The notes beneath the pieces are model-generated. The model was not told the DNA's origin and made no database searches. It saw only the letters and a list, made by a program, of their open reading frames with translations. From the NCBI RefSeq assembly GCF_900188315.1, contig NZ_LT897781.1, forward strand, positions 3,472,001-3,536,000: a stretch of DNA of 64,000 nt. Direction: 5' to 3'. Numbering within the stretch: position 1 is the stretch's first letter; each line of letters starts with the position of its first letter. Source of the stretch: Marinobacter sp. es.042. Lineage in GTDB: Bacteria > Pseudomonadota > Gammaproteobacteria > Pseudomonadales > Oleiphilaceae. Below are positions 1-64,000 of this stretch, one piece after another. The position numbers and the translations under genes were made by a program.

Positions 1-924
1 GTCGAAAATGTGCTGACCCTGATTTCCGGGGGCTATGATTCGTCCGTGGCGGCTTACCTGATGATGCGTCGGGGTTTGCGCAGCCACTTCCTGTTTTTCA
101 ACCTCGGTGGCACGGCTCACGAGGTTGGTGTGCGCCAGGTAGTGCACTACCTGTGGGATCGCTATGGTGCCTCCCACAGTGCCAAGTTTATTTCGGTTCC
201 GTTCGAAGGCGTGGTTGCAGAAATCATGCGTTCGGTGAGCCACCGTCACTGGGGTGTGGTGTTGAAACGCCAGATGCTTATGGCGGCTGCCGACATTGCA
301 AAAAAGAACAACGCCTCTGGCGTGGTGACAGGGGATGCGGTGGCCCAGGTGTCCAGCCAGACCCTGAGCAACCTGAACGTGGTGGACCGGGCCAGTGACG
401 AGGCGGTCCTGCGGCCCCTGGTGGCGATGGACAAGGAATCCATCATCCGCATCGCCCGGGAAATTGGCACCGAAGTCTATGCCCGCAACATGCCCGAATA
501 CTGTGGCGTCATCTCCCAGAAACCGGCTACCCGCGCCAAGCTCCATCGCGTGGAGGAAGACGAAGCCCAAATGGACACGTCAGTGCTTGCCAACGCGATT
601 GAGGCCCGGGAAGAAACGCCGATAAACCGGTTGCTGGAAACGACCGTGACGCCGGAGGAAGTGGAGCTGGTGCAGACACCATCGGTGGATGACGTGATCA
701 TCGACGTGCGTCACCCCTCGGAGGGCGAACAGTCACCGCTGACACTGACCAACAATGAGATCCTGCAGATCCCTTTCTACGAGCTGAATCAGCAGCTACC
801 GGAGTTGCCGGCGAACCGGCAATACCTGCTGTATTGCGATCGCGGCACCATGAGCCGGATGCACGCGGGGCATCTGAAGGCCGAGGGGCACATGAACATA
901 AAGGTCTATGTCCCGGCGATTTGA
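1..924 (+). CDS. thiI: tRNA 4-thiouridine synthase ThiI, C-terminal part (5' end outside window)
   Basis: The reading frame is open from base 1, so the start lies upstream of the window; about 307 residues remain of a protein that is about 480 in E. coli. The visible part opens with the PP-loop ATP-binding motif SGGYDSS of the adenylation domain. It then carries the conserved MPEYCG segment, whose cysteine forms the catalytic disulfide, and ends in a rhodanese domain with the persulfide cysteine in YLLYCDRGTMS. ThiI adenylates U8 of tRNA and transfers sulfur from IscS to make 4-thiouridine. The rhodanese extension is the form that can also feed thiazole synthesis. It is followed by a 220-base gap and the Rhs locus on the same strand. 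Confidence 0.95.
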   Translation, partial: VENVLTLISGGYDSSVAAYLMMRRGLRSHFLFFNLGGTAHEVGVRQVVHYLWDRYGASHSAKFISVPFEGVVAEIMRSVSHRHWGVVLKRQMLMAAADIAKKNNASGVVTGDAVAQVSSQTLSNLNVVDRASDEAVLRPLVAMDKESIIRIAREIGTEVYARNMPEYCGVISQKPATRAKLHRVEEDEAQMDTSVLANAIEAREETPINRLLETTVTPEEVELVQTPSVDDVIIDVRHPSEGEQSPLTLTNNEILQIPFYELNQQLPELPANRQYLLYCDRGTMSRMHAGHLKAEGHMNIKVYVPAI

Positions 925-960
925 TCTGTGAGGGGCGGTGTTCGATTGCGCATCTTTCAG

Positions 961-976
961 TGTGATGCAAGTCACA
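961..976 (+). promoter_or_regulatory. CRP/Vfr-type binding site
   Basis: TGTGATGCAAGTCACA is a perfect TGTGA-N6-TCACA palindrome, the consensus core for CRP and Vfr. Its centre lies about 59-60 bases upstream of the start point expected from the -35/-10 pair at 993-1021, the spacing of a class I activator site. The site precedes the giant Rhs gene. Binding by a CRP homologue is inferred. Confidence 0.7.
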
Positions 977-992
977 ATTCGGAGGCTGACAC

Positions 993-1021
993 TTGCTCAG
1001 TCTGTGTTAGTTGCGTGTAAT
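993..1021 (+). promoter_or_regulatory. Candidate promoter of the Rhs gene
   Basis: TTGCTC (993-998) and TGTAAT (1016-1021) are separated by exactly 17 bases and lie just downstream of the CRP-type site. Neither hexamer is perfect, which fits an activator-dependent promoter. The leader to the ATG at 1145 would be about 115 bases. This is predicted from sequence only. Confidence 0.4.
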
Positions 1022-1144
1022 AGTTTTATGGCCTTGGCCCCCCTCAACATTTAGCAGAGTCTGCAGTTCGAAGATCTCTGAATAGAAACGCTTTGTTTTG
1101 GGGGGGTGCATGGATTGCACAATGAAACCTGAAAGGAAGCCCTC

Positions 1145-4100
1145 ATGGCACAGTCACGCCTGTATGTCGCCTTTTCTGCTCTCGCGTTCGCCTCTCTCGC
1201 ACTGATATTACCTCCCATACCTGCTGCGTTATCCACGCCGATGACCCCCGAGATTGTTGGCACGGAAAACAACGACTTGATCGTAGTTGGGCCGGAAGAT
1301 TCGCGAATCCTCGTCGGAACCGCAGAGGATTTGATCATTGGTGGTGCCGGCAACAACGAATACCTGATCGACGCTGGTGTGGGTCACATTACCGTTGTCG
1401 AGGTGGCCGGGCAGAACACGGTGGAATTCGGGCCTAATATTTCTTTTTCTGATGTTGCCAGTGGCCTATGGCGTTCAGGCGACGATCTACAGCTAGTATT
1501 GGGTAATGAGAATCGAACCCTTACTGTGAGTGGGTTCTTTACCGTTAAAGACACTATCGCGTCTTTTACCTTTCAGAACGGTCAGCAGCTTTCATCTACC
1601 CAACTATTCCAGGTATTTGGTGCATCGGAACCAACCGCTGATGGAGTGCCTCTCCAACTGGTTCAGGCGGGGAGTGGTGACAGTGTAATTTCAGGGTCAA
1701 GTCAAAGAGATGTTCTGGTTCCATCAGATGATACTCAAGTCTTAAAGGGGCTTGCAGGCAACGACTACCTGATTGGACGCACGTCCCCTGTCACCTTCGA
1801 GATTTATCCGGGGGACGGCCAGGATGTAGTTGTGGCCTCGTCGGGGCATCACGAGATTTTCTTCAGGGGCGGCATTACGTTTAACGATGTGGCGTCCCAG
1901 TTGCAAAAACGTGGCGATGATTTGGTACTCGGCAATCGCAATAGTGATGGCGAAGTACGCATCTACAAGTTCTTTACGCTTGCCAATACGGTTGTAGATA
2001 TACGTTTTGAATCCGGAGGGCAGCTTCAGTCAGCTCAATTGTTTGAGCTCTTTGGCGTAGCTGCTCCTGAAGCGGAAACTGAATACGCACTCAACGTGGA
2101 AGGTGTTCTGCTGGACGCGGGAGGAAGTGGTAACGGCGGCGGTGATTGTGGCAATGATTGCTCGGGCGGAGGAACCGACCCGGGCAATGGAGATCCCGGC
2201 GACACCGATCCGGAACTACCGGAAGAATTCCATTGGCTTATTGGTACGGTTGATGATGATCTGATCTATGCCGGAAGCGGGGACAACTTGATTATCCCGG
2301 AGGCCGGTGATGATTATGTATTGGGCGGGCCAGGTAACAACCTTTACTATTTTGAGGCAGGCTTTGGAAACAATGTCATTGTCGAGACAGAAGGCTTCAA
2401 TGTTATCGAGTTTGATGAATCGATAACGTACTCCGATGTTTCTCAGTCTTTCGTAAAGTCTGGGAATGATCTTTTACTACGGATTGACTCTAAACAGGTC
2501 CGAATTACAGTAAGAGACTTCTTTTCTGTAGCCAACACGTTGGGCGAGTTAAGGTTCCATGACGGTGCCTCACTGACTCGCTCAAGCCTCTTCCAGGTTT
2601 TTGGGGAGGAGGTGCCCTCTCAGGTTCAATCCTCTCGTTCACTGGTACTGGGTGCCGGAGATTCGGACACCATGTCTGGGTCGGGCGTAAGCGAGTTCCT
2701 GGTGCCCAGAATGGGCGTGCGCGTCGTTGAGCCAGGTGAAGGTAGTGATTATCTCGTAGGCCGCTTGCCCGGTGGTGAAGTCCTCCAATATGGCGATAAT
2801 GGCATTACGTTTGAACTGCGTCCTGGCGATGGTAACAAGGTAATTGTTGCTGACAGTGCCTTGAACAACGTGCATTTCGTCGGAGGCATTGAGCGTCAGG
2901 ATATTGCCTCAAATATGATCCGGTGGGGAAATGACCTGGTTCTTCAAAGTGAGAGCCATAATGTCGGAGTGCGGGTTGTAAACTTTTTCTCACGGCGAGA
3001 TGTCATAGGGAATATCTTTTTTGGTGGCGGGGATGGGGGCTCTCAGAGCACTCTTAGTAGTCAGGACATATTGGGCAGCTTTGGTGTCTCACCAGATGCC
3101 GAATCCCGTCTGAACATCCTTATTAAAGGAGGCTCCACCGATAGCTGCGACGCAGGAGAGGTGGATAGCTCCGAAGGCTTTGGTCTGACACCTGAGCAAT
3201 TATCTGAAACCAATCAGCCTCCCCAGGTAACCTCTGCGCCAAGTTCAGAAGCCTGGTACGCCAGCGAATATGTGTACCAGGTAAGAGCCACCGATAATCA
3301 GAATGATGATCTTTGCTTTCACGTTACTGGCCCTGAAGGCGTTGAGATCGATCAGTACGCGGGCCTGCTGTCTTGGGAGCCCCAGCGGCACCAGCTTGGC
3401 GACAATTATTTTGAGGTTCGGGTTGTTGACGAGCGGGGGGGCGAAACCCTTCAGATGTTCCATTTGACCGTCCAGGATCCCAACAAAGAGCCTGCCTTTA
3501 CCTCCTGGCCTTTGCAGAACACGGTCGTCGGTCAGAATTACGTCTACTCTTTGATGGCATCAGATCCCTTCGTTGCAGACAGTCGTCTGGCTTTCTCTCT
3601 CGTTTCTGGGCCAGAAGGGATGTTGCTTGAGGAAGATGAGCTTCGATGGACGCCAAGCGATAGTCAGATAGGTGACCACGAAATATCCGTTCGGGTAACA
3701 GATCCCTATGGATTGAGTGATACCCAGAGCTTTGTAATCAGTGTCTCGCCGCTGGTGACTTTGGAAGAAGTAGAGGAAGGGCACTCCAGAATTCCCAGAA
3801 CGGGGGCAAGAGTAAGTCGTTATTCCGAAGATGACGGGGATGCCAGGGTTGGTACGGATCGCTTCTTTGTTCGTGACGATGAACGGGACGTTGTTGTTGA
3901 CCAGGTGAACGGTCTTGTTTGGCAAGATAACAGTGATGTTGTCCTGAATGAAGCAACAACGTTCCACAACGCCGCATCGTATTGTCGTGATTTGGAGTTG
4001 GGTGGAGAGACTGAATGGCGCCTTCCCAATCGCCTTGAGCTGGTCTATCTCTTTGATCATAGCAAGACGCTGATCGAACAGGTTTTCAAGTATCAAGTCG

Positions 4101-7100
4101 GGACCGGTTACGATCAGCGATGGTTTTTTGCATCCCCCCAGTTTCAAGGCCGCTCTCGAGAACCTGCGTATAGCAGCTGGAAAACCATGGTGGATTTCAA
4201 AGACACCAGGATTCTGCCCGCTGATTACAATAAGGAAGCCAGTGTCCGCTGCGTCAGCGGTCCGCAGCGATTCCTGCCGTCGCTTCATCGATTGGATGAC
4301 CACAATCTTGTGGTTGACCGTGCCAACCGTTTGATGTGGCAAGACACCCCTGAATCTCTGCAAATCAGGGGCAATGTTGAAGCAAACCTGGCTTATTGTG
4401 GGGCTTTGGATCTTGGGGGCTTTTCTGACTGGAGATTGCCTAACTTCAATGAGTCCCAATTATTGGTGCGAGAGTTTGAATATTTTGTGTTCGATGGTTC
4501 TCGATGGAGCCCGGACTTTTTTATAAACGTACCGGAGAACAGGCATTGGCTATCTTCTACTCTAGTAAATGATGATCCAGCCCGAGGATACCGATTCAGG
4601 TATCAGTATGACCCCGAATCCAACTATGCGGGGAGCTGGGCTGCGAATGCCAACCATTCGGTCGTGGGGCTCACTTATGATAACTATGCGCCGCGATGCA
4701 TCCGAAGCTATGCGGAGCCCGTGGCGGTCCTCGCCAACATGCCGCCGCAAGAGGTAGATGTTGAACAACCCATTGTGTTCGACGGCTCTGCCAGCTACCA
4801 CTCGGATGGAAATATTACGGCCTACGAATGGAGCAACCTGACTACAGAAGAGGTGCTTGGCGACAGCGCCGTTCTTGAAACTCAGTTCAGTAATGCTGGA
4901 ACGTACGAGATTCAACTCACCGTTACCGACCAGCTTGGGTTGAGTCAGTCTTTGGAGGAGCCCATCTCGCTGGTGGTGTATGGGCCGCCAGTCATCCAGA
5001 TTTCGGGCCAGACCTCATTGTGGGAAGGTGACACACTTGTTCTGGATGGTAGCGGTACCGAGGATGTAGCCGGAATTTCAACTTATGAATGGACAAATGC
5101 TACAGACGAGAGTGTGGTTGCTACGGGACCGCTTCTGGAAATGGCAAACCTTACTGCCGGTGAGAACTCCTACCGGCTGACGGTTACAAACGCGCGAGGA
5201 CTTGAGGCAGCACAGGATGTCACTGTTGTGGTGATTCCTCGCCCCGATATCGAAGTAGAGGGTAACCCGGACGTTAACCTTGGCGACACCGTAACGCTTG
5301 AGGCTGGGCCCCAGGCGTCGGACCCGTCAGTTGAATCCATCCAGTGGTTGTCTCAAGAAACCGGTGAAGTACTTGGCGAAGGTTCGACCCTGATGTTAGA
5401 AGGGTTGGCACTTGGTCAGCATCAGATCGTTTTGTCACTTACTTACGCTAATGGATTGACTCACCAACAGTCGATCGACGTATCGGTGAGCGGGCACAGC
5501 CCAGTGATTAGCCTGGAGGGCGATTTCCTGGCAGCAGTGGGTGATAGCGTTTCCATCAGTGCCCAGGCCAGCCATGTACCCCTGGGAGAGATTGCCGCCT
5601 TCCGCTGGTATGAGGGCGATACCCAGACACCGTTCAGTAACTCCGCGTCGGTTACCTTAACCGGGCTTGAAGCTGGCAGTTGGCCATACCGGGTTGAAGT
5701 TGAGTCCGATGCGGGCCAGGTTGCCACTAAGACACTGTTGGTGGAGGTTGGGTACGCACCACAAGCGACTCTGCCCGCTGCACACTACGTTTACGAAAAC
5801 GTCCCGATTACTCTTGATGGATCTGGCAGTTCTGTCCAGGAAGGTTTGCTTGAGTACGAATGGCGATTGCAAGATGAAGTCGTGTCCACCAGTGCGATCG
5901 CGAATCTTCAAGGGATGCCTGCTGGCGAATATCCGGTTCTATTGACCGTAACGACAGGGCTTGGTCTTACCGACACGGCGGAACTGAGTCTCATTGTTGA
6001 GCCAACAAGGGAGCTGATGTCCTGTCCCTTTCAACCCGTCGCCAATGATAAGTACGTGGAGCTCCAGTACCCGGAAAACGATATAGAGTGGCGAGGAAAT
6101 CAGGTCGAAACAGTCGACGATATTGCCCGGGGCTTCAACTATGCGCGCTCTCAGGACCCATCGGTTTTCCAGTTCCTGATCATGCCGGATCAGGCGACCT
6201 GGGACGCTATGAGTCTTCAGGAAAAAGGGCTCTATCTTGTGAATGCCGAGCGCACGGCACGAGGTCTCAAGCCCTATCAGGGGGTTGCTCAGGAAATCGT
6301 GACGATTGCTCAAGACTATGCTGATTACATTCATGATCGTAATCAGGTCATTGGTCACTACAACGATGGCCTTAGCCCAAGCGATCGTCTTGATTCAAAC
6401 GCTTATCTGGCAAGTCATCGCGATGCCCATGTAAAGACGGAGTCTGTTGCTTCCGGCAACGGTTACGCCGAGGTTCCAACGGCGGATCAGGCATTGGTAC
6501 TGGCCATTTATGGTTGGCTCTACCAGGATAAAAGCTGGTTTGAGGACTTTGAGTGGGCAACCGGCCCCGCGTGGGGGCACCGGGACCACGTTTTGCAGGC
6601 GGGCCTTGATGAAAACAGCGGCATCGAATCCGAAGAAGGGGTGATCGGGTTTGGGGTTGCCCGGGGGCTTTATCGCCCGGGACAAGCGTCACCTTCCTCA
6701 CATGGCTATGTGACAGTTTTCCAGACCGTTGACCAGAACAGCGAGTGGGACATGTCTGGCGTCACTACGGTGGATGTGTCAGCAGCCCAAGGCTGCAATA
6801 CCGCTCACATTCTCGAAATTGATGAATCGCGGGTGGATACCAATGGGCTGCGAGAGATCCGCGTAGCACCCAGCACCCTGATGATGGTTCCGGGTGATTC
6901 GCATTCTCTTCAGGTAGGCGCTTATTACGACAACGGAAATGAAGTGGATATCACCGCCTACGCCAGCTTCGTAGCGGACAGCCGGTCTATCATTTCTGTT
7001 GAAGGTGGCGTATTGACGGCAGAGCGGGAAGGGAACGCTCAGGTGCTTGCCCGCGTTGATGGTTTGGAGTCTAACCGACTCTTTGTCCGGGTTCGTGAAG

Positions 7101-10100
7101 CAACTGATCTCAGCAATCTTCAGGGCGCCGAGGCGTCTGCATACTCGGAATACGTGCCAGACAACGCGACCATTAGCAGTTACGACCCCATGGCCATGGC
7201 GGTGTACACCGGGCTGGTGCTGGATCGTGACGGACAGCCCATGGCCGGAGTACAGGCTTCATTCCTGAATAAGCCCGAGCTTGGCTCAACAAAAACCGGA
7301 AGTGATGGTCGGTTTATCATCGCTGGACCTGCCGGTCAGCAGACCATCGTTTACGAAAAAACCGGGCACCTTGTTGTACAGCGAACCACCATCGGCTCCT
7401 CTAACGCTTGGGCAAGTCTCGAGAATGTCATGTTGCTGCCCCGTGACAGCAAACAGACACGGATCGATTTGACGTCCGGCGAACCTCAGGTTCATCAGTC
7501 CACGACGGTTATTGACGAATTTGGCGAGCGTCAGGCAACCGTTGTCTTCAATGGTATAACCACTGCAACCGTGGTCTCTGCAGACGGCAGTACTCGCGAG
7601 CTTGACGAGTTTCAGTTCAGCGCGACGGAATTTGAAACTCCGGAATCGATGCCAGGAGAACTACCCCGCGAGACGGCCTTCACGTTCGCCAATGACCTTC
7701 ACGTAGCGGGCGTTTATTACAGCGACAGCGTTGTTTTTGATAGTGACGTTGTGATGTTCGTTGATAACTTCCTGGGCTTTGACGTTGGCGAGATTGTCCC
7801 GATCGGAACCTATGATCGGCTTGGAAATCAGTGGGTGGCGTCCTCCAACGGCGTAGTTGTTCAGTTGTTGGATGTTGATGGCGATGGTGTGGTCGACGGC
7901 CTCGACTACACCGGCGATTCCACGCCGGACGACCTCAACGGCAATGGCAACACCGAAGATGAGGTTATTGGTCTGGCAGGTTACGATGCCGGAGACACGC
8001 TCTGGTGGGGTAGCTTTAACCACTTCTCGGCCAAGGACTACAACTGGGGCTCCAGTGAAGACGAAGCGCCTACGGAGCTGGCGCTTGATCCGGAGCAGGA
8101 AGATGAACAGAACGAAGAGCTTGAATGCACGGGTTCATACGTTAAGCCGTATCAGCAAACCTTCCACGAAGACATTGCCATCTCGGGCACGAACCTGACG
8201 CTTCACTACTCCAGCCAGAGGACCGAGGGATATAAGCACAAGGCGCGTATTAGAGTCAGCGGTGCCGAGATTCCCTCAACGCTTGAGAAAATGATCGTGA
8301 AGCTGGAAGTTGCCGGCCGGGTGTTCCAGAGAGAACTGGCGCCGGCAACGAATACCGAAGTGGAGTTCATCTGGGATGGTACCCGGGTGGATGGTGTTCG
8401 CCCTGTAGGGATGGTAAGTGGCCGGGTGAGCATCGGGTATGAGTACAAAACCCAGTACATCAGTGCAGGCAATGCTGCTGAGGAACAGCGGGAACTTTCG
8501 GAGTTCCCGGTGGCTTGGGCTACGGTGGGCAATAACGTGACGGAAGTACCAGGCCGCCAGAACTACATCAGTTGGCAAACCCGCGGCGTCTCCTTCAAGA
8601 ACAGTTTTGAACGCCAGCTGGCCAATGGCTGGTCTTTGTCCAACGTCCATGAATACGATCCCGCAGGCCGAGTGTATCTGGGCAGTGGCAGCGTCGTGGA
8701 TGTGGAAACTCAGTCACTGATCCTTAAAACCGGCCTCACCTACAGCCTGGTTGATGGCGATGACGGCTATTATCAGAGCGGGGGCAGCAGCATCGATTAC
8801 ACCGTGAACGATGAAGGTGTGCTTGTTGACAAGGTGACCGGGCTGGAATGGCAGTTTACCGATCAGCCGTTCGAGGCTCGCACCAAGGCAGGGGCTCAGG
8901 CGTATTGCGCCAACGATGCTATGCCGAAGGGAACAGGTTGGCGTTTGCCAACGGCCAAAGAGATTGGCTACACCCTTGATAAGTCGGGCGGGAACATCGG
9001 GCCGGCCATTTACAGCGTATCCCGTGCCCGAGGTCTTTGGCACACGTCGGCGGCGAATCCAGAGAGTGCCCTGAAGCCCGTCATGTGTGTTCGGGGAGAG
9101 TCTATTGATGAGCGATACACCCAGAACCTGAAACGTGACGCGGCCAAACAGGTAGTTGTCGATAATGACAACGGCCTTATGTGGCAGGATGCGCCCGAGA
9201 ACGCCAGTACCAAGTTGGATTGGGCTTCCAGTATCCAGCATTGTGAGGCCTCTACGTTTGCTGGCTTCAGCGATTGGAGACTGCCGAACATCAACGAGCT
9301 GCTTTACGTTCTGCCAAACAGCGTGTTTGCCCATCAAACAGAGTTGGTTTTCCCTCCCGGGGAATACTGGGATCATGAAGCCAGCTTCCGGCAGCCGTAC
9401 TGGAGTTCAACCACCAATTTTCGGGACGATGAACAGGCCTGGGCGATTGAAAGCGCCAGCTTCAATAGCGAGCGGTTCAGCAAGACGGACCAGTATCACG
9501 TGCGCTGTGTAAGAGATGCCGCTTCAGCCTCAAGAATGCCATACCGCTTTGATAGCGAGGGCCGACACATTGCCACCTTCGATCTGGATAGTGGTACCAC
9601 CCTGGTTGAATTCGGTTACAACGAGGCCGGCAAGCTCAATCAAATTACGGACCGTTTTGGAAACGTTATTGCCATTGAGCGAAATGCCGACGGTGAACCA
9701 CAGCGAATTGTGGCAGCGGATGGCCAGATAACCGAACTCACGGTTGATGAACACAACAACCTGACAGCCCTGGCCTATGAAGATGGCAGCGAGTATCAGT
9801 TCCTGTATCAGGATGGCGGGTTGCTCACCGAGAAAACCGACCCGAACGGCTACCGCTACCCTCATGAATTTGACCAGAATGGTCGTGTCTACCAAACCCG
9901 AGACCCCGAAGGCGGCCAGTGGGACTTCTTCGATACCCGGGTAGGTATCGGCCACAACCGCTATGGTTATACCACTGCGGAGGGTAATCAGTACCAGACC
10001 GTTCGCCGAGTGCTGGAGAATGGTGATGTCCGCAAGGAAATCACCTATAAGAACGGGACCACCCTGGTCGATATCCTGAGGGCTGACCAGCTCCAGCAAA

Positions 10101-12508
10101 CCACTCTCTATGGCGGTGTTACCACTGTGGTGGACAAGGTGCTGGACCCCAAAACCCTGCAAGAAATCCCCAGCGCCATAACCGTTTCTCAGCCCAGCGG
10201 CCTGACCCAGAGCACCACGCTCAGTACGGTCTACGGCCAGAATGGCGCGGATACCAGCCGATACACGGTGACCGCGAATGTGAACGGCGACACCAGCACC
10301 ACCGAGGTAGACGCACGTGCCGGCACCCTGGTGCAAACCTCGGCGGAGGGCCGTGTTGTCCGTGAACAGGTTGACCCGGAAACCCTGCTCACTCAAAGCA
10401 TATCCGTGACCGGCCTGTTGGACTCCGAGTTTGCTTACGACGCCCGTGGCCGCTTGATTCAGGAAACCGTGGGCGACCGTAGCACCAGCTACACCTTCGG
10501 CAGCGAAGGCCGGGGCCAGGTGACTGCGATAACGGCCGCCGACGGTAAGCAGACGTTTTATGAGTACGATCTGCTCGGGCGGGTCACCAAAGTCACTTAC
10601 CCGGACGGCCATACCACGCTCAGCGAGTACGACGAGAACGGCAACCGAACCACCCTGGTGGTGCCAACGCCGGCTGACCACGACAGCGCGTACAATGGCA
10701 TCAATCGGGTTACCTCCGAAGCGACCCCGCTGGGTGAGACGACTCAATACGAGTACGATCGGGATCGCCGCCTGACGGCCATTGAGCTGCCATCCGGGCA
10801 ACGGCTGGAACATACCTACAGTCAGAACCGCCTGACCCGGACCGATACGCCGGAAGGGGCAATCCTCTACGACTACCACCATGGCGATCAGCTGAGCCAG
10901 ATTACGGAAGGTGGAGAAAGCCTGAGCTACAACTGGGACGGCACCCTGTTGACGGCCGTGAATTACCAGGGCGAACTCAACGAAGGGATCCAGTACCAGC
11001 ACAACCCGGATTATCAGGTCAGCCAGATCACCTACGCCGGTGACAGTGCCAGCCTGACCTATGACCGGGACGGCCTGTTAACCGGCATTCACGGCTTCGC
11101 CATCGGTCGCCACGCCGATCACGGCCTACCGGTCAGTCTGGACGATGGCACCCTGAACCGGACGTTTGCCTACAACGGCCACGGGGAAGTCACCGTTGTC
11201 AGCACCGAGCTGAATCAGGCGGCCACCTTCGACTACGAACTAACCTACAACAAGGTTGGCCAGATCGTTGGTAAAACCGAAACCCTACCGGATGGCACCG
11301 TCAACCAGTACGGGTATGAGTACGATGATCGCTACCGCCTGACCGAGGTGACCAAAAACAGCCAGTTGGTGGAGCAGTACCAGTACGACGCCAACGGCAA
11401 CCGTACTCTAGCCACCAGTATCGAACGCGACGTCTCGGGTGTTTCCGCCAGCTACAACCTGGGCGACCAGTTACAGAGCTTCGGCAATACCAGCTACACC
11501 TACGATGGCAACGGACGCCTGAGCCAGAAAACCACGGGCACCGACGTCACCACCTACGATTACGACAGCCAGGGCCGGCTCAAACAGGTGCAGACTCCGG
11601 ACCACGCCATCGAATACCGCCACAATGCCCTGGGTAACCGGGTCGCCAAGGTCAAAGATGGGCAAGTGGTGGAGCGTTACCTGTGGCAGGACAAGACCAC
11701 GCTTCTGGCCACCTACGATGGGGACGGCAACCTCAAACAGCGTTTCAACTACACGCTGGGCCATGCTCCGACGAGCTTTACCGAGAATGGCCAGACCTAT
11801 TACCTGCTAACGGACCACCTGGGCAGCCCGAGGATAATCACGGACAGCGCTGGGCAAGTGGTCAAGGCTGTTGAGTACGATGTCTATGGCAATGTGATCA
11901 GTGATAGCAATCCCGGCTTTGAGATTCCGTTTGCGTTTGCCGGTGGTCTGAACGATCCGGATACTGGTCTGATCCGGTTTGGCTATCGGGATTACGATCC
12001 AACAACCGGTCGCTGGACGGCCCGGGACCCGATTGGTTTTGCGGGTGGGGATACGAATCTTTATGGGTATGTGTCCAACGATCCCGTAAACTTTGTGGAT
12101 CCAACGGGACAGTTTGGGGTTGTAGGCGCGGCTATTGGTGGAGCCATTGGCGCTGTCTCTGCGTTCACCGGTGCATTGGCAACAGGAGCAAGCATTCCAG
12201 ACGCGGCATTAGCAGGAGCAATCGGGGCTGCAACAGGTGCTGCGACAGGGTTCTTCGGTGGTGTAGGCATAGGTGCATCTGCGGCAATTGGCGGGGGAAG
12301 CAACTTGCTTGGTCAAGCGATCGGAAACAATATCGATGGTGACCCCTGCAATAATTCAAATATCAACTGGGGATCGGCCGCTGGGTCAGCGGTAGGTGGT
12401 GGTTGGGCCTCAGCTATTACTCGCGGTGCTGGCGCTGTGTCCGGCGCTGTGATTGGGTGGGGCCCATCAACAGCCTCGGGCGCAATAGGAACAGCATTGG
12501 GAAGATAA
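1145..12508 (+). CDS. Giant secreted Rhs/YD-repeat polymorphic toxin-like protein
   Basis: This is a 3,787-residue protein with a Sec-type signal peptide (about 1-30). In order it shows: two blocks of RTX-like beta-roll modules (about 39-310 and 362-660) joined by a Gly/Asp/Pro-rich linker; two Ig/cadherin-like domains (691-875); a pair of DUF1566 modules with LVWQDN and LMWQDT motifs (about 904-1190); about five PKD/Ig-like domains (1192-1622); a CAP/SCP domain (1672-1880); a Big_2-like domain (1902-1984); and a carboxypeptidase-regulatory-like domain (2017-2096). A DxDGDGxxD calcium-loop segment (2242-2278), a second DUF1566 pair (2554-2792) and YD repeats (about 2800-3585) follow. The Rhs core ends in GRWTARDPIGF and DPTGQ near 3655, and a 132-residue Gly/Ala-rich tip completes the protein. 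Rhs proteins form a cocoon that holds a C-terminal toxin. AAGGAAG-like bases precede the ATG. The tip matches no enzyme I recognise; it could act in membranes. Confidence 0.9.
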   Translation: MAQSRLYVAFSALAFASLALILPPIPAALSTPMTPEIVGTENNDLIVVGPEDSRILVGTAEDLIIGGAGNNEYLIDAGVGHITVVEVAGQNTVEFGPNISFSDVASGLWRSGDDLQLVLGNENRTLTVSGFFTVKDTIASFTFQNGQQLSSTQLFQVFGASEPTADGVPLQLVQAGSGDSVISGSSQRDVLVPSDDTQVLKGLAGNDYLIGRTSPVTFEIYPGDGQDVVVASSGHHEIFFRGGITFNDVASQLQKRGDDLVLGNRNSDGEVRIYKFFTLANTVVDIRFESGGQLQSAQLFELFGVAAPEAETEYALNVEGVLLDAGGSGNGGGDCGNDCSGGGTDPGNGDPGDTDPELPEEFHWLIGTVDDDLIYAGSGDNLIIPEAGDDYVLGGPGNNLYYFEAGFGNNVIVETEGFNVIEFDESITYSDVSQSFVKSGNDLLLRIDSKQVRITVRDFFSVANTLGELRFHDGASLTRSSLFQVFGEEVPSQVQSSRSLVLGAGDSDTMSGSGVSEFLVPRMGVRVVEPGEGSDYLVGRLPGGEVLQYGDNGITFELRPGDGNKVIVADSALNNVHFVGGIERQDIASNMIRWGNDLVLQSESHNVGVRVVNFFSRRDVIGNIFFGGGDGGSQSTLSSQDILGSFGVSPDAESRLNILIKGGSTDSCDAGEVDSSEGFGLTPEQLSETNQPPQVTSAPSSEAWYASEYVYQVRATDNQNDDLCFHVTGPEGVEIDQYAGLLSWEPQRHQLGDNYFEVRVVDERGGETLQMFHLTVQDPNKEPAFTSWPLQNTVVGQNYVYSLMASDPFVADSRLAFSLVSGPEGMLLEEDELRWTPSDSQIGDHEISVRVTDPYGLSDTQSFVISVSPLVTLEEVEEGHSRIPRTGARVSRYSEDDGDARVGTDRFFVRDDERDVVVDQVNGLVWQDNSDVVLNEATTFHNAASYCRDLELGGETEWRLPNRLELVYLFDHSKTLIEQVFKYQVGTGYDQRWFFASPQFQGRSREPAYSSWKTMVDFKDTRILPADYNKEASVRCVSGPQRFLPSLHRLDDHNLVVDRANRLMWQDTPESLQIRGNVEANLAYCGALDLGGFSDWRLPNFNESQLLVREFEYFVFDGSRWSPDFFINVPENRHWLSSTLVNDDPARGYRFRYQYDPESNYAGSWAANANHSVVGLTYDNYAPRCIRSYAEPVAVLANMPPQEVDVEQPIVFDGSASYHSDGNITAYEWSNLTTEEVLGDSAVLETQFSNAGTYEIQLTVTDQLGLSQSLEEPISLVVYGPPVIQISGQTSLWEGDTLVLDGSGTEDVAGISTYEWTNATDESVVATGPLLEMANLTAGENSYRLTVTNARGLEAAQDVTVVVIPRPDIEVEGNPDVNLGDTVTLEAGPQASDPSVESIQWLSQETGEVLGEGSTLMLEGLALGQHQIVLSLTYANGLTHQQSIDVSVSGHSPVISLEGDFLAAVGDSVSISAQASHVPLGEIAAFRWYEGDTQTPFSNSASVTLTGLEAGSWPYRVEVESDAGQVATKTLLVEVGYAPQATLPAAHYVYENVPITLDGSGSSVQEGLLEYEWRLQDEVVSTSAIANLQGMPAGEYPVLLTVTTGLGLTDTAELSLIVEPTRELMSCPFQPVANDKYVELQYPENDIEWRGNQVETVDDIARGFNYARSQDPSVFQFLIMPDQATWDAMSLQEKGLYLVNAERTARGLKPYQGVAQEIVTIAQDYADYIHDRNQVIGHYNDGLSPSDRLDSNAYLASHRDAHVKTESVASGNGYAEVPTADQALVLAIYGWLYQDKSWFEDFEWATGPAWGHRDHVLQAGLDENSGIESEEGVIGFGVARGLYRPGQASPSSHGYVTVFQTVDQNSEWDMSGVTTVDVSAAQGCNTAHILEIDESRVDTNGLREIRVAPSTLMMVPGDSHSLQVGAYYDNGNEVDITAYASFVADSRSIISVEGGVLTAEREGNAQVLARVDGLESNRLFVRVREATDLSNLQGAEASAYSEYVPDNATISSYDPMAMAVYTGLVLDRDGQPMAGVQASFLNKPELGSTKTGSDGRFIIAGPAGQQTIVYEKTGHLVVQRTTIGSSNAWASLENVMLLPRDSKQTRIDLTSGEPQVHQSTTVIDEFGERQATVVFNGITTATVVSADGSTRELDEFQFSATEFETPESMPGELPRETAFTFANDLHVAGVYYSDSVVFDSDVVMFVDNFLGFDVGEIVPIGTYDRLGNQWVASSNGVVVQLLDVDGDGVVDGLDYTGDSTPDDLNGNGNTEDEVIGLAGYDAGDTLWWGSFNHFSAKDYNWGSSEDEAPTELALDPEQEDEQNEELECTGSYVKPYQQTFHEDIAISGTNLTLHYSSQRTEGYKHKARIRVSGAEIPSTLEKMIVKLEVAGRVFQRELAPATNTEVEFIWDGTRVDGVRPVGMVSGRVSIGYEYKTQYISAGNAAEEQRELSEFPVAWATVGNNVTEVPGRQNYISWQTRGVSFKNSFERQLANGWSLSNVHEYDPAGRVYLGSGSVVDVETQSLILKTGLTYSLVDGDDGYYQSGGSSIDYTVNDEGVLVDKVTGLEWQFTDQPFEARTKAGAQAYCANDAMPKGTGWRLPTAKEIGYTLDKSGGNIGPAIYSVSRARGLWHTSAANPESALKPVMCVRGESIDERYTQNLKRDAAKQVVVDNDNGLMWQDAPENASTKLDWASSIQHCEASTFAGFSDWRLPNINELLYVLPNSVFAHQTELVFPPGEYWDHEASFRQPYWSSTTNFRDDEQAWAIESASFNSERFSKTDQYHVRCVRDAASASRMPYRFDSEGRHIATFDLDSGTTLVEFGYNEAGKLNQITDRFGNVIAIERNADGEPQRIVAADGQITELTVDEHNNLTALAYEDGSEYQFLYQDGGLLTEKTDPNGYRYPHEFDQNGRVYQTRDPEGGQWDFFDTRVGIGHNRYGYTTAEGNQYQTVRRVLENGDVRKEITYKNGTTLVDILRADQLQQTTLYGGVTTVVDKVLDPKTLQEIPSAITVSQPSGLTQSTTLSTVYGQNGADTSRYTVTANVNGDTSTTEVDARAGTLVQTSAEGRVVREQVDPETLLTQSISVTGLLDSEFAYDARGRLIQETVGDRSTSYTFGSEGRGQVTAITAADGKQTFYEYDLLGRVTKVTYPDGHTTLSEYDENGNRTTLVVPTPADHDSAYNGINRVTSEATPLGETTQYEYDRDRRLTAIELPSGQRLEHTYSQNRLTRTDTPEGAILYDYHHGDQLSQITEGGESLSYNWDGTLLTAVNYQGELNEGIQYQHNPDYQVSQITYAGDSASLTYDRDGLLTGIHGFAIGRHADHGLPVSLDDGTLNRTFAYNGHGEVTVVSTELNQAATFDYELTYNKVGQIVGKTETLPDGTVNQYGYEYDDRYRLTEVTKNSQLVEQYQYDANGNRTLATSIERDVSGVSASYNLGDQLQSFGNTSYTYDGNGRLSQKTTGTDVTTYDYDSQGRLKQVQTPDHAIEYRHNALGNRVAKVKDGQVVERYLWQDKTTLLATYDGDGNLKQRFNYTLGHAPTSFTENGQTYYLLTDHLGSPRIITDSAGQVVKAVEYDVYGNVISDSNPGFEIPFAFAGGLNDPDTGLIRFGYRDYDPTTGRWTARDPIGFAGGDTNLYGYVSNDPVNFVDPTGQFGVVGAAIGGAIGAVSAFTGALATGASIPDAALAGAIGAATGAATGFFGGVGIGASAAIGGGSNLLGQAIGNNIDGDPCNNSNINWGSAAGSAVGGGWASAITRGAGAVSGAVIGWGPSTASGAIGTALGR
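11221..11730 (+). repeat. Rhs 3' segment, intact copy of a direct duplication
   Basis: This part of the giant Rhs gene aligns without gaps to 13021-13530, exactly 1,800 bases downstream. By hand I count about 44 differences over 510 bases, roughly 91% identity. It encodes the last YD repeats before the Rhs core and is intact here. Confidence 0.9.
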
Positions 12509-12517
12509 GGAATTGTT

Positions 12518-12991
12518 TTGACTAAATGGGAAAATCAATGTCTTGGGGGCGCGGGTAGGTATTACCCGCTTCTGTATCTAATACCATTACCAATAATAGG
12601 AGCTTCGATATATCTGTTTAGCTTCTCGGTGCTAAATTATTTTTTATTATGGGAAAGGTTGATAATTATTGGGTTTAGCATATTTTTTTTGATGAAATTT
12701 AAAGAATCAGTCGAGGCGATTCTCATCGTACGCTCGACTGTCCAAGAAATAACCTATAATGGAAGGCGATTTTCAGGGAAAACATTCAGTGGAATGGCCT
12801 TTGAGTTTGATAAGTCAACGATGATTTCTCAAGGTGAATTTTTTTCTTCTAGTAAAAATATGAAATTCCTTTTTCACGAGGACAATATAAATTTAATGCT
12901 GAAGTGTGAATTTGGAAAATTGTACCTTTCAGGAAAGACTTCAGGATTTGAGGAATTAGAAAGGTTGTTATTTGGTAGAGAAATATCCTGA
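12518..12991 (+). CDS. Membrane protein, probable immunity protein for the Rhs tip
   Basis: A 157-residue protein begins with a TTG at 12518, preceded by AAGGA six bases upstream, and starts 9 bases after the Rhs stop. It has two hydrophobic N-terminal helices (about residues 15-35 and 40-58). A soluble C-terminal part follows, rich in Phe and Lys. Base composition is far more AT-rich than the neighbouring core genes, which is typical of transferred toxin-immunity cassettes. I recognise no named family. The immunity role is inferred from position immediately behind an Rhs tip, from size and from composition. A membrane-located immunity protein would suit a tip that acts on membranes, but no motif proves this. 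Confidence 0.6.
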   Translation: MTKWENQCLGGAGRYYPLLYLIPLPIIGASIYLFSFSVLNYFLLWERLIIIGFSIFFLMKFKESVEAILIVRSTVQEITYNGRRFSGKTFSGMAFEFDKSTMISQGEFFSSSKNMKFLFHEDNINLMLKCEFGKLYLSGKTSGFEELERLLFGREIS

Positions 12992-13020
12992 ACCGCCTAT
13001 GCAAGCCTAATTGTGCACTT

Positions 13021-13626
13021 AGCCACCTTCGACTACGAACTGACCTAGAACAGCGTCGGCCAGATTGTTGGTAAAACCGAAACCCTGCCGGATGGCACCG
13101 TCAACCAGTACGGGTATGAGTACGATGACCGCTACCGCCTGACCGGGGTAACCAAAAACAGCCAGTTGGTGGAGCAGTACCAGTACGACGCCAACGGCAA
13201 TCGTACCCTGGCAACCAGCACCGAACGCGGCGTCTCGGGTATTTCCGCCAGCTACAACCTGGGCGACCAGTTACAGAGCTTCGGCAATACCAGCTACACC
13301 TACGATGGCAACGGACGCCTGAGCCAGAAAACCACGGGCACCGACGTCACCACCTACGACTACGACAGCCAGGGCCGGCTCAAACAGGTGCAGACCCCGG
13401 GCCACGCCATCGAATACCGCCACAACGCACTTGGGAACCGGGCAGCCAGGATCAAAGACGGCAGCGTAGTGGAACGCTACCTGTGGCAGGACAAGACCAC
13501 GCTGCTGGCGACCTATGATGGTGATGACAACAGTGTTCCCTTTGGGCTTCAGGAGGCCTGAAACATGCAGGTTCTGCCTTGATCCGGTTCGGGTATCGGG
13601 ACAACGACCTTAGCGCGGGCCGCTAG
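13021..13626 (+). pseudogene. Displaced, decayed Rhs 3' end (orphan tip remnant)
   Basis: Bases 13021-13530 repeat 11221-11730 of the intact Rhs gene at about 91% identity without gaps and in the same relative frame. A Tyr codon has become TAG at 13046-13048. After about 13530 the homology breaks. A short piece in another frame at 13576-13626 resumes the Rhs core (LIRFGYRD, then an AGR and a stop). About 240 bases found in the intact copy are therefore replaced by about 45, with a frameshift. An open stretch of 131 codons (13166-13561) survives inside it but has no convincing start. This is the expected scar when a new tip-immunity cassette is inserted and the old 3' end is pushed downstream. 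Confidence 0.85.
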
Positions 13627-13688
13627 ATCGTCGTTGCCGAAAAACCAAACATGAGCTATTTATTTGCAGGGTTGGCGGGCTTTCCCTA

Positions 13689-13823
13689 TTGTATATTGTC
13701 GTTATTTTGTTGGGCAGAGATTTCTTTCCCGATCTTTTGGGTTTTGCTATTTTAATAATAATTATTGGAGTTATTGTATTTGCTTCGATTGAGGGAAATC
13801 GTAAACGGAAGCGAAGGAAGTAG
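13689..13823 (+). pseudogene. Fragment of a small AT-rich membrane protein
   Basis: An open stretch downstream of the orphan Rhs end encodes about 44 residues. It has a strongly hydrophobic segment (VVILLG, then FAILIIIIGVIVFA) and a very basic C-terminal tail (RKRKRRK). The only starts are weak (TTG at 13689) and no clear ribosome binding site is visible. It may be what remains of an immunity gene linked to the displaced tip. Confidence 0.3.
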
Positions 13824-13922
13824 ATTGCGGTAGCACTCCTTTGATGAGGGCTCGGCCCTGATGTCACGGGTTTTGATTTTTATACGATAATGCTGAGATC
13901 CGTCAGACATGGCATGAAGACA

Positions 13923-14198
13923 ATGGAATTTAAAATCAATCGAAGAAATGTAAGTCTGATTGTCTCGATATTATCGAACTCTGATTTAGCATCTGTGTTT
14001 AAAAGTGCCGAAGAGACAATGTTGAGTGGCGATAGCCTAAAATAGCGATATATCGTTGATCTAAGTAAAGGGCAGGTAAATGAGGTGATAGATTCGCTGT
14101 CCGATTATCTTGTAAGAAATGGTGTGAATGAATTTGGTGAGCTCAATTCTTTAGATTATCGCTTGGAAAGTGTCATAGAGATTTTCAGTGTTGAGTAG
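13923..14198 (+). pseudogene. Small acidic immunity-like gene interrupted by an amber codon
   Basis: From ATG 13923 the frame gives 40 residues, then TAG at 14043-14045, then 50 more residues in the same frame to a TAG at 14196-14198. Read through, it is a 91-codon acidic alpha-helical protein with segments such as VDLSKGQVNEVIDSLSDYL. That length and composition resemble small immunity-type proteins found beside Rhs genes. The continuity of frame and codon style across the stop argues for a recent nonsense mutation. No named family is recognised. It lies in the AT-rich debris field behind the Rhs gene. Confidence 0.5.
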
Positions 14199-14235
14199 GT
14201 AAGTATATATGCCACGCCTCGAGTTGTAATTTAAA

Positions 14236-14532
14236 ATGAAAACTTCCATCGTTAGCGGAGTGAAGTATGGTGTGGCCGGGCTTTTACTGGCTATTCTCTT
14301 GCCGGTTGGCATTAGTACTTCGGATAGTTCAAAGGATACCCTGATCGGCATCCTGGGTAGCGTTTGTGGCCTGTTATCGGTGGCTGTTTTATTAACTGGA
14401 ATAGTCTTGTTGGCCAAAAGCAGCGTGTCGATTCCGGTATTTTTGAAATCGTTTCTTTCTCCGAGCCTGCTACTTGCCGCGATCAGTGTATGGAATCTAG
14501 TCAACGCAGGATGGCTACCTTGGGCGGGTTAA
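14236..14532 (+). CDS. Small hypothetical membrane protein
   Basis: A 98-residue protein starts with ATG at 14236. It has about three hydrophobic segments (near residues 8-26, 38-62 and 72-92) separated by short polar loops, including SDSSKD. No clear Shine-Dalgarno sequence is seen. It is the last open frame of the AT-rich Rhs-associated patch and may be another orphan immunity or cargo gene. I recognise no family. The 152 bases after it, up to the convergent amidohydrolase gene, show nothing I can name. Confidence 0.5.
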   Translation: MKTSIVSGVKYGVAGLLLAILLPVGISTSDSSKDTLIGILGSVCGLLSVAVLLTGIVLLAKSSVSIPVFLKSFLSPSLLLAAISVWNLVNAGWLPWAG

Positions 14533-14684
14533 CGCCGGTAAACGGTGCAGTGGCTGGCAAGAGTAGTACCAAGAGCCCCTGAATCTGGCGGAAGCGATGA
14601 GGCTCGGAATACCGAGGACAACCGCTTCTGCCATGAGCCCAAATAGTTAACGGAGAGCTGGCACCCTGCGCTCTGGAATCTGTC

Positions 14685-15698
14685 CTAACCCTCCAACCCC
14701 TTGAAAAACTGCTGGACGTTCTCGCTCAGGGCGTCCAGATCATACCCGCCTTCCTGCACCACCAGCGTTGGTAGTCCCAGTTTGCGTACATGGGTGCTCA
14801 GTTTGCAGAAGCCCTCGGAGGAGACCGACACCTTGGCCTGTGGGTCGTTCTTGTAGATATCGAAACCCAGGGCCAGAATTATGGCATCCGGCTGGAACAG
14901 CTTTATGGCCGCCAGGGCTTCATCCAGTTTCGCGAAGAAATCGTCTTCCGTTGAGCCGTGTGGCATTGGCATGTTGATGTTGTAGCCAAAGCCTTCCCCT
15001 TCGCCACGTTCGTTCTCAAAGCCGCTGACTACCGGGTAGAAGTTGGTGGTGTCGCCGTGGATAGAAATGTACAGCACATCGCTGCGATCGTAGAAAATCT
15101 CCTGAATACCCTGGCCGTGGTGCATGTCGGTATCCAGGATAACGATTTTCGGGAACCGGGCCTTCATATGCTCGGCAGCAATTGCGGCGTTGTTCAGGTA
15201 GCAGAAACCACCGGCGGCATCCCGGCGGGCATGGTGCCCCGGCGGTCGGCACACGGCGTACGACGTTCTGTCGCCAGCGATCAGAGCATCGGCCGCACCC
15301 AGCGCGCTCTGCGCAGACCAGTAAGCGGCATGCCAGGTGTGTTCGCCGATCGGACAGCTGCCATCGGCCTGATAGCGGGCCGCCTCGGCGAGAATGCCCG
15401 TCAGGTGATTCGGGGAGCGGACGAAGATATTCGAAATAACCTCATCGCCCCAGTCATCCATCTGCTTCCAGCGCCGATGCGCAGATTCCAGAAAGCGCAG
15501 GTAGCCCAGATCGTGAACTTTTGAGATCGGCCCCGCGCCCTGGTCTGCGGGCTGCAGCACGGAGATGCCCAGTTCCCTGAGTCCGCCCAGCATTTCACCA
15601 GTGCGGGCAGGAATTTCCTGGGGCTGGCGCATCTGTCCCCGGGTAAAGTAGGTCTGTGGAACATGCTCATCCTGTGCAGGATGGAAAAATGCCTTCAT
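14685..15698 (-). CDS. Histone-deacetylase-family acetylpolyamine amidohydrolase
   Basis: This 337-residue protein covers the whole arginase/deacetylase fold. Visible active-site residues are the His pair in RPPGHHA (H155, H156), the zinc ligands in DTDMHHG (D191, H193), the third zinc Asp in LGFDIY (D280) and the transition-state Tyr in QEGGYD (Y319). The N-terminal segment with HPAQDEHVPQTYF is typical of the bacterial acetylpolyamine amidohydrolases, which deacetylate acetylputrescine and related polyamines. It is divergent from a succinate-semialdehyde dehydrogenase. Both can serve putrescine breakdown to succinate, so a shared role is plausible but unproven. Substrate choice within the family cannot be read from sequence alone. 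Confidence 0.88.
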   Translation of the reverse strand: MKAFFHPAQDEHVPQTYFTRGQMRQPQEIPARTGEMLGGLRELGISVLQPADQGAGPISKVHDLGYLRFLESAHRRWKQMDDWGDEVISNIFVRSPNHLTGILAEAARYQADGSCPIGEHTWHAAYWSAQSALGAADALIAGDRTSYAVCRPPGHHARRDAAGGFCYLNNAAIAAEHMKARFPKIVILDTDMHHGQGIQEIFYDRSDVLYISIHGDTTNFYPVVSGFENERGEGEGFGYNINMPMPHGSTEDDFFAKLDEALAAIKLFQPDAIILALGFDIYKNDPQAKVSVSSEGFCKLSTHVRKLGLPTLVVQEGGYDLDALSENVQQFFKGLEG

Positions 15699-15883
15699 TG
15701 TCCGGTCTCCTGAGTGTCTGATTCCCCGAGTATAGGCACACTCAGGCGATGATCAAAAGCCTGCCCTTGACTTTACAGGTCGGGATACAACATCCACTAT
15801 GAAAGACATAAAACACTGACGCAACCAGATTACCTTCACTGCGCCCCACTCGGGGCGGAGCCAATCACAGAAGAGGAGCCGAG

Positions 15884-17335
15884 ATGATCGAGTCACCCCT
15901 GCTGGAAAAGCTGACCGGCTATATCGGTGGTCGCTGGACTGACAATGAACATGGCAACACCTTCGATGTCTATAACCCGGCAACGGGCAAGGTGATCGCC
16001 CAGGTCGCATCCATGTCGGAAGACGAAGTGAACGCCGCCGTTGCCTCCGGCAAGTCGGCACTGCGACTGACCAGTCCCTACAGCATCGAGACCCGCCGCA
16101 AGTGGCTGGAAGACATCCGGGACGCGCTCAAGGCCAACAAGGAGGAAGTCGGTCGGATCCTGTGCATGGAGCATGGCAAGCCGCTGCAGGAGGCCCAGGG
16201 TGAAGTGGATTACGCCGCCGGGTTCTTCGATTACTGCTCCAAGCACATCCAGGCCCTGGATGCCCATACCATTCCGGAAAAACCGAAAGACTGCACCTGG
16301 ACGGTCCACTACCGGCCCATTGGTGTCACCGGCCTGATCACGCCCTGGAACTTCCCCATTGGCATGATCGCGAAGAAGCTCTCCGCTGCGCTGGCGGCAG
16401 GCTGCCCCTCGGTGATCAAACCGGCCAGCGAAACCCCGCTGACCATGATCGCCCTGTTCAGCCTGATGGATAAGCACACCGACATACCTGACGGCATGGT
16501 GAACTTGGTGATGGGTAAAGCCAGCGTGATCGGCAAGGTTCTCTGCGAGAGCCCCGACGTGCCCATGCTCAGCTTTACCGGTTCCACCGAAGTGGGCCGC
16601 AAGCTCATTGTCGATACGGCGGATCAGGTCAAGAAACTGGCCCTGGAGCTGGGCGGCAACGCGCCGTTCATTGTCTTTGATGATGCCGATCTGGATGCGG
16701 CGGCGGATAACCTCATCGCCAACAAATTCCGGGGTGGCGGTCAGACTTGTGTCTGTGCTAACCGGATTTTTGTGCACGAGAAAGTGGCCGATGCCTTCGG
16801 TGAAAAACTGGCCGAGCGGGTCAACAAGATGACCGTCGGCGACGGCATCAACGGCGACGTGGACCTTGGCCCCCTGATCAACCAGGCCGGCTACGACAAG
16901 GTCAAGCGTCACGTACAGGATGCCCTCGAAAAAGGCGCTACCCTGGTTGCCGGCAAGAAACCGGAAGATCTGGGTAACGACCTGTTCTTCCCGCCGACCG
17001 TCGTGCACGGCGTAAACCGGGATATGTGCTGCTACCAGGAAGAAACCTTCGGCCCGCTGGTGCCCATGGCCCTGTTCCGCACGGAAGAGGAAGTCATCGA
17101 AGCCGGTAACGACACCGAGTTCGGTCTCGCCTCCTACGTGTTCACCAACGATGCCGAACGCGCCCAGCGCGTGGCTGCTGGCCTTCGTTTCGGCCACTGC
17201 GGCTGGAACACCGGCACCGGTCCGACCCCGGAAGCGCCGTTTGGTGGCATGAAAGCCTCGGGTATTGGACGTGAAGGCGGCCTTGAAGGTCTGTTCGAGT
17301 TCGTGGAAGCTCAGACGGTACCCAGAGGCTTCTAA
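15884..17335 (+). CDS. gabD: NAD(P)-dependent succinate-semialdehyde dehydrogenase
   Basis: This 483-residue aldehyde dehydrogenase has nearly the length of E. coli GabD (482). It shows the cofactor-binding WNFPIGM segment, the FTGSTEVG glycine motif, the general-base Glu in ELGGNAP (about residue 254) and the catalytic Cys in GGQTCVCANR (about residue 288). The second Cys two residues later is usual in this subgroup. GAGGAG lies just upstream of the ATG. The reaction converts succinate semialdehyde to succinate in GABA or putrescine catabolism. The neighbouring acetylpolyamine amidohydrolase supports that pathway. A structured palindromic repeat follows the stop codon. Confidence 0.88.
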   Translation: MIESPLLEKLTGYIGGRWTDNEHGNTFDVYNPATGKVIAQVASMSEDEVNAAVASGKSALRLTSPYSIETRRKWLEDIRDALKANKEEVGRILCMEHGKPLQEAQGEVDYAAGFFDYCSKHIQALDAHTIPEKPKDCTWTVHYRPIGVTGLITPWNFPIGMIAKKLSAALAAGCPSVIKPASETPLTMIALFSLMDKHTDIPDGMVNLVMGKASVIGKVLCESPDVPMLSFTGSTEVGRKLIVDTADQVKKLALELGGNAPFIVFDDADLDAAADNLIANKFRGGGQTCVCANRIFVHEKVADAFGEKLAERVNKMTVGDGINGDVDLGPLINQAGYDKVKRHVQDALEKGATLVAGKKPEDLGNDLFFPPTVVHGVNRDMCCYQEETFGPLVPMALFRTEEEVIEAGNDTEFGLASYVFTNDAERAQRVAAGLRFGHCGWNTGTGPTPEAPFGGMKASGIGREGGLEGLFEFVEAQTVPRGF

Positions 17336-17365
17336 AGAATAGCCCTCATCCTTGGGAGTGTCGCA

Positions 17366-17465
17366 CGGGGGAGGTTCCCCTTCAGGACACGCTACGAGCA
17401 CATCCATGTGCGCTTGGCTGTGGCCATCCTTGGCCACAGACAGTCCTGAAGGGGAACCTCCCCCG
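17366..17465 (+). repeat. Structured palindromic repeat, copy A
   Basis: A 23-bp perfect inverted repeat (17366-17388 with 17443-17465) encloses 54 bases. The inside holds two smaller hairpins, GCACATCCATGTGC and CTGTGGCCA-TCCT-TGGCCACAG, giving a three-way junction. Conserved family words are ACACGCT beside the left arm, GCGCTTGGCT between the hairpins and ACAGT before the right arm. It lies 30 bases after the gabD stop. No T-run follows, so a simple intrinsic terminator is not the whole explanation. Confidence 0.85.
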
Positions 17466-17607
17466 CGCTCTTTCTGGCATTAGATGAGCGCTTATCAAAT
17501 CTTCTCGCCTGACATGAGTAGATCGGATCAGCGAAGCGTAATTCGACAAACAACTACAAAACATTCCCACCCGGAAATCCCTCTTTTCTCCTGTTATACT
17601 CAACAAC

Positions 17608-17623
17608 CTGTTTATTTAACCAG
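17608..17623 (+). promoter_or_regulatory. LexA (SOS) box of uvrD
   Basis: CTGTTTATTTAACCAG fits CTG-N10-CAG with an AT-rich centre and matches the E. coli uvrD SOS box in 13 of 16 positions by my comparison. It lies 17 bases before the uvrD ATG and just downstream of a good -10 hexamer TATACT (17595-17600), so it would overlap the transcription start. Confidence 0.7.
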
Positions 17624-17640
17624 TAGCGAACCGATTCTTT

Positions 17641-19806
17641 ATGGACGTCTCCCACATCATCGATCCGTTGAACGATGCCCAGCGTGAAGCTGTTACCGCT
17701 CAGAACGATCACCTTTTGGTTCTGGCAGGTGCAGGAAGTGGTAAAACCCGTGTTCTGGTGCACCGGATCGCCTGGTTGATGACCGTGGATCGGGTGCCGC
17801 CCACTGGCATCCTGGCGGTTACGTTTACCAACAAGGCCGCCAAGGAGATGCGTTACCGCATTGAGCAGATGATGGACATTCCGGCTCGCGGCCTCTGGTT
17901 TGGCACCTTTCATGGCATCGCGCACCGTCTGCTGCGCTCGCACTGGAAAGACGCTGGCCTGCCGGAGAACTTCCAGGTGCTGGACAGTGACGACCAGCTG
18001 CGGCTGATCAAGCGGGTGATGCGGGAAAACCAGATTGATGAGAGCAAGTGGCCGCCGAAGCAGGCCCAGTGGTTTATCAGTAGCCAGAAGGACGAAGGGC
18101 TGCGGGCGGATCATATCCAGGAGAATCCGGGCGACCATTTCCTGTCGATCATGCTGAAGATCTATCGCCAGTACGAAAAACTCTGCCAGCAGGGTGGTCT
18201 GGTGGATTTTGGCGAGCTGTTGCTGCGATCCCATGAACTGTGGCTGCATCGTCCGGAGCTGCTGGCCCATTACCAGAGCCGGTTCCAGCATATCCTGGTG
18301 GACGAGTTTCAGGACACCAACACCATTCAATACGCCTGGCTGCAGGTGCTGGCCAGCAATCGCGTGCCAATGACGGTGGTGGGAGACGACGATCAGTCTA
18401 TCTACGGCTGGCGGGGTGCCAAGGTCGAAAACATCCAGCAGTACCAGCGGGATTTCCCCAACGCCCGGTTGGTGCGTCTGGAGCAGAACTACCGCTCCAC
18501 CCAGATGATCCTGAAGGCGGCCAACGCGGTGATCGCCAACAACCAGGGCCGGCTGGGCAAGGAGCTCTGGACCGACGGTCCGGAAGGCGAACCGATCAGC
18601 CTGTACGCGGCGTTCAACGAGCAGGACGAAGCCAACTACATTGCCGACAGCATTTCCGCCTGGGTGCAGGACGGCAATCTGCGCAGTGAATCCGCGATTC
18701 TCTATCGCTCCAACGCCCAGTCCCGGGTGCTGGAAGAATCGCTGATGCGCCAGGGGATCCCATATCGGGTCTATGGAGGTCTGCGTTTCTATGATCGCCA
18801 GGAAATCCGAAACGCCCTGGCGTACCTGAGGCTGGTCCAGTATCGCCGCGACGATGCGGCATTTGAGCGAGTGGTGAACGTGCCGCCCCGTGGCATAGGC
18901 GCAAAAAGTCTCGCTGAACTTCGGGAATACGCCACCGAGCAAAGCATCTCCTTGTGGGAATCCGCCGAGCGGCTGCTGGAAGCCGGGCAGGTGAAAGGCC
19001 GGGCCAAAACCGGCCTGCAGTCTTTCATTGCGATCATCGAAGGCCTCTCAGAGATGGTGGGCGATGCGTCATTGCATGGCCTGATGAAACAGACCATCGA
19101 AAACAGCGGCTTGAAGGATTATCACGCCAGCGAGAAAGGCGAGAAAGGCCAGGCTCGGGTGGAAAACCTGGAGGAACTGGTGAATGCCCTGTCTGATTAC
19201 GAAGTGGAGGATGGCGTGGACGCGCTGTCGGAATTCATCGCCCAGGCGGCCCTGGATGCGGGTGAGTCCCAGGCCGGGGATCATGAAGACAGCGTTCAAC
19301 TGATGACTCTGCACTCTGCCAAGGGCCTGGAGTTTCCCCTGGTGTTTCTGGCCGGAGTGGAAGAGGGGCTGTTTCCCCACGGCATGTCCCTGGAAGAGCC
19401 GGGTCGCATGGAAGAGGAGCGCCGACTGGCCTACGTGGGCATTACCCGTGCGATGAAGAAGCTGGTGCTCACTTACGCCGAATCCCGCCGTTTGTACGGT
19501 CAGGAAAAGTTTAATGCGTTGTCCCGGTTTGTGCGGGAGATTCCGGGCGACTGTCTGCAGGAAGTGCGGCTGCGAAATACCGTCACCCGTCCGGCCATGG
19601 TCGAGCGTCCGAATGAGAGCATGTTCAGCCAGGATTCTGCGCAGCAGTCAGGCTTCAGCCTGGGTCAGCGCGTACGCCATCCAAAGTTTGGCGAGGGCAT
19701 CGTGATGAATTCTGAGGGCACCGGGCACCATACTCGGGTTCAGGTGAACTTTGATGAGGGCGCCAAGTGGCTGGTTTTGGCTTATGCGCCTTTAGAGGCC
19801 TGCTAG
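17641..19806 (+). CDS. uvrD: DNA helicase II UvrD
   Basis: A 721-residue SF1A helicase, matching E. coli UvrD in length (720). Visible motifs are Walker A GAGSGKT (about 30-36), FTNKAAKEM (Ia), GTFHGIAHRLLR, DEFQDTN (II, about 221), GDDDQSIYGWRGA (III), QNYRS (IV), TLHSAKGLEFPLVF (V) and EERRLAYVGITRA (VI). The C-terminal KFGEGIVMNSEG tudor-like segment is the RNA-polymerase-binding tail of UvrD/PcrA. It unwinds DNA 3'-5' in nucleotide excision repair and mismatch repair and can backtrack polymerase. The ATG at 17641 follows a LexA-type box, so SOS induction is expected. Confidence 0.97.
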   Translation: MDVSHIIDPLNDAQREAVTAQNDHLLVLAGAGSGKTRVLVHRIAWLMTVDRVPPTGILAVTFTNKAAKEMRYRIEQMMDIPARGLWFGTFHGIAHRLLRSHWKDAGLPENFQVLDSDDQLRLIKRVMRENQIDESKWPPKQAQWFISSQKDEGLRADHIQENPGDHFLSIMLKIYRQYEKLCQQGGLVDFGELLLRSHELWLHRPELLAHYQSRFQHILVDEFQDTNTIQYAWLQVLASNRVPMTVVGDDDQSIYGWRGAKVENIQQYQRDFPNARLVRLEQNYRSTQMILKAANAVIANNQGRLGKELWTDGPEGEPISLYAAFNEQDEANYIADSISAWVQDGNLRSESAILYRSNAQSRVLEESLMRQGIPYRVYGGLRFYDRQEIRNALAYLRLVQYRRDDAAFERVVNVPPRGIGAKSLAELREYATEQSISLWESAERLLEAGQVKGRAKTGLQSFIAIIEGLSEMVGDASLHGLMKQTIENSGLKDYHASEKGEKGQARVENLEELVNALSDYEVEDGVDALSEFIAQAALDAGESQAGDHEDSVQLMTLHSAKGLEFPLVFLAGVEEGLFPHGMSLEEPGRMEEERRLAYVGITRAMKKLVLTYAESRRLYGQEKFNALSRFVREIPGDCLQEVRLRNTVTRPAMVERPNESMFSQDSAQQSGFSLGQRVRHPKFGEGIVMNSEGTGHHTRVQVNFDEGAKWLVLAYAPLEAC

Positions 19807-19820
19807 TTTGAGTGCGTGCA

Positions 19821-20011
19821 CAGGGTTGGGGTGGCCTTTCCAAAACACGCTCCTTGCGGCACCCCTCCGGGGTCCAGCCTGCAATCACAGATTGCAGTCG
19901 TTCGGCTGTCGCATGAAGCTTCGCTTCATAAGCGCTCGGCCTCACCCATGTGGCGCTTGGGCTCCGCCATCCATGGCTCCGCACAGTTTTGGAAAGGCCA
20001 CCCCAACCCTG
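19821..20011 (+). repeat. Structured palindromic repeat, copy D (expanded interior)
   Basis: A 26-bp perfect inverted repeat (19821-19846 with 19986-20011) encloses about 139 bases. ACACGCT follows the left arm; GGCGCTTGG, GCCATCCATGGC and ACAGT precede the right arm, as in the other copies. Between them are extra hairpins, such as CTGCAATC-ACA-GATTGCAG and ATGAAGC-TTC-GCTTCAT, absent from the other copies. It occupies most of the gap between the convergent uvrD and uppP genes and begins 14 bases after the uvrD stop. Confidence 0.8.
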
Positions 20012-20040
20012 CGCTTCAGGCTCTTTGCTGGGCGCCGCGT

Positions 20041-20838
20041 TTACATAAGAACTGCGTAAATCACACCCGCAAGCACAATCCGATAGATAACGTACGGCCA
20101 CATCCCCACCTTGTTGAGCCACTTCAGGAAGAAGTGGATTGCGGTAATGGCCATCAGGAACGAAGTCACCCCGCCAATCAGAAAACCACTCCAGTCGACG
20201 ATCACATCCGAAGTTGCTACTTCCAGCAGTTTCACCGCCGATGCCAGCACGATGATGGGGATTGCCAAGAGGAATGAGAACCTGGAGGCGGTTTCGCGGG
20301 TCATGCCCAGGAACAGGCCGGCGGTGATGGTTACGCCGGAACGGGAGGTGCCGGGGACGAGGGCCATGGCCTGGGCGATGCCTACCAGGACGGCGTCTTT
20401 CCAGTTCAGTTTGTCGAGGGTGCGCTGACGTTTGGGCAACCAGTCTGCAAGGCCGAGGAGCAGGCCGAAGAACAGGGTGGTGAAGAAGATGACTTCCACC
20501 GCCCGCAGTTCGTTGTCGATCATATCCAGCAACGCCAGGCCGGCCAGGCCGGCAGGGATGGTGCCGATGACGAGGTACCAGGCCAGGGCGCCCTGGCCAA
20601 CGATTTTGCGGCGGCTGACGGAAATCAGACCGTCCCGGGCAATACCAAAAACATCCCTTCGGAAATAGAGCACAACCGCCAGCAAGGTCCCGACGTGCAC
20701 CGACAGGTCGAAGCCTACGCCCTGATCGGTCCAGCCGAACAGCGCCGGGGTGAGGATCAGGTGAGCGGAGCTGGAGATGGGCAGGAATTCGGTCAGTCCC
20801 TGGAGAAGGCCAAGGAAAAGGGCCTGGAAAACGTCCAT
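20041..20838 (-). CDS. uppP: Undecaprenyl-diphosphatase UppP (BacA)
   Basis: A 265-residue integral membrane protein of the BacA family, about the usual length. It shows the family motifs QGLTEFLPISSSAHL near the N terminus (catalytic Glu and Ser) and PGTSRSGVTITAG near residues 165-180. It dephosphorylates undecaprenyl diphosphate at the periplasmic face to recycle the lipid carrier for peptidoglycan and other envelope polymers. Overproduction is known to give bacitracin resistance. It is transcribed alone and convergently with uvrD. The ATG at 20838 begins MDVFQALFLG as in homologues. Confidence 0.97.
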   Translation of the reverse strand: MDVFQALFLGLLQGLTEFLPISSSAHLILTPALFGWTDQGVGFDLSVHVGTLLAVVLYFRRDVFGIARDGLISVSRRKIVGQGALAWYLVIGTIPAGLAGLALLDMIDNELRAVEVIFFTTLFFGLLLGLADWLPKRQRTLDKLNWKDAVLVGIAQAMALVPGTSRSGVTITAGLFLGMTRETASRFSFLLAIPIIVLASAVKLLEVATSDVIVDWSGFLIGGVTSFLMAITAIHFFLKWLNKVGMWPYVIYRIVLAGVIYAVLM

Positions 20839-20967
20839 TGCGTGGATTCCGTCAGAGTCAGTGCGTCAGAAATGTGGCCGCGATATTAGCAGGGTGACGG
20901 TGAGCTGAACAGGTAATGCGAGTGGGGCCAGCGCCGTGACCAAAAGCCCGGCGGTGGCCGCCGCGAT

Positions 20968-22038
20968 TTATGCCGGGAACCGATCCCGGGTCTTGTTGGC
21001 GATACGAACAAGCACCAGCATCAGAGGTACCTCCACTAGAACCCCGACGACGGTTGCCAACGCCGCGCCGGATTGCAGGCCGAACAGAGCGATCGCCGCG
21101 GCCACGGCCAGTTCGAAGAAGTTGCTGGCACCAATCATGGCGCCTGGCGCCGCGATGCAATGGCGGACCTTCCACAGCCTCGCCCAGCCGTAGGCCAGGA
21201 AGAAAATCAGGAAAGTCTGAACAATCAGCGGCACGGCGATCAGCACGATGTGCAGGGGGTTGTTCAGGATCACTTCGCCCTGGAAGGCGAATAGCAGCAC
21301 CAGAGTGACGATCAGCGCCGCCGGGGTGACCGGGCTGAGCCGCTTCATGAAAACGTCGTCGTACCATTGCTGACCGTGCCGCGAGATCAGGGCGCGACGG
21401 GTCAGGTACCCGGCTGTTAGCGGAATCACGATGTACAGGACGACGGACAGCAGCACGGTATCCCAGGGCACCTGTATGTCGGAAATACCGAGCAGGAAAA
21501 CAACAATCGGCGCGAAGGCGAACAGCATGATGATGTCGTTCAGGGATACCTGAACCAGGGTGTAGGCGGCATCGCCTTTGGTCAGGTAACTCCACACGAA
21601 CACCATGGCGGTGCAGGGCGCCGCGCCTAGCAGGATTGCGCCAGCCAGGTATTCGCTGGCCAGTCCCGGAGCGATCCATGGCTCGAACACCACCATCAGG
21701 AAGAACCAGGCAATGGCAAACATGGTGAAAGGCTTGATCAGCCAGTTGACGATGGTGGTGACCGCGAGGCCTTTCGGTTCTTTTCTGACGCCGACCACTG
21801 CACTGAAATCAATCTGCGCCATCATCGGGAAAATCATTGCCCAGATCAGAATGGCGATGGGGATGGAGACCTGCGCGTATTCGAAACGGGACAGGGTCTC
21901 GGGTACCACTGGTGCGAGCTGACCGAGCGCCACGCCGGCGATGATGGCCAGGGCTACCCATACCGACAGGAACTTGCCGAACAAATCCATGCCGCCATCG
22001 GCGTCTTCAGCCCGGGTTATTTCTGTGTTGGTGCTCAT
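20968..22038 (-). CDS. acr3: Arsenite efflux permease, ACR3 family
   Basis: The likely start is the ATG at 22038, giving 356 residues, the usual size. An upstream extension of the frame has no family similarity and would cross the operator. About ten membrane segments are visible. The family motif GAAPCTAMVFVWSYL contains the conserved Cys that relays arsenite, and VSLNDIIMLFAFAP is also typical. It exports As(III) using the proton gradient. It is divergent from an ArsC-ArsR fusion gene, with an ATATTC-N8-GAATAT operator between them, so arsenite-controlled expression of both sides is expected. Confidence 0.93.
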   Translation of the reverse strand: MSTNTEITRAEDADGGMDLFGKFLSVWVALAIIAGVALGQLAPVVPETLSRFEYAQVSIPIAILIWAMIFPMMAQIDFSAVVGVRKEPKGLAVTTIVNWLIKPFTMFAIAWFFLMVVFEPWIAPGLASEYLAGAILLGAAPCTAMVFVWSYLTKGDAAYTLVQVSLNDIIMLFAFAPIVVFLLGISDIQVPWDTVLLSVVLYIVIPLTAGYLTRRALISRHGQQWYDDVFMKRLSPVTPAALIVTLVLLFAFQGEVILNNPLHIVLIAVPLIVQTFLIFFLAYGWARLWKVRHCIAAPGAMIGASNFFELAVAAAIALFGLQSGAALATVVGVLVEVPLMLVLVRIANKTRDRFPA

Positions 22039-22095
22039 CGTATTTGATGATTCCTTTACTCGTAGGGAGGCTGAATCTATTATGCACAAAATTAG

Positions 22096-22115
22096 ATATT
22101 CATAAAACCGAATAT
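22096..22115. promoter_or_regulatory. Probable ArsR operator
   Basis: ATATTC and GAATAT form a perfect 6-bp inverted repeat with an 8-base spacer, midway between the divergent acr3 and arsC-arsR genes. ArsR-family repressors use AT-rich imperfect palindromes of this size. Binding by the ArsR domain encoded next door is inferred. Confidence 0.6.
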
Positions 22116-22129
22116 ACGGAACTCCAGAT

Positions 22130-22894
22130 ATGAAGCGCCGCGTTCTATTTGTTTGTACCGCCAACAGTGCCCGTTCCCTGATGGCAGAAGCCTTGCTTCG
22201 TGACATGGCGGGGGACCGGTTTGAAGTTGCCAGCGCCGGTACCGAGCCAACCAGGCCCCACCCCATGGTACTGGAGGTGCTGGAGGAAGCCGACATATCC
22301 ACCGAAGGCTTACACAGCAAGCAGCTGGCCGATGTGCAGGGGCAGTACTGGGATTATGTGATTACCCTGTGCGAGAAAGCCGCGAACGAGTGCGGTTCGG
22401 TCTGCCAGCCGGCCCAGCAGATTGCCTGGGATTTTGCCGATCCGGTACCGGCAAACCGCCACTCCACCTTCGCCCTCACTCTCAAGGAAATCAAAGAGCG
22501 CATTGCGCTGTTCGCACTGGTGCATGAGAAAAAAACCGGACCGAAACCCGCCAGCTATGACCCGGTCGCGGTGTTCAAGGCCATGGCTGACGACTTCCGT
22601 CTGGCAGCCCTGCTGCTGATTCGAAGCCAGGAACAACTGTGTGTCTGCGAGCTTACGGAAGCCTTTGAGGCGCCCCAGCCAAAGGTCAGCCGGCATCTGG
22701 CCACGTTGCGGGATGCCGGCCTGCTGGCCACGGAGCGTCGGGGCCAGTGGATCTACTATTCCCTAAGCCCGGGAATTCCGCAGTGGTTGGCCCGGGTGCT
22801 CGATGAAACCGCCAGCCATAACGAACGATTGATAGAGAGCCCGCTGGCGCGATTGCAGGCCATGGCAGACCGTCCGTCTGTCCAATGCCTGTAG
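22130..22894 (+). CDS. Arsenate reductase (LMW-PTPase type) fused to ArsR repressor
   Basis: A 254-residue two-domain protein. Residues 1-135 are a low-molecular-weight phosphatase-type ArsC with the phosphate loop C9-TANSA-R15-S and a DFADP motif near 101, and with further Cys at 81, 88 and 92. Residues 145-254 are a winged-helix ArsR domain with the arsenite-binding motif ELCVCEL (C171, C173 in the numbering used here) and the recognition helix [15 protein letters not shown]. The first domain would reduce arsenate to arsenite and the second release DNA on arsenite binding. The fusion couples enzyme and regulator in one chain. It heads the operon with GAPDH and ArsJ (46-base gap). Confidence 0.9.
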
Positions 22895-22940
22895 TGCCCT
22901 CGCGGTTAAATTCAGGGAACAGGTCCATCAGGAGCAGATT

Positions 22941-23945
22941 ATGAGCAAAATCAAAGTAGGCATTAATGGATTCGGCCGTATCGGTCGTCTGGCCTTGCGG
23001 GCCGCTTGGGGCTGGCCAGACATGGAGTTTGTAGCCATCAACGATCCGGGTGCCGACGCAGCTACGCTGGCGCATCTGCTTAACTTTGACAGCATCCATG
23101 GTCGTTGGAGCCATGAGGCAACAGCGGATGGAACGGAGATCGAGATCGAAGGGAAGCGCATCCGCGTGACCCATAACCGCACCATTGGCGAAACTGACTG
23201 GTCCGGCTGCGATCTGGTGATCGAGGCCAGTGGCGTCAACAAGAAGGTCAGTGCCCTGCAGGCGTATCTGGATCAGGGCGTGAAACGCGTCGTGGTCACC
23301 GCACCGGTGAAGGAGGCGGGCGCCAAGAACATTGTGGTTGGTGTGAACGACGATATTTTCGAGCCGGCCAACGACCGTATTGTCACTGCCGCCTCCTGTA
23401 CCACCAACTGCCTGGCGCCGGTGGTAAAGGTGATTCATGAGAAGCTGGGTATCAAGCACGGCTCCATCACCACCATTCACAGCCTGACCAACACCCAGAC
23501 CATTATTGATGCACCCCACAAGGACCTGCGCCGGGCACGGGCCTGCGGGAGTTCACTGATTCCTACCAGCACCGGTTCGGCAACGGCGATTATCGAGATA
23601 TTCCCGGAACTGAAAGGGCGCCTGGATGGCCACGCCGTGCGTGTGCCGCTGACCAATGCGTCGCTCACCGATTGCGTGTTTGAAGTTGAAACAGCCACGG
23701 ACAGGGATACCGTAAACCAGCTGTTGAAAGAAGCCGCTGAAGGTGAGCTCAGAGGCATCCTGGGTTACGAAGAGCGACCGCTGGTGTCGATTGATTACAA
23801 GACCGACCCGCGTTCCTCCATTGTTGATGCACTGTCCACCATGGTGGTGAATGGCACCCAGGTGAAAATCTACGCCTGGTACGACAACGAATGGGGCTAC
23901 GCCAACCGCACCGCAGAACTGGCGCGCAGGGTGGGTCTGGCCTGA
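22941..23945 (+). CDS. gap: Glyceraldehyde-3-phosphate dehydrogenase of the arsenic cluster
   Basis: A complete 334-residue GAPDH with the NAD-binding [11 protein letters not shown], the catalytic Cys in [10 protein letters not shown] (C153) and the [12 protein letters not shown]-terminal motif. GGAGCAG lies upstream of the ATG. Its stop is one base before arsJ starts, so the pair is translationally linked. In the known ArsJ pathway, a dedicated GAPDH uses arsenate in place of phosphate to make 1-arseno-3-phosphoglycerate, which ArsJ exports. Location between an ArsC-ArsR fusion and ArsJ makes that role far more likely than central glycolysis here. Confidence 0.93.
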
Positions 23946-23946
23946 T

Positions 23947-25140
23947 ATGACGGCGGCCATCCGACAGTACCTGGTAATCACCGGCAACTACTGGGCTTTC
24001 ACCCTTACCGATGGCGCCCTGCGGATGCTGGTGGTACTGCATTTTCACCAGTTGGGCTACTCGCCCCTGGAAATCGCCCTGCTGTTCGTCTTTTACGAGT
24101 TCTTCGGGGTGGTCACCAATCTGGTGGGTGGTTACCTGGGCGCCCGTATGGGGCTGAACCGCACCATGAACATCGGGTTGTTCCTGCAGATTGTGGCGCT
24201 GGCCATGCTGGCAGTCCCGGCGGTGATGCTGACGGCGCCCTGGGTAATGGCGGCGCAGGCGCTCTCAGGCATTGCCAAGGATCTGAACAAGATGTCCGCC
24301 AAGAGCGGCATCAAGCTGCTGGTGCCGGATGAGCAGCAGGGCACCCTGTACAAGTGGGTGGCCATTCTGACAGGCTCCAAGAATACCCTCAAAGGTGTGG
24401 GCTTTTTCCTCGGTGGGGTCCTGCTGATGGCTGCCGGCTTCAAGGGTGCCGTGATTATCATGGCGGTGGCTTTGGGGCTGGTTTGGCTGGCCAGCCTGTT
24501 CATGCTGGGACAGGATCTGGGCAAGAGCAAGGCCAAGCCGAAGTTTAGCGAGATCCTCTCCAAAAGCCGGGCCATCAATGTCTTGTCGGCGGCCCGGATG
24601 TTTCTGTTCGGCGCCCGGGATGTCTGGTTTGTGGTGGCCTTGCCGGTTTACCTGCACACGGTCTTTGGCTGGGACTTCTGGAAAGTGGGCGGCTTTATGG
24701 CCAGCTGGATTATCGGCTACGGCTTTATTCAGACCATTGCCCCGCGCATCACCGGCAACATGGAAGGCAAGCAGCCTGCTGTGCTCTGGGCAGCAGCGCT
24801 GGCGCTGATTCCGGCAGCGATCGCCATCGGCCTGACAGCGGGCGGGTCACCCCAGTTCGTGATTGTTGGTGGCCTGCTGTTGTTTGGCGTGCTGTTTGCC
24901 GTCAACTCGTCGCTGCACAGCTATCTCATCGTTAGCTACGCCCGCGGTGACGGCGTGTCGCTGGATGTGGGTTTCTATTACATGTCCAATGCCGCCGGCC
25001 GGCTGCTGGGAACGATTCTGTCCGGGTGGGTCTACCAGGCCTGGGGGCTGGAGGCCTGCTTGTGGATATCGTCGGGTCTGGTGGCCATGGCCGCGTTGCT
25101 GTCGGTTTTGTTGCCTGAGCGGCGGCCAGTGACGGCCTGA
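23947..25140 (+). CDS. arsJ: Organoarsenical efflux MFS permease ArsJ
   Basis: A 397-residue major-facilitator protein with about 12 hydrophobic segments. The N-terminal part (YLVITGNYWAFTLTDGALRM) and GIAKDLNKMSAKSGIKLLVP are typical of ArsJ rather than general MFS drug carriers. It exports 1-arseno-3-phosphoglycerate, which then hydrolyses outside the cell to arsenate. Its ATG is at 23947, one base after the GAPDH stop. It ends 7 bases before a convergent gene. Confidence 0.92.
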   Translation: MTAAIRQYLVITGNYWAFTLTDGALRMLVVLHFHQLGYSPLEIALLFVFYEFFGVVTNLVGGYLGARMGLNRTMNIGLFLQIVALAMLAVPAVMLTAPWVMAAQALSGIAKDLNKMSAKSGIKLLVPDEQQGTLYKWVAILTGSKNTLKGVGFFLGGVLLMAAGFKGAVIIMAVALGLVWLASLFMLGQDLGKSKAKPKFSEILSKSRAINVLSAARMFLFGARDVWFVVALPVYLHTVFGWDFWKVGGFMASWIIGYGFIQTIAPRITGNMEGKQPAVLWAAALALIPAAIAIGLTAGGSPQFVIVGGLLLFGVLFAVNSSLHSYLIVSYARGDGVSLDVGFYYMSNAAGRLLGTILSGWVYQAWGLEACLWISSGLVAMAALLSVLLPERRPVTA

Positions 25141-25147
25141 CCGGGCT

Positions 25148-25774
25148 TCAGAACCGAATGGCCAGCCCTGCGGCGGCTTCCACCTGCAGGTAGCCGCTGC
25201 TGTCGAATCTGAGTTCACATCCGCCGGAGCAAAACGCGGAGCCGCCCGAGTTCAGGGCTGTGTAAACGCCACGCAGATCAAGCCTCAGGCGCAGCTGTTC
25301 AGTCAGGAAAAACTGGTACCCGCCGCCAATGGACAGGGCGGCCCGGTGGTGGGTTTCATACCGTGAATCGTCCGGCTCTAGGCGGGTAACGCCGAACACA
25401 CCAGAGACAAACCCGCCATGATTCTGGCCACCCGGAAAATACAGCCCGCCGAACTGGAGCTGGTAGATGGTCAGGTCGATGGAATCCAGGCCCGGTGCAA
25501 ACAGACCATTGTCCAGTCGGGCCGAGGTGCTCTGCCGGCCGAAATAAATCTCTCCCTGTTTGCCGGGCTCTGCCAGATCAAAATTGAACACCAGTCCCTG
25601 GCTGGCGGAATCCCTGAAGTCGATCTGGTCTGAGGTGCTGGCGCCGGCGGTCTCGATATCCACCGAACTGCTCATGCGAAAACCGGCAAACGGTGCCAGA
25701 CTGACCTCTGCTGCCAACGGCGGGGCAATCAGTGCAGCTGCCAGTGTGAAGATAATAAGAGATCGAAGCTTCAT
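25148..25774 (-). CDS. Outer-membrane beta-barrel protein, unknown function
   Basis: Starting at ATG 25774 (AGGAA just upstream), the protein has 208 residues with a signal peptide MKLRSLIIFTLAAALIAPPLAA. The mature part alternates polar and aromatic strands separated by short turns and ends in AGLAIRF. The terminal Phe is the usual BamA recognition signal for outer-membrane barrels. Two Cys near residues 180-185 (FCSGGCEL) may form a loop disulfide. It resembles small OmpW/opacity-type barrels in size, but no specific family is recognised. It is divergent from the fetA-like gene. Confidence 0.6.
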   Translation of the reverse strand: MKLRSLIIFTLAAALIAPPLAAEVSLAPFAGFRMSSSVDIETAGASTSDQIDFRDSASQGLVFNFDLAEPGKQGEIYFGRQSTSARLDNGLFAPGLDSIDLTIYQLQFGGLYFPGGQNHGGFVSGVFGVTRLEPDDSRYETHHRAALSIGGGYQFFLTEQLRLRLDLRGVYTALNSGGSAFCSGGCELRFDSSGYLQVEAAAGLAIRF

Positions 25775-25839
25775 ACATTCCTGGCCTGTGTGGCTGGTTG
25801 TTGGCAGGACACTGTGCAATGGTATATCCGTTATGAACA

Positions 25840-26472
25840 TTGGCGAGCCCTGATGAGGCTATCTTGACAGATTTGGTGCTGGAAAATCTCTGTGTTGGCA
25901 CTCTCAGTAACGTGTCTTTGACGGTACCTGGTGGACAGGTTGTCTGTCTGTCCGGTCCGTCCGGCAGTGGCAAGAGTCGGCTGCTGAGGGCCGTGGCGGA
26001 CCTGGAACCCCATGGCGGCACCGTGTCTGTGGCTGATACGTGCCAGGAGGATTTGCCCGCCCACCAATGGCGTAGCCGGGTGGTGATGGTGCCGGCAGAC
26101 AGCCAGTGGTGGTTTGATGAGGTTGGAGGTCACTTTCCGGATCATGTAAAAGCAGATTTGCCGTCAGCGCTGGGCTTCCCGCCCGAGGTTATGGAGTGGT
26201 CGGTAAGCCGGTTGTCGTCCGGTGAGCGGCAGCGGCTGGCGCTCTGGCGGGCCCTGGTGCTTGAGCCTGAGGCTCTCTTGCTGGACGAGCCCACCGCCAA
26301 CCTCGACAACGACAGCACAGAAGCGATTGAAACCTGGTTGCTTGAGGAAATCCGGAGGCGGCAGATCGCAGTGCTCTGGGTCGCCCATGATGTTGGCCAG
26401 ATTCATCGGGTGGCCGATGCCCATTACCGGATTCTTGGCACCAGTCTGGAGCGCGCAGATGGAAGTGATTGA
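25840..26472 (+). CDS. fetA: ABC transporter ATP-binding protein, FetA (YbbL) type
   Basis: A 210-residue ATPase with Walker A GPSGSGKS (39-46), signature LSSGERQ, Walker B ALLLDEPTAN and the switch histidine in WVAHD. The start is uncertain: TTG 25840 gives the full frame, and a second TTG at 25864 is possible. No ATG is available. It overlaps the next gene by 14 bases. FetAB in E. coli is an exporter linked to iron homeostasis and peroxide resistance. The overall size and the paired permease of the UPF0014/FetB type support the call. Confidence 0.85.
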   Translation: MASPDEAILTDLVLENLCVGTLSNVSLTVPGGQVVCLSGPSGSGKSRLLRAVADLEPHGGTVSVADTCQEDLPAHQWRSRVVMVPADSQWWFDEVGGHFPDHVKADLPSALGFPPEVMEWSVSRLSSGERQRLALWRALVLEPEALLLDEPTANLDNDSTEAIETWLLEEIRRRQIAVLWVAHDVGQIHRVADAHYRILGTSLERADGSD

Positions 26473-27256
26473 TCTGGCCTGGTGGAAGTTGGGGCTGGCG
26501 GCGCTGCTGGTGCTCGCCCTGGCTGGGACAGGGTATCTGGCCCGACTGGGCATTACCCGGAACCTGTTGATCGCTGCACTTCGAACGGTGATTCAGCTGG
26601 CGCTGATCGGGCTGGTTCTGGAGGCACTGTTTGCGTCGTCCGGGTTCTACTGGATCGCCCTGATGGCCCTGGTCATGCTTCTGGTTGCCGGCCGGGAGGT
26701 TGTGGCACGTCAGGGTCGAAGACTCCAGGGCTGGTGGGCGTTCGGTATCGGCACCGGATCGATGTTCGTATCGTCCTTCTCGGTGACGGTACTGGCGCTC
26801 TCGGTAGTGATCGGCCCAGACCCCTGGTACACCCCACAGTACGCCATCCCCCTTCTGGGCATGATGCTCGGAAACACCATGACAGGCGTCAGCCTGGCGC
26901 TGGATCGTTTGAACGAATCGGTCTGGCGGCAGCGGGCCGTCATCGAGAACCGCCTGATGCTGGGCCAGACCTGGCAGCAGGCGCTGGAGGATATCCGGAG
27001 GGACGCCATGCGCAGTGGTATGATGCCCTCCATTAACGCCATGGCCGCCGCCGGTATCGTCAGCCTGCCTGGCATGATGACCGGCCAGATTCTCGCAGGC
27101 AGCCCGCCGGCAGTGGCGGTGAAATACCAGATTCTGGTGATGCTGATCATCACCGTCGGCACCGGATTCGGTGCCCTGATGGCAGTTTCCTGGGGCGGGC
27201 GAAGACTGTTCGACGACCGGGAGCGCCTGCGACTGGACCGACTGGTGAAACAATGA
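26459..27256 (+). CDS. fetB: ABC transporter permease, FetB (YbbM) type
   Basis: A 265-residue membrane protein with about seven hydrophobic helices, starting at ATG 26459 inside the end of fetA. The segment RTVIQLALIGLVL near the N terminus and the long cytoplasmic motif RDAMRSGMMPSINAMAAAGIVSLPGMMTG (quoted here as RDAMRSGMMPSIN, then SLPGMMTG) are family hallmarks. It should form the membrane part of the FetAB exporter. Its TGA overlaps the ATG of the following MFS gene (ATGA at 27253), indicating a three-gene operon. Confidence 0.85.
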   Translation: MEVIDLAWWKLGLAALLVLALAGTGYLARLGITRNLLIAALRTVIQLALIGLVLEALFASSGFYWIALMALVMLLVAGREVVARQGRRLQGWWAFGIGTGSMFVSSFSVTVLALSVVIGPDPWYTPQYAIPLLGMMLGNTMTGVSLALDRLNESVWRQRAVIENRLMLGQTWQQALEDIRRDAMRSGMMPSINAMAAAGIVSLPGMMTGQILAGSPPAVAVKYQILVMLIITVGTGFGALMAVSWGGRRLFDDRERLRLDRLVKQ

Positions 27257-28437
27257 TCGACATGCTACGACGTTACCCCCTCCCTGTGATCGTTCTGGCC
27301 CAGCTTTTCGGCACCTCGCTCTGGTTCAGTATCAACGGTGTATGGTTGTCGCTGGCCGGCGAGCTGGGCCTGACCGAGAGTGATCTCGGGCGGCTGACAT
27401 TGGCGGTGCAGGCCGGGTTTATCGCGGGCACCCTGACCATTGCTGTGACCGGCCTGGCCGACCGCTTTGGCGCGAGTCGGATCTTTGCGCTGTCGAGCCT
27501 GTTGGGGGCTCTGGTTAACGGTGGATTTGTTTTCGCTGCCGGTGCGCCGCCGCTCGATTTCCTCCTGCGCTTTGCCACCGGGCTGTGTCTGGCCGGGATC
27601 TATCCCCTGGGCATGAAAATGGTCATTGCCTGGACGCCAAAGTACGCCGGCGCCGCCCTTGCCTGGCTGGTGGGCATGCTGACACTGGGAACGGCGCTCC
27701 CACACCTGATGCGCGGAGCAACCCTGGGGATGCCCTGGGAGTGGCCGCTGATGGCGGCGTCCTGTCTTGCCGTGGCCGGAGGGCTGCTGGTGTTTCTGCT
27801 GGGTGACGGCCCGCACCTGCCTAAAAGCAGCGGGCGATTGCCCCTCAGCCAGGGGTTGGCGGCTCTGCGCATCCCGAGATTCCGGGCAGTGGCCGGTGGT
27901 TACTTCGGCCATATGTGGGAGCTCTACGCGTTCTGGACATTAACACCCCTGCTCATCGGCCGGGAGCTGCAGCGGATGGGGCAAAGTGACGCACTTATTC
28001 CCTGGTTGTCGTTTGCTGTCATTGGCATTGGTGCGGCAGGTTGCGTCGGTGGTGGCCGGCTTAGCCGAACACGGGGTAGTGAATGGGTGGCCCGGCGAGC
28101 CCTGATGGTGTCCGGGGCCTTCTGCCTGGTTTACCCCTGGCTGAACGGACTATCGCCGGCCTTGCTGATCGTTTTGCTCATTGTCTGGGGCATTGCTGTG
28201 GTTGCCGACTCACCTCAATTCTCGGCGCTGGCCTCGGCAACGGCACCGAGGGAGTCGGTAGGCTCCTCTTTGGCGGTGATGAATGCGGTCGGGTTTGGTC
28301 TGACGCTGCCTGCCATCTGGCTGACCAGTGGGCTCTGGGGCCAGTTGAATGTCTGGGTGGTTCTCCTGCTGTTCCCCGGTCCGGTGCTCGGGCTTTGGGC
28401 GCTCTCCCGGGCCCGGCCTGAGGTTCAGGCTGGTTAG
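27253..28437 (+). CDS. Major-facilitator-superfamily transporter
   Basis: A 394-residue protein with about 12 membrane segments. A loop between helices 2 and 3 reads GLADRFGASR, the MFS signature region. The N terminus (QLFGTSLWFSINGVW) resembles CynX/NimT-like MFS proteins. It is translationally coupled to fetB by ATGA overlap and is followed after 11 bases by a glycosyltransferase gene. Substrate cannot be predicted from the sequence; association with FetAB hints at a metal or stress role, but that is weak. Confidence 0.8.
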   Translation: MIDMLRRYPLPVIVLAQLFGTSLWFSINGVWLSLAGELGLTESDLGRLTLAVQAGFIAGTLTIAVTGLADRFGASRIFALSSLLGALVNGGFVFAAGAPPLDFLLRFATGLCLAGIYPLGMKMVIAWTPKYAGAALAWLVGMLTLGTALPHLMRGATLGMPWEWPLMAASCLAVAGGLLVFLLGDGPHLPKSSGRLPLSQGLAALRIPRFRAVAGGYFGHMWELYAFWTLTPLLIGRELQRMGQSDALIPWLSFAVIGIGAAGCVGGGRLSRTRGSEWVARRALMVSGAFCLVYPWLNGLSPALLIVLLIVWGIAVVADSPQFSALASATAPRESVGSSLAVMNAVGFGLTLPAIWLTSGLWGQLNVWVVLLLFPGPVLGLWALSRARPEVQAG

Positions 28438-28448
28438 TGAGACATCGT

Positions 28449-29567
28449 ATGACGACCTCTGGAACCACGCCGAGAATACTCCTTCTGTCTGGCTACGATG
28501 CCGCCAGTCACAGGCGCTGGCGGGAGCAGTTAGGCGCCATGTTTCCGCGTTATGAATGGCAGAGTCTTGTTCTGCCGCCCAGGTTCTTCCGCTGGCGTAT
28601 CCGTGGCAATCCACTGAGCTGGCTGAATGAGCCGCTCCTGCAGGAACACTGGGATCTGATCATTGCCACCTCCATGGTGGACCTGGCAACCCTCCGAGGG
28701 GTGCACCCGCGTCTTGCTCACACTCCCTGCCTGCTCTACATGCACGAAAACCAGTTCGCCTTTCCGGTATCCAGTGGCCAGAACAGCAGCGCCGATCCGC
28801 AGATGGTGAACCTCTATAGCGCGCTGTCGGCCGATTGTGTGGTATTCAACAGTGGCTGGAACCGGGACAGTTTTCTGGCCGGCGCCACCTCTTTCCTCCA
28901 GAAGCTGCCCGATGAAGTGCCCGAAGGACTGATCGAAACGCTGCGTGACAAGTCCCGCGTGATACCGGTGCCGATTGAGGACCGGTTGTTTGCTGGTCGC
29001 CGGCCACTTATGAACCGGGCCTGCCCCCATCTGCTCTGGAACCATCGTTGGGAATACGACAAGGGGCCTGACCGTCTGCTGAAGTTCCTGCAGGTGCTGG
29101 ACCAGCGTTCGATGCCGTTCAGGTTGAGCGTGGTGGGTGAGCGATTTCGCAGCTATCCGAAGGCATTTGACCGGATCCGGGAACAGTTTGGTCCCTGCAT
29201 CGAACACTGGGGGTTTCTCGAGAATCGTGAAGACTATGATCAGTTGCTGCGTCAGGCCGATATTGTGATCTCCACGGCACTGCACGATTTCCAGGGGCTG
29301 TCGATGCTCGAAGCCATGGCATCAGGTTGTGTACCGCTGGCGCCGAACCGGCTGGCCTATCCGGAATACGTACCGGAGCTGCATCGCTATGACAGCAACG
29401 AAGCGGACCCGGACCGAGAGGCCGAAGCCGCCGCTGATTGCCTGGAGCGACTGATCGACCAGCAGCCTCTGGTCTGTCGTCCGGACGGTTGGCGCGCATC
29501 GAAGCTGGCGGAAGACTACCGGTCTGTGTTTGACGAGCTGATCCAGGCCGGGCCAGTCAGGTCCTGA
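28449..29567 (+). CDS. DUF3524 glycosyltransferase (tRNA-queuosine mannosyltransferase-like)
   Basis: The ATG at 28449 is chosen over the GTG at 28437, which overlaps the upstream stop; it gives 372 residues. The N-terminal domain (ILLLSGYDAASHRRW, then LLYMHENQFAFP and VVFNSGWNRDSF) matches the DUF3524 domain of the animal enzyme QTMAN/GTDC1, which mannosylates queuosine in tRNA-Asp. The C-terminal half is a GT-B fold with the nucleotide-sugar segment DFQGLSMLEAMASGCVPLAP. In bacteria the family is little studied; a role in tRNA-queuosine glycosylation is inferred from homology. It ends the operon begun by fetA. Confidence 0.75.
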   Translation: MTTSGTTPRILLLSGYDAASHRRWREQLGAMFPRYEWQSLVLPPRFFRWRIRGNPLSWLNEPLLQEHWDLIIATSMVDLATLRGVHPRLAHTPCLLYMHENQFAFPVSSGQNSSADPQMVNLYSALSADCVVFNSGWNRDSFLAGATSFLQKLPDEVPEGLIETLRDKSRVIPVPIEDRLFAGRRPLMNRACPHLLWNHRWEYDKGPDRLLKFLQVLDQRSMPFRLSVVGERFRSYPKAFDRIREQFGPCIEHWGFLENREDYDQLLRQADIVISTALHDFQGLSMLEAMASGCVPLAPNRLAYPEYVPELHRYDSNEADPDREAEAAADCLERLIDQQPLVCRPDGWRASKLAEDYRSVFDELIQAGPVRS

Positions 29568-29677
29568 TCCGGTTTCTTCCCCAAACCTGTCTCAGATCAA
29601 GCCCTCCCACTTGCGGTTGTCCCGCCCGATACTAGACTCAGAACTGTCTTTCGGCCTCACCACAAGGAGTCGTGGCC

Positions 29678-32600
29678 ATGGAGTTTCATACCCTCGATGG
29701 CAATGAAGCGGTGTCTTCGGTGGCTTATCGCCTGAGCGAGACCATTGCCATCTATCCGATTACCCCTGCATCGGTCATGGGCGAGCATGCCGATGACTGG
29801 GCGGCCCTGGGCAAACCCAATCTCTGGGGGCAGGTGCCCAGTGTGGTGGAAATGCAGTCCGAGGCTGGTGCCGCCGGTGCCATGCACGGGGCATTGCAGG
29901 CCGGTTCACTGGTGACCACCTTTACCGCGTCCCAGGGGCTGCTGCTGATGCTGCCCAATCTGTACAAGATTGCCGGTGAGCTGTCGCCCTTCTGCATGCA
30001 TATTGCTGCGCGCAGCATCGCCACCCATGCCTTGTCGATCTTCTGCGACCATTCCGATGTAATGAGTGCCCGCGGTACCGGATTTGCCCTGCTGGCTTCG
30101 GGATCGGTACAGGAGGCCCAGGATTTTGCGGCCATCGGCCACGCCGTCACCCTGGAAAGCCGGGTGCCGGTGATGCATTTCTTCGATGGTTTCCGTACCT
30201 CCCATGAGATTTCCAAGATCGCAGCGCTGAGTGATGAGGATTTGCAGGCGCTGGTATCTCACGAATGGGTGGAGGCACATCGTAGTCGCCGGATGACACC
30301 GGACCGGCCGGTGGTTCGTGGCACCTCCCAGAACCCGGACGCCTTCTTCCAGGCTAGGGAGGCCATCAACCCTTTCTATCAGGTGTTCCCGGAAAAGCTT
30401 GAAGCCGTGATGGACCGTTTCGCCGGTATTACCGGCCGCCAGTACCGGCTGTTCGACTATGTCGGCCACCCCGAGGCCGACCGGGTGGTTATCCTGATGG
30501 GCTCCGGGGCCGAATGCGCCCATGAAACGGTGGAGTGGCTGCTTGAGCAGGGTGAAAAGGTTGGGGTTCTCAAGGTGCGACTGTTCCGGCCCTTTGCCAC
30601 GGACCGTTTTCTGGACGCTTTGCCGGATACTGTCGAGCATCTGGCGGTGCTGGACCGCACCAAGGAACCGGGAGCCCAGGGTGAGCCCTTGTTGCTGGAA
30701 GTCAGCGGTGCCCTGATGGAAGCCTATAGCCGAGGGGATCGGAAGGTGCTGCCCCGGGTGATCGGCGGCCGATATGGGCTGTCTTCCCGTGAGTTTACGC
30801 CGGCCATGGTCTGCGCCATTTTTGACGAACTGAAAGCGGCAGCACCGAAAACCCGCTTTACCGTTGGCGTGCGCGACGATGTCAGCCACCTCTCGCTGGA
30901 GGTGGATAGCGAACTGGATATTGAATCCCCGAAAACCCGCCGGGCGCTGTTCTTCGGTCTCGGCGCCGATGGCACCGTCAGCAGCAACAAGGCCAGCATC
31001 AAGATTCTGGGGGAGGGCACGGACCTGCTTGCCCAGGGCCATTTCGTCTACGACTCCAAGAAATCCGGCGCTACCACCGTCTCCCATCTGAGGTTCGGGC
31101 CGCTGCCCATCCGCTCCAGTTACCAGATCAACAGGGCCCAGTTCGTCGCCATTCACGCGCCCCAGTTTCTGGAGCGGTTTGATGTGCTCGAACACGCTGC
31201 CGAGGGTGCCTCGGTGCTCCTCAATGTGCCCTGGTCAAAGGACGAGGTCTGGGATCGGCTGTCGGTCGAGGTCCAGCGGGTATTGGTCGAGCGCAAGGCC
31301 CGGCTGTTCGTGATTGATGCCGCCGAGGTGGCGGAAAAGGCGGGTCTGGAGCGGCGGATCAACACCGTGATGCAGGTCTGTTTCTTCGCCCTGGCAGATA
31401 TCCTGCCCCGGGAAGAGGCCATTGCCCATATCAAGGAATCCATTCGCAAAACCTGGGGCCGCCGCGGGCCGGAAGTGGTGCGCCGCAACGTGGAAGCGGT
31501 GGACTCGGCCCTGGACAACCTGCATGAGGTGCCCGTCCCGGACAAGGTAACGGCCACACGCACCCGACCGCCGAGGGTGCCCGCGAATGCACCGGACTTT
31601 GTGCAGAAAGTCACTCGCCTGTTATTGGAAGGGCAGGGGGACAAACTGCCGGTCAGCGCGTTCCCGCCGGACGGTACCTGGCCAACGGGAACCAGCCAGT
31701 ACGAGAAGCGAACCATCGCCCTGGAAATTCCCATCTGGGAGTCCGACCTCTGCGTGCAGTGCAACTTCTGCGCGATGATTTGCCCGCACACCGCGATCAC
31801 CAGCAAGGTGTTTGAGCCCGAGTCGGTCAAAGGGGCGCCGGAGGCGTTCGAGGTGGTGCCGGAAACCCAGACGTCTGAACTGGAAGGTCTGGATTACCGG
31901 ATTCAGGTAGCGCCGGATGACTGCACCGGTTGTGGTTTGTGTGTCGAGGTCTGCCCGGCAAAGGACCGCACCCAGCCCAAACGCAAAGCCATCAATATGC
32001 AGCCGATCGAAGCGCACCGTGAGATAGAGGCAGAGAACCTGGCGTTCTTCCGGCAATTGCCGGATGTGCCCCGGGATCGTATCCCCCGGGACTTCAAATC
32101 CCTGCCGCTTCTGATTCCCCTGTTCGAATATTCCGGCGCCTGTGCCGGCTGCGGTGAAACACCCTACATCCGGCTGCTGACCCAGCTGGTGGGGGACCGG
32201 CTGCTGATCGCTAACGCCACCGGCTGTTCCTCGATCTATGGCGGCAATCTACCCACCACGCCTTACACAGTGAACGCCGACGGCCGTGGGCCTACCTGGA
32301 ATAACTCGCTGTTTGAAGACGCGGCGGAACTGGGTCTGGGCATGCGTCTGGGGCTGGACAAGCTTGTCGGTCGGGCCGGGCATTTACTGGAAGGGTTCCG
32401 GGAAGAACTGCCTGACGCGCTCTACTCGGAGCTGACCAGCGCCTGCACCACCGTTGATGAATCGGCAATGGCATCAAGGCGCACAGCGATTGAGCAACTG
32501 CGGAACTGGCTGGCGGACAAGCAGACGCCAGAGGCCCGGGAGCTGGACAGCCTGGCCGATGAACTCTGCCCGAAGAGTGTCTGGGTAATAGGGGGCGACG

Positions 32601-33271
32601 GCTGGGCCTACGATATTGGTTATGGCGGTCTCGACCACGCTCTGGCCTCGGGGCAGAACCTGAAACTGCTGGTACTCGACACCGAAGTCTATTCCAACAC
32701 CGGTGGCCAGCAATCCAAGGCTACACCCATGGGTGCGATTGCCAAGTTCGCCGCTGCCGGCAAGGCCACCCGGAAGAAGGATCTGGGCCTGCTGGCCATG
32801 AGTTATGGTCACGTCTACGTGGCCCAGATTGCCATGCAATCCCACAGCAACCACACCACCAAGGCCCTGCAGGAAGCCGAGAGCTTCGACGGCCCGGCAC
32901 TGATCATCGCCCACAGCCCCTGCATTGCCCACGGTTACGACCTGGTGCACTCGCCCGCACAGCAGAAGCGGGCGGTAGACAGCTGGGCCTGGCCGCTGTA
33001 CCGGTTTGATCCCCGGCGCATCCACGAAGGGCTGCCGCCCCTGCAGCTGGACTCCCTTCGCCAGAAAGTCACCATGAAAGCCTACATGCAGGAAGAGGCC
33101 CGGTTCCGGATGCTGGAGCTGCGGGATCCCCAACGCTACGAACAGCTGGTGGCGGCAGCTTCTGAGGCTGCAACTGAGCAGCGTGAGCTCTACAAGCAGC
33201 TGGCGGGGATCCACTTCGAGCCCCATGAAACTTCTGACGCTGACAACGAAAAGGGTGAACGTCATGACTGA
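29678..33271 (+). CDS. nifJ: Pyruvate:ferredoxin (flavodoxin) oxidoreductase
   Basis: ATG 29678 is preferred: AAGGAG at 29664-29669 is 8 bases away, whereas the GTG at 29672 is only two bases from it. The 1,197-residue single-chain enzyme has the N-terminal PFOR domain (IYPITPASVMGEHAD), the central CoA/gamma domains, two 4Fe-4S motifs (CVQCNFCAMICPH near 691, CTGCGLCVEVCPAKD near 748), a third cluster Cys motif (CAGCGETPY near 821) and the thiamine-diphosphate segment GDGWAYDIGYGGLDH near 973. It oxidises pyruvate to acetyl-CoA and passes electrons to ferredoxin or flavodoxin. It overlaps by 8 bases with a dihydroorotate-dehydrogenase-like gene, so the two are co-translated. Confidence 0.95.
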   Translation: MEFHTLDGNEAVSSVAYRLSETIAIYPITPASVMGEHADDWAALGKPNLWGQVPSVVEMQSEAGAAGAMHGALQAGSLVTTFTASQGLLLMLPNLYKIAGELSPFCMHIAARSIATHALSIFCDHSDVMSARGTGFALLASGSVQEAQDFAAIGHAVTLESRVPVMHFFDGFRTSHEISKIAALSDEDLQALVSHEWVEAHRSRRMTPDRPVVRGTSQNPDAFFQAREAINPFYQVFPEKLEAVMDRFAGITGRQYRLFDYVGHPEADRVVILMGSGAECAHETVEWLLEQGEKVGVLKVRLFRPFATDRFLDALPDTVEHLAVLDRTKEPGAQGEPLLLEVSGALMEAYSRGDRKVLPRVIGGRYGLSSREFTPAMVCAIFDELKAAAPKTRFTVGVRDDVSHLSLEVDSELDIESPKTRRALFFGLGADGTVSSNKASIKILGEGTDLLAQGHFVYDSKKSGATTVSHLRFGPLPIRSSYQINRAQFVAIHAPQFLERFDVLEHAAEGASVLLNVPWSKDEVWDRLSVEVQRVLVERKARLFVIDAAEVAEKAGLERRINTVMQVCFFALADILPREEAIAHIKESIRKTWGRRGPEVVRRNVEAVDSALDNLHEVPVPDKVTATRTRPPRVPANAPDFVQKVTRLLLEGQGDKLPVSAFPPDGTWPTGTSQYEKRTIALEIPIWESDLCVQCNFCAMICPHTAITSKVFEPESVKGAPEAFEVVPETQTSELEGLDYRIQVAPDDCTGCGLCVEVCPAKDRTQPKRKAINMQPIEAHREIEAENLAFFRQLPDVPRDRIPRDFKSLPLLIPLFEYSGACAGCGETPYIRLLTQLVGDRLLIANATGCSSIYGGNLPTTPYTVNADGRGPTWNNSLFEDAAELGLGMRLGLDKLVGRAGHLLEGFREELPDALYSELTSACTTVDESAMASRRTAIEQLRNWLADKQTPEARELDSLADELCPKSVWVIGGDGWAYDIGYGGLDHALASGQNLKLLVLDTEVYSNTGGQQSKATPMGAIAKFAAAGKATRKKDLGLLAMSYGHVYVAQIAMQSHSNHTTKALQEAESFDGPALIIAHSPCIAHGYDLVHSPAQQKRAVDSWAWPLYRFDPRRIHEGLPPLQLDSLRQKVTMKAYMQEEARFRMLELRDPQRYEQLVAAASEAATEQRELYKQLAGIHFEPHETSDADNEKGERHD

Positions 33272-34256
33272 ATTGGCAACCCGTTGGCTGGGGTTGGAAC
33301 TTCGCTCGCCCCTTGTGGTCGGCGCCAGCCCCCTGACCGATGACCTGGACGCGCTGAAGGCCTGTGTTGACGCTGGCGCCGGTGCCGTGGTCATGCATTC
33401 CCTCTTCGAGGAGCAGCTGGTGGAGGAGCAACTGGCGGCTCACCGGTTTATTGATTCGCGGATCAACATGGACGCCGAGGCCCGATCGTTTTTTCCCGAA
33501 TCCGAACTCTTCGAGATGGGATCGGACAGCTACCTGCAGCGGTTGGAGCTGTTGCGACATTCACTGGGTGTGCCGGTGATTGCCTCGCTCAACGGTATTT
33601 CAGCGGGTGGTTGGACCCGGCATGCACGTGAGCTGGAGGCGGCGGGCGCCCATGCCATCGAACTGAATCTCTACGACCTGGCCTCGGATCCGGAGGAAAC
33701 TGCGGAGGCCCTGGAACAGAGGCAACTCTCGGTTGTGAGGTCAGTGGCTGAGCAGGTGAGCATTCCGGTCAGCGTCAAGCTATCGCCTTTCTACTCGGCC
33801 TTGCCTGCGTTCGTCGCCGGTATCGAAGAGTCAGGGGCCCGGGGCGTGGTGTTGTTCAACCGGTTCTATCAGCCGGATATGGATCTGGATGAGCTGGAGT
33901 TAAGCCGGGAGGTGGTGCTTTCGACCAGTGCGGAGCTGCCGTTGCGGTTACACGCAGCCGCCATGTTGTATGGCCAGACAACACTGGAGATGGCGGTTTC
34001 GGGTGGGGTTCATAGTGGTGACGATGCGGCAAAAGCCATTCTTTCGGGCGCTGCCGCTGTGCAGGTGGTCTCGGCGGTGTTGTCGGAGGGTGCAGGCGCC
34101 CTGTCGAGGATTACCCGGGAAATGACGGCTCGGCTCTCCGGAATGGGATACCGCTCGCTGGCGGAAGCCCGGGGCGTTCTGTCAATGGCGAACGCCCCCA
34201 ATGCCCGAACCTGGGAGCGTCTTAACTACGCCCGCCTTCTGCACGGTTGGAAGTAG
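33264..34256 (+). CDS. Dihydroorotate-dehydrogenase-like flavoprotein linked to PFOR
   Basis: ATG 33264 lies inside the end of nifJ (ATGACTGA overlap) with AGGGTGA upstream, giving 330 residues. It is a FMN-binding TIM barrel of the DHODH/PreA group: GLELRSPLVVGASPLTDD at the N terminus, PVSVKLSPFYS with the FMN-binding Lys, and VSGGVHSGDDAAKAILSGAAAVQVVS for phosphate binding. Such genes often follow nifJ-type PFOR. The catalytic context of class 1/2 enzymes is not obvious and an authentic pyrimidine role is unlikely. Function with PFOR is inferred from coupling. Confidence 0.8.
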   Translation: MTELATRWLGLELRSPLVVGASPLTDDLDALKACVDAGAGAVVMHSLFEEQLVEEQLAAHRFIDSRINMDAEARSFFPESELFEMGSDSYLQRLELLRHSLGVPVIASLNGISAGGWTRHARELEAAGAHAIELNLYDLASDPEETAEALEQRQLSVVRSVAEQVSIPVSVKLSPFYSALPAFVAGIEESGARGVVLFNRFYQPDMDLDELELSREVVLSTSAELPLRLHAAAMLYGQTTLEMAVSGGVHSGDDAAKAILSGAAAVQVVSAVLSEGAGALSRITREMTARLSGMGYRSLAEARGVLSMANAPNARTWERLNYARLLHGWK

Positions 34257-34268
34257 AGCGGCGAAGGG

Positions 34269-34673
34269 TCAGAGAACCTGCTCCGGCACCTCGCGAATCC
34301 GACCGTGCTCATCAATGGCGACGTAGACGAACAGACCCTCGGTGACCTTACGTGGATTCTTGGCAGTGCGGTCAAGGGTCCACACTTCCACGCTGATTTT
34401 CATGGAACTGCGGCCGATATCGACGAGTTCGCAGTAGCAACCTACCTGAGATCCTACTCGCAACGGTGACAGGAACTCCATCCGATCCATGGCCACGGTG
34501 GCGTTGCGGCCCTGGGAAATCCGTCCGGCCATGGTGTTGGCGGCGAGATCCATCTGTTTTACCAGCCAGCCGGCGAAGACATCGCCATTGGCATTGGTGT
34601 CGGCAGGAAGCGGGATTATCTGCAGGGTGAGTTCGCCACGGGGCGTGGGTTTGTCATCATCTAACGCGGTCAT
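34269..34673 (-). CDS. Hotdog-fold acyl-CoA thioesterase, YciA type
   Basis: Starting at ATG 34673, with AGAAGG about 8 bases upstream, the protein has 134 residues; E. coli YciA has 132. The motif PADTNANGDVFAGWLVKQMDLA contains the conserved Asn-Asp active-site region of the YciA/BACH family (quoted as NANGDVFAGWLV). It hydrolyses acyl-CoA esters in the cytosol. It is convergent with the PFOR operon and divergent from pstS. Confidence 0.88.
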   Translation of the reverse strand: MTALDDDKPTPRGELTLQIIPLPADTNANGDVFAGWLVKQMDLAANTMAGRISQGRNATVAMDRMEFLSPLRVGSQVGCYCELVDIGRSSMKISVEVWTLDRTAKNPRKVTEGLFVYVAIDEHGRIREVPEQVL

Positions 34674-34775
34674 AGTACTGCCTTCTTGCGAGCCTGGAAT
34701 TGTTTTAACACGCATGGTAGCGGGCTGAAGCGCCGCTGCAAGCAAATTTGAACATTCCAGACTATATTTCAGAAA

Positions 34776-34793
34776 CTGTAACAAAGTTGTCAC
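34776..34793 (+). promoter_or_regulatory. Pho box upstream of pstS
   Basis: CTGTAACAAAGTTGTCAC matches the PhoB consensus of two CTGTCAT-type repeats spaced 11 bases apart in 13 of 18 positions. A possible -10 (TTTAGT) lies about 11 bases downstream, as in PhoB-activated promoters. It sits 78 bases before the pstS ATG, so induction on phosphate starvation is expected. Confidence 0.75.
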
Positions 34794-34870
34794 AGAGTGC
34801 CTTTAGTCTGCATTCATCGGTAAAGCACATCCGACACAACGTCCAAACCGAATAATGGAGACTTGACGTG

Positions 34871-35911
34871 ATGAAACTGAACAAAGCACTCGCGACTGTA
34901 GCACTGGCCGGCTCCGTAGCCGCCATGTCTGCACCTGCCATGGCCCGTGACACCATCAGCATCGTGGGTTCTTCCACTGTTTATCCGTTCGCCACGGTTG
35001 TTGCCGAGCGCTTCGGCACCAAGACCGACTTCAGCACCCCCAAGCTGGAATCCACCGGTTCAGGCGGCGGTCTCAAGCTTTTCTGCCAGGGCATCGGCAC
35101 CCAGCACCCGGACATCACCAACGCGTCACGTCGCATGAAGACGTCCGAGTTCGAACTCTGCCAGAGCAACGGCGTTACAGATATCACCGAATTCCGTATC
35201 GGTTCTGACGGCATTGTGATCGCCAGCTCCAAAGAAGCTGAGAACCTCGAACTCACCCTGGAGCAGCTGTTCCTCGCCCTGGGTTCCAAAGTCCCTGTTA
35301 ACGGCGAGTGGGTAGCCAACCCGAACAAAAACTGGAGTGACGTTGACTCCAGCCTGCCGAACAAGCCGATTCGTGTAATGGGTCCGCCCCCGACTTCCGG
35401 TACCCGTGATTCCTTCAACGAGTTGGCATTGGCCGCTGGGTGCGACCAGCTGCCCGAAGCCGCCAGCCTGGGCAAGGATGAGCACGCCTCAATCTGCGAA
35501 AGCGTTCGTGAGGACGGCGTCTTCATCGAAGCCGGTGAGAACGACAACCTGATCGTTCAGAAGCTGATCGGCGATGCAGGCATGTACGGCGTATTCGGCT
35601 ACAGCTTTATGGAGGAGAACTCCGACCGTCTGCAGGCCGCTACTTTGAATGGCAAGACACCGACCGCTGAAGCGATTGCCGCCGATGACTACCCGGTTGC
35701 CCGTTCGCTGTTCTTCTACGTGAAGAAGGCACACGTTGGTGTGGTTCCCGGCATCCAGGAATACGTTAGCGAGTTTACCAGCAACGCTGCCATGGGCCAG
35801 AACGGCTACCTGAAAGATGTTGGTCTGATCGTGCCGCCCCGGGCTGCCCTGATGGATCTGATGGACAAGGCAGAGAACATGCCGAACCTGACCCTGGACG
35901 AGCTCAAGTAA
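34871..35911 (+). CDS. pstS: Phosphate ABC transporter substrate-binding protein PstS
   Basis: ATG 34871 is preferred to the overlapping GTG at 34868. The 346-residue precursor has a signal peptide (MKLNKALATVALAGSVAAMSAPAMA). The mature protein begins with ISIVGSSTVYPFATVVAE, where GSSTVYP forms part of the phosphate site; TGSGGGLKLF and PPPTSGTRDSF supply further ligands. It binds orthophosphate in the periplasm for PstCA. It is the first gene of the pst-phoU set, downstream of a Pho box, and is separated from pstC by a terminator-like hairpin that would give more pstS transcript than the rest. Confidence 0.96.
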   Translation: MKLNKALATVALAGSVAAMSAPAMARDTISIVGSSTVYPFATVVAERFGTKTDFSTPKLESTGSGGGLKLFCQGIGTQHPDITNASRRMKTSEFELCQSNGVTDITEFRIGSDGIVIASSKEAENLELTLEQLFLALGSKVPVNGEWVANPNKNWSDVDSSLPNKPIRVMGPPPTSGTRDSFNELALAAGCDQLPEAASLGKDEHASICESVREDGVFIEAGENDNLIVQKLIGDAGMYGVFGYSFMEENSDRLQAATLNGKTPTAEAIAADDYPVARSLFFYVKKAHVGVVPGIQEYVSEFTSNAAMGQNGYLKDVGLIVPPRAALMDLMDKAENMPNLTLDELK

Positions 35912-35935
35912 CACCGTCGTCTGGTCAAGAATGGA

Positions 35936-35967
35936 GGTGCGGGTCTCAATGGAGGCCCGCACCTTTT
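35936..35967 (+). terminator. Hairpin and T-run between pstS and pstC
   Basis: GGTGCGGG and CCCGCACC pair across a 12-14 base loop and are followed by TTTTGC. The structure begins about 25 bases after the pstS stop. Because the remaining pst genes continue on the same strand, it likely acts as a partial terminator or as a 3' stabiliser of pstS mRNA. Confidence 0.7.
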
Positions 35968-36048
35968 GCACGTTAGGACGATCCGGTGCCAGTGCAGAGC
36001 TGAACCTGTAAACTGTGCGCCAATCTGAAGTCGAATACAGGAATTTTC

Positions 36049-37437
36049 ATGCAACCGGCTAATCTTTTATTACTGACTCTGGTGCTGGCGATCGTGGCCT
36101 ATTGGCTTGGTTACGCTCGTTCCCGGTCGTTGGCGATGCCGCTGGGTGGGATCCGTCACCTCAAATCCCTTCCTTTCTACTACGGAGCCCGAGCGGCATT
36201 CTGGAGTGGCATTCCAGCCCTCTTGGTGCTTGGCCTATGGGCAGCGTTTCAGGGCAAAGTCATACAGCTGATTGTTATTGGTGGTCTGCCGGACGGCATG
36301 ATTCCGGCAACCGACGGTGAAGCAAGCTTGCTGTTGAGCAAAATCAGCAATGTGGCCAGTGGAGCCCTGCCTCCAGGTTTCGTTGAAGCCCCGATAGCCG
36401 AGGCTGCGGAGCGTTTGCAATCGCTGCGTGCGCAGAGTCGGTTCCTCATGTCTGGTCTGGTTATCTCGGTTGCCGTGCTTGCCGGTTTTCTCGGGTGGTT
36501 GAGAATCCGGCCGCGGTTGAATGCCCGTGTCCAAGTGGAGTCCATTCTCAAATGGGTATTTTTCGCTTGCGCGGCCCTGGCTATATTGACCACTGTTGGA
36601 ATCATTTTCTCGGTGGCGTTCGAGACATTTCGTTTCTTTGGCAAGGTACCCTTCACCGAATTTATCTTTGGTAGTCATTGGAGTCCCCAGACCGCTCTGA
36701 GGGCCGATCAGGTGGCTTCTCAGGGCGCCTTCGGGATGATTCCCCTGTTTACAGGTACCCTTCTGATTTCTGCCATTGCCATGGTTGTAGCTGTGCCGGT
36801 GGGCTTGCTGTCGGCCATTTACCTGTCGGAATACGCGGGTAGAAAGGTGCGCGGTGTAGTCAAGCCGTTGCTGGAAATGCTGGCGGGTATTCCCACCGTG
36901 GTTTACGGCTTCTTCGCCGCGCTTACGGTGGCGCCGTTCATCAGCGATCTGGCCGCCTCCATGGGTATCGAGGCATCAAGCCAGAGTGCCCTGGCTGCCG
37001 GTGCCGTTATGGGCATCATGATCATTCCGTTTGTGTCTTCCTTGTCGGATGACGTGATCAATGCCGTACCCCAGGCCATGCGCGATGGTTCTCTGGCGCT
37101 CGGAGCCACCCAGTCCGAGACCATGAAGAAGGTGATTTTCCCGGCTGCACTGCCCGGCATCATGGGCGGTATTCTGCTGGCGGTCTCCCGGGCCATTGGT
37201 GAAACCATGATCGTGGTCATGGCTGCAGGGCTGGCGGCCAACCTGACGGCCAACCCGCTGGAAACCGTTACCACCGTGACCGTGCAAATCGTGACCCTGC
37301 TCACCGGTGACCAGGAATTCGACAGCGCCAAGACGCTGGCCGCCTTCGCATTGGGCGCCATGCTCTTCCTGGCAACCCTGTTGCTTAACGTCATTGCACT
37401 GAAAATCGTACGCAAATATCGGGAACAGTATGACTGA
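36049..37437 (+). CDS. pstC: Phosphate ABC transporter permease PstC
   Basis: A 462-residue protein, longer than E. coli PstC (about 320) because of an N-terminal extension with three extra hydrophobic segments and a periplasmic stretch (about 1-170), as in Pseudomonas-type PstC. The core permease region contains FGMIPLFTGTLLISAIAM and the EAA-type loop AMRDGSLALGATQSETMKKVIFPAALPG (seen as GSLALGATQSETMKKV). It forms the phosphate channel with PstA. The stop overlaps the pstA start by 8 bases. Confidence 0.94.
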   Translation: MQPANLLLLTLVLAIVAYWLGYARSRSLAMPLGGIRHLKSLPFYYGARAAFWSGIPALLVLGLWAAFQGKVIQLIVIGGLPDGMIPATDGEASLLLSKISNVASGALPPGFVEAPIAEAAERLQSLRAQSRFLMSGLVISVAVLAGFLGWLRIRPRLNARVQVESILKWVFFACAALAILTTVGIIFSVAFETFRFFGKVPFTEFIFGSHWSPQTALRADQVASQGAFGMIPLFTGTLLISAIAMVVAVPVGLLSAIYLSEYAGRKVRGVVKPLLEMLAGIPTVVYGFFAALTVAPFISDLAASMGIEASSQSALAAGAVMGIMIIPFVSSLSDDVINAVPQAMRDGSLALGATQSETMKKVIFPAALPGIMGGILLAVSRAIGETMIVVMAAGLAANLTANPLETVTTVTVQIVTLLTGDQEFDSAKTLAAFALGAMLFLATLLLNVIALKIVRKYREQYD

Positions 37438-38704
37438 TCAACGTTCACAGGCGGAGATTGTCCGCCAGTCGCTCAAGCGCCGCTACCGTAAGGAACGCCG
37501 TTTCCGCGCTTACGGGATCATGGCCATTGCCATCGCCCTCGGTGCCCTGTTAATCCTGTTCACCGATATCATCGGCAAGGGTTATACCGGCTTCGTGAAG
37601 ACCACCATCACCATGGATGTGCAGCTGGATGGTGAAATGATGTACCTGGATGATCCCACGGACGAGCGTCAGATCAAGATGGCCGATTTTGTCGAGCCTC
37701 TGGTTCAGGCGCTGATCAAGGAAATTCCCGGAGCGACAGAGGATGACCGAGATCAGGTACGTGGACTGATTAACCCTTATGCGTCGGTCACGCTTCGTGA
37801 TGCATTGAGAGCCAATCCCGAGTGGTTGGGCACGTCGCAGCCCATGACGTTCCTGAGTCACACCAACGTTGATGTCTATGTAAAGCACGCGGGTGATGAC
37901 GCCTACTCGATCAAGTTGAATGACCAGCAGAGAGCGTGGGTTGACGAACTGCAGGAGCGGGGTGTCATCGAGACGTCTTTCAACGATGTGTTTTTCAGTG
38001 GCGGCGATTCCCGTGATCCGTCCAAGGCGGGTATTCTCGGGGCGATTGTCGGTTCGCTGCTGACCATGTTCGTCACCCTGATACTGTCGTTCCCGATCGG
38101 TGTTGCTGCGGCCATCTATCTGGAAGAATTTGCGCCCCAGAACAAGTTCACCGATTTCATCGAGGTGAATATCAACAACCTGGCGGCGGTGCCATCCATC
38201 ATTTTTGGTCTGCTTGGCCTCGCAGTGTTTATCAACCTGTTTGGAATGCCGCGTTCGGTTCCGGTGGTTGGTGGTCTGGTTCTGACATTGATGACGCTGC
38301 CGACCATCATCATTTCCAGTCGCGCCGCGATCAAAAGCGTACCGCCCTCGATCCGGGAGGCTGCTGAAGGTATCGGCGCCTCCAAGATGCAGGTGGTTCT
38401 GCATCATGTGCTGCCGTTGGCTATGCCGGGCATGCTCACCGGTTCGATCATCGGTATGGCCCAGGCGTTGGGCGAAACCGCACCGCTGCTGTTGATCGGC
38501 ATGGTGGCATTCATTGTGGATGTTCCGGAAGGCTTCCTCGATTCGGCTACGGTGCTTCCAGTGCAGGTCTTCCTGTGGGCGGGCAGCCCGGAGCTGGCCT
38601 TTATTGAGCGAGCGTCGGCAGCCATTATGGTGCTGCTGGCCTTCCTGATCAGTATGAACGCATTGGCCATCTGGATGCGCAAACGTCTCGAGCGCCGGTG
38701 GTAA
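37430..38704 (+). CDS. pstA: Phosphate ABC transporter permease PstA
   Basis: A 424-residue permease with an N-terminal membrane segment, then a periplasmic domain of about 150 residues, and then the typical PstA core. The core shows [25 protein letters not shown] (seen as [15 protein letters not shown]), [14 protein letters not shown] and the EAA loop [20 protein letters not shown]. The long N-terminal domain is found in the Pseudomonas-like branch. It overlaps pstC (ATGACTGA) and is followed by pstB after 11 bases. Confidence 0.94.
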
Positions 38705-38715
38705 GGAGAATCAAG

Positions 38716-39603
38716 ATGAATAGTGTGAATACAACCATTGCCAGTGAAGTTACCCAACCGGATGAGGTCGCCGTGCCAGTTCAGGAATCAAAGCCCGCTG
38801 AAACCATCATTGAAGAGGGCAAAACCGTCGGTAAGCCGTTCTCGGACGACCCGAAGTTCAAGCTTCGTGATGTCGAAGTGTTCTACGGCGATGCCCCCGC
38901 GATCAAGAAGATCAGCCTCGATATTGGCCGTAACGAAGTCATTGCCTTTATCGGCCCATCCGGTTGCGGCAAATCCACCTTCCTGCGCTGCCTGAATCGC
39001 ATGAACGACAGCATCGATATCTGTCGTGTGAAGGGTTCTCTGCAACTGGACGACCACGATATTTACGACCCCAAGCGGGATGTGGTCGAACTGCGGGCCA
39101 GGGTCGGTATGGTATTCCAGAAGCCGAACCCCTTTCCCAAGTCCATCTATGACAACGTGGCATACGGCCCCCGGATTCACGGCCTGGCCAACCGCAAGTC
39201 GGATCTGGACGAGATTGTGGAAAACAGCCTGCGCAAGGCCGGCCTCTGGGAAGAGGTAAAGGATCGCCTGGACGCCAACGCAACCGGCATGTCCGGTGGC
39301 CAGCAACAGCGCCTGTGTATTGCCCGTGCAATTGCCGTGAGCCCGGAAGTGGTGCTGATGGACGAGCCCTGCTCGGCCCTGGACCCTATTGCGACCGCGA
39401 AAGTGGAAGAGCTGATTGCCGAACTGTCCGAAAGCTACACGATCGTTATCGTGACCCACTCGATGCAGCAGGCGGCCCGGGTTTCGCACCGCACGGCCTA
39501 CTTCCACCTGGGACACCTGGTGGAAGTAAACGAGACCAACAAGGTATTCACCTCGCCGGAACATGAACTGACCGAGTCCTACATCACCGGCCGTTTCGGC
39601 TGA
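38716..39603 (+). CDS. pstB: Phosphate ABC transporter ATP-binding protein PstB
   Basis: ATG 38716 has AAGGAGAA eight bases upstream and is preferred over the GTG at 38698 inside pstA. The 295-residue ATPase has a 50-residue N-terminal extension and then Walker [10 protein letters not shown] (about 80-88), [19 protein letters not shown], signature MSGGQQQR, Walker [13 protein letters not shown] and switch His in VTHSMQQA. This is the PstB pattern. It powers uptake through PstCA and takes part with PhoU in PhoR signalling. Confidence 0.97.
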
Positions 39604-39636
39604 TTCCGGACCTGAGGAATTTTGGAGAAGAACAGT

Positions 39637-40359
39637 ATGCCTACGAAGAAGGACGAAGTTTACGGGGATCACATCTCCCACAAGTTCAATAACGAACTGA
39701 TGGAACTCAAGACCGAGTTCCTGAAAATGGGTGGCATGGTGGAATCCCAGGTCGAGAACGCCATTCAGGCACTGGTGGATGGCGATGGTCATCTGGCGGA
39801 CGAAATCCGTGCCAACGACAAGAAAGTTGACCGGATGGAAGTGGAAATCGACGAGGAGGCCACCCTGATCATCGCCCGTCGCCAGCCGACGGCCCGGGAT
39901 CTGCGTCTGGTGATCTCGGTCATCAAGATGGTGGCCGACCTTGAGCGGGTTGGCGACGAGGCCAAGAAAATCGCCAAGCTTGCGATCAAGCTGCAGGAAG
40001 AAGGCCAGGCCCCGCGGGGCTATGTGGAAGTACGCCACATTGGCACCCACGTGCTGAGCATGCTTCACGATGCCCTGGATGCCTTTGCCCGGCTGGATTC
40101 CGAGCAGGCGTTGCGGATCATGAAGGAAGACAAGCGCGTCGATGAGGAATATCAGGCAGCGGCTCGGACCCTGCTGACGTTCATGATGGAAGATACCCGT
40201 AACATTTCACGGTGCATGTCGGTGATGTGGGTGCTCCGTGCCCTGGAGCGGGTGGGTGACCACGCATGTAACATTGCCGAGAACGTGATCTTCATGGTCA
40301 AAGGCGAGGACGTTCGTCATACGCCGGTGGAAGAGGCTGAGAAGGTGGTCGGCCGCTGA
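39637..40359 (+). CDS. phoU: Phosphate signalling protein PhoU
   Basis: ATG 39637 with GGAGAA upstream gives 240 residues, typical of PhoU. Two three-helix PhoU repeats are visible with the metal-binding E/DXXXD signatures (DKKVDRMEVEIDEEA, RRQPTARDLRLVIS, DLERVGDEAKKIA, and LERVGDHACNIAENV in the second repeat). It links PstSCAB to the PhoR sensor and represses the Pho regulon when phosphate is plentiful. It is the last gene of the pst operon; two palindromic repeats follow. Confidence 0.96.
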   Translation: MPTKKDEVYGDHISHKFNNELMELKTEFLKMGGMVESQVENAIQALVDGDGHLADEIRANDKKVDRMEVEIDEEATLIIARRQPTARDLRLVISVIKMVADLERVGDEAKKIAKLAIKLQEEGQAPRGYVEVRHIGTHVLSMLHDALDAFARLDSEQALRIMKEDKRVDEEYQAAARTLLTFMMEDTRNISRCMSVMWVLRALERVGDHACNIAENVIFMVKGEDVRHTPVEEAEKVVGR

Positions 40360-40386
40360 TTCTTTGGCTTGGGAGGAGGGCCGCCG

Positions 40387-40480
40387 TGTGGTGCGGCTTT
40401 CCGAGACACGCTCGAGCCGTCCATGGTCGCTTGGCTTTCGCCATCCATGGCGAAAGACAGTCCCGGAAAGCCGCACCACA
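40387..40480 (+). repeat. Structured palindromic repeat, copy B
   Basis: A 17-bp perfect inverted repeat (40387-40403 with 40464-40480) encloses the conserved interior. This holds ACACGCT, a CCATGG-containing small hairpin, TCGCTTGGCT, the perfect hairpin CTTTCGCCA-TCCA-TGGCGAAAG, and ACAGT. It lies 27 bases after the phoU stop, in the same orientation relative to phoU as copy A to gabD. Confidence 0.85.
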
Positions 40481-40575
40481 TGCCGTCCGATCAGAGCTGG
40501 GAGTCAGCCTGGTCCCTCAACAAAACAGATAATTGGGCGCCTACGAGCGATAGCTCCCAGGTTTGAGCAAGTGGG

Positions 40576-40667
40576 CCGGTAATGCTGTTTGGGACTATCT
40601 TTCGCCAGGGATGGCGAAAGCTAAGCGCGCATGGATGCCTTGAGCGTGTCCCAAACAGCATTACCGG
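40576..40667 (-). repeat. Structured palindromic repeat, copy C
   Basis: A 19-bp perfect inverted repeat (40576-40594 with 40649-40667). Read on the minus strand, the interior is ACACGCT, the small hairpin GCATCCATGC, GCGCTTAGCT, the hairpin CTTTCGCCA-TCCC-TGGCGAAAG and then ATAGT. It is therefore inverted relative to copy B and follows the 3' end of the minus-strand hinT gene by 29 bases. Together B and C fill most of the 337-base gap between phoU and hinT. Confidence 0.85.
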
Positions 40668-40696
40668 ACCGCTTGCCGGCACCCAAGCCTAAAAAA

Positions 40697-41062
40697 TCAG
40701 GCCTGCTTCATCTTGTCGGTATAAGGCGGCCAGCCCAGCGGCTTGCCGGCAAGAACGTGCAAGTGGATGTGGAACACCGTCTGCCCTGAATTTTCCCCGC
40801 AGTTCATGACAACCCGGTAGCCGTCGTCGGAAAAGCCCTTCTCCTTGGCAATTTTCGCAGCCACCAGATACAGATGCCCTACCAGTTCCCGATCATCTTC
40901 GGTGATGTCGTTAATGGTGGCGATGGCCTTTTTCGGGATGACCAGGAAATGAACCGGCGCCTGAGGGTTGATGTCGCTGAAGGCGAGAGCGATGTCGTCT
41001 TCGTAGAGTATGTCGGCGGGGATTTCCCGGTTGATGATCTTGGTGAAAATCGTCTCTGACAT
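40697..41062 (-). CDS. hinT: HIT-family nucleotide-binding protein HinT
   Basis: ATG 41062 gives 121 residues, the usual HinT size. It begins TIFTKIINREIPADILYEDD and carries the catalytic histidine triad in GQTVFHIHLHVLAG. HinT is a purine nucleoside phosphoramidase. AAGGAG-like bases (AGGAGCC) precede the start. It lies downstream of the Ubi hydroxylase gene (start-to-stop gap of 41 bases) on the same strand and may be co-transcribed. Confidence 0.93.
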   Translation of the reverse strand: MSETIFTKIINREIPADILYEDDIALAFSDINPQAPVHFLVIPKKAIATINDITEDDRELVGHLYLVAAKIAKEKGFSDDGYRVVMNCGENSGQTVFHIHLHVLAGKPLGWPPYTDKMKQA

Positions 41063-41103
41063 GGTGGCTCCTTTTCGCGTGTCCTTGGGATTGTTGTTTG
41101 GTT

Positions 41104-42399
41104 TCAAAGCTGACTAAGGCCGGGAATCCGGGACGTTATCTGCCTGACCACGGCTGGCAGTTCCTCGTCGATGCCCATGGCGTAGCGGGCAACCCGGTTG
41201 CGGGCGAAGGGCAGGGCGTGGGCGGCGCCGAGGCCGAGGTTGCGTAGCAGGTGGACGGGTGGAATCCGGTTGCTGAACAGATGGTAGAACAGATCCATGG
41301 TCAGCATCATTCTGCGGTTCGCCGGCCGGCGCTGTTGTTCGTAGAGGTTCAGCCACTTCGGATTTGCCAGATCATCTCCAGCGCGCTTGGCTTCTTTCAG
41401 AGCCGACTGTAACGCCTGCGCATCCTGGAAGCCCAGGTTTACGCCCTGTCCGGCCAGCGGGTTGATGGTGTGGGCCGAGTCGCCAGCCAGGACGACCCGT
41501 CCGGAGTGGTACTGTTTTGCGTGTTGGCGCGCGATGGGAAACGAGGCCTTGCTGTCGATGTGCGTCAGCAAAGGCAGGCTTGCGGGAAACGACGACTGAA
41601 TCTCGTTCATCAGGGTGCTGTCGTCCAGGCTTTTCAGGCGAGCGAGTTCGTCGGGCGAATCGTACCAGACCAGGGAGCCCCAGCTTTCGCCGGGATGTTC
41701 CGGACCGGCACTGTGCAATGGCAGAAAGGCTCGGGGACCCGAGGGGTGAAAGCCCTGCCAGGTAATGTTCTCAACCGGCCCCTGATAGCGTACCGAAATG
41801 ACCATTGCCTGCTGGTCATACTGGTTACGGGTTATGCCGATGCCGGCCAGGTCCCGGATTCGGGATTGGGCACCATCGCAACCGACTACCAGGCTTGCTA
41901 GTAGCTCGCGGCCGTCATCCAGGGTGATCGTGGCGGTTTCACCGGACTGCGCCAGTGAGGCGACACCTTGACCGTGGAACAGGGATACCTGGGGGCAGGC
42001 CTCGGCGGTTTGCCAGAGCGCCTGTTGGGTCACGGAGTTTTCGACGATGTGTCCCAAGTGGTGGGCGCCCAGCTCGGTGGCGTCGAATTGGACCTCAGCC
42101 AGTTTTCGGGGCACCAGGTTCTGCAGTGGATAGCGGGTTTCATCCCATACGGCCAGTCGCTTATAGGGCGTCGCGCGCATTCCGAGGATGTGGTCCCAGG
42201 CGCCCAGGCTCTGAAGATAGCGCTCACTGCCGGCGCTCAGGGCAGAAACCCGGATGTCCGGGGCGCTTTCCGGGTCAAAGTCGGGGGGCGGAGCCCGGTC
42301 GACGAGGGCAACGCGGAAGCCATTCTGGCCGAGGCCAGTGGCGAGAGCAGCGCCGACCATGCCGGCACCAACTACGACAATATCAAAGACTTGAGTCAT
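41104..42399 (-). CDS. FAD-dependent ubiquinone-biosynthesis hydroxylase (UbiH/UbiF/UbiI family)
   Basis: A 431-residue flavoprotein monooxygenase. It begins with the Rossmann motif IVVVGAGMVGAALA, has the second FAD motif VVGCDGAQSRIRDL near the middle and GDSAHTINPLAGQGVNLG near residue 310, the signature of the UbiH/COQ6 group. It would hydroxylate one ring position of a polyprenyl-phenol intermediate. Which ring carbon (UbiH, UbiF, UbiI or UbiM type) cannot be settled from these motifs; the sequence looks closest to UbiF. Confidence 0.88.
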   Translation of the reverse strand: MTQVFDIVVVGAGMVGAALATGLGQNGFRVALVDRAPPPDFDPESAPDIRVSALSAGSERYLQSLGAWDHILGMRATPYKRLAVWDETRYPLQNLVPRKLAEVQFDATELGAHHLGHIVENSVTQQALWQTAEACPQVSLFHGQGVASLAQSGETATITLDDGRELLASLVVGCDGAQSRIRDLAGIGITRNQYDQQAMVISVRYQGPVENITWQGFHPSGPRAFLPLHSAGPEHPGESWGSLVWYDSPDELARLKSLDDSTLMNEIQSSFPASLPLLTHIDSKASFPIARQHAKQYHSGRVVLAGDSAHTINPLAGQGVNLGFQDAQALQSALKEAKRAGDDLANPKWLNLYEQQRRPANRRMMLTMDLFYHLFSNRIPPVHLLRNLGLGAAHALPFARNRVARYAMGIDEELPAVVRQITSRIPGLSQL

Positions 42400-42481
42400 A
42401 TCGGTTTCCTGTCTGATGCCCTCAGTTTACGCGATGACGGCAGCCAGACAAGAGACCGGGATCAAGCCGGAATGAAAACCC

Positions 42482-43039
42482 TCAATAGCCTGCCATACCT
42501 GACACCCGCGGCTCGGCAGCGTCGTCAGGCCTGCGACGGTTCTTGATCAGCCAGGCGGGCTTCTGTGCACCCGGTTTGTTGAATCCCTGGTTCAGGACCA
42601 TGGGTTGCACGAGGGTCAGGAAATCCGAGGTTTTCATATGTACCGATTCGCTGTGGCTGCCTGCGGCGAACGCCAGCTCGGGCTGCTCGGTCAGCGCTTC
42701 GGCGCAATAGACGGTCATTCCGAACAGGTTGCCAAAGGGGGGCATGGCGCCTACCTCGCAATCCGGGAAGCGGTCCTGGAATTCCTGTTCGTCAGCGAGG
42801 TCAAGAAAGTCGGTGTCGAGGATGCGGGATAATCTGTCCCAGCGGATTCGCCAGGTGGCCGGCATCACCAGCATTGCCATTTTGCCATCCAGTTCGATGA
42901 TCACCGTTTTGACGACACGGTCGCCGGCAATCTTGACGTGGTGGGCGAGTTCCTGGGCGGTAAATGCAGGAGGGTGGGAGAGGCACATGTATTCCACACC
43001 TGCCTCATCGAGGAATTCCTTCAACTGCTGTACCGGCAT
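42482..43039 (-). CDS. YbaK/ProX-type aminoacyl-tRNA deacylase domain protein
   Basis: A 185-residue protein that begins MPVQQLKEFLDEAGVEYMCLSHPP and has the conserved Lys in DRVVKTVIIEL (K44) and the substrate-loop motif VGAMPPFGNLFG, the hallmarks of the YbaK/EbsC/ProX trans-editing domain. Such proteins hydrolyse misacylated tRNA such as Cys- or Ala-tRNA-Pro. A C-terminal tail of about 35 residues after the domain is basic and unusual. It is separated from the MscS gene by 170 bases with a strong hairpin. Confidence 0.85.
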   Translation of the reverse strand: MPVQQLKEFLDEAGVEYMCLSHPPAFTAQELAHHVKIAGDRVVKTVIIELDGKMAMLVMPATWRIRWDRLSRILDTDFLDLADEQEFQDRFPDCEVGAMPPFGNLFGMTVYCAEALTEQPELAFAAGSHSESVHMKTSDFLTLVQPMVLNQGFNKPGAQKPAWLIKNRRRPDDAAEPRVSGMAGY

Positions 43040-43112
43040 AGTGACAACCTCCTACCAGCAATGACAGCGTTCCGGAGCCTGTGTTGATCTAATTGCCTGG
43101 CCCCGATGGCCT

Positions 43113-43134
43113 GGCGGGGTTGGTCAACCCCGCC
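43113..43134. terminator. Strong hairpin downstream of the MscS-type gene
   Basis: GGCGGGGTTG and CAACCCCGCC form a perfect 10-bp stem with a two-base spacer. It lies about 75 bases past the stop of the minus-strand MscS gene and before the start of ybaK. No T-run follows on either strand, so termination strength is doubtful. It does not share the interior of repeats A-D. Confidence 0.45.
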
Positions 43135-43209
43135 ATTAATGGTCAGCTTAGTCGAGGTTACGCAGTTTGCGAGTAACCGGATGTATCAATGAGAAACCGA
43201 TCGCGAATC

Positions 43210-44043
43210 TCAGTCGGTTTTAATCATATGAACATCGCGCTGGGGGAACGGAATGCTGATGCCCTCGGCGTCGAATGCTTTCTTCACTTTCTCGTGCATG
43301 TCCCAGTAGAAGGGCCAGAGATCACCTGATTTGGTCCAGGCCCGAACGGTCAGATCGACGGAGCTTTCGCCCAGGGCACCAACAACGATCAGCGGCTCGG
43401 GGTCTTTCAGTGCGCGCTCGTCTTCCTCAATGAGGCGCTTGCAGACGGCCTTGGCCTTGTCGATGTCATCCCCGTAGCCGATGCCGAAGCTCATGTCGCA
43501 GCGACGGGTTTCATAGGCGCTCAGGTTGGTCAGGCTGGCGTTGGCCAGTTGACCATTCGGGATCACAATCCTGCGGTTGTCGAAGGTGTCGACAATGGTG
43601 TACAGGATCGAGATTTCGCGGACGGAGCCGAGGTAGCCCTGGGCATCAATCGTGTCACCAACCTTGAACGGTTTGAAGATCAGGATCAGCACGCCGCCGG
43701 CGAAGTTGGACAGACTGCCCTGCAGCGCAAGGCCAACGGCCAGACCCGCAGCACCAACAATAGCGATGAAGGATGTTGTGGCAATGCCTATCATGGAGGC
43801 GACTGAAATCAGCAGCAGGATCTTGAGGATGACGCTGAGAAGGCCGCAGAGAAACTTGTTCAGGGTGGGGTCTTTTTTCCCAAGCTTGTTGTCGAGTACG
43901 TTAACAAACCGGTTTATCAGCCACATGCCCACAATCAGTGTGACAATGGCTAGCACCACCTTTGGTGCGTAAGTCATGACCAGGGCGATGGCCTGATCCA
44001 TGAGTGCTGATGCGTCGCCTTCGGCGCCAAACAGGTCTTCCAT
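43210..44043 (-). CDS. Small-conductance mechanosensitive channel, MscS family
   Basis: A 277-residue channel, close to E. coli MscS (286). Three N-terminal membrane helices are visible. The pore helix carries AAGLAVGLALQGSLSNFAGGVLILIFKPFKVGD (family core AVGLALQGSLSNFAGG), and the beta domain has PNGQLANASLTNLS. It opens on membrane tension to release solutes after osmotic downshock. It is followed by a 170-base gap and the YbaK-like gene. Confidence 0.95.
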   Translation of the reverse strand: MEDLFGAEGDASALMDQAIALVMTYAPKVVLAIVTLIVGMWLINRFVNVLDNKLGKKDPTLNKFLCGLLSVILKILLLISVASMIGIATTSFIAIVGAAGLAVGLALQGSLSNFAGGVLILIFKPFKVGDTIDAQGYLGSVREISILYTIVDTFDNRRIVIPNGQLANASLTNLSAYETRRCDMSFGIGYGDDIDKAKAVCKRLIEEDERALKDPEPLIVVGALGESSVDLTVRAWTKSGDLWPFYWDMHEKVKKAFDAEGISIPFPQRDVHMIKTD

Positions 44044-44184
44044 AAAGAACTCCTTGTTCCTTGGTATTTTTCGTAAGGGTGAGGTTAACAGACAAATTCC
44101 TGCAACAACCTGATTCGTCTAGCTCTTTATATAGCAGACAAATCTGTCGGCGGTATATCGTTGGTTGAATCTTCGGCCAGAAGC

Positions 44185-45288
44185 CTAAGTAGCCGAACTC
44201 TCACTGGCCCAGTCCAAAATGGTTCGGGGGCCTCCGCGGACAAGTATCCGCCCCTCTTTTCGGCTGAGTTGATAGTCGTACATGGGGTCGTAGTAGTCCT
44301 GAAGCAGTGCCTGAATCCAGGCATGGTGGGCCTCGGTCTGGCCGCTGCTTTCCTGCTGCGCGAGGGCCTCTTCCATCAGGTTGCGAAGCTGCCTGTGTCG
44401 CTCCCCGCCCAGGCGTTTACGAATGCGGTCAATGGCGCTCAACAGGTAGTCCCGAAAATTCAGCCAGCCCGCCTCTGACCCATCGCGGTTTACATAATCT
44501 GCGAACATGCCGTCAACGTAGTCTTCCCGGATAATGGCAATGCGTTCTTCCAGCGGTTGCTCGAGAATCAGCAGAGGCGACTCGGCCATGCGATCCTTGA
44601 GCGATTCGGGGAGGGCGCAACGCCCCACCAGACGGCTCTCATCTTCGAGGTAGATTGGGCCGCCGTTGTGATGATGAGCCTTGAGCATGGCCACGGCCAG
44701 CCTGTTCTCGAAATCAATCTGGGAAGGTTGCGGTGTTACCTGTCGACCGAAACTGGAGCCCCGGTGGTTGGCAAGGCCTTCAAGATCCACCGGATTCGGC
44801 AGCTGTTGCAGAACCCGTGTTTTGCCAGTTCCGGTGCGCCCGCTGAGAATGCGGAACTCGCCGGATTCGATCTGCGCTTCCAGGCTGTCGATCAGGAATC
44901 GGCGCAATGCCTTGTAGCCGCCTTTGACCAGCGGGTAGTCAATGCCGGCCTCCAGGATCCACTGCTGGGTGAGACGGGAGCGGAGGCCTCCCCTAAAACA
45001 GAACAGGTAGCCGTCCGGGTGGCGGGCGACAAAACGTTTCCAGGCTTCAATGCGCTGGGCCTTGATGTCACCGGACACCAGCTGGTGCCCTAGCTCAATC
45101 GCCTTGTCCTGACCTTTCTCCTTGTAACAGATACCAACCCGATGGCGCTCCTCATCGCTCATCAGGGGCGCGTTTTCGGTATTCGGAAAGCTGCCACGGC
45201 TGAACTCTACCGGTGCCCGGACGTCCATCAGCGGCACATCGTTCAGGAACAGGGAAAGGTAGTCGTCGGTGTCGGGTCTGCTTGCCAT
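44185..45288 (-). CDS. mnmH: tRNA 2-selenouridine synthase MnmH (SelU/YbbB)
   Basis: A 367-residue protein with an N-terminal rhodanese domain (MDVRAPVEFSRGSFP; catalytic Cys97 in YLFCFRGGLRSR) and a C-terminal P-loop domain (GRTGTGKT, about 150-157). This arrangement is specific to MnmH, which converts 2-thiouridine at tRNA position 34 to 2-selenouridine via a geranylated intermediate, using selenophosphate. No selD lies in this window. The ATG at 45288 is about 134 bases from the divergent methyltransferase gene. Confidence 0.93.
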   Translation of the reverse strand: MASRPDTDDYLSLFLNDVPLMDVRAPVEFSRGSFPNTENAPLMSDEERHRVGICYKEKGQDKAIELGHQLVSGDIKAQRIEAWKRFVARHPDGYLFCFRGGLRSRLTQQWILEAGIDYPLVKGGYKALRRFLIDSLEAQIESGEFRILSGRTGTGKTRVLQQLPNPVDLEGLANHRGSSFGRQVTPQPSQIDFENRLAVAMLKAHHHNGGPIYLEDESRLVGRCALPESLKDRMAESPLLILEQPLEERIAIIREDYVDGMFADYVNRDGSEAGWLNFRDYLLSAIDRIRKRLGGERHRQLRNLMEEALAQQESSGQTEAHHAWIQALLQDYYDPMYDYQLSRKEGRILVRGGPRTILDWASESSAT

Positions 45289-45421
45289 TTCAGCGGTAAA
45301 CCAGTTGTCAGATGGAGGCGGCAGTATAGCGGAAATGGGGTTTTTCTGCTTGTCGCCGCCTGTTTCCCGGACTGGTCACGGCTACAATAACGCCTTCCGG
45401 AAAATTGAGGTTGGGTACCCC

Positions 45422-46081
45422 ATGTCAGTGGACAGTCTGAATCAGCACCTGCGCAAAACCCTCTCCCGAGGCCGGGTGGCCGTATCCCGTCCTGCCGGCT
45501 GTGAGCGCATTGCCCTGTACCTCTTTGACCCGAGGGTGCTTGAGGGGCCGTTATCGCACGAAGAGGCCCAGGCGGTCGTTGCCGAACCCGCCTACTGGTC
45601 GTTCAGCTGGGCCAGCGGCCAGGTGCTCGCCAACTGGATTCTGGACAATCCCCATTGGGTTGAGGGCAAGCGCGTCCTGGATTTCGGCTCGGGATCCGGA
45701 ATCGTGGCTGTCGCGGCGGCAATGGCCGGAGCGAAGGAAGCCATCGCCTGTGACATTGATCCGGCTGCGCTGGACGCGGCCAATGCGAATGCGGCTCTCA
45801 ATGGTGTTTCCGTTGGCCTTTGCCCTGACTGGGCAGCCCGACCGGACGAAATAGATGTCGTGACCGCTGCGGATGTGCTCTACGATCCGGAAAACCGGCC
45901 GTTGCTCGGCGTTTTACGCGAGGCGGCTCCTCGGGTGCTGCTGGCGGATTCGCGGATGAAAGTGTTGGGTGACGATGCCTACCGCAAGCAGACAACGCTT
46001 GAGGCCCGGACCTGGCCGGATCTTAACGAATTCGAGGAGTTCAATAAGGTTCGTATCTACCTGGCCGAGAACAACCAGTGA
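45422..46081 (+). CDS. SAM-dependent methyltransferase, ETFB-lysine methyltransferase-like
   Basis: ATG 45422 is chosen because the family similarity begins here; it gives 219 residues. Motif I is VLDFGSGSGIVAVAAAMAGA, preceded by the YWSFSWASGQVLANWILDNP segment typical of PrmA- and ETFB-KMT-like protein methyltransferases. ACDIDPAALDAANANAALNG and VVTAADVLYDPEN fit motifs II-IV. It probably methylates a protein lysine, but the target is not evident. The last 24 bases before the stop are followed by the terminator of the convergent sRNA. Confidence 0.75.
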   Translation: MSVDSLNQHLRKTLSRGRVAVSRPAGCERIALYLFDPRVLEGPLSHEEAQAVVAEPAYWSFSWASGQVLANWILDNPHWVEGKRVLDFGSGSGIVAVAAAMAGAKEAIACDIDPAALDAANANAALNGVSVGLCPDWAARPDEIDVVTAADVLYDPENRPLLGVLREAAPRVLLADSRMKVLGDDAYRKQTTLEARTWPDLNEFEEFNKVRIYLAENNQ

Positions 46082-46110
46082 TGGATCAGGGGTGAGAAAA
46101 AAGAAGGTAT

Positions 46111-46144
46111 AAAAAAATAAAGGGCAACCAAACGGTTACCCTTT
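46111..46144 (-). terminator. Intrinsic terminator of the CsrB/RsmZ-like RNA
   Basis: On the minus strand AAAGGGTAACC pairs with GGTTGCCCTTT across GTTT, with one mismatch near the middle, and is followed by ATTTTTTT. On the plus strand, A-rich sequence then the same stem ends in CTTTCTC, so it may also help stop the convergent methyltransferase transcript. Confidence 0.9.
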
Positions 46145-46346
46145 CTCGGAACAGGTCGGCGCATCCTTGCGCATTGGGCAACAGCCGTGTTGCGAGATCC
46201 TTGAGCCACTCCGTGGTGCCGGCATCCGAGCCGGCTATCCGAATAGTTATCCCTTAAGCGAGGCGTCCTTGTGTCCCTACCTCTCCCCGCGGTCCTTGCC
46301 GGGGTGCATCCAGTGCGTCGTCCATTTCCCTGTCATCCTTGACGAC
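46111..46346 (-). ncRNA. CsrB/RsmZ-like CsrA-sequestering small RNA
   Basis: Read on the minus strand from about 46346, the gap contains about 14 GGA motifs in about 200 bases, many as AAGGA or CGGA. At least six sit in or at the edge of hairpin loops, such as GTCA-AGGA-TGAC, GCA-CTGGA-TGC, CTAT-TCGG-ATAG, GCCGGC-TCGGAT-GCCGGC, CCAC-GGA-GTGG and GCGCA-AGGA-TGCGC. It ends in an intrinsic terminator. No open frame of note overlaps. This is the signature of CsrB/RsmX/Y/Z RNAs, which titrate CsrA/RsmA from mRNAs. A TATATT -10 and an upstream GacA-box palindrome complete the picture. The exact 5' end is estimated. Confidence 0.82.
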
Positions 46347-46349
46347 AAC

Positions 46350-46355
46350 AATATA
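46350..46355 (-). promoter_or_regulatory. -10 element of the CsrB/RsmZ-like RNA
   Basis: TATATT on the minus strand, with GTCGTC beginning four bases beyond it and opening the first paired region of the RNA. No good -35 lies at 16-18 bases, which fits a promoter that needs an activator such as GacA. Confidence 0.5.
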
Positions 46356-46512
46356 CCAACTGGATTTTGACAAACGTGTGAAATGTGCACGCATCGCGGA
46401 AGATGTCAGCGTGGGTGCATCCAATAAAATAAAATTATCAGTGAGTTAGCTTTTCCCTAAAGAATGTCTTGCATTGCTGCGCACACAACGTCACTGCAAG
46501 ATCTCACGTCTT

Positions 46513-46530
46513 TGTAAGAGATATCTCACA
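46513..46530 (-). promoter_or_regulatory. GacA/UvrY-type upstream activating palindrome
   Basis: The plus strand reads TGTAAGAGATATCTCACA. The GacA box is TGTAAG-N6-CTTACA, matched here in 11 of the 12 defined positions. It lies about 165 bases upstream of the predicted RNA start, near the distance seen for Pseudomonas rsmZ. It overlaps the last codons of the VanZ-like gene. Confidence 0.72.
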
Positions 46531-46930
46531 GCGAATCTGGCGAATTTCGCAAATCCGGTTTGCCGGTGTTTCGGATGCCGGGCCAGGGAAGAAGTCCGAT
46601 GGCAATGCCGGCGCCGTCCGCGGCCAGATCGGCCAGGGAAAATTCCCGATAGGGGAGGGTTGCCTGGATAAGCTCAATGCCAAGGCCAAAGCCGAGCAAG
46701 GCCGGCGCAAACCAGATGGCCCGGAGCTCCGGCCAGGCCAGCCGGGTGAGGATGGTGAGCTCGAGGAAGGCGATAAAATGGTTCACCTTGTCGTTCGACG
46801 ATGAGGGTATGGCATGAGGGCTGTCGGTTGTCGCAAGAAACACGATGGCCAGAACGGAAACCACAAAAGCTGCCTGCCAGAGGGGGCGGTATTGCAGCAG
46901 GCTGGTCAGTTGTTGTTTCAATGTATCCAT
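46526..46930 (-). CDS. VanZ-like small membrane protein
   Basis: ATG 46930 gives 134 residues; longer upstream starts add sequence with no family character. Four hydrophobic helices are visible, with the VanZ-like motif SSSNDKVNHFIAFLELTIL near residues 38-57 (Asp-Lys-xx-His-Phe) and FGLGIELIQATLPYREFSLADLAADGAG (core ELIQATLPYREFS) farther on, typical of VanZ-like family proteins. Function is unknown for this subgroup. It is divergent from cysZ with a 97-base gap. Its 3' end overlaps the predicted GacA box. Confidence 0.75.
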   Translation of the reverse strand: MDTLKQQLTSLLQYRPLWQAAFVVSVLAIVFLATTDSPHAIPSSSNDKVNHFIAFLELTILTRLAWPELRAIWFAPALLGFGLGIELIQATLPYREFSLADLAADGAGIAIGLLPWPGIRNTGKPDLRNSPDSL

Positions 46931-47027
46931 CGGGGAAGTCACTGAGCGTTCTCGGGCTGTGGGAATGTTGCCAACATGGTATGCTTTGCGCCCCGTCATT
47001 GTCATTGAAGCGGAGGTCCTGCCAGCT

Positions 47028-47777
47028 ATGCTCAAGGGTAATTTTTTTCGTGGACTGGGCTACCTGGGTGAGGGTTTCCGCCTGATTCGTCAGCCCGGTC
47101 TTCGGCTGTTCGTCATCATTCCACTGGTTATCAATATTCTGCTTTTCGGATTGCTGTTCTTCTTCATGGGAGAGCTGTTTGCAGGCCTGATTGCCACCGC
47201 GATGTCGTGGTTGCCGGACTGGGCGTGGCTTCAGGCACTGGATTGGCTGTTCTGGATTCTGTATGGGGCGGTCATCGTACTGATGCTCGCCTACGGCTTT
47301 GTGATCGTTGCCAATCTGATTGGTTCCCCTTTCTATGGCTATCTTGCCGAGCTGACAGAAAAGCACCTGACTGGTCAGGAGGTGAATACCGATGACAGCT
47401 GGGCATCGATCATCAAGGATATTCCCCGCGCACTCTGGCGCGAGGTTCAGAAAATCCTGTATTACCTGCCGCGGGCTATCGGTTTACTGATCATCGGTCT
47501 TATACCGGTTGTTAATCTGGTTGCTGCTGTTCTCTGGTTCCTGTTCAACAGCTGGATGATGGCGCTGCAATACGTGGACTACCCGGCAGACAACCACAAG
47601 GTCAGTTTCCCTGCCCTGCGTCGTTTGCTCGGTGACACCCGCCTGTCTGCCTTCGGCTTTGGCCTGCCGGTGGCGCTGGCCGCCATGGTGCCGGTGCTGA
47701 ATCTGTTTGTTGTGCCGGCGGCGGTATGTGGGGCGACGGCTTACTGGGTGCGTGAGAACGGCGCCACAAGAACTTAA
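47028..47777 (+). CDS. cysZ: Sulfate permease CysZ
   Basis: ATG 47028, with GGAGG about 10 bases upstream, gives 249 residues, the usual CysZ size. It begins MLKGNFFRGLGYLGEGFRLI and has four main hydrophobic regions, with the conserved NLIGSPFYGYLAE loop and WFLFNSWMMALQYVDYPADN. CysZ carries sulfate for cysteine synthesis in Gammaproteobacteria. rapA follows 16 bases later on the same strand, although the two have no known functional link. Confidence 0.92.
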   Translation: MLKGNFFRGLGYLGEGFRLIRQPGLRLFVIIPLVINILLFGLLFFFMGELFAGLIATAMSWLPDWAWLQALDWLFWILYGAVIVLMLAYGFVIVANLIGSPFYGYLAELTEKHLTGQEVNTDDSWASIIKDIPRALWREVQKILYYLPRAIGLLIIGLIPVVNLVAAVLWFLFNSWMMALQYVDYPADNHKVSFPALRRLLGDTRLSAFGFGLPVALAAMVPVLNLFVVPAAVCGATAYWVRENGATRT

Positions 47778-47793
47778 TTGGTCTGGAGGTTTC

Positions 47794-50655
47794 TTGGATA
47801 CATCGGAATTTGTTATTGGTCAGCGTTGGGTCAGCCACAGTGATACCGGCCTGGGGCTCGGGATCGTCACGGATATCTCCGGGCGCCGGGTGACCCTCGG
47901 GTTTCCCGCCGCCGATGAGGAGCGCACCTACGCGATTGATAACGCCCCGCTGTCCCGCATCATCTATCAGTTGGGGGAAGAGATTGAGACCTTCGATGGC
48001 GAACGGTACACCGTCCGTGCAGTTGAGGACCGGGGCGGGGTGCTCCTGTATCACGGGGACGACGGCACCGATCTGCACGAAATATCCGAGGTGAAACTCG
48101 CCGGATCCGTGAATTTTTCAGCACCGCACCAGCGGCTGTTCGCGGGTCAGTTCGATCGCAACGGCGCCTTTCGCCTGAGGTTTGCCACGCTCCAGCACAT
48201 GAACCGCTTGCGGGCATCGTCAGCCCAGGGGTTGATTGGCGCCCGCACGCAGCATCTGCCACACCAGATCTACATTGCCCATGAAGTTGCCCGGCGCCAT
48301 GCGCCGCGGGTTCTTCTGGCAGATGAAGTCGGCCTCGGCAAAACCATCGAGGCAGGGCTGATCCTCCATTATCAGCTGCACACCGGTCGGGCAAAACGTG
48401 CCCTGATCGTGGTGCCGGATTCCCTCACCCATCAATGGCTGGTGGAAATGCTCCGCCGCTTTAATCTGCGATTTTCCATAGTGGACCAGGGTCGCTACGA
48501 CGCTCTGAAAGAGCAGGAAAGCGACGTGGATGCGCTGGTTAACCATATTTTTGGCGATGAAGATGCGGTGAATCCGTTCGAGAGCGAACAGCTGGTGCTC
48601 TGCAGTCTCGACTTCCTGAAGAAAAGCCAGAAGGCGCAGGACGATGCCCTCAAGGCTCATTGGGACCTGATGATTGTTGATGAAGCCCATCATCTTGCGT
48701 GGAGCCCTGAAGAGGTTAGCCCGGAATACCGGATTGTTGAGGAACTGTCGGTGGTCAGCCGCGGCCTGCTCTTGCTGACAGCAACGCCCGAGCAGGTGGG
48801 TATCGCCAGTCACTTTGCCCGCCTGCGGCTTCTCGACCCGGCCCGTTTCCATGATCTGGAAACCTTCCGCAAAGAAGAGCAGCAGTATGAAGCCATCAAC
48901 AGTGTTGTCCGACGGCTTCAGGACGAAAACTCCGATATCAGCGAGGGCGATCAGAAGCTGCTGCGGGAATGGTTGGGTGAAGAGCTGGACCAGCTGTTTG
49001 CCGGTGACAATCCGCGGCAATCGGTGATCGATGCCCTGCTGGACCGGCATGGTACCGGTCGCGTGCTGTTCCGGAACACCCGGGCGGCCATCCAGGGATT
49101 TCCCGAGCGCCGACCCGATCCTGAACCGTTGCCTTGTCCGGCCATGTACGAAGGGCAGGCTTCAGGTATTCAGGGGTTGACCCCGGAGCAACTGGTGCCT
49201 GAGGAGCAGTGGCTGGAGGACGATCCCCGGGTTGAGTGGCTTGAGAAAAAGCTGGTCGGCCTGCGCCCGGCCAAAGTAGTGGTTATCTGTGCCAGTGCCC
49301 AGACCGCCATGGCCCTCGAGCATTATCTCCAGCTGCGGGCGGGTATCCGCAGTGCTGCCTTCCATGAGCACCTGAGCCTGATCGAGCGTGATCGCGCCGC
49401 CGCCTATTTCGCCGACACGGAGCAGGGTGCCCAGGCGCTGATCTGCTCTGAAATCGGCAGCGAAGGCCGCAATTTCCAGTTTGCCCATCACCTCGTGCTG
49501 TTCGATCTGCCCGCAAACCCGGACTTGCTCGAGCAGCGCATCGGGCGACTGGACCGGATCGGTCAGACAGAAGCGATTGATATCCACGTGCCCTATCTGC
49601 GTGGCACCAGTCAGGAGGTGCAGTTCCGCTGGTTCCACGAGGGCCTGAACGCCTTTGCCGAAAGCTGCGCGGTGGGCGTTGCCGTTCAGGAAGCGGTGCA
49701 GGCCCAGTGGCAGCAGGCTATTGATGGCGACCTTGATGTGGCTGATGGACTCGTCGAGGCCTCCGCGGACGAAGCAACGCGCCTGAAAACGCTCTTGCAG
49801 GCTGGCCGTGATGCCTTGATCGAGCTGAATTCCTGTCGCCCTGAGGTGGCAGAGGATCTGATCGCAGCCATCGAAGACGAAGAATTCGAGGCCCGGGTTC
49901 GGGATTACATGATGGAGGCTTTTGACATCCTCGGCGTGGATGTCGAAGACCATGCCGATCACTCCGACATTCTGCGACCCGGCGAGCAATATCAGGCCGG
50001 CCATGTCGCCGAATTACCGGAAGACGGGATTACCGTGACCTGGGACCGACAGAATGCGCTCGAGCGGGAAGACCTGGCCTTCATGAGCTGGGAGCACCCG
50101 ATGGTCACGGGGGTGATGGACTCGGTGACCAGTTCCGGCCTTGGCAAGGCCGCCCTCGCCAGCCTTTCGGTGAAAGCCCTGCCGCCCGGAACGCTGTTGA
50201 TGGAGGCCCTGTTTACTGTGCACTGCCCGGCACCGGAGGCTCTTCAGCTGACCCGCTACCTGCCGGTCTCGCCACTTCGGCTGCTGGTGGACGTGAATGG
50301 CAAGGAACTCTCGGGCGCGTTGCCCCACGACCGGCTCAACGAGATGTGCTCGAATATCCGGCGGCGCACGGCCCAGGCCATCGTTCCGCAGATCCGGCCC
50401 CAGGTCGAAACCATGGTGGATCACGTGGAGCGGTTGTCGGAGCCTCATCTGGAGCCCCTGAAGTCGCAGGCGCTTGAGCAGTTGGAGGCCAGTTTCGGAC
50501 CGGAAATCCGGCGGCTGGAAGCATTGCAAAAGGTGAATCCGGCGATTCGTGAGGAGGAAATCGACTTTTTCCGCGATCAGTTCGAGGCGGCAAAAGAGGC
50601 GATAGGGCACGCCAGCCTGGCATTGGAAGGCATTCGTGTGATCGTGACCGCATAA
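47794..50655 (+). CDS. rapA: RNA polymerase-associated helicase RapA
   Basis: The only start near the family N terminus (E. coli begins MPFTLGQRW) is TTG 47794, giving 953 residues against 968 in E. coli. GGAGGT lies only 3-4 bases before it, unusually close. The N-terminal Tudor-like domains (FVIGQRWVSHSDTGLGLG) are followed by the SWI2/SNF2 ATPase with LADEVGLGKTIEAG (Walker A), VDEAHHLAW (II) and the C-terminal helicase motifs SEGRNFQFAHHLVLFDLP and EQRIGRLDRIGQ. It recycles RNA polymerase after transcription. It follows cysZ directly. Confidence 0.95.
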   Translation: MDTSEFVIGQRWVSHSDTGLGLGIVTDISGRRVTLGFPAADEERTYAIDNAPLSRIIYQLGEEIETFDGERYTVRAVEDRGGVLLYHGDDGTDLHEISEVKLAGSVNFSAPHQRLFAGQFDRNGAFRLRFATLQHMNRLRASSAQGLIGARTQHLPHQIYIAHEVARRHAPRVLLADEVGLGKTIEAGLILHYQLHTGRAKRALIVVPDSLTHQWLVEMLRRFNLRFSIVDQGRYDALKEQESDVDALVNHIFGDEDAVNPFESEQLVLCSLDFLKKSQKAQDDALKAHWDLMIVDEAHHLAWSPEEVSPEYRIVEELSVVSRGLLLLTATPEQVGIASHFARLRLLDPARFHDLETFRKEEQQYEAINSVVRRLQDENSDISEGDQKLLREWLGEELDQLFAGDNPRQSVIDALLDRHGTGRVLFRNTRAAIQGFPERRPDPEPLPCPAMYEGQASGIQGLTPEQLVPEEQWLEDDPRVEWLEKKLVGLRPAKVVVICASAQTAMALEHYLQLRAGIRSAAFHEHLSLIERDRAAAYFADTEQGAQALICSEIGSEGRNFQFAHHLVLFDLPANPDLLEQRIGRLDRIGQTEAIDIHVPYLRGTSQEVQFRWFHEGLNAFAESCAVGVAVQEAVQAQWQQAIDGDLDVADGLVEASADEATRLKTLLQAGRDALIELNSCRPEVAEDLIAAIEDEEFEARVRDYMMEAFDILGVDVEDHADHSDILRPGEQYQAGHVAELPEDGITVTWDRQNALEREDLAFMSWEHPMVTGVMDSVTSSGLGKAALASLSVKALPPGTLLMEALFTVHCPAPEALQLTRYLPVSPLRLLVDVNGKELSGALPHDRLNEMCSNIRRRTAQAIVPQIRPQVETMVDHVERLSEPHLEPLKSQALEQLEASFGPEIRRLEALQKVNPAIREEEIDFFRDQFEAAKEAIGHASLALEGIRVIVTA

Positions 50656-50723
50656 CGGCAGGTGTGATCCCCGTAACTGGCTGACTGTGCGGCAATTGCT
50701 GGTCAGCCCTCATCTGATGCGGT

Positions 50724-50740
50724 ACCGTAAACGTAACGGT
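50724..50740. promoter_or_regulatory. Palindrome upstream of fadE, candidate operator
   Basis: ACCGT and ACGGT are inverted around AAACGTA, 46 bases before the fadE ATG. Fatty-acid and branched-chain regulators (PsrA, FadR, LiuR) use CGTAAACGT-like palindromes, but I cannot assign it to one. It would overlap the promoter. Confidence 0.35.
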
Positions 50741-50785
50741 TTATAGTCTTCGACATTCCCGAACCATGGATGACAGAGAGAACCT

Positions 50786-53236
50786 ATGATGACTTTCCTA
50801 CTGTTTGTAGTGGCACTGGCTGGCCTGCTGATTGTGACGCGGCGCGAGTCCGGTGCAAAGTCCGCGATTGGTGTAATGGCCGTTACCGGCTTGCTGTCGT
50901 TGATTTTTGCCTCTGGTTTGCTGGCCCTGATTTTGTTTATTGGTGCCGCCGTAACAGCCGCCGCCGGCCTCCCGGGGTTTCGCCAAAGCTGGCTGACACC
51001 CCGCATTTTCGCGATGTTCAAAAAGGTCGCACCGAAGGTGTCCGAGACTGAGAAAGTGGCACTCGAAGCCGGTACGGTCGGCTGGGACGGTGAACTCTTC
51101 ACTGGTCGGCCCGACTGGCACAACCTGCTGATAAACCGTAATACGGGCCTGAGCGAGGAAGAGCAGGCCTTTGTCGACAACCAGTGTGTCCAGGCAATTT
51201 CCATGTGTAACACCTGGGACGTGGCGGTCGAGCGGGCCGATCTGCCCAAAGAGCTGTGGGACTTCCTAAAGAAGGAAGGTTTCTTGGGGATGATCATTCC
51301 CAAGGAATACGGTGGCCTTGAATTCTCTGCCAAGGCGCAGTCTGCAGTTCTGCAAAAACTGGCATCCAACGAGACGCTCATGGTGTCTGTGGGCGTACCC
51401 AATTCCCTCGGTCCTGGCGAACTGCTCGTCAAGTACGGCACCGAGGAACAGAAAAACCATTACCTGCCAAGGCTTGCAGACGGTCGTGAAATTCCGTGCT
51501 TTGGTCTGACGGGCCCAAGGGCTGGTTCGGATGCGACGTCGCTTCCGGATACCGGTATCGTTTGCAAACAGAAAGTCGATGGCAAGGAAGTTGTCGGTAT
51601 CCGGCTCAATTTCGAGAAGCGTTGGATCACCCTGGCGCCCATCGCCACGGTTGTTGGCCTTGCCTTCCGCATGTTCGACCCGGACGGGCTCCTGGGCGAA
51701 ACCGAAGACTACGGTATTACCTGCGCACTGATCCCCAGGGACACCAAAGGCATGGAAATCGGCCGTCGTCATTGCCCGATTGGCAGCCCGTTCCTGAATG
51801 GCCCAATCAAGGGTAAAGACGTCTTCATTCCGCTGGACTACATCATCGGTGGCGTGGATATGGCCGGTCAGGGCTGGCGTATGCTGGTTGAGTGCCTGTC
51901 GGTAGGTCGCTGTATCACCTTGCCGTCCGGTGCGGCCGGTGCGGCTGCGTCGGCCGTTGGCACCGCTGGTGGTTTCACCCGCATCCGCCGTCAGTTCAAT
52001 ACGCCGGTTGCTGATATGGAGGGTGTGCAGGAGCCTCTGGCCCGAATCGCCGCCAAGACCTATATCTCTCAGGCAGCTGTAAACCACACGGCCAACATGA
52101 TTGATAAAGGTGAGAAGCCGGCAGTGCCGTCTGCCATCCTTAAATACCACCTTACCGAGTTCCAGCGCGGTGTATTGACCGATGCCATGGACGTTCACGG
52201 TGGCAAGACCGTCACGCTTGGCCCGCGTAACTACCTGGGCATAGGCTACAGCGGTGCCGCTGTCTCGATCACTGTTGAGGGTGCCAACATCATGACCCGC
52301 AGCCTGATGATCTTCGGTCAGGGCGCCATTCGCTGCCATCCGTATGTGCTCAAGGAGCTGGCGGCCAAGGACAACGATGATATCAACGCGTTTGACGATG
52401 CGTTCTTCGGCCACGCCGGGCTGATTTTCGGCAATGCCGCCCGCGCCTTCACCCAGGCTCTGGGTCTTGGTCGGGCAGATGTGCCGTTTGACAGTGCCAG
52501 TCGCAAGTACGCGCAGGCCGTTGCCCGCTTCAGCGCGGCCTTTGGTCTGTGCTCGGATGCCGCGATGACCACGCTTGGCAGCGAACTGAAAATGCGGGAG
52601 CTTATCTCTGCCCGGCTGGGGGATATGCTGTCCAACCTGTACCTGGCTTCCATGGTCCTCAAGAACTGGCACGAGACTCAGCCGGTAGAGGGTGAGAAGG
52701 AAGTAATGGAGTACAGTCTGGGCATGCTGCTGCATCGCACTGAAAACGCCCTGGATGAGTTCCTCCAGAACCTGCCGAATCGCGCCGTGGCGCTGGTTCT
52801 GCGCGGCGTCACGATGCCGCTCGGCCGTCGCTGGGGCAGTCCGCAGGACGACCTTGCGCGCAAACTGGCTCGTGCAATATCCACAGACACGCCTATCCGC
52901 AACAAGCTGATTGCCAGCATCTGGCATACCAATGGCGAGGGCACCGTGGAGAATCCGGTGGCTCGCTACAACGGTCTGCTCAAGGACTACGACAAGGCAG
53001 AACAGCTATACCGGAAAGCGACCAAGGCCTACGCCAAAGGTGAATTGCCGATGACCGCCTTGCATCCGGAAGAGCGGTTTGAGGCGGCCCTGAAGGCTGG
53101 TATCTATACCAAGGAAGAGGCCGATTTCATGCGCCAGTATGAGACCGTTGTACTTGAGATGCTGACGGTCGATGACTTCCCGTTTGATGAGTTTGCGCGC
53201 AACAAGGAAACAGTGATTGATCACAACCCTGCCTGA
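50786..53236 (+). CDS. fadE: Acyl-CoA dehydrogenase FadE
   Basis: An 816-residue protein, the size of E. coli FadE (814) rather than the ordinary 380-residue acyl-CoA dehydrogenases. Two N-terminal hydrophobic segments (about 1-70) are followed by the ACAD domain: PKEYGGLEFSAKAQSAVLQKLASN, CFGLTGPRAGSDATSLPDTG (flavin-binding region), LSVGRCITLPSGAAGAA and DVHGGKTVTLGPRNYLGIGY with VEGANI. A long C-terminal domain completes it. It catalyses the first step of beta-oxidation. crcB follows 17 bases later. Confidence 0.96.
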   Translation: MMTFLLFVVALAGLLIVTRRESGAKSAIGVMAVTGLLSLIFASGLLALILFIGAAVTAAAGLPGFRQSWLTPRIFAMFKKVAPKVSETEKVALEAGTVGWDGELFTGRPDWHNLLINRNTGLSEEEQAFVDNQCVQAISMCNTWDVAVERADLPKELWDFLKKEGFLGMIIPKEYGGLEFSAKAQSAVLQKLASNETLMVSVGVPNSLGPGELLVKYGTEEQKNHYLPRLADGREIPCFGLTGPRAGSDATSLPDTGIVCKQKVDGKEVVGIRLNFEKRWITLAPIATVVGLAFRMFDPDGLLGETEDYGITCALIPRDTKGMEIGRRHCPIGSPFLNGPIKGKDVFIPLDYIIGGVDMAGQGWRMLVECLSVGRCITLPSGAAGAAASAVGTAGGFTRIRRQFNTPVADMEGVQEPLARIAAKTYISQAAVNHTANMIDKGEKPAVPSAILKYHLTEFQRGVLTDAMDVHGGKTVTLGPRNYLGIGYSGAAVSITVEGANIMTRSLMIFGQGAIRCHPYVLKELAAKDNDDINAFDDAFFGHAGLIFGNAARAFTQALGLGRADVPFDSASRKYAQAVARFSAAFGLCSDAAMTTLGSELKMRELISARLGDMLSNLYLASMVLKNWHETQPVEGEKEVMEYSLGMLLHRTENALDEFLQNLPNRAVALVLRGVTMPLGRRWGSPQDDLARKLARAISTDTPIRNKLIASIWHTNGEGTVENPVARYNGLLKDYDKAEQLYRKATKAYAKGELPMTALHPEERFEAALKAGIYTKEEADFMRQYETVVLEMLTVDDFPFDEFARNKETVIDHNPA

Positions 53237-53253
53237 CAGGAGACAGCCCTGAC

Positions 53254-53634
53254 ATGTGGTTGTCGTTCGTTGCTGTGAGTGTTGGCGCCGTTATCGGCGC
53301 CAACCTTCGTTGGGCTCTGGGGTTGTGGTTGAACACGACATACCATGCCGTTCCCTACGGAACGCTGGTTGCCAACCTCAGTGGTGGTTGGCTGATCGGG
53401 CTGCTGATCGGTTACTTCAGCCATGGCACCACGCTGGCACCAGAGTGGCGGCTCTTTGCCATAACCGGATTGTGCGGTGCCCTGACCACCTTTTCGACGT
53501 TTTCACTCGAGATGTTTGCTGCCATTCAGGACGGCAAATGGGCCATGGCCATCACCGGTATTCTGGCCCACGTTGTCGGCTCCATCCTCATGACTGCACT
53601 GGGAATTTACACCTTCGGCCTAGTGAAGGGATGA
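53254..53634 (+). CDS. crcB: Fluoride channel CrcB (Fluc)
   Basis: A 126-residue protein with four membrane helices and the family motifs GANLRWALG, NLSGGWLIG (the NxxG pore Asn) and GLCGALTTFSTFS with the Phe box and Na+ site. It forms dual-topology fluoride-exporting channels. No fluoride riboswitch is seen: the gene starts 17 bases behind fadE and would be read from that operon. About 240 bases follow before the cold-shock gene start, holding only its leader. Confidence 0.95.
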   Translation: MWLSFVAVSVGAVIGANLRWALGLWLNTTYHAVPYGTLVANLSGGWLIGLLIGYFSHGTTLAPEWRLFAITGLCGALTTFSTFSLEMFAAIQDGKWAMAITGILAHVVGSILMTALGIYTFGLVKG

Positions 53635-53873
53635 TGGGTACCACTACCTACACAAATTCTCGAAAATACCCTTGGCAAGCTTCGGATTCAGGAGTAGAGT
53701 GAAGGTCGTAGGAAAGATTCAGCAAAGCATTTCATGAATAAGACGTACCTCCGCAGTTAGTAGTGACCGTCCTGTTTTTGATTCAGCGAGTTCTGTATTT
53801 CCGCAAAACGCCGACCTGACACTATGAAGGTGCGAGGCGGCAGATAATATGATTGATTTCAGGAAGTTTAAGT

Positions 53874-54080
53874 ATGTCTACTACTACCGGTACTGTTAAG
53901 TTCTTCAACGAAGCAAAAGGCTTTGGCTTTATCACTCGTGAAGGCGGCCCGGACGTTTTTGTTCACTACAGCGCTATTCAGGGCAGCGGTTTCAAAACTC
54001 TGGCAGAAGGCCAGCAGGTTGAGTTCACCGTTACCCAGGGCCAGAAAGGTCCTCAGGCGGAGAACGTTGTTGCCCTGTAA
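53874..54080 (+). CDS. Cold-shock domain protein (CspA family)
   Basis: ATG 53874 gives 68 residues. The single cold-shock domain has RNP1 KGFGFI and RNP2 VFVHYSAI and the usual [15 protein letters not shown] start. AGGAAG is placed upstream of the ATG. It binds single-stranded RNA and DNA as a chaperone. The preceding gap of 240 bases is long enough for a CspA-type structured leader, and a strong intrinsic terminator follows. Confidence 0.96.
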
Positions 54081-54107
54081 TCCCTGATGGATTCGGCAAT
54101 AACCGCC

Positions 54108-54135
54108 AAAAAGGCAGCTTCGGCTGCCTTTTTTA
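54108..54135 (+). terminator. Intrinsic terminator of the cold-shock gene
   Basis: AAAGGCAGC-TTCG-GCTGCCTTTTTT: a perfect GC-rich stem with a stable TTCG tetraloop and a T-run, beginning 28 bases after the stop codon. Confidence 0.95.
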
Positions 54136-54250
54136 ATGGCTGAAAAACGCCTGGCAAGGTGGCACGCTTTTGTCATTTTCCCATCATTGTGTAATCTTTA
54201 CCGACCTGCTGCTCGTTTAACCGGAAGTCGAGATCTCCAGGAATCATGAC

Positions 54251-54946
54251 ATGCTCCGACTGCTCAAGGCCGCCTGGATCCTGTTCTGGGCCATACTGCT
54301 CACCCTGATTCTGTTCTTCCCGATTGTTATTGCAGCCCTGTTGGGGAAGCGAGGGGATGCAGCGTTCCACGGCACCCAGATCTATGCATGGATCATCCTG
54401 AAAGTCTGCGGTATCCGCCTCAAGGTTCGTGGCAGGGAAAACATCGAGCCCGGTCAGCGATATGTCATTCTGAGCAACCATGCCTCCTATCTTGATCCCC
54501 CGGCGCTGGTGCTCGCCCTTGGTCTGCAATATCGATGGGTGATCAAGAAAGAGTTGCGCAAGGTGCCCCTGTTCGGATTGGCACTGGAAGCCTCGCGGAA
54601 TTTGTTTATCGATCGTTCGAAAGGTAGTGATGCACTGGAGAGCATCAAGCGAGGTGTCGGCCAGCTCCCGGACGGCACCGGCATTCTGATTTTCCCGGAA
54701 GGAACCCGTTCGTGGGATGGCAAATTACTACCCTTCAAGAAGGGTGGTTTCGTCATTGCACAGGATGGCGAGCTTCCGATTCTTCCCGTCACCATCTGTG
54801 GGTCCCACCAGCGATTGCCCAAGGGAAGTGTTGCGTTCAGCAGCGGTGACATCGAAATCGCCATTCATCCCCCGATGGCGTCCGGGGCTTTGCCGCTGGA
54901 TGATCTGATGACAGACGTTCGCAACAGTATTGCGTCGTCCCTCTGA
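54251..54946 (+). CDS. plsC: 1-acyl-sn-glycerol-3-phosphate acyltransferase
   Basis: A 231-residue membrane-anchored acyltransferase. An N-terminal hydrophobic helix (about 8-33) is followed by the catalytic HX4D motif NHASYLD (H77, D82), ASRNLFIDRSKGSDAL and the glycerophosphate-binding FPEGTRSWDG. It acylates lysophosphatidic acid to phosphatidic acid in phospholipid synthesis. Start is ATG 54251. A terminator hairpin follows. Confidence 0.92.
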   Translation: MLRLLKAAWILFWAILLTLILFFPIVIAALLGKRGDAAFHGTQIYAWIILKVCGIRLKVRGRENIEPGQRYVILSNHASYLDPPALVLALGLQYRWVIKKELRKVPLFGLALEASRNLFIDRSKGSDALESIKRGVGQLPDGTGILIFPEGTRSWDGKLLPFKKGGFVIAQDGELPILPVTICGSHQRLPKGSVAFSSGDIEIAIHPPMASGALPLDDLMTDVRNSIASSL

Positions 54947-54952
54947 AGCAGA

Positions 54953-54978
54953 AGAACCCGGCCGTCCGGCCGGGTTCC
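54953..54978. terminator. Bidirectional terminator between plsC and dienelactone hydrolase
   Basis: AACCCGGCC-GTCC-GGCCGGGTT forms a perfect 9-bp GC-rich stem between two convergent genes. Flanking runs are short (TTCC and, on the other strand, TTCTTC), so it is a moderate terminator. Confidence 0.75.
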
Positions 54979-54996
54979 GGTGTTCAGCGCACGGTG

Positions 54997-55800
54997 TTAC
55001 CGGGTGAAAATAGCCTCGTAGAAACGCATGGTTCCCTCCCAGGAGCGTGTGGCGGCCTCTTCGTCATAACCTATCGGCATGCCGAACTCCTCGGCGACCT
55101 TGTCAGCGCCAGGATTGGTGAATGAGTGCAGCACGCCGGGAAAGCTCACCAGGGTGAGATCGACTTCTGCGTCCTGCATCTCCTTCACCAGGCCGGCGAC
55201 CTGGTCTGAGGGGACCATCTTGTCGGCACCACCGGTGTACACCTGAACCCTGGCCTTCACTGTTCCGGCTTCGGCGGTTATGGGGCTGCCAAGCGCACCG
55301 TGGTAGCTGACGACGCCGTCCAGATCCAAGCCCATACGTGCCATATTCAGGACTACCGCGCCGCCGAAACAGTAGCCTTGTGCAGCGATGCGGGAAGCAT
55401 CAACGCTTTCATGGTTTTGCAGGATCTCCATCGCCGTCATGAAGCGCGCCTTCACCTGATCCATGTCCTTGGTCGCTTCCTGCATGAACTTCTGGGCGGT
55501 ATCAGGGTGGTCCGCCTGCTTGCCAGAGCCATACATATCCAGGGCAAACGCGGTGTAGCCGGCAGCGGCAAGCCGCTCTGCCTGATCCCGGGCGAATTCA
55601 TTGTGCCCCCACCACTCATGGACCACCAGAACGCCCGGGCGTTTCTCTTCGAATTCGTCATCCCAGGCCATGTAGCCGGTAAAGGTGGTTTCACCGACCT
55701 TGTATTCAACGGTCTTGGTTTGCATTTCTGCCAGTACCTGTGTGCTTGCCAGAGTTAGTGACAGGGCTGCGGCGGTCGCCGCTGTTTTCAGAGTTTTCAT
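54997..55800 (-). CDS. Secreted dienelactone-hydrolase-family protein
   Basis: ATG 55800 gives 267 residues; an upstream extension of the frame is not supported. A signal peptide (MKTLKTAATAAALSLTLASTQ, about 24 residues) precedes an alpha/beta hydrolase of the dienelactone hydrolase family. The nucleophile is the Cys of QGYCFGG (C144), with the Asp in TGGADKMVPSD and His in VLHSFTNPGA completing the triad; HEWWGHNEF is also conserved. The periplasmic location makes a chlorocatechol role unlikely. The natural substrate is unknown. It is divergent from ald. Confidence 0.85.
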   Translation of the reverse strand: MKTLKTAATAAALSLTLASTQVLAEMQTKTVEYKVGETTFTGYMAWDDEFEEKRPGVLVVHEWWGHNEFARDQAERLAAAGYTAFALDMYGSGKQADHPDTAQKFMQEATKDMDQVKARFMTAMEILQNHESVDASRIAAQGYCFGGAVVLNMARMGLDLDGVVSYHGALGSPITAEAGTVKARVQVYTGGADKMVPSDQVAGLVKEMQDAEVDLTLVSFPGVLHSFTNPGADKVAEEFGMPIGYDEEAATRSWEGTMRFYEAIFTR

Positions 55801-55957
55801 GATCTGTCCTGCTCCTTTTGGGTCGGATGGTCTTTTTGTCCGGAAATCTACGCCCGGAACCGTTAAACCGATGCAATCAGTTGCCAGTCCAGTATAGGAC
55901 CTTTTGACTACACTACAGTCAGACACTCGCAAATCCCGAATGATCTGGAGGTTGTGT

Positions 55958-57076
55958 ATGAGGATCGGTGTACCCAGGGAAATCAAGAACCGCGAATACC
56001 GTGTAGGTATGACACCCGCTGCCGTTCATGAGCTGTGCGGCCACAATCATGACGTGTTTGTGGAAACCGGAGCTGGCCTCGCTATCGGCTTTTCCGACGA
56101 GGATTATCGGCAGGCCGGAGCGCGAATTCTTGAGACGGCCGGGGAGGTTTTCGATACGGCAAAGTTGATCGTCAAGGTGAAGGAGCCTCAGGCCGAAGAG
56201 CGTGCCATGCTGAAGCCGGAACACACGCTCTTCACTTATCTGCATCTGGCACCGGACAAAGCGCAGACGGACGACCTGGTGAAGTCCGGCGCCACCTGCA
56301 TTGCCTATGAGACAGTGACCGACCATGGAGGGCATTTGCCCCTGCTGGCGCCGATGTCGGAAGTCGCCGGGCGCATGTCGATCCAGGCCGGTGCCCATTG
56401 TCTGGAGAAAGCCATGGGCGGTCGCGGCGTGCTATTGGGCGGCGTACCCGGTGTCAGTCCGGCGCGGGTAGCGGTCGTTGGTGGCGGCGTTGTCGGCCAG
56501 AATGCGATTGCCATGGCGGTCGGGTTGGGTGCCCACGTCACGGTTCTGGACCGCAACATGGACGTACTCAGAAACCTGGACCATCTCTACGGCAACCGCA
56601 TCACAACCCTGTTTTCAACGGCCCAGACTCTCGATCAGGCGGTGACGGAATCCGATCTTGTCATCGGCAGTGTGCTCATTCCAGGGGCCTCTGCGCCCAA
56701 GCTGATTACCCGTGACATGATTCGCCGGATGCCGGAGGGAAGCGTTATCGTGGACGTTGCCATTGATCAGGGTGGCTGTGCCGAAACCTCCCGGGCCACG
56801 ACGCACGACGATCCCACGTATATTGTTGATGGTGTGGTACATTACTGCGTGGCGAATATGCCGGGCGCCGTTGCGCGCACATCGACTCTGGCGCTGAATA
56901 ACGTCACCTTGCCTTTTGTGGCGGCCCTGGCCAATAAGGGTCCGGATCGGGCGATGAAGGAAGATCAGCACCTCAGGGCCGGGTTGAACGTGGCCGCGGG
57001 CAAGGTGACCTACAGGGAAGTGGCAGAAGCGACCGGGCACCCATACACCAACCCTGAATCCCTGTTGGGATCCTGA
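55958..57076 (+). CDS. ald: Alanine dehydrogenase
   Basis: ATG 55958, with CTGGAGG upstream, gives 372 residues as in other Ald proteins. It begins [20 protein letters not shown] and has the substrate Lys in LIVKVKEPQ, His in YLHLAPD, and the nucleotide-binding [22 protein letters not shown]. It interconverts L-alanine and pyruvate with NAD. A GST-like gene follows 22 bases later on the same strand. Confidence 0.95.
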
Positions 57077-57098
57077 GTGTGAAATCCTCGGAGAAACC

Positions 57099-57671
57099 AT
57101 GAAACTGATCGGATCCACTACTTCACCTTACGTTCGGCGCATTCGTATCCTGCTGGACGAAGAGCCCTATGAATTCCTCAATCTCAATATCTATGGTGAA
57201 GGCCGGGACGAGCTGCGGCGAAACAATCCGACCCTGAAAATTCCGGTACTCGAAGACGGTGGCAAGGAAATCTATGATTCCCGGATTATCGCCCGTTACG
57301 TCAGTGCCAAACAGGGCCGCGATCCGCTGACCTGGGACCAGGAAAACCAGCTGACCATGATCGATGGCGCCAATGACTCCGCGGTCACCATGCTGCTCTC
57401 GGAGAAGTCCGGAATCGATACCAGCGGCGACCTGATGTTCTTCAACCTTCAACGTGAACGCATCATGACAACCTTGCGCACGCTGTCGGCAATGGCGGAA
57501 GAGGGCCAGTTCGAGGAATGGAATTATCCGGCCATCTGTCTTTATTGCCTGGTAGACTGGCTGGATTTCAGGGACCTGGTGGACTTTTCCGGTGTGGAGA
57601 GCCTGTTATCCTTCCGCGACAGCCACAGGGATTACCCCTGGGTTGCCGAGACCGATCCGCGCAATTCCTGA
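57099..57671 (+). CDS. Glutathione S-transferase family protein
   Basis: A 190-residue protein with a thioredoxin-fold N-terminal domain: KLIGSTTSPYVRRIRILLDE, with the Ser/Thr-rich start where the catalytic residue lies, NPTLKIPVLEDGG with the cis-Pro, and YDSRIIARYV for glutathione gamma-glutamyl binding. The C-terminal helical domain is short. Specific substrates cannot be inferred. It probably shares a transcript with ald. Confidence 0.85.
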   Translation: MKLIGSTTSPYVRRIRILLDEEPYEFLNLNIYGEGRDELRRNNPTLKIPVLEDGGKEIYDSRIIARYVSAKQGRDPLTWDQENQLTMIDGANDSAVTMLLSEKSGIDTSGDLMFFNLQRERIMTTLRTLSAMAEEGQFEEWNYPAICLYCLVDWLDFRDLVDFSGVESLLSFRDSHRDYPWVAETDPRNS

Positions 57672-57865
57672 CTTCGCGCGGCTGGCAATCGCCGGCCGCC
57701 GCCTCCAGCCAAGGCTGAAAAAAACTTGCCCGGTCATCCTGCGTCATTTTACTTTCGCAATCGCCGTTCTTGACTATAGTTAGGGTTAAGGAACAGCGTC
57801 TGATCTGCCGGTTACCGCGTTCCGTACGTATAAATACCAACAATAGAAGAGAGAGGGGGTCATCC

Positions 57866-58477
57866 ATGCTCCTGTCACATGCGTTCGGACTCTTTACCCA
57901 CCCCGATGAAGAGTGGGCTTCCATACGAAAAGAACATGAAACCCCGCGCCGGGTCTATGTTGCCTATGTTCTGATTCTGGCGGCGATAGCTCCCATTTGT
58001 GCCTACATATCGACCGCGTATTTCGGCTGGACGGTTGGCAATGAGCGGCTGATCAAGTTAACCGAGATCAGTGCAATGCAGCTCAGCGTGTTGACCTATC
58101 TGGCAATGCTGGTCGGCGTTTTTGCGCTGGGTTATGCCATCAACTGGATGGCAAGAACCTACGGCGCCAAGGAAGAACACGTACCCTCGAACGGCATTGC
58201 CCTGGCAGCTTACTCCTGCACTCCTCTGTTCCTGGCAGGATTTGCCCTGTTGTATCCAGTGCCCTGGTTCAACGCCATCGTCTTCCTGGCTGCCGCCTGC
58301 TATGGCGCCTATCTCATGTATGACGGACTGCCGATTGTCATGGGCATCGAAAAGGAACGTGCCGTCATGTATGCCGGGGCGTTGCTGACTGTGGCCCTGG
58401 TGATCCTTGTATCCACACGGGTCGGGTCAGTCATTATCTGGAACCTGGGAGTCGGGCCGGTATTCATCAGCGGATAG
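57866..58477 (+). CDS. Yip1-domain membrane protein
   Basis: ATG 57866, with GAGAGGGGG upstream, gives 203 residues. Five hydrophobic segments are visible. The N-terminal HAFGLFTHPDEEWASIRKE is the cytoplasmic start typical of bacterial Yip1/DUF1282 proteins, and AYSCTPLFLAGFALLYPVPW with MYDGLPIVMGI are conserved in the group. Function in bacteria is unknown. It stands alone between two intergenic spaces and is followed by a clear terminator. Confidence 0.8.
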   Translation: MLLSHAFGLFTHPDEEWASIRKEHETPRRVYVAYVLILAAIAPICAYISTAYFGWTVGNERLIKLTEISAMQLSVLTYLAMLVGVFALGYAINWMARTYGAKEEHVPSNGIALAAYSCTPLFLAGFALLYPVPWFNAIVFLAAACYGAYLMYDGLPIVMGIEKERAVMYAGALLTVALVILVSTRVGSVIIWNLGVGPVFISG

Positions 58478-58502
58478 ACCGGGCTTAAACGGACCGCAAA
58501 TA

Positions 58503-58527
58503 GGGGAGCCACTGGTTCCCCTTTTTT
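58503..58527 (+). terminator. Intrinsic terminator after the Yip1 gene
   Basis: GGGGAGCCA-C-TGGTTCCCC with one G-T pair, followed by TTTTTT. It lies about 25 bases after the stop codon. Confidence 0.9.
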
Positions 58528-58572
58528 GTGGTTTCTGGTCCTCGCGAACACTTGTCGTGATTTGCCATCCCC

Positions 58573-58590
58573 CTGTCGCAAATTGGCAAT
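58573..58590 (+). promoter_or_regulatory. Possible Pho box before phoD
   Basis: CTGTCGCAAATTGGCAAT matches the Pho box consensus in about 12 of 18 positions, with a good first half-site and a weak second. It lies about 104 bases before the ATG of the PhoD-type phosphatase, a typical Pho-regulon gene. Confidence 0.35.
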
Positions 58591-58693
58591 GCGTTCTTAA
58601 CCGAGCCCGATTAGCTTCTTCATTTGGAGTAGAAACGGCGAAGGGTGCAGAACGTCGAGACTACAAGGGACGAACACAGGGGAAGACATAACA

Positions 58694-60436
58694 ATGAAAC
58701 GACTGACACGACGGGATTTTCTGAAAGCATCGGCCATGGGTATGGGGGCCGTGGTGATTTCGACTGGCCTCGCAGGCTGTGTACTGGACAGCTCCGACAA
58801 GCGAACAATCAGTTTTACCCATGGAGTGGCCAGCGGCGACCCGCTTGCCGATGGTGTCATGCTCTGGACCAGGGCTGCACCGGCGACCGGTTCGGCACCT
58901 GTCGGTGTCGCCTGGGAGGTGTCGACGGATGAGGGGTTCGAGAACCTTGTGCACTCCGGCACTGCAGAGGCCACTGAAGCCCATGACTTCACCGTCAAGG
59001 TGGATGTCCGCGGCCTGGCACCGGGGCAGAGCTACTATTACCGCTTTCAGACGACCGATCGACAGTCACCGGTGGGCGTAACCCGGACCTTACCGGAGGG
59101 CAGTATCGAATCAGTGCGCCTCGCCGTGGTCTCCTGCGCGAATTATCCGGCCGGTTATTTCAACGTCTACGGGGAAATCAGTAAACAGAATGACCTGGAT
59201 GCCGTGGTTCATCTGGGTGACTACATCTACGAATACAGCTCCGACAGCAGCAGTTATGCGGCACAGGATGCCCAGGCGCTGGGGAGGACCTTTTCTGAGG
59301 ACAACAATCTTGAGCTGATTGAACTGGTGGACTATCGCAAACGTTACGCTGCGTATCGGGCAGACCCGGATCTTCAGTTCCTGCATGCGAGAGTGCCGTT
59401 CATTGTGGTGTGGGACGACCACGAGGTGGCGAACGACGCCTGGGAAGAGGGAGCTGAAAACCACAACGAGGGCGAGGGCGATTTCACCCAGCGTAAGCTC
59501 AATGCCCTGAAGGCCTATTTTGAATGGATGCCGATCCGCCCTGTGATCGAGGGCAGCGACGAAGCCATCTTCCGGACCTTCCGGTTCGGCGACCTGGTGG
59601 ATCTGCACATGCTCGACACCCGCATTATCGGTCGCGACCAGCAACTGGACTACATGGACTACTTCACGGGAGAAGGCCTTGATGCCGCCCGCTTTACTGC
59701 GGATGTTGGCAGTGAGAACCGTACCCTGCTGGGCGCGGAGCAACTGCTCTGGCTTCAGTCCTCCCTGAACTTCTCCACGGCCACATGGCAGGTTCTGGGA
59801 CAGCAGGTATTGATGGGCCGCATGAACCTGCCCGCGGAACTGCTCGTGGCTATCGCCACGGAACAGTTTGACGGCCTCCCGCAGAACCTTGCGGAGCTCG
59901 CCCAACTCAAGGGTCGGGCTCTTCAGGGAGATCCGACTCTGACTGACGCGGAACTGGAGCGCATCAACACGGTTGCCCCCTACAATCTGGACGCCTGGGA
60001 TGGCTATCAGTATGAACGGGAAGTGGTACTGGGCACCGCCAAGGCTCTGAACAAGAACCTCGTGGTGCTGGCCGGGGATACCCATAATGCCTGGGCCAAC
60101 AATTTGAAAGATATTCAGGGGGACCAGATTGGCGTGGAGTTCGCCACAGCGTCGGTTACATCACCTGGCCTGGAGGAGTATCTGGGCATTCCGGATGACA
60201 TGATTCAGGGCGCGGAACAGGCCATTGGTCTGCTGGTGGACGACCTGGATTACCTGAATGTGAATCAGCGTGGCTACATGCTGGTGACCTTTACTCCGGA
60301 AGAAGCCCGGGCAGACTGGTATTTCGTGGACACAATCAAGTCAAAGGATTATCAGATCGACGCGAGCCGCACCGCCTCCCGGCGGGTATTGCCCGGTCCC
60401 GGAAATCGAACGGTGCAGGACACAAGCATAGGATAA
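58694..60436 (+). CDS. phoD: Alkaline phosphatase D, Tat-exported lipoprotein
   Basis: A 580-residue PhoD-family phosphatase. The N terminus has a twin-arginine signal (LTRRDFLKA) followed by a lipobox LAGC (Cys29), so it is probably Tat-exported and lipid-anchored. The metallophosphatase core shows HLGDYIYEY, VWDDHEVANDAW and LAGDTHNAW, the Fe/Ca-binding motifs of PhoD. It releases phosphate from mono- and diesters outside the cytoplasm. A possible Pho box lies upstream, in keeping with the pst operon in the same window. Confidence 0.92.
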   Translation: MKRLTRRDFLKASAMGMGAVVISTGLAGCVLDSSDKRTISFTHGVASGDPLADGVMLWTRAAPATGSAPVGVAWEVSTDEGFENLVHSGTAEATEAHDFTVKVDVRGLAPGQSYYYRFQTTDRQSPVGVTRTLPEGSIESVRLAVVSCANYPAGYFNVYGEISKQNDLDAVVHLGDYIYEYSSDSSSYAAQDAQALGRTFSEDNNLELIELVDYRKRYAAYRADPDLQFLHARVPFIVVWDDHEVANDAWEEGAENHNEGEGDFTQRKLNALKAYFEWMPIRPVIEGSDEAIFRTFRFGDLVDLHMLDTRIIGRDQQLDYMDYFTGEGLDAARFTADVGSENRTLLGAEQLLWLQSSLNFSTATWQVLGQQVLMGRMNLPAELLVAIATEQFDGLPQNLAELAQLKGRALQGDPTLTDAELERINTVAPYNLDAWDGYQYEREVVLGTAKALNKNLVVLAGDTHNAWANNLKDIQGDQIGVEFATASVTSPGLEEYLGIPDDMIQGAEQAIGLLVDDLDYLNVNQRGYMLVTFTPEEARADWYFVDTIKSKDYQIDASRTASRRVLPGPGNRTVQDTSIG

Positions 60437-60486
60437 GACGCCCGGCCGGTCCCCTGGCTATTCTGTCCTTGATGCAGCGCAAACCA

Positions 60487-60510
60487 CCCCGGGTGCTTTC
60501 CGGGGTTTAA
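60487..60510 (+). terminator. Hairpin after phoD
   Basis: AACCACCCCGG and CCGGGGTTT are separated by GTGCTTT, about 50 bases after the phoD stop, and end in a short T-run. It is a modest intrinsic terminator before the ATPase gene. Confidence 0.55.
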
Positions 60511-60544
60511 TGGGGATGTTGCAACGTCAGGGAGCTTTGGGGAT

Positions 60545-63271
60545 ATGTCTGAATCGGTGGTCTTGAAAAACCGCGAGTGCGAGCAGCGGGAGCCAGAGTG
60601 GCATGTGCTTCAGCCCGCGGAAGCAAGGCAGGAGCTCAAAGCAAAGGAGCCCCTGTCTGATGATGAGATCGGCCAACGCCTGGCTCGCCATGGCCCAAAT
60701 GCTTTGCCGGAGGCTCGTGCAAAGGGGCCGTGGGCGAGACTGGGACGGCAACTCAAGAATTTCCTGATTTACGTACTGGCAGGGGCCGCCGTAATCACGG
60801 CGAGCCTGGGTCACTGGGTGGATGCTGGCGTCATTCTCGCTGTTGTTGTTATCCAGACGCTGGTGGGCTTCGTTCAGGAGGGCAAGGCCGAGCAGGCCCT
60901 GTCGGCCATTCGCCACATGCTTGCGCCCAAAGCACGGGTCATGCGTTCTGATGGCCAGCATCAGATAGATGCTGCCAATCTGGTTCCGGGCGATACGGTA
61001 CTGTTGGAGCCCGGAGACCGGGTGCCCGCCGATCTGCGTTTGGAAAAGTCCCACAACCTGAAAATCGATGAGGCCATTCTCACGGGTGAGTCCGAGGCTG
61101 TTGATAAATCAACAGGGTCGGTGGCTCCAGATGCTCCGTTGGGGGACCAGTCCGGGATGGCCTTCTCCGGCACCATGGTTGCGACCGGGACCGGCCGTGG
61201 CGTTGTGGTTCGAACCGGCGCGCGCACTGAGATCGGTCGCATTTCCGGACTCCTCGCCCAGACCACAACTCTGAAAACCCCCCTATTGGAGCAAATGGAC
61301 AGGTTCGCCCGAATCCTTTCCATCATCGTGATTGCCGCTGGCATTGCGATTTTTGTTGGCGGAGCTGCATTCAGCGGTCTGCCATTCCGGGAACTGTTTA
61401 TGGCAGTGGTTGGCCTCACCGTTGCCGCGATACCCGAGGGCTTACCAGCAATTCTCACCATTACCCTGGCCATCGGTGTGCGCCAGATGGCCCGTCGCCA
61501 GGCCGTGGTCCGTCGAATGCCGGTTATCGAAACCCTGGGGGCGGTTTCAGTCATTTGTTCGGATAAAACCGGAACCCTCACCCGGAACGAAATGATGGTA
61601 ACCCGGCTGGTGTTGGCTGGAGTCAGGCTGGAGGTGACCGGTGAAGGCTATGATTTTGATGGAGCCGTGAACGGAGAACAGGGTCATTCGTCAGACTCTG
61701 CCTTGCTGGGCGAACTTGCCCGTGCAGCGGCCTTATGTAACGACGCCCATGTTCACCATGATTCCGGGAGGGTCAGAATCCATGGCGATCCCATGGAGGC
61801 CGCGCTTTCAGTGTTCGCCCGCAAAGCCCGGTTTGATGTTGAGAACAGTGCCGCCGACTGGCCTCGGAAAGATGAAATTCCTTTTGATACCGAAAATCGT
61901 TTCATGGCCACGCTGAACCATGATCACCACGGGCACAGCGTGATCTACCTGAAGGGCGCACCAGAACGGATTCTGGATATGTGTTCCAGCGAGGTTGCCG
62001 AATCCGGAGATGCCGGGGAGCTGCGCCGGGATTTCTGGGAACAGGTCATTAGAGAAATGGCATCGGATGGTCTCAGAGTGCTGGCACTGGCCAGGAAGCC
62101 TGCAGAACGGGGTATCGGCGAACTGGCCACTGAGGATCTTGAGCAGGGGGCAGAGCTGCTCGGCCTGGTCGGGCTTTTGGATCCGCCCCGGCAGGAGGCT
62201 GTTCGGGCGATTGCCGAGTGTCACGATGCCGGGATCCGGGTCAAGATGATTACCGGTGATCACGGGATAACAGCGGGCGCTATTGCCCGTAAGCTGGGGC
62301 TGAAAAATCCCGAGCGGGTGCTGACCGGCAAGGAGCTGGATCATCTGGATGATAGCCAGCTTCGCGATCTTGTTGGCGAGGTGGATGTCTTTGCCCGGAC
62401 CAGCCCGGAACACAAGTTGAGACTGGTCACCGCTCTTCAGGACCTGCATGGCGTCGTAGCCATGACCGGGGATGGGGTGAATGATGCGCCAGCACTCAAG
62501 CGGGCGGATGTCGGGATTGCCATGGGGGTGAAGGGCTCGGAAGCGGCCCGCGAGGCGTCTTCCGTGGTGTTGCTGGATGACAACTTTGCCAGTATTGCTG
62601 CGGCCGTGCGTGAGGGCCGAACGGTTTATACCAACCTCAAAAAAGGCATCGCCTTTATGCTGCCCATAAATGGTGGCGAATCCATCAGTCTGATCACGGC
62701 CTTGCTGTTGGGGCTGACGTTGCCCATTTCGGCCTTGCAGATTCTCTGGGTCAACATGGTGAGTTCGGTGGTTCTGGCGATGACGCTGGCGTTTGAACCC
62801 GCCGAGCCAGACGTGATGAAACGCATGCCCAGGGCCCGTGACGAGTCGCTTTTGAAGGGGTTTGTGGTCTGGCGTGTGGTATTTGTGTCCTTGCTGTTCC
62901 TGGCGGGAATCTTCGGGGCCTGGTACTGGGCCATCCACCACTACGGGGATGAGAATACGGCCAGAACGCTGGCGGTCAATACGCTGGTCGCCATGGAGAT
63001 GTTCTATCTGTTTGCCGTGCGTTATCTGGATTCGGCATCAATTACCCTGCGTGGGGTGCTGGGCACACCAATCGTGCTTCTGGCGGTTGCAGTCGTGATT
63101 GCGTTGCAGCTGCTGTTTACCTATATGCCGTGGTTTAACGACACTTTTGGTACAAAGGCGCTGAGTCTTGAAATGCTGGGGTTCGCCACTCTAGCCGGGG
63201 CGGCTGTTCTGGTGATTCTGGAAATAGAAACGGCGTTGAGAAAGCGCCTGCTCAGGGCAGACCCCGGGTAA
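60545..63271 (+). CDS. P-type cation-transporting ATPase (P2A-like)
   Basis: A 908-residue P2 ATPase with an N-terminal cation_ATPase_N domain (LSDDEIGQRLARHGPNALPE), actuator TGES (ILTGESEAV), phosphorylation DKTGTLT (about residue 340), KGAPE nucleotide-binding and GDGVNDAPALKRADVGIAMG hinge. Membrane helix 4 carries IPEGLP and helix 5 NGGES, as in Ca2+ pumps. Helix 6 reads WVNMVSSVVLAM, where calcium pumps have an Asp. Substrate may thus be Ca2+, Na+ or another cation. Its 3' end overlaps the convergent gene by 20 bases. Confidence 0.88.
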   Translation: MSESVVLKNRECEQREPEWHVLQPAEARQELKAKEPLSDDEIGQRLARHGPNALPEARAKGPWARLGRQLKNFLIYVLAGAAVITASLGHWVDAGVILAVVVIQTLVGFVQEGKAEQALSAIRHMLAPKARVMRSDGQHQIDAANLVPGDTVLLEPGDRVPADLRLEKSHNLKIDEAILTGESEAVDKSTGSVAPDAPLGDQSGMAFSGTMVATGTGRGVVVRTGARTEIGRISGLLAQTTTLKTPLLEQMDRFARILSIIVIAAGIAIFVGGAAFSGLPFRELFMAVVGLTVAAIPEGLPAILTITLAIGVRQMARRQAVVRRMPVIETLGAVSVICSDKTGTLTRNEMMVTRLVLAGVRLEVTGEGYDFDGAVNGEQGHSSDSALLGELARAAALCNDAHVHHDSGRVRIHGDPMEAALSVFARKARFDVENSAADWPRKDEIPFDTENRFMATLNHDHHGHSVIYLKGAPERILDMCSSEVAESGDAGELRRDFWEQVIREMASDGLRVLALARKPAERGIGELATEDLEQGAELLGLVGLLDPPRQEAVRAIAECHDAGIRVKMITGDHGITAGAIARKLGLKNPERVLTGKELDHLDDSQLRDLVGEVDVFARTSPEHKLRLVTALQDLHGVVAMTGDGVNDAPALKRADVGIAMGVKGSEAAREASSVVLLDDNFASIAAAVREGRTVYTNLKKGIAFMLPINGGESISLITALLLGLTLPISALQILWVNMVSSVVLAMTLAFEPAEPDVMKRMPRARDESLLKGFVVWRVVFVSLLFLAGIFGAWYWAIHHYGDENTARTLAVNTLVAMEMFYLFAVRYLDSASITLRGVLGTPIVLLAVAVVIALQLLFTYMPWFNDTFGTKALSLEMLGFATLAGAAVLVILEIETALRKRLLRADPG

Positions 63272-64000
63272 TCACCGCCGGATCGCCCCGGCCCTCTACC
63301 GCAGCCAATTCGGCACTGGAAAGCCACTCTCCCGGTGGCTTGTCCATAACGCTGGCACAGGCGGCCAGGGCATGGCCCCAGGAACAGCCGTTGGCGAATA
63401 GCATGCCGGCCTCATTCAATGTGCCGCCGCGGTTGATGTAGCCCAGAACCCGGGCCTGGGACGGCTCTGGGAACAGCGGATGGAGATGTCCCCGGAAGAC
63501 CTCCGGGCGCATGTGCGTGAGGGCAACCCGTCGGTGAATTCGATGGGGGAAGAGACGTTCCCTCTCAAATTCCGACAGGCATATCTGCGCCTCCATCGTA
63601 TCCCTGGGCTGGCGGAATCTGCCGGGTTCCTGAATGTAGACCAGCCGGAAGGGTGTGCCGGTCTCCCTGAGACGTTCACAGGCTCTCATCGCCTCGGATA
63701 ACTGGTAGGCGCCATTGGCCATGAGCAGCAAAGGCTCGCCAGCAGAGGTGTCTTCGTCCACCACCAGGGCACCATGTTTGGCCAACAGTTCTGCTTCCCG
63801 GGTGTCGAAGACACATGGGCGGTCCCGTTTCGGGATCACCATGCAGCTGATCTTGCCTCTTTCGCTGAACACCGATGGCAATGTTGCCAGCGTGCTGTTG
63901 TAGTCGGCCGGAAACAGCACCCGGGAGACGTCGTTCATCTCCGCAAGCATGCTTTCGCAGAAGGTGGTGTCCTGATGGGACTGCTCGTTCTTGCCATTTT
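63252..64000 (-). CDS. Transketolase/phosphoketolase-like protein, C-terminal part (start outside window)
   Basis: The frame is open to the window edge, so the 5' part is missing; about 248 residues are visible. The sequence NEQSHQDTTFCESMLAEM, then DVSRVLFPADYNST, resembles the phosphoketolase (XFP) and xylulose-5-phosphate 3-epimerase-like branch of thiamine enzymes, in the region that binds the thiamine pyrimidine and substrate phosphate. The C-terminal domain that follows (LGYINRGGTLNEAGMLFANGCSWGHAL) is consistent with it. It could be a pentose-phosphate epimerase-like or phosphoketolase-like protein; the missing N-terminal half would decide. It is convergent with the ATPase gene and overlaps it by 20 bases. 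Confidence 0.6.
   Translation of the reverse strand, partial: NGKNEQSHQDTTFCESMLAEMNDVSRVLFPADYNSTLATLPSVFSERGKISCMVIPKRDRPCVFDTREAELLAKHGALVVDEDTSAGEPLLLMANGAYQLSEAMRACERLRETGTPFRLVYIQEPGRFRQPRDTMEAQICLSEFERERLFPHRIHRRVALTHMRPEVFRGHLHPLFPEPSQARVLGYINRGGTLNEAGMLFANGCSWGHALAACASVMDKPPGEWLSSAELAAVEGRGDPAVITRGLP

Follow-up and report, generated by a model that had tools for sequence, protein, structure and literature searches.

On the minus strand of the window, a 64-kb stretch of Marinobacter DNA, we identify a sequence running from 46346 to 46113 that is very probably a separate gene for a small RNA of the CsrB/RsmZ functional class; the RNA would sequester CsrA. The assignment of this CsrB-like RNA (46113..46346) draws on its 14 GGA motifs, its conservation and its covariation. 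Several hallmarks of the class come together here: many A(N)GGA motifs, a good part of them in hairpin loops (14 GGA, 10 ANGGA, 8 in the loops of a fitted structure); an upstream UvrY/GacA-type box, a predicted site before a predicted promoter, which is unique in the genome and holds a fixed spacing in relatives; an apparently untranslated sequence with an intrinsic terminator at its end, as judged from the sequence; and a genome that codes for CsrA together with a BarA/UvrY pair. This VanZ-side RNA belongs to a functional kind already known, of which it is a new member specific to its taxonomic family.

Position, GGA content and upstream box

The RNA lies in an intergenic gap between a convergent PrmA-like methyltransferase gene (45422..46081, plus strand; PF06325, 56.2 bits) and an upstream VanZ-like gene on its own strand (46526..47035, minus strand; PF04892, 35.5 bits against a cut-off of 30.1). 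The initial annotation had described this gap as more than 440 bases without a gene, and we measure 444 bases between the two stop codons (46081 and 46526). A plus-strand gene in the gap was set aside, the only candidate there being a 67-codon reading frame that begins with TTG. No minus-strand ORF of at least 60 amino acids overlaps the RNA, though one minus-strand frame is stop-free for 73 codons.

The predicted product is about 233 nt long, from ~46346 to 46113. Its 5′ end is placed at ~46346-46343 on the strength of a -10-like site, and its 3′ end at ~46112, within the U-run of the terminator. The -10-like TATATT (46350..46355, minus strand) was recognized from the sequence and is absent from the listing of a consensus promoter scan, which found no promoter on the minus strand and no good -35 before the RNA; a poor -35 is common among activated promoters. 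In the 10 relatives compared, either TATATT or TATAGT stands at the -10-like place.

The segment 46346-46113 contains 14 GGA on the minus strand, 10 of them in the form ANGGA, in agreement with the estimate of about 14 that drew attention to the locus. This is the maximum for any 234-base stretch on the minus strand of the window: all 70 starting positions with 14 GGA, and all 149 with at least 12, fall at the RNA, and the plus-strand maximum is 13 per 234 bases, reached at two places. Against dinucleotide-preserving shuffles, the 14 GGA compare with a mean of 7.5 (3 of 2000 shuffles reach 14) and the 10 ANGGA with a mean of 1.8 (none of 2000 has as many). At least six of the motifs had been thought to sit in or beside the loops of small hairpins; in the structure that we fitted using relatives, hairpin loops contain 8 of the 14. 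The "textbook" intrinsic terminator was likewise borne out, as a stem-loop (46119..46144, minus strand) with 11 pairs and a loop of 4, followed by ATTTTTTTAT (U-run at 46118-46109), whose hairpin alone folds at -16.9 kcal/mol with a z-score of -6.1.

Further upstream, a UvrY/GacA-type box, TGTGAGATATCTCTTACA (46513..46530, minus strand), overlaps the VanZ stop codon and is centered at about -176 from the inferred RNA start. We take it to fit the palindrome recognized by GacA/UvrY. The pattern TGTRAGN6CTYACA has a single match in the whole 3.94-Mb genome, namely this site upstream of the CsrB-like RNA, and its reversed control has none. A looser pattern, TGTRNGN6CNYACA, is hardly commoner than its reversed control in the same genome (8 as against 6 matches); hence its counts prove nothing. 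Among 79 related loci, 77 have a box matching 10 or more of the 12 positions, and 68 of these 77 boxes lie at -170 to -177; in the shortened copies L074-L076 the RNA start was misplaced by BLASTN, giving box distances of -58 to -69. A conserved palindromic upstream activating sequence is outlined for GacA-controlled RNAs in PMC7911923 and PMC2375449. The box, which the initial annotation leaves unmentioned, is the strongest single clue to the class of the RNA.

Conservation, loss and structure of the VanZ-side RNA

By BLASTN, the RNA is present in 117 of 120 Marinobacter genomes. Those in which the search found none are G004, G082 and the 62%-complete G033, where the covariance model gave at most 16.7 bits; two of the three are listed as 100% complete. 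VanZ lies upstream in 76 of the 79 related loci, and a methyltransferase match occurs in 55 of them, convergent and near in 53. As the 79 loci count some species twice, GGA conservation was assessed on distinct RNA sequences, of which there are 70 including that of the window; leaving out the shortened L074-L076 gives 67. Each of these has 12 to 17 GGA, and 11 of the 14 GGA positions of the window are kept in at least 63 of the 67, with the other three kept in 44, 51 and 53. Some relatives (L065, L073, L077, L087, L088, L090 and L091) carry extra GGA segments, placed mid-RNA or ahead of the terminator, and their alignment indicates that GGA hairpins are gained and lost between species.

A covariance model built from the alignment (R1) extends the distribution beyond the genus: within the taxonomic family it matches 142 of 151 genomes, from 14 of the 16 genera, at E-values up to 1e-4, with 141 below 1e-10. 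Matches near the threshold, such as the sole one in G158 (7.4e-5), are untrustworthy. A weak second match in G061 (L149, E 4.8e-5) was rejected, as it looks like chance driven by the terminator. Across the order, R1 matches 13 of 293 genomes, all of them of the window's family, in a search with strict filters and 7 candidates scored per genome that may miss weak relatives. Seventeen loci were fetched from other genera. In all 13 that were examined, the box agrees at 11 or 12 of its 12 positions and lies between -172 and -196; a VanZ match occurs in 9 of these 13, and a methyltransferase match in 11, one of them short. The other four include tandem copies. Three of them have a box that agrees at 10 of 12 positions, lying -166, -174 and -300 from the first model match; the fourth, L152, has none. 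On these comparisons of sequence the VanZ-side locus is old in the taxonomic family. At two loci of other genera, L150 (1060-1571) and L153 (1167-1690), two tandem R1 matches stand behind one box-like site, which suggests a duplication of the RNA. Besides its VanZ-side RNA, G095 has a tandem pair of GGA-rich RNAs, both with a terminator-like end (L147:1281-1739, minus strand); the looser box pattern was not found in the fetched stretch.

Loss of the GGA hairpins in relatives that keep the flanking genes would speak against a regulatory RNA of this kind, as the initial annotation pointed out. The comparison came out in favor of the RNA with few exceptions: the RNA, its GGA motifs, its terminator and the box at a fixed distance are kept beside VanZ, and often beside the methyltransferase, in Marinobacter and in further genera. 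The exceptions are G082 (L204), where VanZ and the box are kept with no RNA after them; G004, which keeps VanZ and in whose fetched stretch neither a box with more than 10 of 12 positions nor the RNA was found; G026 and G063 (L202 and L205), whose shortened RNA has four GGA; and G096, also shortened, which matches R1 in part only. With three of the 120 Marinobacter genomes lacking the RNA and three having a shortened copy, the VanZ-side RNA is dispensable.

Folding of the window sequence by itself is weakly informative: the whole RNA folds modestly better than shuffles (z -1.96), and the accessibility of its GGA is not significant, 7 of 100 shuffles reaching the same value. The case thus rests on conservation rather than on one fold. 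Nine helices were proposed from the window together with an alignment (A2) of 42 sequences, hand-chosen from the 67 without several that have large insertions. In this structure 91.1% of the cells are paired, and two-sided changes occur in 20 of the 47 proposed pairs; as the structure was partly derived from the aligned sequences, the percentage paired is favored, and stronger evidence comes from the two-sided changes. No control did equally well, whether among 500 shuffles or among six slid versions. Two-sided changes are present in helices 3, 5, 6, 7 and 8 and in the terminator, and absent in helices 1, 2 and 4.

Read from the 5′ end of the minus strand, hairpin 1 (46332..46343) has the loop AGGA and hairpin 2 (46306..46316) the loop CTGGA, both without two-sided changes, followed by hairpin 3 (46285..46304), with AAGGA in its loop and two-sided changes in 3 of 6 pairs. 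Helix 4 (46256..46282), formed by AGGT and GCTT, encloses two GGA in its loop and is paired in 100% of cells with one-sided changes only. Hairpin 5 (46218..46235; loop TCGGAT) is paired in 98.4% of cells and has two-sided changes in 2 of 6 pairs, hairpin 6 (46206..46216), with GGA in its loop, has one in 1 of 2 pairs, and hairpin 7 (46178..46193) has them in 2 of 6. The loop of hairpin 7 is CGGC in the window, without a GGA; some relatives, e.g., L069 and L078, have a GGA there. Hairpin 8 (46159..46172; loop AGGA) has two-sided changes in 4 of 5 pairs and the terminator in 8 of 11.

The last GGA hairpin is joined to the terminator by a linker (46145..46158, minus strand), given as CGACCUGUUCCGAG in the consensus of the relatives. 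Its well-conserved CUGUUCCGA may serve as an RNase E site, or it may form pairs with the GGGAA found close to the 5′ end. In the account of E. coli CsrB decay in PMC5027483, an RNase E cut starts the process, within an unstructured stretch that separates the last CsrA site from the terminator; by analogy with that stretch, the linker is a possible RNase E entry site.

Class, partner genes and rival explanations

Beside the anatomy, the conservation and the genome-unique box, computation establishes the partner genes that such an RNA would need. The genome has one CsrA; a match to E. coli UvrY, with response-regulator and LuxR-type domains, that is 53% identical over 214 residues, the next best match being 28% identical; and a single full-length match to E. 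coli BarA, 39% identical over 907 residues. We infer that the VanZ-side RNA is transcribed under UvrY control, binds and sequesters CsrA and decays as follows. Phosphorylated UvrY (GacA), driven by BarA (GacS), would bind the box ~176 bases upstream and turn the RNA on. By displaying many A(N)GGA in and between its small hairpins, the RNA would bind several CsrA dimers, and their sequestration would free CsrA-repressed mRNAs. The intrinsic terminator would bring transcription to a stop, and decay of the RNA may start in the conserved linker that precedes it.

The initial label of "CsrB/RsmZ-class" stands for the apparent mode of action and fails for Rfam membership, the Rfam test proposed along with it being negative. 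Searching the Rfam library gave no family at its gathering score in the RNA region or in 19 diverse relatives; E. coli CsrB, run as a control, reached 380 bits in the same test. For CsrB (RF00018), no match was listed up to an E-value of 10 in the region and none at gathering score in the 19 relatives. RsmY (RF00195) scored 9.6 bits over 22 bases against a threshold of 57, and no PrrB_RsmZ match was listed in the region or the 19 relatives in this search of the whole library. The permissive search, which shows only the best of overlapping matches per clan, listed only weak matches. Elsewhere in the window (53726-54136), a cspA thermoregulator RNA scores 80.3 bits, just above its Rfam threshold of 78.

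R1 in turn gives a weak match to E. coli CsrB (20.2 bits; E 4.9e-6 in a search of 107 kb), which we read as shared design rather than as proof of descent. The likeness lies in the many GGA in repeated small hairpins, the intrinsic terminator, and a genome with CsrA, UvrY and BarA; the segment before the terminator, described as unstructured in E. coli CsrB (PMC5027483), can be likened to the Marinobacter linker. Unlike E. coli CsrB, the RNA is ~233 rather than 369 nt long, is not flanked by syd and yqcC as the E. coli gene is, and has no RF00018 match listed. With the Pseudomonas RsmX/RsmY/RsmZ RNAs, as outlined in PMC7911923 and PMC2375449, it shares a GacA-type palindrome upstream and multiple GGA. 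It differs from them in that all 13 genomes with an R1 match in the order-wide search are inside the window's family, and RsmZ of Pseudomonas is placed beside fdxA in the account of PMC9788540, whereas the Marinobacter RNA is beside VanZ. Csr-type sponges have been proposed in other marine gammaproteobacteria, namely Aln1a-c of Alteromonas and CsrR1/CsrR2 of Alcanivorax (outlined in PMC5864184 and PMC9788540); the Alcanivorax RNAs differ in location, PMC9788540 placing CsrR1 within the 5′ UTR of hfq and CsrR2 next to hpt and fdx. Among the open-licence PMC papers listed for Marinobacter in connection with Csr or Gac regulation, no title or abstract opening describes an RNA of this kind in the genus, and an earlier prediction may exist.

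Some of the same observations could be accommodated in other ways. A UvrY-controlled RNA might act mainly by base-pairing with mRNAs, or play a dual role, with its GGA merely providing CsrA binding and stability. Besides the GGA, two stretches, around GCTTAAGGGA and CTGTTCCGA, are very well kept, and a dual-function Csr RNA has been proposed in CsrR2 of Alcanivorax, according to the part of PMC9788540 that deals with it; yet the GGA are kept while neighboring loop and linker bases vary, and some relatives have extra GGA hairpins, both as for a sponge, and we consider this explanation improbable. A VanZ 3′ UTR, rather than a separate gene, would agree with the place of the RNA directly downstream of VanZ on the same strand and with the scan that found no consensus promoter. 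Against this stand the constant spacing of the box and the -10-like site between VanZ and the RNA, and three of the 79 loci (L058, L065, L073) that have the RNA and the box with VanZ undetected, making such an origin very improbable. We give hardly any credence to a chance G-rich sequence or DNA-level element without a functional RNA: single-sequence folding only modestly better than shuffles speaks for it, and against it stand the two-sided changes in 20 of 47 pairs, the conserved terminator and the matches in 14 of the 16 genera searched.

Marinobacter is a widespread marine genus used in studies of hydrocarbon breakdown and of life on algae. An RNA that is present in nearly all of its searched genomes and unmatched by Rfam would be the expected hub leading from the BarA/UvrY sensor to CsrA, and the putative CsrA-sequestering RNA family described here would offer a direct handle on this switch.

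A second GGA-rich RNA before a ComEA-like gene

The search with the looser box pattern led to a second RNA by way of six sites in other Marinobacter genomes, picked as box-like among the matches listed. After each of them comes a GGA-rich stretch (9 to 17 GGA per 230 bases), directly in front of a small gene, whose product in the window's own genome is a helix-hairpin-helix protein (PF12836) that we take to be ComEA-like. A covariance model built for this comEA-leader RNA (R2) matches 116 of the 120 Marinobacter genomes, missing G033, G057, G078 and G107; in the window's own genome the match lies outside the window, on the minus strand at G000:C1:136184-136408 (locus L173). Rfam gave no match at gathering score in the six loci.

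A box-like site with 9 to 11 of 12 positions stands 65 bases before the first hairpin in all 12 of the best loci, and at the matching place in 17 of 20 further diverse loci, with none in the other 3. Two-sided changes occur in 35 of the 48 model pairs (33 sequences, in an alignment fitted to the model). In the two loci scanned, a terminator was found after the gene and none between the RNA and the gene. This arrangement looks like a sponge built into the mRNA leader of the ComEA-like gene, much as CsrR1 of Alcanivorax is derived from an mRNA 5′ UTR in the account of PMC9788540.

Judged by their models, the VanZ-side RNA and the comEA-leader RNA are distinct, R2 scoring 4.3 bits on the former. 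R1 weakly matches some copies of the latter (L148 at 24.4, L115 at 18.6 and L112 at 17.9 bits), much as it matches E. coli CsrB, and for this reason distant kinship and shared design are indistinguishable from these scores.

We put forward, with confidence evenly divided for and against, that the Marinobacter Csr switch uses two UvrY-driven sponges, one a free RNA and the other the GGA-rich 5′ leader of a ComEA-like mRNA, the leader coupling CsrA release to a DNA-uptake-type protein and surviving loss of the free RNA. Of the two RNAs, the leader would surprise a specialist more. It raises the question of whether an mRNA that codes for a protein can act across the genus as a CsrA sponge driven by a sensor, and, if the proposal is true, the leader of a coding mRNA would itself be a main CsrA sponge. 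Lineages in which the first RNA is shortened or lost and the second kept constitute a natural experiment in this regard. All five genomes of this kind (G026, G063 and G096 with the shortened VanZ-side RNA, G082 and G004 without it) keep the comEA-leader RNA, a pattern that fits partly redundant roles of the two RNAs.
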